32,484 nucleotides of DNA from an uncultured Desulfobacteraceae bacterium (GTDB lineage Bacteria; Desulfobacterota; Desulfobacteria; Desulfobacterales; Desulfobacteraceae): NCBI GenBank assembly GCA_913041495.1, contig CAJWHT010000043.1, positions 1 to 32,484 of the forward strand, given 5' to 3'. The notes under the pieces were generated by a model that was not told where the DNA came from, made no database searches, and worked only from the letters and a program-made list of their open reading frames with translations. The first letter of the stretch is position 1, and each line of letters starts with the position of its first letter. A program made the position numbers and the translations under genes. Positions 1 through 32,484 of this stretch are shown here, one piece after another.

Positions 1-376
1 TAGCATTAGCAACCTTATCGTTGTTGTTGATGAACTTCTCAACGTGTCTGACCTTGGTTGCCAGATCATGGTCGTCTGTCTTGGGACGGACCTTGATCTC
101 CTTGATCTGGGAACTCTTTTGTTTCCTCTTGGCCTCTTGCTTCTTTTTGGTCAGCTCGTACTTATACTTTCCATGATCCATTATCTTGCAGACAGGGGGA
201 TTGGCATCGGGAGACACCTCGACCAAATCCAGTTCTTCGTTTCCGGCAATCCGCAATGCCTCTGCGATGGGCAAAATTCCAACCTGTCCGCCGTCAGAAC
301 CAATCACCCGAACTTCACTGGCCCTGATTCCCTTATTCACTCGTGTCTGATCCTGCCGTCCTCTTTGCTTAGATAT
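1..376 (-). CDS. infC: Translation initiation factor IF-3 (5' part, runs off the left edge)
   Basis: IF-3 binds the 30S subunit, keeps it apart from 50S and checks start-codon pairing. The first 125 codons are present. The translation carries the family signature (VNKGIRASEVRVIG, EALRIAGNEELDLVEVSP, PPVCKIMDHGKYKYE), that is, the whole N-terminal domain and the start of the linker and C-terminal domain. No ATG, GTG or TTG lies near the N-terminus in frame: a TGA sits two codons above the ATA at 376-374, and the first ordinary initiator is GTG at codon 13, within the conserved core and without a good ribosome site. AGGAGGTG lies 4 nt before the ATA, so I take AUA as start. Non-canonical starts (AUU in E. 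coli) are an established autoregulatory feature of infC. rpmI and rplT would be expected downstream, outside the window. thrS is not upstream. Confidence 0.93.
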   Translation of the reverse strand, partial: MSKQRGRQDQTRVNKGIRASEVRVIGSDGGQVGILPIAEALRIAGNEELDLVEVSPDANPPVCKIMDHGKYKYELTKKKQEAKRKQKSSQIKEIKVRPKTDDHDLATKVRHVEKFINNNDKVANA

Positions 377-452
377 CTTTCACCTCCTGCCTTAGGCACA
401 AATGTAAAAAAATTAAAAAAAATCATGTCAATATAACAAGCATAACCTTGGA

Positions 453-481
453 ATTATAACGACCTGACCCAATAAATGCAA
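453..481 (-). promoter_or_regulatory. sigma70-type promoter for infC
   Basis: On the minus strand TTGCAT (481-476) and a perfect TATAAT (458-453) are separated by exactly 17 nt. The element lies between the stop of the deaminase gene and infC, giving a predicted leader of about 70 nt rich in T and A. It implies that infC is transcribed independently of the upstream deaminase gene. Confidence 0.7.
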
Positions 482-488
482 GAAATAT

Positions 489-1091
489 TTAATTTTCCCT
501 TCCATCTTCACGCTGGGCAAGGGTATAGGTCTCCAAGAAACTGTCCTTCCAGTATAAGTTAGCCTCTTTATTAAAAAAATCATAAAAAAGATCAAGGCTT
601 TTTTCACGAAGCACGTGGGGAACCACCTTTACTCCGGCCTCACGGTAAAGGACGGGCAACGAGGTAAGATCACAGTTGGTCCCGCCGCCCATGGCATCTT
701 CATAGGCAAAAACAATGGTTTTGATACCCGACAGCAGGATGGCGGAAAAACACATCAGACATGGCTCCATGGTTGAAAACAGAACGGCATCGCAGGGCTT
801 GAACTCCCCCTTGTAGTGCTGCAGGGCCTTGAGCGCCCGGATCTCCGCATGGTCTATCTCGCTAAAAAAAGGCAGTTCGCCGGATGTCCCGGTTCTGGCC
901 CCGGACGCGATAACCTCTCCGTCCTGCACGATCACACACCCCACCGGAAACTGGCCGGTATCAAATGCGATTCCGGCTTGCTCCAGGGCTTTTTCCATAA
1001 ACACCTCGTACTCCAAAACAGCTCCCTTCATATTCATCCTGCGGTACCCCGACCCCAAGGCATCGATTTGAGCAACACTTGCATTTTTCAC
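489..1091 (-). CDS. TadA-like zinc-dependent nucleoside/nucleobase deaminase
   Basis: CMP/dCMP-deaminase fold enzyme: a zinc-bound water hydrolytically deaminates a base. The zinc site is complete: HAE (around residue 80, with the proton-shuttling Glu) and the PCLMC motif (around residue 110), with the fold's usual PVGCVIVQDGEVIASG strand before it. It resembles TadA and guanine deaminase, but at 200 residues is about 40 longer than TadA and has a different C-terminus, so tRNA adenosine deamination is only one possibility. The longest frame starts at a GTG (1091) that would leave a leader of about 6 nt from the likely promoter; ATG at 1037 or 1031, the latter with AGGA 5 nt upstream and close to where TadA proteins begin, is more likely. 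It is divergent from dgt. Confidence 0.8.
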   Translation of the reverse strand: MKNASVAQIDALGSGYRRMNMKGAVLEYEVFMEKALEQAGIAFDTGQFPVGCVIVQDGEVIASGARTGTSGELPFFSEIDHAEIRALKALQHYKGEFKPCDAVLFSTMEPCLMCFSAILLSGIKTIVFAYEDAMGGGTNCDLTSLPVLYREAGVKVVPHVLREKSLDLFYDFFNKEANLYWKDSFLETYTLAQREDGREN

Positions 1092-1101
1092 TAAATCCTG
1101 T

Positions 1102-1129
1102 ATTTTATTGAATCCTAATAATTAATCAA
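1102..1129 (-). promoter_or_regulatory. Possible sigma70 promoter of the deaminase gene
   Basis: Minus strand TTGATT (1129-1124), 16 nt, TAAAAT (1107-1102), in the short AT-rich gap between the divergent deaminase and dgt genes. The -10 box lies only about 10 nt before the GTG at 1091, which argues for a downstream ATG as the true start. Confidence 0.4.
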
Positions 1130-1139
1130 TACCGATTTT

Positions 1140-2237
1140 ATGAAAGCATTAGAAAAAACAGATGACCGCCAGGAAGACACCCTGAATATCAGGGAAAAAT
1201 TCCAGCAAAGGGAACAGAACTTCCTCTCTGACTACGGCACCCCCAGCGCAGGGGCACGCCGCAGGCAGCCGGAAATCAATCCCTGTGGCATCCGGACCCC
1301 CTTCCAACTGGACCGGGACCGGATCGTATACTCCAATGCTTTCAGACGCCTCAAGTATAAAACCCAAGTTTTTTTATCCCCCCTGGGGGACCATTACCGC
1401 ACCCGCCTGACCCACACCCTGGAAGTGTCGGAAACCGCCAGAAACATTACCCGGGCCATGCGGCTGAACGAAGACCTGGCCGAAGCCATTGCCCTGGGGC
1501 ACGACCTGGGCCACACCCCCTTCGGCCACGGCGGGGAAACCGCCCTGATCGAAGCCCACTCCGCCCACTTTGCCCATTCCGACCAAAGCCTGAGGGTCGT
1601 GGATATCCTGGAGAACAGGGGCCAGGGGCTGAACCTGACCCGGGAGGTAAGGGACGGGATTCTCAAACACTCCAAAGGGTTTGGCAACATCATCCCGGCC
1701 ACCCCCGGCGAAACCGCCTTTACAATTGAAGGCAGGATTGTCCGGGTGGCAGATATTATCGCCTACCTCAACCACGACCTGGACGATGCCCTGAGGGGCA
1801 AGGTCATCACCCGGAACGACGTGCCGGACATCTGTCTTAAGAAGCTTGGAAGAACACACTCCGAACGGGCATCAACAATGATGGAACAACTGGTATACAA
1901 CAGCGGCCCCCAGAACGGCAAGTTCGTACTGAGTATGGGAGAGGATACCTTTCAGGCCATGACCATCCTGAGAAAATTCCTGTTTGAAAAAGTATACCGG
2001 TCCCCGGCGGTACACAGCGAATTCATCAAAGCCAAAAAGGTCATTGCAGGTCTCTATAACCACTTCATGGAGCACCCGGATGACATGCAAAAAGAACTGG
2101 AAAAAATGGAGATGGCCCCCTGGGACTCCACCCAGAACACACTGAAAAGATCCGTTTGCGACGTTATTGCCAGTATGACCGACCGCTACGCCCTGAAGCT
2201 TTACAGCGAACTCTTCTTTCCCAACCCGCTGGTTTAA
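1140..2237 (+). CDS. dgt: Deoxyguanosinetriphosphate triphosphohydrolase-like HD protein
   Basis: Dgt-family enzymes cleave dNTPs (classically dGTP) to the deoxynucleoside and tripolyphosphate in the cytoplasm. The sequence shows the family's N-terminal YSNAFRRLKYKTQV block (about 64-77) and the HD metal site: His92 in RLTHTLEV, His121-Asp122 followed by LGHTPFGH, and a later NHDLDD motif. The length of 365 aa is normal for the shorter bacterial dGTPase-like group. The ATG at 1140 has only a weak ribosome site. The gene diverges from a deaminase 48 nt away and is followed after 25 nt by a YkgJ-type gene, probably in one transcript. Substrate specificity within dNTPs cannot be read from the sequence. 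Confidence 0.92.
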   Translation: MKALEKTDDRQEDTLNIREKFQQREQNFLSDYGTPSAGARRRQPEINPCGIRTPFQLDRDRIVYSNAFRRLKYKTQVFLSPLGDHYRTRLTHTLEVSETARNITRAMRLNEDLAEAIALGHDLGHTPFGHGGETALIEAHSAHFAHSDQSLRVVDILENRGQGLNLTREVRDGILKHSKGFGNIIPATPGETAFTIEGRIVRVADIIAYLNHDLDDALRGKVITRNDVPDICLKKLGRTHSERASTMMEQLVYNSGPQNGKFVLSMGEDTFQAMTILRKFLFEKVYRSPAVHSEFIKAKKVIAGLYNHFMEHPDDMQKELEKMEMAPWDSTQNTLKRSVCDVIASMTDRYALKLYSELFFPNPLV

Positions 2238-2262
2238 CCCCCGAATCCATTAGGGAACTGCC

Positions 2263-2844
2263 ATGATGCCCCAAGACACCCCCCAAGATATATTCAACCA
2301 GTTGGCCGACCTGTTCTCCACCATGGACAAAACCTGGGACCAGGTTGCAGCAGACAACGGATTCCAGTGCAACGGCTGTGAAGACAACTGCTGCCTCTCC
2401 TTGTTCTACCACCACACCCAGGTGGAGAAAGCCTATCTCTGGCACGGATTTAAAACCTTAAGCCCACAGACCCAGGCCCAGGTGATGGCAAAAGCCAGGA
2501 AATACCTGGAAAAAACATTCGGCGGCACAGGCACCCCGTCACCGGACACCGGGTCAAAAAAAATCCCCTGCCCGCTGCTGGTTGACGGCCGCTGCGGCCT
2601 GTACACCTACCGCCCGATGATCTGCCGGATGCACGGTTTGCCCCACGAACTTCACAGGCCGGACGGACAGATTATGAAAGGCCCGGGGTGCGACGCCGGC
2701 GGATTTGACGAAAACACCAGCATCCCTTTTAACCGGACACCGTTTTACAGGCAAATGGCAGGTATTGAAATGGCGTTCAGAACAGCCACAGGCAAGCAGG
2801 AAAAGATCAGGGCGACCATTGCGCATATGCTGCTGGATGAATAA
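2263..2844 (+). CDS. YkgJ/UPF0153-family cysteine-cluster protein
   Basis: Cytoplasmic protein of 193 aa with the conserved cysteine set of the family: CNGCEDNCC near residue 37, then CPLLVDGRCGLY and RPMICRMHG around 107-130, and a late GPGC. These cysteines are thought to bind a metal ion or Fe-S cluster; the biochemical role is not established. The ATG at 2263 follows AGGGAACTGCC, a reasonable ribosome site, and the gene sits 25 nt after dgt, suggesting co-transcription. A second, longer member of the family is encoded at 25843-26598. It converges with the phosphatase gene, with only 11 nt between the stops; an AATAAC/GTTATT stem spans the junction but is too weak to call a terminator. Confidence 0.8.
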   Translation: MMPQDTPQDIFNQLADLFSTMDKTWDQVAADNGFQCNGCEDNCCLSLFYHHTQVEKAYLWHGFKTLSPQTQAQVMAKARKYLEKTFGGTGTPSPDTGSKKIPCPLLVDGRCGLYTYRPMICRMHGLPHELHRPDGQIMKGPGCDAGGFDENTSIPFNRTPFYRQMAGIEMAFRTATGKQEKIRATIAHMLLDE

Positions 2845-2855
2845 CACAAAAGGCG

Positions 2856-4250
2856 TTATTCTTTATTCTCTATCCTGTTTTCCCTTATTCTATGGATAAC
2901 CGCCAGCGTCAGGTCATCTCCCACCCCCTGCCCTTGGGAGAACCTGTCAACCGCATCTAAAATCCCGTCTATCAGCCGGTCCGGCTCAGACCGGACACCC
3001 TTCGACCGGATGTCCAGCCTTTCCAGATCGTCACAGAAACGCGCCAAACCGTAAATACCCCCTTGCGGATTTCTGGCCTCAAGCACCCCGTCGGTGAGCA
3101 GCAGGGCATTGGCGTTTTCCTCCAGAACAAAACTTTCCTGGCCGTACGCCGCATCTGGCATTATCCCCAAGGGCGGCCCCTTGAAACCATTGTCTGTCAT
3201 TGGCGTCACACCGCTGCCATCCAGGAGCAGGGGCGGAATATGGCCGGCATTTGCAAACAGGACGATACCGGATTTCAGATCCACCACCAGATAAATGAGG
3301 GTAACGAACATTCCCTGTTGCGACCGTTTGCAAAGCACCCGGTTGATCTTGGACATCAGGCGACCAGGCTCAATAAACACCGGGGCATAATGTTGAAGCT
3401 CACTGGAAAGCCGCGCCATGAAAAGCGAGGCCGCAATGCCCTTCCCGGAAACGTCCCCCAGGGCAATCCCCAGCTTTTTTCCCGGCAGGGTGTAAAAGGA
3501 GTAGAAGTCGCCGCCCACGGTAAGGGCCGGTTGGTTGACGGCGGCAAAAGAATACCCATCGATCATGGGCATCCGGGCAGGCAGAAAGCTTTCCTGGACC
3601 TGGCGGGCCAGGTCCAGGTCCCGCGTCATGGCCTCCCTGCGCTGGCGGTTCAACCGCTCCATCCGGATGTAAACCCTTGCCCCTTCGATGGCCAGGGCCA
3701 TGTGATCCGCAGTCATGCAAACCGTTTCAACCGCCTCCGGGCTAAAAAACCCAGGGGTGGGGTGCATCAGGGTCAGGATACCGAAAAGCGCCCGGTTTTT
3801 AACGATGGGCACGGCCAGGGCGGATCCCACGGTGTAGGGCTGATCCGGCAGGGAAATCCACCGGTCATCGGTTTTGGTATCCGCCACCAGCCCCACGGTT
3901 TTGTGCTGCCGGACCCATCCGGCAAGGCCCTGGTCCAGCACTGTTCCCACAAGTGTTGACCGTTCATCCTCAGAAACATCCCCCCGGGTCAGCAGACTGT
4001 CAGCCACCCGGCCGGACTCATCCAGCAAAAAAAGACTGCCGGTCTCCGCACCGGAGAGCTGGGCAGTGATTTCCAGGGTTCTTTTCATGGTGTGGCGCAG
4101 CAGGTTCTCCTCGGAAACCGCCCCCACCATCTCTAAAAAGCTTTCAAAAAGCCGGCTCTGTTCCAGGCAGGCACGGTTTTCACGCTTCAGCCGCAGGTTT
4201 TCCGCAGCCAAGGCCTTGATCACCATGTTTTTGTTGTCGTTTCCCGCCAT
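2856..4250 (-). CDS. GAF-domain PP2C (SpoIIE/RsbU-type) serine phosphatase
   Basis: Probable signal-responsive Ser/Thr phosphatase of the partner-switching type, which dephosphorylates anti-anti-sigma-like proteins. Order: short N-terminal coiled coil (KALAAENLRLKRENR), GAF domain (about 40-200; SLFLLDESG, VGSALAVPIVKNRALFGILTLMH), a linker helix with the family's ARQVQESFLP motif, then the PP2C core with VGGDFYSFY, GDVSGKGIAASL, FANAGHIPPLLL, LLLTDGVLEARN and C-terminal DDLTLAVI, so all metal-binding aspartates are present. The open frame extends to a TTG at 4283, but ATG at 4250 with AAGG 5 nt upstream is the better start. No anti-sigma or STAS partner lies in the window, so its target is unknown. 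It converges with the YkgJ-type gene and diverges from pta. Confidence 0.88.
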   Translation of the reverse strand: MAGNDNKNMVIKALAAENLRLKRENRACLEQSRLFESFLEMVGAVSEENLLRHTMKRTLEITAQLSGAETGSLFLLDESGRVADSLLTRGDVSEDERSTLVGTVLDQGLAGWVRQHKTVGLVADTKTDDRWISLPDQPYTVGSALAVPIVKNRALFGILTLMHPTPGFFSPEAVETVCMTADHMALAIEGARVYIRMERLNRQRREAMTRDLDLARQVQESFLPARMPMIDGYSFAAVNQPALTVGGDFYSFYTLPGKKLGIALGDVSGKGIAASLFMARLSSELQHYAPVFIEPGRLMSKINRVLCKRSQQGMFVTLIYLVVDLKSGIVLFANAGHIPPLLLDGSGVTPMTDNGFKGPPLGIMPDAAYGQESFVLEENANALLLTDGVLEARNPQGGIYGLARFCDDLERLDIRSKGVRSEPDRLIDGILDAVDRFSQGQGVGDDLTLAVIHRIRENRIENKE

Positions 4251-4564
4251 ATCCCCCTTTGGGCCCGATCCGATTTCGTTCAATCCGGCCGGTCGTTGAC
4301 ACCGCTATTCAAACCATTATTATGTATAGACAGCCGGTTTTACCCGCATTCTAACTAAAATTTTATTGAAAATACATTGCCAATGATCGCTTTTTCCTAT
4401 AGACTCCACCGGTTTTGCATGGCGCAAGCCATTAATTTTTAACGGACAACCATCATTTTTGGCCGGCACACCAAAGACGCAAGCGCCGGGTACTGCAGGC
4501 CTGAAAAAAAGCATATAAAGCTTAGGACCAGCGAGCCTCTATTCGTATATTAGGAGGAAAACCA
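4251..4564. other. Intergenic region between the phosphatase gene and pta
   Basis: This 314-bp gap between divergent genes must hold the pta promoter. The best match I see is TTGCCA (4377-4382) and TATAGA (4398-4403) with a short 15-nt spacer, which is weak. No coding potential, RNA gene or clear repeat was found. Confidence 0.5.
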
Positions 4565-6694
4565 ATGTCAAACGGTTTATACATTACCGCCACCGAAGCC
4601 GGTTCCGGAAAATCCGCCATCGCCCTGGGGGTGATGGAAACCCTGCTCAGAAGAATGGACTGCGTGGGATTTTTCAGACCCATCATCCGGCATGATCCCC
4701 GGGAAGAGTGGGATCTGGATATCGAACTCATGTCAAGCCAGTTCAACCTTGACCGCCCCTATGAAAGGATGTACGGCATCACACAGGCCGAGGCCGACAG
4801 CCTGCTCTCCATGGGAAAAAAGGGGGAGGTGCTGGACCGCATCATCGAAAAATACAACGAAGCCCAGCAGGAATGTGAATTCATCCTCTGTGAGGGTACG
4901 GATTTTGTGTCATCCACAGCCGGGGTGGAATTTGACATTAATGCCACCATCATCAAAAACCTTTCCTGCCCGGTACTCCTGGTGGCGGATGCCCATGAAA
5001 AGCCCATGGAAGAGGTCTCCATGCTCACCAGCCTGACGCTGGAGTCACTGGAAAGCAAGGGATGCAACGTCATCGGCACCATCATCAACCGGGTGGCCCC
5101 TTCCGAGAAAGAGGCGATTTTAGAGCATTTCCATGCCACTGGCCGGTTTACAAACCAACTGATCTACGCCGTGCCCGAAGAAGAAGTATTGTCCAAACCC
5201 ACCCTGAGCGAGGTGGCGGACGCCCTGGATGCCAAGGTACTCTGCGGCCACAAACAGCTCTACCGCCATGCCCGGCAGTTCACCGTGGCCGCCATGCAGT
5301 TGAGGAACCTCTTATCCCGCATTGAACACGGCACCCTGGTGATCACCCCCGGGGACAGGGCCGACGTCATCGTGGCCTGCATGGCCACCCTTTCTTCCGC
5401 CTCCATTGAGAACATCTCCGGCATCATCCTTACCGGCGGCCTTGAGCCCGAGAAACCCATCTGGGATCTGATCCAGGGATTTTCCGGCATGGTGCCCCTG
5501 CTGAGTGTCGCCGACGACACCTTCCAGACCGCCGTGAAAGTGGAAAAACTCAGGGCAGACATCTCCCCCTACGACGAGAGGAAGATCACCCGGGCCCTGG
5601 CGTTGTTCGAGCAGCACATCGACATCGACAAGCTGGGCAACAAGGTGATCACCACCGACTCCACCATCGTCACCCCCAAGATGTTCGAATACGACCTGCT
5701 CTGCAAGGCCCGGACCTTTAAAAAACGCATCGTCCTGCCCGAAGGCACGGAAGACCGGATACTGCGCGCTGTGGAAACCCTTCTTAGACGGGAAATCGTG
5801 GACATCACCCTGCTGGGCAACGCCAAAACCATCCAGAACAAGATCTCCAAACTGGGCCTGCGCATGGGTGAGTTGGAAATCATCGATCCCATGCGCTCCC
5901 CGAATCTGGAAGCCTATGCCAAGGAATACTACGACTTAAGAAAACACAAGGGCATGACCCTGGAAAACGCCAGGGACCGGATCTGCGACGTCAACTACTA
6001 CGGCACCATGATGGTTCACCTGGGCCATGTGGACGGGATGGTCTCCGGCTCCGCCCACAGTACGGCCGCCACCATCAAACCCTCCTTTGAGATCATCAAG
6101 GCCAAGCACAAATCCACCCCGGTTTCCAGCATCTTTTTCATGTGTCTTGCGGAAAAGGTCCTGGCCTACGGCGACTGCGCCATCAACCCGGACCCCAACG
6201 CCGAGGAACTGGCGGCAATCGCCATCACCTCCGCCGATTCCGTCACCATGTTCGGCATTGAACCCAGGGTGGCCATGCTCTCTTACTCCACCGGCACCTC
6301 AGGCAAAGGAAAGGATGTGGATAAAGTCCGGGAAGCCACACAAATCGTAAAATCCAAACGGCCGGACATCCTCATTGAAGGCCCCATCCAGTATGACGCG
6401 GCCGTGGAACCCAACGTGGCCAGGACAAAACTTCCGGACTCCCCGGTGGCCGGCCGGGCCACCGTGCTGATCTTCCCGGACCTCAACACCGGCAACAACA
6501 CCTATAAGGCGGTACAGCGGTCCTCCGGCGCCATGGCCGTAGGCCCCATGCTCCAGGGCCTAAACAAACCGGTGAACGACCTGAGCCGCGGATGCCTGGT
6601 GGCCGATATCATCAACACCGTTGCCATCACCGCCATCCAGGCGGCGGAAAAAGAGTGGCGGAACCAGCCCAAGCCACTGAAAATCATCAAGTAG
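4565..6694 (+). CDS. pta: Phosphate acetyltransferase, long two-domain form
   Basis: Interconverts acetyl-CoA plus phosphate and acetyl phosphate plus CoA in the cytoplasm. The 709-aa product has the long architecture: an N-terminal P-loop-like region (ATEAGSGKSAIALG, residues 8-21) of the CobB/DRTGG type, a middle DRTGG domain, and a C-terminal catalytic PTA domain from about residue 380 (KKRIVLPEGTEDRILRAVE; MVSGSAHSTAATIKP; MLSYSTGTSGKG; PDLNTGNNTYKAVQR). A strong ribosome site (TAGGAGG, 8 nt from the ATG) fixes the start. No ackA lies beside it in the window, unlike many pta loci. In sulfate reducers the enzyme serves acetate activation or overflow. The gene ends in a strong hairpin. Confidence 0.96.
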   Translation: MSNGLYITATEAGSGKSAIALGVMETLLRRMDCVGFFRPIIRHDPREEWDLDIELMSSQFNLDRPYERMYGITQAEADSLLSMGKKGEVLDRIIEKYNEAQQECEFILCEGTDFVSSTAGVEFDINATIIKNLSCPVLLVADAHEKPMEEVSMLTSLTLESLESKGCNVIGTIINRVAPSEKEAILEHFHATGRFTNQLIYAVPEEEVLSKPTLSEVADALDAKVLCGHKQLYRHARQFTVAAMQLRNLLSRIEHGTLVITPGDRADVIVACMATLSSASIENISGIILTGGLEPEKPIWDLIQGFSGMVPLLSVADDTFQTAVKVEKLRADISPYDERKITRALALFEQHIDIDKLGNKVITTDSTIVTPKMFEYDLLCKARTFKKRIVLPEGTEDRILRAVETLLRREIVDITLLGNAKTIQNKISKLGLRMGELEIIDPMRSPNLEAYAKEYYDLRKHKGMTLENARDRICDVNYYGTMMVHLGHVDGMVSGSAHSTAATIKPSFEIIKAKHKSTPVSSIFFMCLAEKVLAYGDCAINPDPNAEELAAIAITSADSVTMFGIEPRVAMLSYSTGTSGKGKDVDKVREATQIVKSKRPDILIEGPIQYDAAVEPNVARTKLPDSPVAGRATVLIFPDLNTGNNTYKAVQRSSGAMAVGPMLQGLNKPVNDLSRGCLVADIINTVAITAIQAAEKEWRNQPKPLKIIK

Positions 6695-6702
6695 ACCTCA
6701 AA

Positions 6703-6732
6703 ATCGTCCGGCAGCCCCGGCTGCCGGACGAT
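6703..6732. terminator. Hairpin between convergent pta and the nitroreductase-like gene
   Basis: Perfect 12-bp stem (ATCGTCCGGCAG / CTGCCGGACGAT) with a CCCCGG loop, 8 nt after the pta stop and 8 nt before the end of the convergent gene. A proper U-tract is missing on both strands, so termination may be partly Rho-dependent or bidirectional and weak. Confidence 0.65.
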
Positions 6733-6740
6733 TGACTGCA

Positions 6741-7859
6741 TCAAATTAAAAACCAGGACACCGGCCGCCGGAGTGACACCGGATCAGGGTAGTCGTCCAC
6801 ATATCCTGCCCGCAGCATGAACTGGGGGATCATACCAGGCTCGTGATTCTCACGGATCTGACCTTTGCCATGGGGTTCTTCCAGGGTCTGGGTCATGGGG
6901 TGAAGGGCAATATTCATCTCCCTTGCCATCAGCGCCATGCGCTGAAACCGCCTGCCGGCCTCAATAAGATCGGCCACGTCCTTTCCCGGACTTGTAATCA
7001 CCAGCCATCCGGCACCTTCCCGGACCTGCCCGGCCACTTTATCAATCGCTTTGCTCCGCCAGGTTTTTCCGCGGACCTCATCCACATCCATAAAATGCCG
7101 TACCCACCAGCCGGCCAGGCCATGGATTTCCATACCATCCGGGGTTAAACCGTCCCTGAATTTGACTGCATCCCTGTCCGACAGCCGGGTCCAGGCCGCC
7201 GCTTCCGACATGGCCGCCTCATTTTCAAACTGGATCCTGAAATTTTCCAGTGCCGCCTCCGCCATCCACTGCCCGTGCTCCGATGCGTTTGGAAAATAAT
7301 ACAGCCCGCCGCCGGTAAGCGCTTCCATCCGCCGGATGTCCGCGGCTAAGAGTTCCCGGGACAGCAACCCGGTTTTAAGGGTCCGCCGGGTGGTAATCCG
7401 CGAAAGGGGTATCTCCTTGGCCTTTCCCTGGCTCAACCGAACCCGCGCCACATCCTGATCATGACGCTTCTTTGCCAGCACCTCCACCTCAGCCTCAAAG
7501 CCGTTTGCCGATGCCGCCTGCACCAAATTCTCCAGAAATGCCCCCATGGAAAGCAGGGCCTCCCGGTTATCCGGATCCACTTCCGGCAGCCACCGGCGCG
7601 GATCCGACCCCACCACCCAGACATCTTCCGATTCAATCCGCACAAACCAGGGCTGGCTGTTGTGTCCGCTGGGCGCAAGGGAGGCATAATAAAGAATCTC
7701 CCATCCCCAGGGAGCCAGTGCCGTCCCCTTACCCGCCGCTCCAATGTCCGGCCCGGCGATCTCATCCCTCAAATTCCGCGAGCATCCAAGGTTCCCCAAC
7801 CCAGTTCCCATCAGCAGAGAAACCGCCGCCCCCTGCCGGATAAATTCCCTTCGATTCAT
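6741..7859 (-). CDS. Tat-exported nitroreductase-like (Acg-type) flavoprotein
   Basis: Probable FMN-binding nitroreductase-fold protein acting outside the cytoplasm. The N-terminus MNRREFIRQG plus a hydrophobic stretch is a twin-arginine signal; LGNLGC at the end of the signal could be an atypical lipobox. Next come LAPSGHNSQPW (the FMN-phosphate region typical of Acg-like nitroreductases), two-half nitroreductase features such as RITTRRTLK, and a late GKGQIRENHEPG loop. The length, 372 aa, suits a fused pseudo-dimer. The open frame begins at GTG 7868, but ATG 7859 with AAGGGG 8 nt upstream gives a classic Tat signal. A palindrome at 7875-7890 lies just before the start and is shared with the upstream tetR gene. 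Substrate unknown. Confidence 0.75.
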   Translation of the reverse strand: MNRREFIRQGAAVSLLMGTGLGNLGCSRNLRDEIAGPDIGAAGKGTALAPWGWEILYYASLAPSGHNSQPWFVRIESEDVWVVGSDPRRWLPEVDPDNREALLSMGAFLENLVQAASANGFEAEVEVLAKKRHDQDVARVRLSQGKAKEIPLSRITTRRTLKTGLLSRELLAADIRRMEALTGGGLYYFPNASEHGQWMAEAALENFRIQFENEAAMSEAAAWTRLSDRDAVKFRDGLTPDGMEIHGLAGWWVRHFMDVDEVRGKTWRSKAIDKVAGQVREGAGWLVITSPGKDVADLIEAGRRFQRMALMAREMNIALHPMTQTLEEPHGKGQIRENHEPGMIPQFMLRAGYVDDYPDPVSLRRPVSWFLI

Positions 7860-7874
7860 ACGCCTCACCCCTTT

Positions 7875-7890
7875 GTCACCAAATGGTGAC
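7875..7890. promoter_or_regulatory. Putative TetR operator 1, upstream of the nitroreductase-like gene
   Basis: Perfect inverted repeat GTCACC-AAAT-GGTGAC, 15 nt upstream of the ATG at 7859. The same half-sites with the same 4-nt spacer occur upstream of the tetR gene at 8541-8556. Being near the start it could block transcription of the downstream gene from an internal promoter. Confidence 0.7.
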
Positions 7891-7910
7891 TTTTTCGATA
7901 AAAAAATATA

Positions 7911-8528
7911 TTACCCGATCAGCCCCTCTATGAGCCTGTCAATACCCGCCGCAATCCGATCCCAGTCGTCATCTGTTACCAACCCGATCCCCCCGTAAAT
8001 ATCAATATGCCCGGATCGGATCAGAAGATAATTCACCCCGGCCCCAACAATCATAATCCCGGCCTGCCGATCCTCATCCGGAAGCTCTGACACAAAAAAC
8101 ATCCGGAAAAAATCCATGATCCGTTCCTCCCGGACCGCTTCAAGCTCCCGGGTCAGCTCATTGGCTTCCACCACTTCCCAGGCCATAATGGCGACAGTCA
8201 AGGGCCGCCGCCGCAAGGCTGCAATAAAATTCCGGGAAAAGGCAGACAGCCGATCCTCCAGGGGCATCCGCCCGAAGGCCTGAAGATCCCCCCCGGCCAG
8301 CTCCAGCAACGACGGCCAGAAATCGCCTTCCTTTCCAAAAGCACCGATCAATCCGGGAAGACCGCCGAAGTACCGGTAGATCAGCTTTTTGTCCACCCCG
8401 GCCTCCCGGGCCACGGCATTCACCCCGACCCCCTTGAACCCTTCCCGGGCCAAAAGGCTTCCCACCGCTGCAATCAGGCGCCGGCTGGTAATCATCTTAT
8501 CACGGATTTTAACTTCGTTTTTTGCCAT
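7911..8528 (-). CDS. TetR-family transcriptional repressor
   Basis: DNA-binding repressor. The N-terminal helix-turn-helix is clear (SRRLIAAVGSLLAREGFKGVGVNAVAREAGVDKKLIYRYFGG), followed by an all-helical ligand domain of about 140 residues with no recognised subfamily match. The open frame reaches a TTG at 8558, but that start would overlap the operator at 8541-8556; ATG 8528 (MAKNEVKIRDK) gives 205 aa and places the palindrome 12 nt upstream, parallel to the arrangement at the next gene. It lies directly upstream of the nitroreductase-like gene with a 51-nt gap, same strand. Most likely it represses itself and that gene, releasing both on binding a small, perhaps electrophilic or aromatic, ligand. 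The ligand is inference only. Confidence 0.85.
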   Translation of the reverse strand: MAKNEVKIRDKMITSRRLIAAVGSLLAREGFKGVGVNAVAREAGVDKKLIYRYFGGLPGLIGAFGKEGDFWPSLLELAGGDLQAFGRMPLEDRLSAFSRNFIAALRRRPLTVAIMAWEVVEANELTRELEAVREERIMDFFRMFFVSELPDEDRQAGIMIVGAGVNYLLIRSGHIDIYGGIGLVTDDDWDRIAAGIDRLIEGLIG

Positions 8529-8540
8529 GCCACACAACAT

Positions 8541-8556
8541 ATCACCACTCGGTGAC
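8541..8556. promoter_or_regulatory. Putative TetR operator 2, autoregulatory site upstream of tetR
   Basis: ATCACC-ACTC-GGTGAC, five of six half-site pairs complementary, same arms and 4-nt spacing as the site at 7875-7890 but with a different spacer sequence. Located 12 nt upstream of the preferred tetR ATG. Confidence 0.68.
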
Positions 8557-8724
8557 AAAAATCAAGTTCAAGCTGACCTCAGGCCGAAACACGGGTTACG
8601 AATATTTTTTCTGCCGAAAGATGGACGATACATGTGGGGGCTGAATTAAAGATGGATGTATAGTCAAAATATTACATATTCATCAATCTTGGCTATATTT
8701 AACCAGCCCCCTTTGGGTCACAGG

Positions 8725-9612
8725 TTACTCGTCCGTGCATTCCTTGTAGGGAGCGAAAAACGACCCGGGCAACAGGACAGATTCTTTATCACCAGAAAGC
8801 ATCTCGACAGTCAATCTATCAACCTTATCCGGCAAATGGGGTTTTGCTGTTGATTGATTCAGTTCCCCGGAAAAAGTCATGCTTTCCCCCGGTTTTATAA
8901 CTGCCTTATTCGTAACCATATTGTGGGTTTCAGGTGAGATGTATGAAATCAACTGCTGATGATCCATATAGCCAATCTTCTTAAATGCCTCTTGGTGGCA
9001 GTATTCCTTTTTGCGTTCACGGAATGTTACCATCAGTTTGACTTTATTCGGAAGGATAGGCCCATAAACGTTCGGCTCGGTTTTCATATACCATCGAATT
9101 TTCCCCCCAAGCATCCTCGCCCAGATTCGGTTGATCTTCAACGCCCCCGCAGGATTGCCATTGGCATCCCTACGAAAAGGACGGGGAATCTGCACGACCT
9201 TTGGCGCCCCACCTGTCCTGATACGAAACTGATGCATCCCTTCAAATTGTGGCAGCTTGGCACGGGCGAAATGTGTCCTGCCAGGCTCCAATCGTTCGAC
9301 AGTGCCAACGGTAGAAACCCTGTCTTCTTCCCGGAACCCTTCCACATCAACAAACACCTTAAACTCTTCAGCACTATGACTGCTGGTGTTTGTGATGCCT
9401 AATTGCCAGAAATGGGTGTCGGCAAGCGTTGTTACGATCTCTATATCACCTATTTCGATGGTGATGGGCATATTCTTTTTTGATGTAACGATTCTGTTTA
9501 TCTGAGGAGTGATTTTTTTTACCTGTGGGGCATTCGAGATATTGACCCCGGCATTTACGGTCGCAGAAAAAAAGATTACGGACAGTGTTATGCAAATAAA
9601 GCGAATTTTCAT
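8725..9612 (-). CDS. Exported protein of unknown function
   Basis: I do not recognise a family. From the ATG at 9612 (AAGG 5 nt upstream; the longer TTG start at 9639 has no support) the 295-aa product begins with a clean Sec signal, MKIRFICITLSVIFFSATVNA, likely cut before Gly-Val. The mature part looks beta-rich, with alternating hydrophobic residues (ITIEIGDIEIVTT, FKVFVDVEGF, LMVTFRERKKEY), which suggests tandem immunoglobulin-like or lipoprotein-type sandwich domains. Two cysteines in the mature part could form a disulfide. It follows other small exported proteins on the same strand, with no obvious functional partner. Confidence 0.7.
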   Translation of the reverse strand: MKIRFICITLSVIFFSATVNAGVNISNAPQVKKITPQINRIVTSKKNMPITIEIGDIEIVTTLADTHFWQLGITNTSSHSAEEFKVFVDVEGFREEDRVSTVGTVERLEPGRTHFARAKLPQFEGMHQFRIRTGGAPKVVQIPRPFRRDANGNPAGALKINRIWARMLGGKIRWYMKTEPNVYGPILPNKVKLMVTFRERKKEYCHQEAFKKIGYMDHQQLISYISPETHNMVTNKAVIKPGESMTFSGELNQSTAKPHLPDKVDRLTVEMLSGDKESVLLPGSFFAPYKECTDE

Positions 9613-9740
9613 ACGCACCTTCCCTGTGATTGGAAACAATCTATTTGTGATAATGAGAAAAAGCAGGGCTTAGAATGAACCATAGATAATTGATTTGCCC
9701 TGTAAAAGCGAAGTGCCTTTTTGAGGATGCGGTGTTGGTA

Positions 9741-10157
9741 TTATTCCAACTTGCTCATTTCCTCCCCCATTCTCTGCATGGCTGACTGCACGTCGCCATC
9801 CATCATATATGAAGCGATTTTCATCATCGCTTCGGGGATTTGTGCTGAAATATCCTCAAGCCTTTTGATATCGCTTTCCATGCCTTTTGGAATATTGCCA
9901 TGTTTATACTCCGGATATTTCATTTGAAATTCTTTTAGTTCAGGGATCAGCTTTTTCATATCTTCGGTATAGCGGTCAATGGCCGCAACAACCTCTTGGG
10001 AACTTTCGGCACTGGATATGCCGTTCACATAATTTTCAGTCGCATCAGCCTGATCTTTTATAATCGATTCAGCCTTGCTGCTTCCATCAGAACCGCAACC
10101 CAATACCACTAAAGCAGCCAAGAGTATTGATACCAAAGCGCCATAAAAACGTGTCAT
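9741..10157 (-). CDS. Small predicted lipoprotein, unknown function
   Basis: 138 aa. The N-terminus is a lipoprotein signal: MTRFYGALVS, a hydrophobic core, then VVLGC with the lipidated Cys at 21; Gly at +2 suggests outer-membrane sorting. The rest is predicted helical and rich in charged residues and Met (DRYTEDMKKLIPELKEF, EAMMKIASYMMDGDVQSAMQRMGEEMSK), resembling small helical-bundle envelope proteins, but no family is recognised. A very strong ribosome site (AGGAGGG, 6 nt before the ATG) supports the start. It lies 20 nt downstream of the reading frame of the broken membrane gene, so the two were probably co-transcribed. Confidence 0.75.
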   Translation of the reverse strand: MTRFYGALVSILLAALVVLGCGSDGSSKAESIIKDQADATENYVNGISSAESSQEVVAAIDRYTEDMKKLIPELKEFQMKYPEYKHGNIPKGMESDIKRLEDISAQIPEAMMKIASYMMDGDVQSAMQRMGEEMSKLE

Positions 10158-10177
10158 CTTACTCCCTCCTTTTTTGC

Positions 10178-10650
10178 TTACTTCTGCGTTAGATTAACGG
10201 GTGCTTTCCATAAACCTTTGAACCTGTTTATTTTTACCAACCCGAAAAGGAGGACAGCAATTAATATGCCGGTGAGAATAAAAACGATTCTGTTCCTTGG
10301 GTAGAGCCTCGGTAAAGCGGTAAATTTTATTATCTCCCGAAAGGCGGACCGCCCGTCCTGCCATGGAAAGGTTCATCAAATTCAAAGCCATCTTTGAAGG
10401 TTTCGTTTTTTACGAATGCCGCCGCGCCACCGCACCCTCCGGCGATCGAAACGCATATAAAAATAATTTGAAAAAACCAACCCACGTCATTGCACAATTT
10501 CCAAGTTTCCGCCGGCCCCGTGAACAAAAATTGATTCCCTTGGAACGAACCGGTGCCTCTATCCTGATATTTCTGTTGTTCGGATCATGGGGTGGCCTGC
10601 GTCATCTGAAGATTGGAATTTTTGTACCTGTCAATAATTTGGGAGGCCAT
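10178..10650 (-). pseudogene. Interrupted small membrane-protein gene (in-frame UGA and a frame change)
   Basis: Read on the minus strand, ATG 10650 opens a frame encoding 21 residues (MASQIIDRYKNSNLQMTQATP), meets TGA at 10587-10585, and continues in the same frame for 84 more residues with a hydrophobic helix (WFFQIIFICVSIAGG) to a TAA at 10330. One base earlier in phase, the adjacent stretch encodes a second clear helix (NRIVFILTGILIAVLLFGLV), a basic tail, and a stop at 10178; it has no standard start. Adding one G to the GGG at about 10336-10338 would join the two. The simplest reading is one two-helix membrane protein of about 155 residues, broken by mutation or mis-sequenced. Selenocysteine at the UGA is possible but unsupported. 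No family recognised. Confidence 0.45.
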
Positions 10651-10792
10651 TTTTAGGCTATCTTTCTGCGAGAGCTTAAAGAAACTGTCACTTATCAGTC
10701 CTACCTCGTAAACCTGCATATGGAATTTCCCACGTTAACAGCACATTATTTTGATATTGACCAGCCCCAACAGTTGACGACCCAGCAGAAGA

Positions 10793-11410
10793 TTAGACAT
10801 CGTCCTCGTCAAAGTAATCCGGATAATGTTCTTTCCAGCATTCCGGGCAGATGCCGTGCGACAGCCGAGCATCAGTATTTTCTTCCAGATAGACATCTAT
10901 CCGGTCCCATATCTGATGATCATTTCTTATTTTATGGCAGTGGGAGCAGATCGGGATGATTCCCTGGAGCGTTTTGATATGCGCCAGCGCCTCCTGCAAT
11001 TTTGCATTGGTTTTTTGAACTGTTCTGGCCGTGTTATTAAGATCCTGATTCAGGTCTGATACCTGTTTGCGCATCAATTCCATTTCACCCACATCTTTAT
11101 GCCCGAATACAAGGATCTGATCGCCCTGTTGAGAAAAGACAAAGTAAAAACTGGAAGGCTCACCCGCTGCGGTCTGAATCGTCAGCAGATGTGATGTATC
11201 AGGGGCTTCAAGGCATCTTCTGATGTCAAAGATGTTCTGAAAATCAACCAGGACCTCTGTGAACCGCAACGAGCGGACAGCCTTACCGCAGACCGATATA
11301 GCGAATTGATTGCACTCTTTTATATTTTCTTGAAGATCCAGACGGAAAAAAAGAATAGGGGCACTTTCTTTCAGATACAAATAGATCTGCTGTAATCCTT
11401 TTGTGTCCAT
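10793..11410 (-). CDS. PAS-like/coiled-coil protein with C-terminal paired CxxC motifs
   Basis: 205-aa cytoplasmic protein. Residues 1-107 resemble a PAS-like sensor (LFFRLDLQENIKECNQF; FYFVFSQQGDQILVFG). Residues 108-150 are a heptad-rich coiled coil. Residues 151-198 match the cysteine module often found at the C-terminus of delta-proteobacterial response regulators and PAS proteins: IPICSHCHKIRND (Cys155, Cys158), an aromatic-rich middle, then SHGICPECWKEHYPD (Cys188, Cys191). The four cysteines could bind zinc or act as a redox switch. There is no kinase, receiver or DNA-binding domain. It begins 23 nt after the cobalamin-binding gene, so the two probably form an operon and may work together. 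Confidence 0.72.
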   Translation of the reverse strand: MDTKGLQQIYLYLKESAPILFFRLDLQENIKECNQFAISVCGKAVRSLRFTEVLVDFQNIFDIRRCLEAPDTSHLLTIQTAAGEPSSFYFVFSQQGDQILVFGHKDVGEMELMRKQVSDLNQDLNNTARTVQKTNAKLQEALAHIKTLQGIIPICSHCHKIRNDHQIWDRIDVYLEENTDARLSHGICPECWKEHYPDYFDEDDV

Positions 11411-11433
11411 TGAGATAACGGCGCCCCTGATAT

Positions 11434-12063
11434 TTATGCGATCAGTGATTCCAACTCGTCTAATGAAGCAATATAACGTGTGTTGGGATAGTTGTTGACG
11501 ATGTTTTTCCCTCCCCGGTTAAAAGCTTGCCCCCCCACCAAAAGATCGAGGTGCGGGAAGTCCGATGTCACCGCTTCAATTGTTTTTCTCAATGCCGGCA
11601 TATTAAAGTACACGCTCAGGGATAATCCCAGCAGGTCGGGATTAACCTCATCTATGAATTTTAACAGATCTGCCAAAGGGGTGTTGGCCCCCAGAAAATG
11701 GCAGTCCCAGCCGTTGAGTTCAAAGAAATCAGCCACTATTTTACTGCCGATCTGATGATATTCGTTGGCCGCACATGAAACAATAGCCGATTTTTCTTTG
11801 TGGGGGGCACTGAAAAGTACCGGGTAGACAAGATTCAAAAGGCTTTCGGTCAATGCTGTGACCATGTGCTCCCTGGCAACGGTGATCTGGTTGGTCTCCC
11901 ATAATTCGCCGACCTGATACAGGCTTTTCTGAAAAAGGTTGACGTACAGCATTTTCAAATCAATCTTCCGGTCCAACAGATCCTGCACGATCCGGGTGCA
12001 GGTTTCCCGGTTGCCGTTTCTCAGGGCGGAAAAATATTGCTGATACATTGAGGAACTGATCAT
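11434..12063 (-). CDS. Stand-alone cobalamin-binding protein with CarH/AerR-type W-x9-EH motif
   Basis: 209-aa cytoplasmic protein: a four-helix cap (about 1-88) like that of methionine synthase and CarH, then a Rossmann-like B12-binding domain. The cobalamin signature is present as EYHQIG (101-106, His103 the likely lower axial ligand; the usual Asp is Glu), with GLSLS and LVGGQAF downstream. The cap contains Trp55, nine residues, then Glu65-His66: the W-x9-EH motif that in CarH/LitR and AerR places the Trp and acidic-His pair against the adenosyl group of adenosylcobalamin for light sensing. The MerR-type DNA-binding domain of CarH is absent. The residue after Trp55 is Glu, not the His that CarH uses as upper ligand after photolysis. 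AAGGA 6 nt before ATG 12063 supports the start. Confidence 0.83.
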   Translation of the reverse strand: MISSSMYQQYFSALRNGNRETCTRIVQDLLDRKIDLKMLYVNLFQKSLYQVGELWETNQITVAREHMVTALTESLLNLVYPVLFSAPHKEKSAIVSCAANEYHQIGSKIVADFFELNGWDCHFLGANTPLADLLKFIDEVNPDLLGLSLSVYFNMPALRKTIEAVTSDFPHLDLLVGGQAFNRGGKNIVNNYPNTRYIASLDELESLIA

Positions 12064-12257
12064 ACGGTTTCCTTTAATGAATCATCCATTTAGCTGTGGA
12101 CTTCGTTTATCGTGCCGGAAAAATCCTTCATTTATCCTCCGATCATTACAACGCGTGGACATCCAGGTCTTTAAACGGCGAGTTGGGAATTTGATATCGC
12201 ACCTGGAATACGCTAACTATGCATCAAAGAATAAATGAAATCAAGATAAATACAATA

Positions 12258-12292
12258 ACGGCCATGGGCCGCCCATGATCGTCATTGGCCGT
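12258..12292. repeat. Nested inverted repeat, operator or hairpin candidate
   Basis: Outer arms ACGGCCA (12258-12264) and TGGCCGT (12286-12292) enclose a perfect palindrome CATGGGC-C-GCCCATG (12263-12277). It lies about 195 nt upstream of the cobalamin-binding gene. On the minus strand the outer stem is followed by TATTGTATTT, so a weak terminator is also conceivable. Confidence 0.45.
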
Positions 12293-12445
12293 GCCCACAA
12301 CAAAACATGAAAGAATATGATAGCGTGCAAGGTTCTTTCATATAAAGATCACCCGGCCAAGCAGCCGAACCATGGAAACCCAGTATATCAAACGGCTCAG
12401 GCAGCTGTTCGGCCCACCTCATTTTTGCCCGCAATGCCCTGCAAG

Positions 12446-12481
12446 CAAAAAAATCCCGGCAATCGTTGTGATCGCCGGGAT
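12446..12481 (-). terminator. Rho-independent terminator of the 12538-12966 gene
   Basis: On the minus strand an 8-bp stem (ATCCCGGC / GCCGGGAT, arms 12474-12481 and 12453-12460) with a 13-nt loop is followed directly by a run of seven T. It lies 57 nt past the stop of the exported protein gene. Confidence 0.75.
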
Positions 12482-12537
12482 ATACACACAAAAGGATTGC
12501 GATATTTTTCGTCCTGGCCCCCGCTTAGGCCCAGGGT

Positions 12538-12966
12538 TCAGTTTGCCAGCGGCATTAATTTCCCTTTGTCCAGATCCGCTTTGCTGACAGGCCGTTCTTG
12601 GCCGTCATTGCCCTGGCAGGCCAAGCCGATCATATTTGCCCACATTTTGCTCCCGCTTTCATCCTCCACCAGGACAAAGACGTTATTGCCATGCTCTTTA
12701 TACTTGATATATTCAACCTTGGTTTCATACTTTTCGCTCTCAACAATCAGTACTCTCGTATCCCGAATCAATTGCTCCACCTGGGCGGTATCCCCTTTTT
12801 CCTTGAAGTCCATTGCCTTTTCTAAATCCTCTAGCTCCCTGGCAACAGGGGTACCGTCCAGAACATGAATATTCGGCTCAAATGAGAACCACCCTCCCCA
12901 TGCATTTCCCGCAAGCAAAAGCATTGATAAGAAAACGAAAACCGCACGTTTGATTCGTCCGTTCAT
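12538..12966 (-). CDS. Small exported protein of unknown function
   Basis: From ATG 12966 (AAGGAGG 9 nt upstream) the product is 142 aa; the longer frame to 13029 is not supported. MNGRIKRAVFVFLSMLLLAGNAWG is a Sec signal peptide. The mature part has a charged helix (RELEDLEKAMDFKEKGD) and a strand-rich half (KVEYIKYKEHGNNVFVLVEDESG). I recognise no family. It has its own terminator 57 nt past the stop, so it is probably monocistronic. Its only clear relation to neighbours is that this stretch is rich in small exported orphans. Confidence 0.72.
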   Translation of the reverse strand: MNGRIKRAVFVFLSMLLLAGNAWGGWFSFEPNIHVLDGTPVARELEDLEKAMDFKEKGDTAQVEQLIRDTRVLIVESEKYETKVEYIKYKEHGNNVFVLVEDESGSKMWANMIGLACQGNDGQERPVSKADLDKGKLMPLAN

Positions 12967-13288
12967 ACGATGTGCCCTCCTTGTAACCCTAAGGTTGAAA
13001 ATGATTTTTAAGTTAAAGCATTTATCCACGACAAAAGCAATGAATAAAATTCATAAAATTACAGCAATTCAATTTGGAAAACGGATAGGAGGCCGGGTAC
13101 CGGATCTTTGCCCATCCCACCTGGGAATCAGACCATTTTCCCACCTTATTTGCGGCACGCCCTGATCTTGACAACCCTCTGAAATCCTATATAATCGGAG
13201 TATTCTTTTTCACATTACTCTCCGAAGTTTGTGCGCCCACCCCACGTTCCCGTCATTCAATCATTTTTTATTTAAAAGGGAGGTTATC

Positions 13289-13498
13289 ATGAGTGAAAGC
13301 ATCTACAAAATCATCGATTTGGTCGGTTCCAGCCCGAATTCCTGGGAAGAAGCAGCCACCAACGCCATTGAACGCGCCGGACAATCCCTGCGCGATCTGA
13401 GAATCGCCGAAGTTCAGAAGCTGGACATCAAAATCGAAGACGGCAAACCTGCCCAGTTCCGCACCAACCTGAGATTATCCTTCAAGTATCAGGATTAA
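13289..13498 (+). CDS. Dodecin (flavin-binding protein)
   Basis: Dodecins assemble into hollow dodecamers that bind FMN, riboflavin or lumichrome pairwise and act as flavin buffers. The 69-aa product is typical from end to end: YKIIDLVGSSPNSWEEAATNAI (with the flavin-stacking Trp), LRDLRIAEVQKLDIKIEDGK, and the closing strand RLSFKYQD. GGGAGG 6 nt before ATG 13289 sets the start; the upstream 20 codons of the longer open frame are not part of the protein. It stands alone, followed by a symmetric terminator shared with the convergent kinase gene. Confidence 0.93.
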   Translation: MSESIYKIIDLVGSSPNSWEEAATNAIERAGQSLRDLRIAEVQKLDIKIEDGKPAQFRTNLRLSFKYQD

Positions 13499-13503
13499 CC
13501 CAG

Positions 13504-13555
13504 AAAACAATAATGCTCGGAAAAGGAGGGAACTTTTTCCGGGCATTATTGTTTT
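13504..13555. terminator. Bidirectional terminator between dodecin and the sensor kinase gene
   Basis: A 21-bp inverted repeat (arms 13504-13524 and 13535-13555; AAAACAATAATGCTCGG... ) with one G-U pair and a short GGAGGGAACT loop. The arms begin with AAAA and end with TTTT, so each strand carries its own U-tract. It lies 5 nt after the dodecin stop and 40 nt past the end of the convergent kinase gene. Confidence 0.85.
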
Positions 13556-13595
13556 CACGGACTATCTATGATAGCAGCCGGGTGTTTCTCGTAAA

Positions 13596-16500
13596 TTAGC
13601 TGACCCGCTCGATCAACGCTTCAAGGGCGGGCAGCGCATCTTTGAATTTGTATTTTGCGATGAGCCGGCTGATCTTTGATATCTCGGCCTGGATATCATC
13701 TGGCCAGCGGACCTGCAGGATCCGTTCGATAAGTGGTTTGCACCGTTTGGGTTTGCGTTTTCTGACATGGGGAAGAAGCTCCGAAAGCCTGGCCGGTAAA
13801 GATCCAAGATCCCCCTGGTTCGCCTCTTCTGCAGGTGCTTTTCTTTCCTCTGCCGTTTCGGATATGGGTTTGAGGACGGCCAGAACCTGGGCCAGCGTTT
13901 TTTCAAAAGCGGTGAGAAGTTCCTGATACCGGTCCTGTTCCCCATTCTTGATGGCCGATTCCAGACTGGCGGCAACGGTCTGGAGGTCAGTGGCGCCGAT
14001 TGTGCCGGACACGCCTTTTACGGTGTGGGCGATGCGCTGGGCTTCGGAAGGGTTCTCACCGGCAAGGGCGGTGTCAATTTCATTTACCGCGTCTGAAAAA
14101 CTTGTGACGAACTTGCCCAGCATATTCATGTACAACGTTTTTTTGCCGGCTGTCCTGGCCAGGCCTGCGTCCACATCTATTCCGGGAAGATCCGGGATTT
14201 CGACCTCGGGGGCGGCCTTTACAGGTCCTCTGTCCGTACTGCTTTGCGGACCGGTTTCCGCACCTGCGGATTCCGGCAGGGGCCGCTGCCGGTGGGGTAT
14301 CCATTTGAGCAGCACGGAAAACAAGGCCTTGACGTTGACCGGCTTGGCCACGTGATCATTCATACCGACCTGTTCAGCCATTTCCTTATCCTGGGTCATG
14401 GCGCTGGCGGACATGGCAATGATGGGAAGGCTGTCAAACCGGGGCTCCTTACGAATGGTCAAGGTGGCTTCATAACCGTCCATCACAGGCATCTGCACAT
14501 CCATGAGAACGGCATCAAACTCAGTTTCCCGGACAGCGTCAACACCGATTTTGCCGTTTTCGGCAATGGTCACCACAAGGCCGGCATCCTCTAAAATCTC
14601 CTTTGCCACCTGCTGGTTGATCTCGTTGTCCTCCACCAGCAGAATGCGGGCGCCCCGGATGGGTTTGGCCATTTCCGCCTCAAATCCCTTGTCAGAGACC
14701 AGGGTGCGGGCCTCGGCCTTTCCGTAGGCCAGCATGACGGCGTTGAGCAGGCCGGAGGGCGAAATGGGCTTGATCAGCAGACCGTCAAGACCTGCGCGGT
14801 TCACAGCCGCCCTGGCTTCCTCCTGGGCAAAGGCGGTGACCAATATGATTTTCGGAGGCGGCGTATTTGATTCTGCCAGGATCTTTTCCCCCGCCTCGAT
14901 GCCGTCCATATCAGGCATCTGCCAGTCCATGAACACCATATCGTAGGGACGGTCATCATCTTCGGGACGGTTAATCCGCTCCAGGCATGCCCGGCCGGAG
15001 GATGCTTCCTCCACCGAAAAGTCAAAGGTCTGCAGCATTTCAACCAGGATCTGGCGGGCCGTCGCATTATCATCCACCACCAGGACTTTGAGATCTTTGA
15101 GGTCGTCCGAAAGCTCCCGGTCGGAAACGGCTGTCTGTTGCCCGATACCGAAGGTTGAGGTAAAAATGAATTCACTTCCCTTGCCGGGTTCGCTCTCCAC
15201 CCAGATGTCGCCGTGCATCATATTCACCAGACGCTTGCTGATGGTCAGCCCCAGTCCGGTGCCGCCGTATTTCCGGCTGGTGGAGGTGTCGGCCTGGGAA
15301 AAGGCAGAAAAGAGCTTGGACCGCTGTTCCTCGGTAAGGCCGATACCGGTGTCCCGGACGGAAAACCGGACGGTTACCCGCTCCGGGGTTTGCTCCACCA
15401 GGGCAGTGGTCAGGACAATTTCACCTTTTTCCGTGAATTTCACCGCATTGTTCCCAAGATTGATCATCACCTGGCCCAGACGCAGGGGATCTCCCACAAG
15501 GAAGGGCGGAATCTTGGGATCAAGGCGGAAAAGCACTTCCAAACCACCCTTCTCCCGGGCTTTGACCGTCACCAGGTCTGCCACGTGGGCCAGGGTTTCC
15601 GAAAGGTTGAAATCGATTTCCTCGATATCCAGTTTTCCCGCTTCGATCTTTGAAAAATCAAGGATATCGTTGATGATCCCCAAAAGGGAATTGGCCGAAG
15701 AATCAATCTTTTTCACGTAATCGTACTGCCGGGCGGTGAGGTCCGTTTTTAATGCCAGGTGGGCCATACCGATGATGGCGTTCATGGGGGTGCGGATCTC
15801 ATGGCTCATATTAGCAAGGAAATCACTCTTTGCCCGGGTTGCGGATTCAGCCTCACGCCGTGCCTCGGCCAGGTCTTCCATGATATTCAAAGTGGCCACC
15901 CGGGACCGGTTCAGTTCCGTTACCTGGTCCTGGAGTTCCGCCTGCATGGCCTTCAGTGAACTGATATCCACCAGCCATCCCAGAATACTGGGCCGGCCGT
16001 CGTAGGTCATCGGCATATAGGTCACCAGGACGTCAATGGGGACTCCCCCCTCGCCGCGCAGCTGAATTTCCCTGTTGGAAACCATGCCGTCGCGTTTCAG
16101 GGCCTCTATCAGCGGGGCCCTGTCCTCGGGATTGAGGTAAACGTTTGTAACCGGCTCACCGATGCTGACATCAAGCATCTTCAGGTACCTGGGATTGGCA
16201 AACCTGATGACATTGTCCGTGGAAACACCTATGGCAATGGGGCTTTTGTCCAGGATAAGCTTCAGGGTTTCCTGCTCCTGCCGGATCTTTTCTTCCATCA
16301 GCTTGCGTTCGGTCACATCGATAAAACTGTCCAGAAGATGGGGGACACCGTCAAGCATCATGGTGACCACGGTCCTGAGTATGGGAATCTGCCTGTCTCC
16401 GTCAGCGATCAGGAGTCCCTCCGTATTGTCTCCCGCGCCGGTGGCGGTCCCGTCCGCCGTATCTTGCCCCTCTGCGGCAAACTCCCGGTACCTGCGGCCG

Positions 16501-18551
16501 ATGATCTCGTCCCTGTCCAGGCCGATCATCGCGGCAGCCACCGGATTGGCATCGGCAATGATCCCGGTCTCCTTGTTGACCAGAAAAAGGCCGGTACTGA
16601 TGGCGTTCAAAATCGTCTGAACCCGTTGTTCGCTTTCCCTGACAGCGGCTTCCGACCTGACCCGTTCGGTGATGTCCCGCACCGTCCCTACGATAAACCA
16701 CCGGTTCTCCATCTGAAAGGGGGACAGATTCACTTCCACGGGAAAGGACAGCCCCTGCCTGTTGACCGCAGTGGTCTCAATGGTGGAATCAAAGGCCTTG
16801 CTCCTGCCGGTTCGTGCAAATTCCCCCAACCCCGCTCTTGCCGCCTCCCGGTTCTCTTCGGGTATGGCGATCTCATGGAATTCAAGACCATGGGCTTCCT
16901 GTGCAGAAAAGCCGAAAAGTTCTTCAGCCGCATGATTCCAGAACCGGATCTTTCCCCGGCTGTCAACCATGACCAGGGCATCGCTGACCGCCTGGCTCAT
17001 GGCCCGGGTTTTCTGTTCTGCCAGGGTGCGGTCCCGTACCTCACGGGAGAGTTTCCGGTTGGCATAAAAAAAGACACCGAGCACAACCAGGGAGACCCCA
17101 AAGATGGAAAGCCCCACCCCCCACACCGTCCGCCAATCCACCCGCGATTCCACACGGATGTTCACCCAGCGGTCTTCAAAGCTGCGGCGGTCCGCTTCGC
17201 TGACGGCGGCAAGGGCCTTGTTCAACACGGAGACCATCATGGGCCAGTCCTTGCGTACGCCAAAGCTGAGATCAAGGGTACGTGGCAGGGTTGCCGCCAC
17301 CTTCAGCCCTTTGATCCGGCCCGCCCGGGCAGCGTAAGTCACAGAGGCATTATTGCCGATGGTGGCATCTGCATCCCCGTCCATCACCGCCTGAAGGGAA
17401 GCTTCAAGGGTAGAGGTTTTTACCAGCCGGATCTCCGGATGCTCAGTTAAAAGCATCTCTTCCATGGGAGAGGATTCGATGACGGCGACCCGTTTTCCGG
17501 CCAGTCCTTCAAGCCCTGCCACAAAGGGCATATCCTCTTTTGTCACCAGGACGATGGGAATCCGCAGATAGGGGTGGGTGAAATCAAGAAATTCCTTTCG
17601 TGACGGTGTGGGGACCACAGCCGGCAGGATATCGATCCGGCCCTGTTTGGCATTTTCAATCACCGCCTGCCAGGTCAGCCCCGGGACCGGGGCCATGGAC
17701 AGGGCCAGTTTACCGTTGAGCCAGGCCACATACTCGGACACCATACCGCTGTACTGCCCCTCTTTGCTGATCCCCTCAAACGGAAGCCAGGCAGGATCCA
17801 CACCGAGCCGAATGTCCCGGTGCGCCACAAGCCAACGTCTCTCCTCTTCTGTCAGGTATAGATTTCTTGGGGCTTCCGATCCCAGGTAGGTTTCCTTGAT
17901 ATCATTGAGTTCTTTTTGTGACAGGGAGTCCAGGCCTTTTTGCATCACCGCCTTAAGCATCTTTTTTTCGGCATTGATTCCCATGGCCAATTCAAACCGG
18001 TGATCCTCGAAATACCCCACAATCTTCAGGTCAGTCAAAAAATGCTGGTCGGTCAGATAGTTGCCCACGGCCAGGGTCCCCATATAGGCGTCAGCCTTTG
18101 CCGTACTGACGGCCTTGAGCGCTTCCAGGGTATTGGGAACCAGCAGGAGGCGGGCGTCCGGATGGTTGGCCTTAAGGTATTCCTGCTGATAATATCCCGA
18201 TTCCACGGCAATGGTCTTCCCTGAAAAATCTTTCAGGGATGTGATGTCATTCCTGCCCTTCTTCACCCAGATGGCATCCTGGGATGAAATATAGGCCGAT
18301 GTGAAAACCAGGTAGGCCGTTCTCTCCGGCGTTTTTCTCAAGGCCGGGCTAAGGTCCAGTTCCCCTGACTTCAGCCTGGGCCCGTTTTCACTCCAGGGCT
18401 TTACTTCGATGCGGGCCGTAAGTCCCGCTACGCCGGGCTGCCAGGCGGAGAATATCGGCGGAAATACCGCGGTAACTGCCGTCGCTGTCCACAAACTCAA
18501 AAGGGGGCCAGTCCGGGGTGCCGGCCACGCGGACGACCGGATTTGCATCAA
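13596..18551 (-). CDS. Giant hybrid sensor kinase, C-terminal part (half SBP3, SBP3, TM, 3 PAS, HisKA-HATPase, 2 REC, HPt)
   Basis: C-terminal piece of one gene split from the frame at 18388-20847. Only residues from about 43 (GLTARIEV) are genuine; the first 42 are out-of-frame translation. Order in this 1651-aa frame: rest of SBP3 domain 4 (43-222), SBP3 domain 5 (244-462), transmembrane helix (476-496), three PAS domains (about 515-635, 640-750, 760-870), HisKA with phospho-acceptor His917 (MSHEIRTP), HATPase with N box NLGNNAVKF (1031-1039) and DTGIG, receiver 1 (Asp1209), receiver 2 (Asp1351), HPt with His1509 (AHTVKG), and a basic tail. All phosphorelay residues are intact. The SBP domains face the periplasm and should bind amino acids or similar solutes. 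No output response regulator is encoded nearby. Confidence 0.9.
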
Positions 18552-20847
18552 CCCACGCGCGTTCAGCAGGGGTGAGCACCACCCGGTTCCCTTTGTCCGT
18601 TAACATCCCCAGCCCCAGCCAGTTTGTGCGCAGCTCGTTGATTTCCCCTTCGGTCAAGGCATCCAGCCCCTTTTGGAGGATGTCACGAAGCAAGCGCTGT
18701 TCTTTCATGACAGCAATGTGCAGCCGGTTGGCCTCGGGATTTTCAAGGGAAACTTCATCCACGATCCGTATGCCCGGAATCAGATTTTCCTTGAGCAGAT
18801 GGGAAATAACCCCGAGACTTCCCACAAAGGCATCGGCTTTATTCAGGGATACGGCTTTGAGCGCCTCAAGGACACTGGGGAATTCAACCGGTTCAATGAC
18901 CGGATAAAGGTCTTTGATCAGATCGTTGATGGAAAATCCGGCCACCACCGCCAGCCTCTTACCATCCAAATCCTGAAGGGAACGGATACCCGAACGATTT
19001 TCATGCACGACCATGACCGAAGGGTTTGCCGCATAGTGCCCGGTCAGGGCCATCTGCTTTTCCCTGGCCGGTGTCTTGTAAATGGCCGGCAGCACATCAA
19101 TGTCACCGGCTGTGAATTTTTCCAGAAGCTGTGCCCAGGTAAATCCGGACACAAACGTCAGGGGCAGTCCCACCTTTGCCGCGGCAAGGCGGATCAGCTC
19201 GTTTGAAAATCCGGTGGGGCGGCCGTCTTTGACAAAGTCAAAGGGGGGCCAGTCCGTTTCCGCTCCCACCACCACCGGCCTTGACCGCCTTGAGATCCAG
19301 CTTCGCTCTTCAGGGGTTAGCCCTGTTACCTCAACAGGCTTGGTTTCCAGCCATCTGGCCCGCAACGCCATAAGTTCCTGGTGACGGATGCGTTTCAACC
19401 CTTTTTCCAGAATATCTGCCAACATGGGATTGGAGTTATGGATTCCCATCCTGAACGCCCCGGCTTCCGAAACCTTTCGGGCGGCGACTTTGAGGTTGCT
19501 GACCAAAGAATGGCCCTGTATGCGCCGGTACCGTATCAAACCTGCCACGGCAGCATCTGCCCTTCCGGTGTTCACCTGGTCCAGGGCTTGGTGGAATCCC
19601 TCGGTAAGGATCAGCGTCCCGTTCTTTCCAATGACTGTTTTCACATCCAGTACAATGGCGCTTTCCCTGGTAACCGCCACCCGTTTGCCTTTCAGGTCGC
19701 CCCATCTGGAGATTCCCGTATTATCCTGCCGCACCAGCACCAATTGCGGGACAAAGGCATAGGGTTCTGTAAAACGGAGCGATTTCATACGTTCCGGGGT
19801 CCGGGACAGACTCATGGCCATGTCGGTTTCACCTGATATGGCTGACCCGACCACATCTTTCCATCTGGATTTGAACACCGGCACAAATTGCAGCCCGGTG
19901 CGTTCGGACAACAAGGCGAGTATCTGGGCGTTCAATCCGTCAAATCGCCCGCTTTTATCCACAATATCAACCGGACTCATGTAATCGGTAACGGCCACTG
20001 TCACTGCCGGATGCGTCCTGATCCAGGCCTCTTCATCAGCGGTAAACTGTTTGGCCTGCAGCAACCGTTCATAATAGCGATCCGCAGGCGATGGCAGCCA
20101 GCGGGCTTCACGCTTTGCCATCCGGCCCACCGGGAGTTTATCAAAACCGTCATTAATCAGCGTTAGGAGGTCTTTTCTATCCTTGCGTACAGCAGCGACC
20201 ACAGGGCTGGAAAAAACGGCCACGGTACTTTTTGACAGCAGGCCGCGGACACCGAAGGCTGCCAGGACCGTCTCGACATTGACGTTTTCACTCAAAATGG
20301 CGTCAACCTCCCCATTGAGCAACGCCAATACCAGCTTCCGGCCGTCGGGAAAACCTTTTACCTGAATCCCCTCTTCCCGGGCGGCAAGGTATTCATACTG
20401 GTAGGAATCGCTTATGGCCCCCACCTTTTGGCCGGCCAGATCCTTAAGCGATCTTTCCGAGTCATGATCCGTTCTGAAAAAAAGAGACGTGTTGATGTTG
20501 TGGATGGGTTGTGAAAATGCAAACCACCGGGCCCGCTGTTCATTGGCAATAAGGCCTGAGTGTACGTCCGCATGACCGGTCTTCACCGCCTCAAGGGATC
20601 CTTTCCAGTCATGGGCCACAAAGGTGACGGGTACGCCGGTCTGCCGGCTCCACAACCGCCACATGTCAACGAAGAGGCCGGCAGGTTCACCTGTGGGAGA
20701 GCGCACTGAAAAGGGCGGATACGCATCGGCGATTGCAATCGTCAGGGAGTTTGGCTCCTGATCTTTGGCCAGAACACCTGTAACCGGGGCACAAAGCCCC
20801 GATATCATAAACAACAGCACCAGATATTTATACACCTTATACAACAT
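18388..20847 (-). CDS. Giant hybrid sensor kinase, N-terminal part (signal peptide, 3.2 SBP3 domains; frame-shifted)
   Basis: N-terminal piece of the same gene. Signal peptide or anchor ([20 protein letters not shown]), then SBP3 domain 1 (about 33-251, [14 protein letters not shown]), domain 2 (281-500, [13 protein letters not shown]), domain 3 (523-745, [16 protein letters not shown]) and the first lobe of domain 4 (771-808, [17 protein letters not shown]). Each starts after a conserved LTxEExxW linker, as in EvgS-type sensors. After Gly808 (18426-18424) the frame runs into [11 protein letters not shown] and stops at 18388, whereas the -strand +1 frame continues the domain as [10 protein letters not shown]. 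Dropping one base of GGGA joins the two frames into about 2416 residues. The gene begins 20 nt after the HAMP-PAS gene, with a weak ribosome site. Confidence 0.85.
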
Positions 20848-20867
20848 GGTATCGCAAATGCCCTTAT

Positions 20868-22334
20868 TTAGCTGACAATCTTATATTTCTTCGCTTCTCC
20901 CAGCCGTTCCAGGAGCTGGTTGATTTCTTCCTTGAGCCGGATCATCCTGTGTTCACGGTCAATGGTAAGCTGGTGAAATCGTTCCAGTTCCTTGAGCTTT
21001 TTCTGCAGTTCCGCTTCCGTGGTTTTGCGTTCCGATATATCCCGGATGCATTCGATGGCACCGGTTTCATTTCCGTTGGCATCGTACAACACCCTGGCCG
21101 TACCGGAAAGAAACGTCCCGTTGGTTCCGATATGAGGGAAAAAGCCCTCCATCTTCAAACGGTTTCCCTCCCACTTCACCATGTCATATGGAAGGCTCAG
21201 GGTGTCATCCCAGTTTCTGACCAGGTCTATCAGCATCGGGCGCCGCTCATTGTGAAAAGGAACCGCATAGGAATAATCCCCTTTTCCCGCTATCTCATCG
21301 CGCAGAACGCCTGTGAGGTTTTCCATGGCCCGGTTCCAGGCCACCACCCTGCCCCGGGTGTTGATGACAAACGTCGGGTCCGGCAGGGATTCGATTATAT
21401 TGCTCTGGCGTTGCTCGGATTCTTTAAGATCCTCCAGCGTGGCGTTCAATTCCATGGTTCGCGCTTCAACGAGTTGTTCCAGGTTGGACTGGTATTGCTG
21501 GAGTTCCGCTTCGACTTTCCGCCGCTCGGATAGTTCCGTTTCAAGGTCTGCCGCCCTGTTCTGAAGTGTAACCTTGTTCTGGCGAAGCTTTTCGATCATC
21601 TGATTGAAGGCATGCTCTAAGACCTTGAGTTCCGTTTTTCCCGAGGTTTGGATATCCACCCGAACCTCTTCGAGCCTGTCCATCTCTATGGATGACGCCG
21701 CCCGGGTCAGCAGCGTCAGGGGACGGGCCAGAAGCCGCTGGATGGTAATATAAAAAACAACGCATAAAAAAACCGTCATCAACAGGGCATTGACGATAAT
21801 AAAGGAGAACCCGACCTTAACTCTGTCCAGTATGATCTGCCGGCTTGAAAACAACACAATCTGTGCCAGTTCATATGATTCTCCGTCTTCCTCATGTACC
21901 AGGGGGAAACGGTGACTAAAAAGACCGGATATATGGCCCGGTGGTTCAGAAGGACTGCCGCTGTCATCATAAAAGGTCACCGTGTTCACATCTTCAACCA
22001 CAGCACCCATCTTGATATCGTTCAACCGGTCGATATCAATCCACAGGCCCATCACAAAAGGGGTGTTGTAAATACCCTGGGCCATGGCGGACAGGGATTC
22101 TTTATCCATCTCCCAGATAAGTTTGGAAAGCCCGGTGCCCACTGTTTTTTCAAGGGAGGCAAGGTCCTGGACCACTCGCTTTTTAACATGGTGGTACTCA
22201 TAACCCATATGACAGGCAGTCAGGACAACCATGACCAAAATGTACAGCGAGATACCTGTTTTGAGCAGCTTGGTGGCAATGGACTCTTTGATCGAAACCA
22301 TTTGCCTTAAGGGTGACTTTCCGGAAATTCTCAT
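20868..22334 (-). CDS. Membrane sensor: periplasmic domain-HAMP-coiled coil-PAS, no output domain
   Basis: 488 aa. TM1 about 26-45, periplasmic domain about 47-172 (LSKLIWEMDKESLSAMAQGIYNTPFVMG; resembles the small periplasmic sensor of delta-proteobacterial kinases and cyclases), TM2 about 175-198, HAMP about 199-252 (RPLTLLTRAASSIE; ELKVLEHAFNQMI), long coiled coil 253-305, PAS about 306-437 (IESLPDPTFVINTRGRVVAWNRAM, ending CIRDISERK), and a terminal helix with the FHxLTIDREHRMIRLKEEIN motif that normally connects to a kinase or cyclase. No such domain follows: the protein ends at KIVS. It sits between an SBP3 gene (18-nt gap) and the giant kinase (20-nt gap), suggesting an accessory or scaffold role for that kinase. 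GGAAG lies 6 nt before the ATG. Confidence 0.85.
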   Translation of the reverse strand: MRISGKSPLRQMVSIKESIATKLLKTGISLYILVMVVLTACHMGYEYHHVKKRVVQDLASLEKTVGTGLSKLIWEMDKESLSAMAQGIYNTPFVMGLWIDIDRLNDIKMGAVVEDVNTVTFYDDSGSPSEPPGHISGLFSHRFPLVHEEDGESYELAQIVLFSSRQIILDRVKVGFSFIIVNALLMTVFLCVVFYITIQRLLARPLTLLTRAASSIEMDRLEEVRVDIQTSGKTELKVLEHAFNQMIEKLRQNKVTLQNRAADLETELSERRKVEAELQQYQSNLEQLVEARTMELNATLEDLKESEQRQSNIIESLPDPTFVINTRGRVVAWNRAMENLTGVLRDEIAGKGDYSYAVPFHNERRPMLIDLVRNWDDTLSLPYDMVKWEGNRLKMEGFFPHIGTNGTFLSGTARVLYDANGNETGAIECIRDISERKTTEAELQKKLKELERFHQLTIDREHRMIRLKEEINQLLERLGEAKKYKIVS

Positions 22335-22352
22335 CTTTCTTCCACTGTCCGG

Positions 22353-23138
22353 CTATTCCAGATAACGCGATACAATACGCTCGATATCGCCGTCTGCCTT
22401 GGCATCGGCCAGCGCTGCATCAACCGCATCAATGACGTTTTGTGCATCGGGGTATGTTTTTCTCAGTCCGAAGTGAAACTTTCCCGGAGTGGCGATATCA
22501 GGCACTTCCCGCACCGCGATTCGATCCTTGAGGCCCAGTTTATTAACAATGGCCCTGACCACCAGGCCGTTGCCCACAAAAATATCGTACCGGTGGGCAT
22601 CCAGCAGCTTGACAGCCTGTTCAAGGCTGTTGACCCAATGCACGTCAAGATCCTTGAACCACTTCTTGGCCCACCCGTTTCCCCGGTGGTCCACCTGCCG
22701 GAAGGGCCTGAGGTCCTCAATCACTTCCACCCGGTCGATGCTGTCCTTGCGGGGGTTGGTATGGCTGGTGAGAATAACGACATAACTTGTTACAAAGGGC
22801 TTTTTCGTAAAATAGGCAAAGGCCTTTCGCGCGTCAGTGGGGTTTGTGCAAAAAGCGTCGGCTTCACCGCTGCGAACCTGCGCCTGGGCCCGCTGCCACG
22901 GATACCCACGGTGTTCCAGCGGCCTGTCCATGCGCTGTCCGATAACAGCATCCAGCGCATCAACCAGAATCCCCTGCATCCGGCCGTCCTGCTTAACACT
23001 CAATGGACTGAACTTATTATAGTAGTTGATTCTTATCACGCCGGAACCGGCATACGCGCCTACGGAGGTTACGATCAAAAAAACAATGCCGACTATTGCA
23101 GACATTGGATAATGCCGTCTCTTTGAATTCACCGTCAT
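22353..23138 (-). CDS. Periplasmic solute-binding protein, SBP family 3
   Basis: 261 aa with a Sec signal (MSAIVGIVFLIVTSVGAYA after a short basic lead) and an SBP3 fold: VIRINYYNKFSPLSVKQDGRMQG, WQRAQAQVRSGEADAFC, YFTKKPFVTSYVVIL, and a C-terminal lobe ending DAALADAKADGDIERIVSRYLE. It is of the type used alone by sensor systems: no ABC permease or ATPase lies beside it. It is the first gene of a three-gene unit (18 nt, then 20 nt gaps) with a HAMP-PAS sensor and a kinase that itself has five SBP3 domains. AGGTG 7 nt before ATG 23138 supports the start. Ligand not predictable. Confidence 0.87.
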   Translation of the reverse strand: MTVNSKRRHYPMSAIVGIVFLIVTSVGAYAGSGVIRINYYNKFSPLSVKQDGRMQGILVDALDAVIGQRMDRPLEHRGYPWQRAQAQVRSGEADAFCTNPTDARKAFAYFTKKPFVTSYVVILTSHTNPRKDSIDRVEVIEDLRPFRQVDHRGNGWAKKWFKDLDVHWVNSLEQAVKLLDAHRYDIFVGNGLVVRAIVNKLGLKDRIAVREVPDIATPGKFHFGLRKTYPDAQNVIDAVDAALADAKADGDIERIVSRYLE

Positions 23139-23401
23139 TTGGTTTCACCTGGTTGTTGATTTGAATGAACCCGCTGCCCGGCGCCAATGGTGCCAAAGTT
23201 CGTATCCGCATGTAATCGTCAGCCGGGAATTTTGAATCTTTTCCTTACAGGATCTTAGAATTTAAATACCATTATATTAGATATCCGCACAAGTACTTTC
23301 CTTTTTCTCCTGATTCGCCCTCAGTTTAGAGTTGATTTCAACTGCGGCTCTGGTACTGTATTAGGCTGCGAATCCGAACCAAAAATATTGGGAAGATAAA
23401 G

Positions 23402-23845
23402 ATGAAACTGAAGCGATGGTTCACTCATTTGGTACTGCTTGCGGCACTCACCCTCTGCGGGCCCTTTGAAGGCATGGCCGAAGAAAAAGGCAGGCCGTTG
23501 CCCGGAACCCAAACGGTCCGGGAAGGCGTTATCATTGAAGTGGTATCTGCCGGTGAAATGGTGCTGTGGACCAAAAAAGGATTGTACCCGTTCTCACTCT
23601 ACGGACTTTCCCTGCCGGTCCTTTCGACCCCGGAAGGGGCCGAAGCCAAACGCAAAGCCTCCGATATAATATTCAACAAGCTTCTGACCGTCCATTTCCT
23701 AAACCATGGCAGTGAGAAACCGGCCGGCATCGTCATGGTCCGGGGAGAATGCCTGAACCTTCGCCTGGTGGAAGACAGGATTGCCCGGGTGGCAGAAGAC
23801 TGCAGGCTTCAGCCCTATTGCAGACAGTGGCAAGAAAAGCAATAA
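23402..23845 (+). CDS. Exported SNase-like-fold protein with degenerate active site
   Basis: 147 aa with a Sec signal ending at GMA (about residue 26). The mature part follows the staphylococcal-nuclease OB fold: GVIIEVVSAGEMVLWT, PFSLYGLSLPVLSTPEGAEAKRKASDII, LLTVHFLN, a loop, then ECLNLRLVEDRIARVAEDC. By this alignment the catalytic Arg35, Asp40, Glu43 and Arg87 of the nuclease are Ser, Ser, Val and a non-Arg residue, so nuclease activity is unlikely and a binding role more plausible. Two or three cysteines near the C-terminus could form a disulfide. It is divergent from the sensor operon; GGAAG precedes the ATG. The alignment is by eye and the family call is moderate. Confidence 0.62.
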   Translation: MKLKRWFTHLVLLAALTLCGPFEGMAEEKGRPLPGTQTVREGVIIEVVSAGEMVLWTKKGLYPFSLYGLSLPVLSTPEGAEAKRKASDIIFNKLLTVHFLNHGSEKPAGIVMVRGECLNLRLVEDRIARVAEDCRLQPYCRQWQEKQ

Positions 23846-23872
23846 AAACGCCCGGCCAGCATATGCCGGGCG
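23844..23872 (-). terminator. Terminator of the LysR gene, perhaps bidirectional
   Basis: Perfect 8-bp stem CGCCCGGC (23849-23856) / GCCGGGCG (23865-23872) with an 8-nt loop. On the minus strand it is followed by TTTTTATT, overlapping the end of the convergent SNase-like gene; on the plus strand the following sequence is only moderately T-rich. Confidence 0.75.
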
Positions 23873-23906
23873 CCTGATTCCTTTGTTCATATACGGTTAA
23901 TGTTTT

Positions 23907-24812
23907 CTAATCGGTGTTGGCCTGGCTTTCGTACACGGCCTTGTACCGTTCCTTGGTGTAGTAGATAAACTCCTGGAGCACCGAACTGAAGTATTTGTTT
24001 TTATGCCAGATGGTATAAAAGGAGCGGGAAAACTTGAAGTCCTTGATTTTAAGCCGGTAAAGCTGTCCGGCATTGAGTTCGTTCATCACTGAGATCTGGG
24101 ACAGGCAGCTGAGCGCCCCTTTGTTCCTGAGCACGGACTTTACCGCTTCGGTGTGCCCCACCTCAAGAAACGGCTTAAACCGCTTTCTGAACTTTTTCAT
24201 ATAGGAGAGAAATACATCCCGGGTGCCAGAGCCCTCTTCACGGAATATCCAGCGTTTGGACAGCAGGTCATCCATGTTGTACTCTTCGGCCCTGACCAGG
24301 TTTTTGTCCCCGGTGACCACGTAGAGTTCGTCTTTGCCCAGCACCTCCCGTTCGATCTCAGGGCTGTTGTAGTCAGCCTCCACAAACCCGATGTCCACCT
24401 CGCCGTTCTCGATCATCTTCCCGATCTCGATGGTGTTGCCGGTGATCTTCTCAAGGTTCACCCCCTCGTACTGCTCCACAAACTCATACATGATCTGGGG
24501 AAGAATATAGTTGGCAATCGAGGAAGACGCTCCCACCCGGATGTCCCCCACAAGGTCCAGGTCACGAAACATGGTTTCACTCTCTTTGAGCCCCACCACC
24601 AGGGGCTCCACCATCCGGTAGAAATACCGGCCGTTCTCGTTGACCACCAGCCGTTTATGGATACGGTCGAACAACTGCTTTCCCAACCGGTCTTCCAGGG
24701 CCTTTATAGCCATGGACACGGCGGACTGGGTCAGGCCGTAATCTTTGGCCACCTGGCTGAGATGGGGGGTTTTTACCAGTGCCAGGAATAATTCTAACTG
24801 CCTCAGTGTCAC
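23907..24812 (-). CDS. LysR-family transcriptional regulator
   Basis: 301 aa. N-terminal winged HTH of the LysR type (MTLRQLELFLALVKTPHLSQVAKDYGLTQSAVSMAIKALEDRLGKQLF), then a helical linker and a two-lobed effector domain (GDIRVGASSSIANYILPQIMYEF; GEVDIGFVEAD; VVTGDKNL; GTRDVF; FLEVGHTEAVKSVLRNKGALSCL) of the CysB/CbbR-like type. The gene starts at GTG 24812 with AAGGAGA 8 nt upstream. It has its own terminator. LysR regulators often control a neighbouring divergent gene, but here the next upstream gene (SDR) points the same way and ends in a terminator, so the target is not evident. Sulfur-metabolite sensing would be attractive given aprBA nearby but is not shown. Confidence 0.92.
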   Translation of the reverse strand: MTLRQLELFLALVKTPHLSQVAKDYGLTQSAVSMAIKALEDRLGKQLFDRIHKRLVVNENGRYFYRMVEPLVVGLKESETMFRDLDLVGDIRVGASSSIANYILPQIMYEFVEQYEGVNLEKITGNTIEIGKMIENGEVDIGFVEADYNSPEIEREVLGKDELYVVTGDKNLVRAEEYNMDDLLSKRWIFREEGSGTRDVFLSYMKKFRKRFKPFLEVGHTEAVKSVLRNKGALSCLSQISVMNELNAGQLYRLKIKDFKFSRSFYTIWHKNKYFSSVLQEFIYYTKERYKAVYESQANTD

Positions 24813-24986
24813 AGAAACGTTCTCCTTATCCTAATGTTTATTGTCCGGATTGTGGACAGCCTGGAACATATCACGGAAAGCGGCTGAGGCCAAGATATCG
24901 TTCAAAAAAATTGATCAGGTTATTCAATTTAATGAATTCAGGTCGGTATTTTATTGGACTCATATTGAGAAAAGAAAAGGCGGGCA

Positions 24987-25011
24987 CCTCCCGGACCCGG
25001 CGTCCGGGAGG
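24987..25011 (-). terminator. Hairpin terminator downstream of the SDR gene
   Basis: Perfect 10-bp stem CCTCCCGGAC / GTCCGGGAGG with a CCGGC loop, 10 nt past the SDR stop. On the minus strand a U-rich stretch (CCTTTTCTTTTC) follows after a few bases. Confidence 0.7.
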
Positions 25012-25021
25012 CTTTAAAAGA

Positions 25022-25840
25022 TCATACAATGCCTTTAGGCATGGGGGGCACAGTTTCGCCTGCCAGGGTAAACCCCCCGTCCAGGCGGAGAACGGTACCG
25101 GTCATATAGGGGGCATCCTTAATCATAAAGTTGACGGCCTTCACGACATCCTCAATGGTGCCGATGCGGCCGGCCAGGGTATGGTCAATCAGTGAATCTT
25201 TTTCTTCATCCGTGAGCACCTCACGCCATCCCCTTGTGCCCTGTGCATGACGGGTCTCAAAAATACCGAGCATCAGTTCGTTGACCCGGATATGCGGGGC
25301 ACCCATTCGGGCCCAGGTTTCGGTGAGGGTGGCGACAGCCCGGTTGGCGGCGGCATACCCGTCGTTGAACACCAGGGCCGCAGGACCGGTGCGCCCCACA
25401 ATACCGGCAATGGAGGACAAATTTATGACCACGGCTTCGTCTGCCGCCTGCAACATCGGATATACGCTGTCAAACACCCAGCGTTTGGCCTTGAGCGTGG
25501 TTTCGATTTCAAGGTCCCACTGGTCTTCCACATAGGCACCGTGAACCGTGGGCCACCCGCCCCTTTCGATATTGTTGATCAGGATGTCCAGACGACCGTA
25601 CGTATCCCGGATGAAATCGGCGACCAGCTGGACATCCTTTACGGAACGCAGGTCTGCATTCAAGATATCATGGTCCGCCCCTGTGGCGGCAAAATCCGTT
25701 TCCATCTGTTCAAAAGAATCGTCCCAGTCGTGGCGAGTCAGCACCAGACGTGCCCCCTGTCGTGCCAGATCCAACCCGATGCCCTTGCCGATTCCCTTTA
25801 CCGCCCCCAGCACCAGGGCGACTTTTCCCTGAACATCCAT
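25022..25840 (-). CDS. Short-chain dehydrogenase/reductase with Lys-to-Asn change in the YxxxK motif
   Basis: 272 aa, classical SDR length and layout: nucleotide-binding LGAVKGIGKGIG (11-22; the usual TG is LG), LDILINNIERG (85-94, NNAG-like), catalytic Ser142/143 (INLSSIAG), Tyr162 in GYAAAN, and the C-terminal PYMTGTVLRLDGGFTL. The residue four after the catalytic Tyr, normally the invariant Lys that lowers the tyrosine pKa and holds the ribose, is Asn166. The protein may therefore be catalytically weak or bind NAD(P)H in a non-enzymatic role. It follows the YkgJ-type gene by 2 nt and its ribosome site lies inside that gene, so they are an operon and may act on the same process. Substrate unknown. 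Confidence 0.85.
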   Translation of the reverse strand: MDVQGKVALVLGAVKGIGKGIGLDLARQGARLVLTRHDWDDSFEQMETDFAATGADHDILNADLRSVKDVQLVADFIRDTYGRLDILINNIERGGWPTVHGAYVEDQWDLEIETTLKAKRWVFDSVYPMLQAADEAVVINLSSIAGIVGRTGPAALVFNDGYAAANRAVATLTETWARMGAPHIRVNELMLGIFETRHAQGTRGWREVLTDEEKDSLIDHTLAGRIGTIEDVVKAVNFMIKDAPYMTGTVLRLDGGFTLAGETVPPMPKGIV

Positions 25841-25842
25841 CT

Positions 25843-26598
25843 TTAGATATCCACCTTAAGATCCTTGCCGAACAGCCGGTATTTTACCCAGGCAATCCCG
25901 AAATCCAGGAGAGCGAAATCATCGGTTTTCAGCGTTTTCATGAGGGTATCCGGAATATTCAGACCCTCCAGCAGGCCATTTTCTAAAATTTCCTGCCGGA
26001 AGGTATCCAGGTCATATAGGGCCATATAAAACTGGTCCGACTCTGCGCCTTCCAGTTTACCGGGGCGGATCTGATTTTTCAGGCTGATGAGCTGCATAAG
26101 TTTGTCATTCTGGCGGTTGTGTTCGGCCACGTCCTGGCCTTCCAGCCATTTGCGTACCGTAAGATCGTGTTTTGGATCGTGCCCCTTGCAATGATCTTCT
26201 TGTATCATGGCATAGAACTCACGGATATTACCGGTTGCCCTGTCCATGGCAATGGCCCGGGCCAGTGGATAGAGCCTGCAGGAGGCCGGCCGGTCATTGT
26301 AAACGGTACAACCCGCTTCAGACACCAGCGGGCAGGCATGGCCTGTGGCCGGGTTGGGTTTAAAGGTGATGACGGGCAGACCGGACTCAGGACCGTAGTG
26401 CAGGGAGGTATACTCTCTGAGAAACGTGGAGGACGGCATGGCCAGGGCATTTTTCATCCTCAGGATATCGTAGGGAGTCAGGGCCTGGTTCAAATCCCTG
26501 CAGCACTCGTTAAAACAGGGGTTGCCGGGACCGCAGTTGAATCCCATGGGGTCATCCAGATCCACCGGGATCATTTCATCGTTATTTCCGTCACTCAT
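25843..26598 (-). CDS. YkgJ/UPF0153-family cysteine-cluster protein (long form)
   Basis: 251 aa. The N-terminal cysteine cluster GFNCGPGNPCFNECC (about 19-33) is followed by a helix typical of the family (LTPYDILRMKNAL), CPLVSEAGCTVYNDRPASCRLYP (about 95-118) and a further Cys (EDHCKG). These residues should bind a metal or Fe-S cluster. The C-terminal about 100 residues are helical and not part of the core family. It is the first gene of an operon with the SDR 2 nt downstream and diverges from aprBA, 462 nt away. GAGG 7 nt before ATG 26598 supports the start. Function is not established for the family. Confidence 0.8.
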   Translation of the reverse strand: MSDGNNDEMIPVDLDDPMGFNCGPGNPCFNECCRDLNQALTPYDILRMKNALAMPSSTFLREYTSLHYGPESGLPVITFKPNPATGHACPLVSEAGCTVYNDRPASCRLYPLARAIAMDRATGNIREFYAMIQEDHCKGHDPKHDLTVRKWLEGQDVAEHNRQNDKLMQLISLKNQIRPGKLEGAESDQFYMALYDLDTFRQEILENGLLEGLNIPDTLMKTLKTDDFALLDFGIAWVKYRLFGKDLKVDI

Positions 26599-26835
26599 TT
26601 GGGCGCCTCTATTCCTTATTGTATGCTAATATTTTATAAATTCAGTCCAAACCATAAAACTTTTATAGTGGAAGGGCTAAATTAACACAGAACCCGACAC
26701 TTTTTCCAGATGATTTTCCTTGCGTCGACCTCACTATATGTGGTAGCTGAACTATCGTTCTTCAATACATATTGTCCGACTAAAAAGTCATCAAAAAAAT
26801 TGAATAAATTGTTAAATCCTTTTTTTTAAATTTTC

Positions 26836-26865
26836 TTGACAACAGGCTTTGGAGGGTGCTATTCC
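26836..26865 (+). promoter_or_regulatory. Likely sigma70 promoter of aprBA
   Basis: Consensus TTGACA (26836-26841), 18-nt spacer, TATTCC (26860-26865) preceded by TG one base away, an extended -10 arrangement. An AT-rich tract (run of eight T) lies just upstream, as in UP elements. Strength fits a gene whose product is among the most abundant proteins of sulfate reducers. Confidence 0.6.
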
Positions 26866-26961
26866 CATAACATTTATTTGGCGCAGAAGCTTGAATTTTG
26901 CCAAAAGGTCGGGCCAAAGATCGGAAGGTAAAAGACACTGCGCTTTTAATACGGATTAACA

Positions 26962-26987
26962 GGTCAGCCGGAAAGCTTCGGCTGACC
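26962..26987 (+). promoter_or_regulatory. Leader hairpin of aprBA mRNA
   Basis: Perfect 9-bp stem GGTCAGCCG / CGGCTGACC with a GAAAGCTT loop, about 95 nt downstream of the -10 box and 73 nt before aprB. No U-tract follows, so it is not a standard terminator. A stabilising structure or regulator-binding site in the leader is more likely. Confidence 0.55.
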
Positions 26988-27060
26988 AAATATGTTGATA
27001 GAAACGCAGCACAACGGTATTTGTGCAATTTGATTAACTTTATTTATGGAGGTATTTTAA

Positions 27061-27498
27061 ATGCCATCTTTTGTTATCACTGAAAAATGTGACGGCTGCA
27101 AAGGCGGGGATAAAACAGCATGCATGTACATCTGCCCCAATGACCTGATGGTTCTGGACGCCAACGAAATGAAAGCATACAACCAGGAACCGGATCAGTG
27201 CTGGGAATGCTACTCTTGCGTTAAGATTTGCCCCTCCCAGGCGATTGAAGTAAGAGGTTACTCTGACTTCGTACCCATGGGCGCTTCTGTACAGCCGATG
27301 ATGGGTACTGAAGACATCATGTGGACCTGTAAGTTCAGAAACGGCGTTGTAAAACGCTTCAAGTTCCCCATCAGAACCACTCCCGAAGGCGAAGCCAACT
27401 CTTATGATGATCTGAAGGGTAAAGACCTGTCTTCCGGCCTGCTCTCCACTGAAGAAGCAGACGGCTATGAACTGGTAGCTCCCACCGAGCTGGCATAG
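27061..27498 (+). CDS. aprB: Adenylylsulfate reductase, beta (Fe-S) subunit
   Basis: AprB relays electrons through two [4Fe-4S] clusters to the FAD of AprA, which reduces APS to sulfite and AMP in the cytoplasm. The 145-aa sequence has the two cluster-binding sets: CDGC...CMYICP (about 10-26) and CWECYSCVKICP (about 47-58), followed by the conserved tail that wraps around AprA (PMMGTEDIMWTCKFRNG; FKFPIRTTPEG). GGAGG before ATG 27061 is strong. It is first in the aprBA unit, 55 nt before aprA. Codons ending in T or C of the highly expressed type (GGT, GTT, GCT, AAC) are favoured. Confidence 0.97.
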   Translation: MPSFVITEKCDGCKGGDKTACMYICPNDLMVLDANEMKAYNQEPDQCWECYSCVKICPSQAIEVRGYSDFVPMGASVQPMMGTEDIMWTCKFRNGVVKRFKFPIRTTPEGEANSYDDLKGKDLSSGLLSTEEADGYELVAPTELA

Positions 27499-27553
27499 GG
27501 TCACCTGCATCCAATTAATTTTCTGAACATACTAAATATTTTGGAGGTATATA

Positions 27554-29515
27554 ATGGCATTACCTAACAAACCTGTTGGCGAACTCAAAGTCGTTAGAGA
27601 GCCAGAAGTAGAAAAAAGAGACGTTGATGTACTGATCATCGGCGGTGGTATGGCTGCTTGCGGTACCGCATTTGAGATCAAAAAATGGGCCGACGACGAC
27701 ACCAAGATCCTGCTCGTTGACAAAGCTGCCCTCGAACGGTCCGGCGCTGTTGCTCAGGGCCTGTCCGCAATCAACACCTACATCGGTGAAAACAAACCCG
27801 AAGATTACGTACGCATGGTACGTAACGACCTGATGGGTATTGTTCGTGAAGACCTTATCTTCGACCTGGGCCGTCACGTTGACGATTCCGTACATCTGTT
27901 CGAAGAATGGGGACTTCCCATCTGGAAAAAAACCGAAGACGGAAAAAACCTCGACGGTAAAAAAGGCCAGAAAGCCGGTACCCTGAAGGGCGGCGCTACT
28001 CCCGTTCGTACTGGTAAATGGCAGATCATGATCAACGGTGAATCCTACAAGAGAATCGTTGCCGAAGCCGGTAAGAAAGCCCTTGGCGACGAAAACATCC
28101 TTGAAAGAGTTTTCATCGTTGAAATCCTGAACGACAAAGAAGATCCTTCAAGAGTTGCCGGCGCTGTCGGTTTCTCCGTACGTGAAAACAAAGTTTACAT
28201 CATCAACGCCAAGGTTATGATGGTAGCTTGCGGTGGCGCGGTTAACATCTACCAGCCCCGTTCCGTTGCTGAAGGTAAAGGTCGTGCATGGTATCCCGTA
28301 TGGAACGCTGGTTCCACTTACACCATGGCTCTGAGAGCCGGTGCTGAGCTGTCCATGATGGAAAACCGTTTCACCCCCGCCCGTTTTAAAGATGGTTACG
28401 GCCCTGTAGGTGCTTGGTTCCTGCTGTTCAAAGCCAAAACCGTTAACGGCCTTGGTGAAAACTATGCCGGTTCTGACGCTGCTAAAGAAGAACTTGAAAA
28501 GTACGCTCCCTACGGAACTGCTGCCGTAACTCCGACTTGTCTGCGTAACCACCTGATGATGAAAGAGTACAAAGAAGGCCGCGGTCCCATCATTATGGAA
28601 ACCTCCAAGGCTCTCCAGACCCTTGGCGAAACCATGAGCAAAAAAGAGCTGAAGCACCTTGAGTCTGAAGCTTGGGAAGACTTCCTTGACATGTCCGTTG
28701 GTCAGGCTGGTCTGTGGTGTGCAACCAACACCGAGCCCGAAAAGAAAGACTCTGAAATTATGCCCACCGAACCGTACCTGCTGGGTTCCCACTCAGGTTG
28801 CTGCGGTATCTGGTGCTCCGGTCCCGAAGAAGACTGGGTACCCGATTCTTACAAATGGGGCTACAACAGAATGACCACCGTTCGCGGTCTGTTCACTGCC
28901 GGTGACGGCGTTGGCTGCTCCGGTCATAAGTTCTCCTCCGGTTCTCACGCCGAAGGCCGTATCATTGCCAAGTCCATGCTGCAGTACCTGAAAGCCGAAG
29001 GCGACAAGGTTACTGGTTTTGCTGAAACTGACCAGGAACTGGTTGATTTCGTATACGCTCCGGTTTACAACTACCTGGACAACTGCGAATACACCACTGC
29101 TCAGGACGTTAACCCCAACTACTGCAAACCTGCTGGTATGGCAATGCGTCTGATGAAGATGACCAACGAGTATGGTGCGGGTACTGGTACATTCTACATG
29201 ACCAACGGCAAATCCCTCGAAGTTCTCATGGGCCTGTTCGAAATGTTCCGTGAAGACCTTGAGAAAATCGCTGCCGGCGACCTGCATGAACTGATGAGAG
29301 CTTGGGAAATCAACCATCGTCTCTACACTGTTCAGGCTCATACCCGTCACATCCAGTTCCGTGAAGAATCCCGCTTCCCTGGTTTCTACTACAGAGGCGA
29401 CTTCATGGGCCAGAATGACGAAGAATGGTTCTGCTTTGTTAACTCTTCTTACGACAAGAAGACCAACGAGTGGTCCCTGAAGAAAGAACCCTACGTGAAA
29501 ATCATCTCTGACTAA
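27554..29515 (+). CDS. aprA: Adenylylsulfate reductase, alpha (FAD) subunit
   Basis: Catalytic subunit that reduces APS at its FAD. The 653 aa match the family length. FAD-binding region: VLIIGGGMAACGTAFEIKKW near residue 25 and LVDKAALERSGAVAQGLSAINTY. Other family blocks are FTPARFKDGYGPVGAWFLLFKAK, HSGCCGIWCSGPEEDWVP, GLFTAGDGVGCSGHKFSSGSHAEGR, and the C-terminal RHIQFREESRFPGFYYRGDF. TTGGAGG 8 nt before the ATG is strong. The gene shows the same high-expression codon bias as aprB and ends in a textbook terminator at 29556-29593, separating it from qmoAB. It is a common marker gene for sulfate reducers. Confidence 0.98.
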   Translation: MALPNKPVGELKVVREPEVEKRDVDVLIIGGGMAACGTAFEIKKWADDDTKILLVDKAALERSGAVAQGLSAINTYIGENKPEDYVRMVRNDLMGIVREDLIFDLGRHVDDSVHLFEEWGLPIWKKTEDGKNLDGKKGQKAGTLKGGATPVRTGKWQIMINGESYKRIVAEAGKKALGDENILERVFIVEILNDKEDPSRVAGAVGFSVRENKVYIINAKVMMVACGGAVNIYQPRSVAEGKGRAWYPVWNAGSTYTMALRAGAELSMMENRFTPARFKDGYGPVGAWFLLFKAKTVNGLGENYAGSDAAKEELEKYAPYGTAAVTPTCLRNHLMMKEYKEGRGPIIMETSKALQTLGETMSKKELKHLESEAWEDFLDMSVGQAGLWCATNTEPEKKDSEIMPTEPYLLGSHSGCCGIWCSGPEEDWVPDSYKWGYNRMTTVRGLFTAGDGVGCSGHKFSSGSHAEGRIIAKSMLQYLKAEGDKVTGFAETDQELVDFVYAPVYNYLDNCEYTTAQDVNPNYCKPAGMAMRLMKMTNEYGAGTGTFYMTNGKSLEVLMGLFEMFREDLEKIAAGDLHELMRAWEINHRLYTVQAHTRHIQFREESRFPGFYYRGDFMGQNDEEWFCFVNSSYDKKTNEWSLKKEPYVKIISD

Positions 29516-29823
29516 GTGTTAGACGACCGATTTAAACGGTAGTGTTTGATATTGACCTCCAGGTGCCGGTTGTCCGGTGCCTGGGGGTTTTTTCAGATTA
29601 TGCCGGACACGGCAGGCCTTGAGGCCCTGTCTCCTTTTTTGCAAGGGCGCATCCTTCCCCAAGACACCGATGGATAACAGAATGTGCGCTTTCAAATAAG
29701 GAGAGAGGATGCCGGCTGCCGGAACCCCAAATTTTTGTGTTTTTGCGGGTTCCAATCTGAGCGTTGCGGCATTAAACATAAACAAACCCTTAATGATATA
29801 ACTCAATTGCACGGAGGGACAGC
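29516..29823. other. Intergenic region between aprA and qmoA
   Basis: 308 bp. It holds the aprA terminator, then about 230 nt that must supply the qmo promoter (none clearly matches the sigma70 consensus), and an inverted repeat GGAACCC (29721-29727) / GGGTTCC (29747-29753). A possible 30-codon leader frame starts at 29709 behind AAGGAGAG and ends at 29801, 22 nt before qmoA; it is not supported otherwise. Confidence 0.55.
29556..29593 (+). terminator. Rho-independent terminator of aprBA
   Basis: 14-bp stem (arms 29556-29569 and 29574-29587, three G-U pairs) with a TTGT loop, followed by TTTTTT. It starts 40 nt after the aprA stop, so aprBA and qmoAB are separate transcripts unless there is readthrough. 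Confidence 0.92.
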
Positions 29824-31095
29824 ATGACAACAGAAAATTTGGCCCCTATAAGCGGAAGCATCATGGTGGTTGGTGGTGGAATCAGTGGCCTGACAACTGC
29901 CCTGGAAGCTGCCGAAGTGGGGTATGAGGTCTTCCTGGTAGAAAAGGAAGCATCCCTTGGCGGAAGAGTATCCCAGTTGAAACACTACTTCCCCAAACTT
30001 TGCCCGCCCACTTGCGGCCTTGAGATCAACTACAAGCGTCTCAAAGATAACAAGAACATTAAAGTGTTTACCCTGTCTGAGGTACAGAGCGTAGCCGGCA
30101 CTCCCGGCGACTACACAGTCACCGTGAAGACCGCTCCCAGATACGTAAACGAAAACTGCACGGCCTGCGGTGAATGTGCCAACGTCTGTGAAACTGAAGT
30201 TTCCAACGACTTCAACTTCGGCATGGATAGACGCAAAGCAGCCTATCTGCCCCACAACATGGCCTTCCCCCAGCGTTACGTCATGGATCCTGCCATGAGC
30301 ACTGACGACCGTGACAAGGTGAAAGAAGCCTGTAAGTACGATGCCGTTGACTTCGACATGGAAGAAAAAACATTTGATCTGAAAGTCGGTGCCGTTGTAT
30401 TCAACACCGGATGGCAGCCCTACGACGCCACCCGTATTGACAACTTGGGATTCGGCCGTTACCAGAACATCGTTACCAACATGATGCTGGAAAGAATGGC
30501 CTCCGGCAACGGTCCCACAGAAGGCAAAATCATCCGTCCTTCAGATGATGAGGCTCCCAAAACCATCGCCTTTGCCCAGTGCGCAGGCTCCAGAGATGAA
30601 AATCACCTGTCCTATTGCTCTTACATCTGCTGTATGGCATCTCTCAAGCATGCCACTTACATCAGAGCACAGTATCCGGATGCAAAGATCTACATTTACT
30701 ATATTGATCTGAGAACCCCGGGCAGAAAATACGAAAACTTCTACGCCAAACTCAAAGAAGATGAGAACGTCTTTTTTGTTAAAGGCAAAGTCGCCGAAGT
30801 TTCAGAAGAGTCCGGCACCGGCAACATCCAGCTTGTGGCCGAAGACACCATCTCCGGCGAAAAGGTCAGACAGACCGTTGACATGCTGGTACTTGCCACC
30901 GGCATGCAGCCCACGGCGGCCATTGACAAACCCAATGCAGACCTGACCTACAACGACGAAGGTTTCATTGTAAACGACTTTTCCAAAGGCGGCCTGTTCG
31001 CAGCAGGGTGTGCCAACAAACCTGCCGACGTTGTCACCTCGAACCAGAACGCAACCGGCATGGCCCTTAAAGCTATTCAGACCCTCAGGAGGTAA
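29824..31095 (+). CDS. qmoA: QmoA, HdrA-like flavoprotein of the quinone-interacting membrane-bound oxidoreductase
   Basis: Subunit of QmoABC, thought to pass electrons from menaquinol to APS reductase. The 423-aa product is a short HdrA-like protein: FAD motif VVGGGISGLTTALEAAEVG (15-33) with VEKEASLGGR, a CGLEINY block, a [4Fe-4S] motif CTACGECANVC (Cys112, 115, 118, 122), and FAQCAGSRDE plus the CSYICCMASLKHA cysteine motif, then the late NAD/FAD-fold segment VLATGMQPTAAIDK. GGAGG 7 nt before the ATG fixes the start. qmoB starts 6 nt after the stop and its AGGAGG overlaps the last qmoA codons, indicating coupled translation. Confidence 0.95.
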   Translation: MTTENLAPISGSIMVVGGGISGLTTALEAAEVGYEVFLVEKEASLGGRVSQLKHYFPKLCPPTCGLEINYKRLKDNKNIKVFTLSEVQSVAGTPGDYTVTVKTAPRYVNENCTACGECANVCETEVSNDFNFGMDRRKAAYLPHNMAFPQRYVMDPAMSTDDRDKVKEACKYDAVDFDMEEKTFDLKVGAVVFNTGWQPYDATRIDNLGFGRYQNIVTNMMLERMASGNGPTEGKIIRPSDDEAPKTIAFAQCAGSRDENHLSYCSYICCMASLKHATYIRAQYPDAKIYIYYIDLRTPGRKYENFYAKLKEDENVFFVKGKVAEVSEESGTGNIQLVAEDTISGEKVRQTVDMLVLATGMQPTAAIDKPNADLTYNDEGFIVNDFSKGGLFAAGCANKPADVVTSNQNATGMALKAIQTLRR

Positions 31096-31101
31096 GTAAC
31101 C

Positions 31102-32484
31102 ATGGATAAAAAATTCGGCGTATATATCTGCACAGGCTGTGGCATCGGAGATACCCTGGACATGGAAGATCTGGTGGATGTTCCCGAGGAAGAGGGCATC
31201 AATTGCACCACCCATCCGTTCCTGTGCTCCAAGGAAGGTGTAGACCTCATCCAGAAGGACATTGACGATGGCAAGGTAAATGCCATGGTTATCGGCGCCT
31301 GTTCCAGACGCGTTAACTTTGACACATTCACATTCCCTGGCTGCATCGTAGAGCGTGCCAACTTAAGAGAGGGCGTTGTATGGCCCCACTCCAGAGAAAC
31401 ATATCCTGCGCTCACTGAAGATCAGAAGGATGATGAAGAACATTTTGACCAGATCCAGATGAAAGCGGAAGACTATATCAAGATGGGTATGATCCGCCTG
31501 GAAAAGGTCAAACTGCCCGAGCCCTACAAAACAGAATCCTTCTCCAAGAAGATCCTGGTGATGGGCGGCGGTGTTACCGGCATGTCTGCTGCGGTTGACG
31601 CAGCCAAGGCCGGCTACGATGTTACCATCGTTGAAAAACAGGCTGCTCTGGGCGGTTACGCTGCCAAGATGAGAAGCCAGATGCCCACGGCAGAACCCTT
31701 TGAAACCACTCAGGCGCCTGTGGTTGACGCCCTGCTCCAGGAAGTGGAAGCCTGCCCCAGCATCGACGTTCGCACCAACTGTGAAGTGGCCCGTATCGCC
31801 GGCCAGCCCGGTGAGTTCACTGTGACCTTCAAAACACCCGGTGAAAAGATTCCCTTTGACGTACCCTTTCCCCTTCCTGAAGAGATGATGGTTGACGAGA
31901 ACGGCAAGGAATACGATGCGGAAACCCTTCATGCCAAATACCTTGAGTACAACGAAGGTAGAAAAGACATCCTGAAGCTCGACCCCGAAGGAGAGCTCTA
32001 CGGTGCTGTGGTTCTGGCCGCCGGCTGGCGTCCTGACAAACTCAAAGGCGACGCCTACGAACACCTGGCACTGGACAACCCCGATGTTATCACCAACGAC
32101 GAGTTCGAAATGATCGCCGCCAAAGGCAAGATCGTTCGTCCCTCCGACGGCAAAGAAGCCAAGAATGTGGTTTTCATCCAGTCTCCGGGCAAAGATGAGG
32201 ACGACAGCGACTTTGAATATGCAGGTTCCGTCACTTCCCAGGTTGCCCTGAAGCAGGCCAGCTATGTCACAGAAGATTATGCAGACGGCAAAGCCTACGT
32301 GGTTTACCAGCACATGAGAACCCCGGGCCTGCAGGAGCTTTTCTACAAGAGCATGCAGCAGGAAGACGGCATCTTCCTGACCAAGGGCGCCGTCACTGAA
32401 GTTACTCCCCAGGGCGACGGCCTGACCGTTTCCGCCACCAACACCCTGCTGGGTGACAACCTGGCTCTTAAGGCCGATCTGGTT
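31102..32484 (+). CDS. qmoB: QmoB, HdrA-like subunit (5' part, runs off the right edge)
   Basis: The first 461 codons are present and the frame is still open at the window end. It begins with an HdrA-like N-terminus (VYICTGCGIGDTLD, Cys10 and Cys13; TTHPFLCSKEG; VIGACSRRVNFDTF), then a FAD motif VMGGGVTGMSAAVDAAKAG with VEKQAALGGYAAKM and later AAGWRPDKLKG, and a VFIQSPG block followed by YVVYQHMRTPG. In known QmoB the remaining C-terminus carries an MvhD-like and Fe-S part, which would lie outside. ATG 31102 follows AGGAGG by 9 nt. qmoC (membrane subunit) would be expected next. Confidence 0.95.
   Translation, partial: MDKKFGVYICTGCGIGDTLDMEDLVDVPEEEGINCTTHPFLCSKEGVDLIQKDIDDGKVNAMVIGACSRRVNFDTFTFPGCIVERANLREGVVWPHSRETYPALTEDQKDDEEHFDQIQMKAEDYIKMGMIRLEKVKLPEPYKTESFSKKILVMGGGVTGMSAAVDAAKAGYDVTIVEKQAALGGYAAKMRSQMPTAEPFETTQAPVVDALLQEVEACPSIDVRTNCEVARIAGQPGEFTVTFKTPGEKIPFDVPFPLPEEMMVDENGKEYDAETLHAKYLEYNEGRKDILKLDPEGELYGAVVLAAGWRPDKLKGDAYEHLALDNPDVITNDEFEMIAAKGKIVRPSDGKEAKNVVFIQSPGKDEDDSDFEYAGSVTSQVALKQASYVTEDYADGKAYVVYQHMRTPGLQELFYKSMQQEDGIFLTKGAVTEVTPQGDGLTVSATNTLLGDNLALKADLV

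Follow-up and report, generated by a model that had tools for sequence, protein, structure and literature searches.

Light sensing by B12-binding proteins is already known. So are photocobilins, and separate globins have been found associated with B12 proteins and heme oxygenase (PMC10151467, available text). Photocobilins are described in the available part of PMC10979010 as binding adenosylcobalamin (AdoCbl) in the base-off form on a lower His, with the adenosyl group held by a Trp and a Glu-His pair at a dimer interface; in photocobilins and in CarH, light frees the adenosyl group and the Glu-His helix shifts. Bilin biosynthesis-associated globins occur with B12-binding proteins and heme oxygenase, for example in Myxococcales and in pre-2 clusters (PMC10151467). 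As far as the available sources describe them, the B12 photoreceptors that we compared are either single polypeptides with fused outputs or, in the case of AerR, act on one transcription factor. The accessible portion of the open-access literature yielded no account of the Desulfobacteria group described here, of its PAS adapter and the interchangeable outputs of that adapter, or of a B12 photoreceptor in a sulfate reducer.

We analysed a B12-binding protein encoded in a stretch of 32,484 nucleotides from an uncultured Desulfobacteraceae bacterium (contig CAJWHT010000043.1), referred to below in its full length as the window. The gene probably encodes the subunit that senses light through AdoCbl in a split, photocobilin-like system, the output of which would run in trans through a PAS protein.

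Residues and kinship of the B12-binding protein

The gene lies on the minus strand at 11434–12063, begins with ATG and encodes a stand-alone B12-binding photosensor-type protein of 209 amino acids, as judged from its open reading frame and Pfam. The helical cap matched B12-binding_2 (PF02607) at residues 8–77 with 52.6 bits and the B12 domain matched B12-binding (PF02310) at residues 93–182 with 60.1 bits, both over cut-off. The original prediction had read W55-x9-E65-H66, EYHQIG and His103 from this frame, and the codons bore this out, with Trp55 at 11899–11901, Glu56 at 11896–11898, Glu65-His66 at 11866–11871 and His103, within E-Y-H-Q-I-G, at 11755–11757 (all minus strand). In an alignment of 40 close stand-alone rows, G52, W55, E56, E65, H66, E101, H103, G106, G125 and P129 were each present in 40/40; the identity of W55, E56, E65, H66, E101, H103 and G106 in every row shows that the pattern is not due to chance. 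By alignment, Trp55 would be the cap Trp that stacks on the adenosyl ribose in photocobilins, Glu65-His66 the pair at the adenosine pocket and dimer interface, and His103, by homology to SasPcob His108, the predicted lower axial cobalt ligand (PMC10979010, available text). We infer AdoCbl binding and photolysis for this protein.

The 40 rows were chosen such that near-copies were left out (L022, L023, L043, L045, L046 and L063), as were contigs present under two locus numbers (for example L039/L013, L041/L017, L042/L020 and L077/L049), repeats of longer loci in L010-L038, and broken copies (L053, G288 and the second copy in L061). Eleven photocobilin-type rows were counted apart from the 40.

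SignatureFinder gives GxxW, EH, GxxH and GxxxP as the signature of light-responsive B12 domains (PMC11796333, available text). Three of these four parts are present in the 209-residue protein: GxxW as G52-E-L-W55 and EH as E65-H66, each found in 40/40 relatives, and GxxxP as G125-A-N-T-P129, with both the G and the P in 40/40. The GxxH part is missing, as N100-E-Y-H103 has Asn at the place of the Gly; Gly is found there in 3/40 rows and is lacking in 37/40. In CtMerR the contact at GxxH is described as being made through a main-chain carbonyl, so the loss of this Gly may be tolerated (PMC11796333, available text). Strict use of the published signature would drop 37 of the 40 members examined. 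The W-x-EH and E/DxH motifs of photocobilins are both present in the protein.

Glu56 occupies, by alignment, the position of the His that becomes the upper ligand of CarH in the light state, which we take to be His132. A Glu at this position had been predicted and was confirmed, and it is found in 40/40 rows. The suggestion that this Glu alters the signal was rejected: the residue is invariant in the group, His is found beside the cap Trp in 0/11 photocobilin-type rows (Q in SasPcob, Y in AbPcob), and the light state of SasPcob is described as water- or hydroxide-ligated, being reached with no second His and with none of the large movement seen in CarH (PMC10979010, available text). Glu beside the cap Trp was also found in two MerR-type rows. 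The protein resembles the photocobilins SasPcob and AbDPcob in its Trp/Glu-His cap, its E/DxH lower ligand and the lack of a His beside the Trp (PMC10979010, available text).

Trp-x9-Glu-His had also been put forward as a signature of CarH, LitR and AerR proteins. The pattern is indeed common to CarH and photocobilins, but it could not be shown to mark AerR, as the sole AerR-like row (L102, found close to chlG in Sulfitobacter) carries the Trp without the Glu-His. Judged by this single row, membership of the AerR family is unlikely; in the tree described below, L102 fell outside the stand-alone group, on a branch of length 4.2. Like Thermus CarH (L098), the protein combines a cap and a B12 domain with Trp, Glu-His and a lower His; unlike CarH, it lacks a MerR DNA-binding domain, has Glu for the His beside the Trp and falls on a separate branch.

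The best solved-structure matches were the photocobilins 8j2w, 8j2x and 8j2y (E 3.7e-21 to 2.3e-17), followed by 8jbs, 4jgi (46.4 bits; named merely 'putative uncharacterized protein'), methionine synthase (36.3 bits) and CarH 5c8a (30.6 bits). That CarH scored below both 4jgi and methionine synthase counts against a photosensory role. The NCBIfam models for CarH (46 bits, cut-off 400) and pyl_corrinoid (39 bits, cut-off 215) both scored below cut-off. Kinship was examined in an unrooted maximum-likelihood tree of 62 rows, in which the 40 close stand-alone rows lay on one side of a branch with support of 99/100. Six corrinoid rows, five from the same genome and one encoded beside a trimethylamine methyltransferase, lay on another branch (98/98) that did not include the 209-residue protein. 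The 11 photocobilin-type rows were nearest to the stand-alone group without forming one group themselves; Thermus CarH, the AerR-like row, L103, L008 and AbPcob were long branches of unsure placement.

These comparisons bear on whether the protein is instead a corrinoid protein of a methyltransferase system with a drifted cap. It shares both Pfam domains with such proteins, the weak pyl_corrinoid match points the same way, and 4jgi outranks CarH in the structure search; nevertheless, we give this reading almost no credence, because the tree places the protein apart from all six corrinoid rows, Glu replaces Asp in DxHxxG, and no methyltransferase was found among the 22 window ORFs scanned. Methyltransferase corrinoid protein was accordingly rejected as an identity on the 98/98 branch. 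The original prediction had named close kinship to methanol or methylamine corrinoid proteins as one of the results that would overturn it; the tree instead placed photocobilin-type proteins nearest. It had also stated that no methyltransferase, activase or MerR domain was nearby, and a Pfam scan of the 22 window ORFs, with small and overlapping ORFs left out, agreed in finding no corrinoid methyltransferase, activase or MerR protein.

A PAS-type partner gene and its outputs

The description of the protein as free-standing did not hold if it is taken to exclude a partner: a PAS-type gene lies 23 bp past the B12 stop and is conserved beside the family. Overall, the original prediction was confirmed in what it observed and partly supported in how it interpreted the observation. 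The partner gene (10793–11410, minus strand) encodes 205 amino acids comprising a PAS domain at about residues 17–104 (11099–11362, from AlphaFold and Foldseek), a coiled-coil linker at residues 107–151 (10958–11092) that forms a single long helix in the model, and a Cys4 module (CxxC...CxxC) with the pattern ICSHCHKIR...SHGICPEC at residues 144–205 (10796–10981), modelled with low confidence; all are on the minus strand. No Pfam domain, PAS included, was found over cut-off in the partner protein, and a solved-structure search with the PAS-Cys4 sequence gave just two chance-level matches (E 0.7). The AlphaFold model had a mean pLDDT of 79 and, for the whole model, a pTM of 0.54; its PAS-like region was confident, with pLDDT of 83–95 in the 10-residue blocks covering 11–110. 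Foldseek returned 78 matches at E <= 0.001 with this model; the 50 listed were PAS-type proteins and included the AppA-PpsR2 complex 4hh3.

The same-strand region within 3.5 kb contained this PAS domain in 36/40 loci, a count that is partly circular since the PAS profile (24 rows) was drawn from 23 of the 40 counted loci, the matches of which are expected by construction. Of the matches, 24 had E <= 1e-47, that in L060 had 3e-10, and 11 were weak (2e-6 to 3e-9) and may be partly due to the coiled coil. The partner was absent from four loci, namely L083, where the contig ends 277 bases downstream, and the Ignavibacteriota loci L050, L051 and L052; in these last three, a same-strand search out to 3.5 kb found neither a PAS partner nor a globin. 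In L063 (= G132), left out of the 40, the PAS match came in two pieces, and in L061 (5979–9498) the B12-PAS pair is present in tandem, with the second B12 copy matching as two separate pieces.

Two members of the close stand-alone type lie outside the class; they contributed no rows to the profile, and both had the PAS domain next door (6e-58 and 3e-45). At the other B12 loci of the phylum scan, PAS was matched weakly in 7/8 (4e-12 to 1e-4). Among 291 genomes of the class, 27 had the PAS domain; 23 had both B12 and PAS, 12 stand-alone B12 only, 4 PAS only and 252 neither (Fisher 1.7e-21, shared ancestry ignored). In the same scan 31/40 PAS stretches lay within 3 kb of a B12 match and 9/40 had no B12 match nearby. 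As judged from gene order, the B12 gene and the PAS partner gene are a conserved pair.

The nine PAS stretches away from any B12 match, together with the Ignavibacteriota members without a PAS gene, would fit a photosensor whose PAS protein is a mere neighbour and whose output runs through an unlinked protein. We consider this quite improbable, given that PAS adjoins the B12 gene in 36/40 loci and in both close out-of-class members, that 7/8 other phylum loci show it, if weakly, and that the PAS domain appears on three output types while its B12 neighbour stays. From the pairing we infer that the B12 protein contacts the PAS protein and signals through it.

The three output types are HisKA-HATPase, GGDEF and Cys4 proteins. 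A Pfam scan of 16 partner proteins of relatives found a kinase ATPase domain in 13/16, 10 of these with HisKA over cut-off; GGDEF was found in 2/16 (L039, L069) and the Cys4 module alone in 1/16 (L056). The PAS-Cys4 form occurs at 4/40 loci (the window, L056, L061 and L065). Across copies in the host genome the Cys4 pattern reads 'ICxxCKKIRDDxxYW...SHGICPEC' and has no Pfam match; the module had 18 matches in this genome, itself included, and in seven further copies it was C-terminal, on proteins of receiver, membrane or periplasmic-sensor-like type (domains read by eye). A Cys4 protein was found among the genes downstream of the enzyme-form partner at ten loci, with a receiver domain on 9/10 of these proteins (L062 lacks it). 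In the window, kinase and receiver are absent from the pair and PAS is joined straight to Cys4, which suggests that a pathway of sensor, kinase and receiver-Cys4 has been shortened to sensor and PAS-Cys4.

CrtJ has PAS domains and, unlike the partner described here, which carries a Cys4 module instead, binds DNA. The window pair would otherwise resemble AerR-CrtJ, in which a free-standing B12 photosensor is encoded with a PAS-type partner that it controls in trans (PMC9144470, available text); it differs in that AerR is represented by the single row L102, without Glu-His and on a long separate branch.

A terminator-like hairpin with a 12-pair stem and a T-run (12453–12481, minus strand) lies between an upstream 163-aa ORF and the B12-PAS pair. 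The search found 4 terminator-like sites versus 2.4 expected in shuffles, and 2 promoter-like sites versus 3.1 expected, so the latter provide no promoter evidence. No Rfam family was matched over the window at gathering score, and hence no cobalamin riboswitch at that score.

Globins and heme oxygenases in related loci

In 22/40 loci a separate globin-like gene of about 155 amino acids lay no more than 3.5 kb away on the same strand. Its product shows homology to the N-terminal region of photocobilin-type proteins of the fused kind (E 5e-34 for L086 and 3e-26 for Ilyobacter). When a separate globin was modelled (pLDDT 89), the first 14 PDB fold matches were phycobiliproteins and smURFP with TM of about 0.6; these matches were weak (E 0.02 and up, 0 at E <= 0.001), and a solved-structure search with the globin sequence gave nothing at E <= 1. 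Globin matches, separate or fused, occurred in 37/291 genomes of the class, 36 of them with a B12 match, and 40/43 globin stretches, separate or fused, lay within 3 kb of a B12 match. As judged from their gene content, the loci of relatives are photocobilin parts laid out as separate genes.

Like photocobilins, many relatives thus have both the B12 and the globin parts. Unlike photocobilins, they encode the two in separate genes, the 209-residue protein consisting of cap and B12 domain only; in the host genome no globin was found, and the output would run in trans through an unfused PAS protein. Two photocobilin-type rows, L087 (4206–6400) and L088 (5886–7064), are likewise unfused B12 proteins (open frames of about 260 amino acids). 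Each has a separate globin gene in its vicinity, which shows that splitting extends beyond the group of 40. Interrupted stand-alone B12 copies were seen beside a full-length globin match at L053:5001–5600 (Desulfotignum) and G288:C123:129008–129607.

Heme oxygenase was found in 7/291 genomes of the class and lay within 3 kb of a B12 match in 5/7. Four of these five B12-linked heme oxygenases were joined to a globin-like half, which gave hhalign probabilities of 76 per cent with photocobilin globins and 0.4 per cent with the separate globins; it is likely, from this profile comparison, to be homologous to the photocobilin globins. The fusion was found on the same strand near 4/40 loci. The class scan found the heme oxygenase itself at L071, L059, L067 and L064. 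At L071 (6679–8013), L059 (6656–7987) and L067 (4743–6005) the fusion is upstream of the B12 gene on the same strand, and at L064 (2887–4197) it lies on the other strand at a distance of about 1.8 kb. It was only the globin half that gave a match at L047 (3450–4952) and L105 (2176–3627), where the stretch is likewise upstream of the B12 gene and on its strand.

These loci resemble the systems of PMC10151467, in which globin and B12 proteins are separate and heme oxygenase is encoded either as part of the cluster or at another site of the genome; a PAS partner with exchangeable outputs and the Desulfobacteria group are not described in the available text of that paper. Placing sensor, globin and output on separate genes, with one PAS adapter for three outputs, would widen the photoreceptor family. 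Such a group from anaerobes would also offer a natural parts kit for green-light control.

In the host genome neither a globin, by single-sequence or profile search, nor a heme oxygenase was found at the thresholds used, although the assembly, at 328 contigs and 99 per cent completeness, may have a gap hiding either. With neither found, absorption by B12 should be the only route by which light acts on the window copy.

The accompanying genes also bear on a possible role as a cobamide-status sensor, in which the protein would signal AdoCbl to its PAS partner, or the balance of adenosyl against methyl or hydroxo cobalamin and with it redox state or B12 supply, any photochemistry being incidental. 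An anaerobic life would suit this, and with 17 B12-domain matches in the host genome, 14 of them over cut-off, a cobamide gauge could be useful. We judge it unlikely, since the residues of the adenosyl pocket are those of photoreceptors and since relatives pair the subunit with phycobilin-type globins, some also with heme oxygenase, which suit light and have no evident use in gauging cobamides.

Proposed mechanism and genomic context

If the protein is the light sensor that we favour, then in the dark His103 would be the lower ligand of base-off AdoCbl, and Trp55 and Glu65-His66 would hold its adenosyl group, a state that would favour a photocobilin-like head-to-tail dimer. Green light would break the Co-C bond and shift the Glu65-His66 helix, which would alter either the dimer or the way in which it touches the PAS domain. 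The PAS-coiled-coil would pass this change to the output, in the manner of AerR and CrtJ (PMC9144470, available text). In relatives the signal would mostly reach a PAS domain on a histidine kinase, the gene of which is often followed by one for a receiver protein ending in Cys4; the window copy would be a short-circuited form of that pathway, leading from PAS straight to Cys4.

Some anaerobic microbes may therefore sense light by a modular, two-protein version of this recently discovered photoreceptor family, and such a group would make their reason for doing so directly testable. Heme oxygenase needs oxygen. As biliverdin is made only with oxygen, a heme oxygenase-globin complex would report light and oxygen together, which, if true, would warn an anaerobe of daytime oxygenic photosynthesis. 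We put forward, tentatively and as more doubtful than the sensor assignment itself, that sulfate reducers use a modular light input in which a B12 photosensor, an optional bilin globin and a PAS adapter lead to a kinase, a diguanylate cyclase or Cys4, that the heme oxygenase-globin loci report light and oxygen, and that the window copy, with B12 alone, marks the most pared-down form in this range.

The host had been predicted to be a sulfate reducer, and its genome agrees, with dsrA far over cut-off. It also encodes a cobalamin adenosyltransferase and a protein (L006) that we take to be a methylmalonyl-CoA mutase; on this gene content AdoCbl is probably available. A sensor of this kind had been thought unexpected in a sulfate reducer; the 209-residue protein was matched at E <= 1e-15 in 56/291 genomes of the class, 35 of them with the close stand-alone type (identity of 42 per cent or more and an unbroken match). 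The distribution is patchy, and within the host's own genus a match was found in 4/15 genomes listed, the host included. A scan of 297 genomes of the phylum found 2 with close stand-alone members outside the class (331.8 and 313 bits), and a scan of named genomes added Desulfonatronovibrio (L040) and the three Ignavibacteriota loci.

Elsewhere in the window, a dodecin gene (PF07311; 13229–13498) lies on the other strand between the B12 pair and a large hybrid histidine kinase of 1651 amino acids (13596–18551) with SBP_bac_3, PAS, HisKA, HATPase, receiver and Hpt domains. This kinase clusters with genes at 18388–20847 (three SBP_bac_3 stretches) and 22353–23138 (SBP_bac_3). At 6741–7868 the window encodes an Acg-family FMN-binding oxidoreductase (NCBIfam NF047509, 239.7 bits, over cut-off), beside which lies a TetR-type regulator at 7911–8558.
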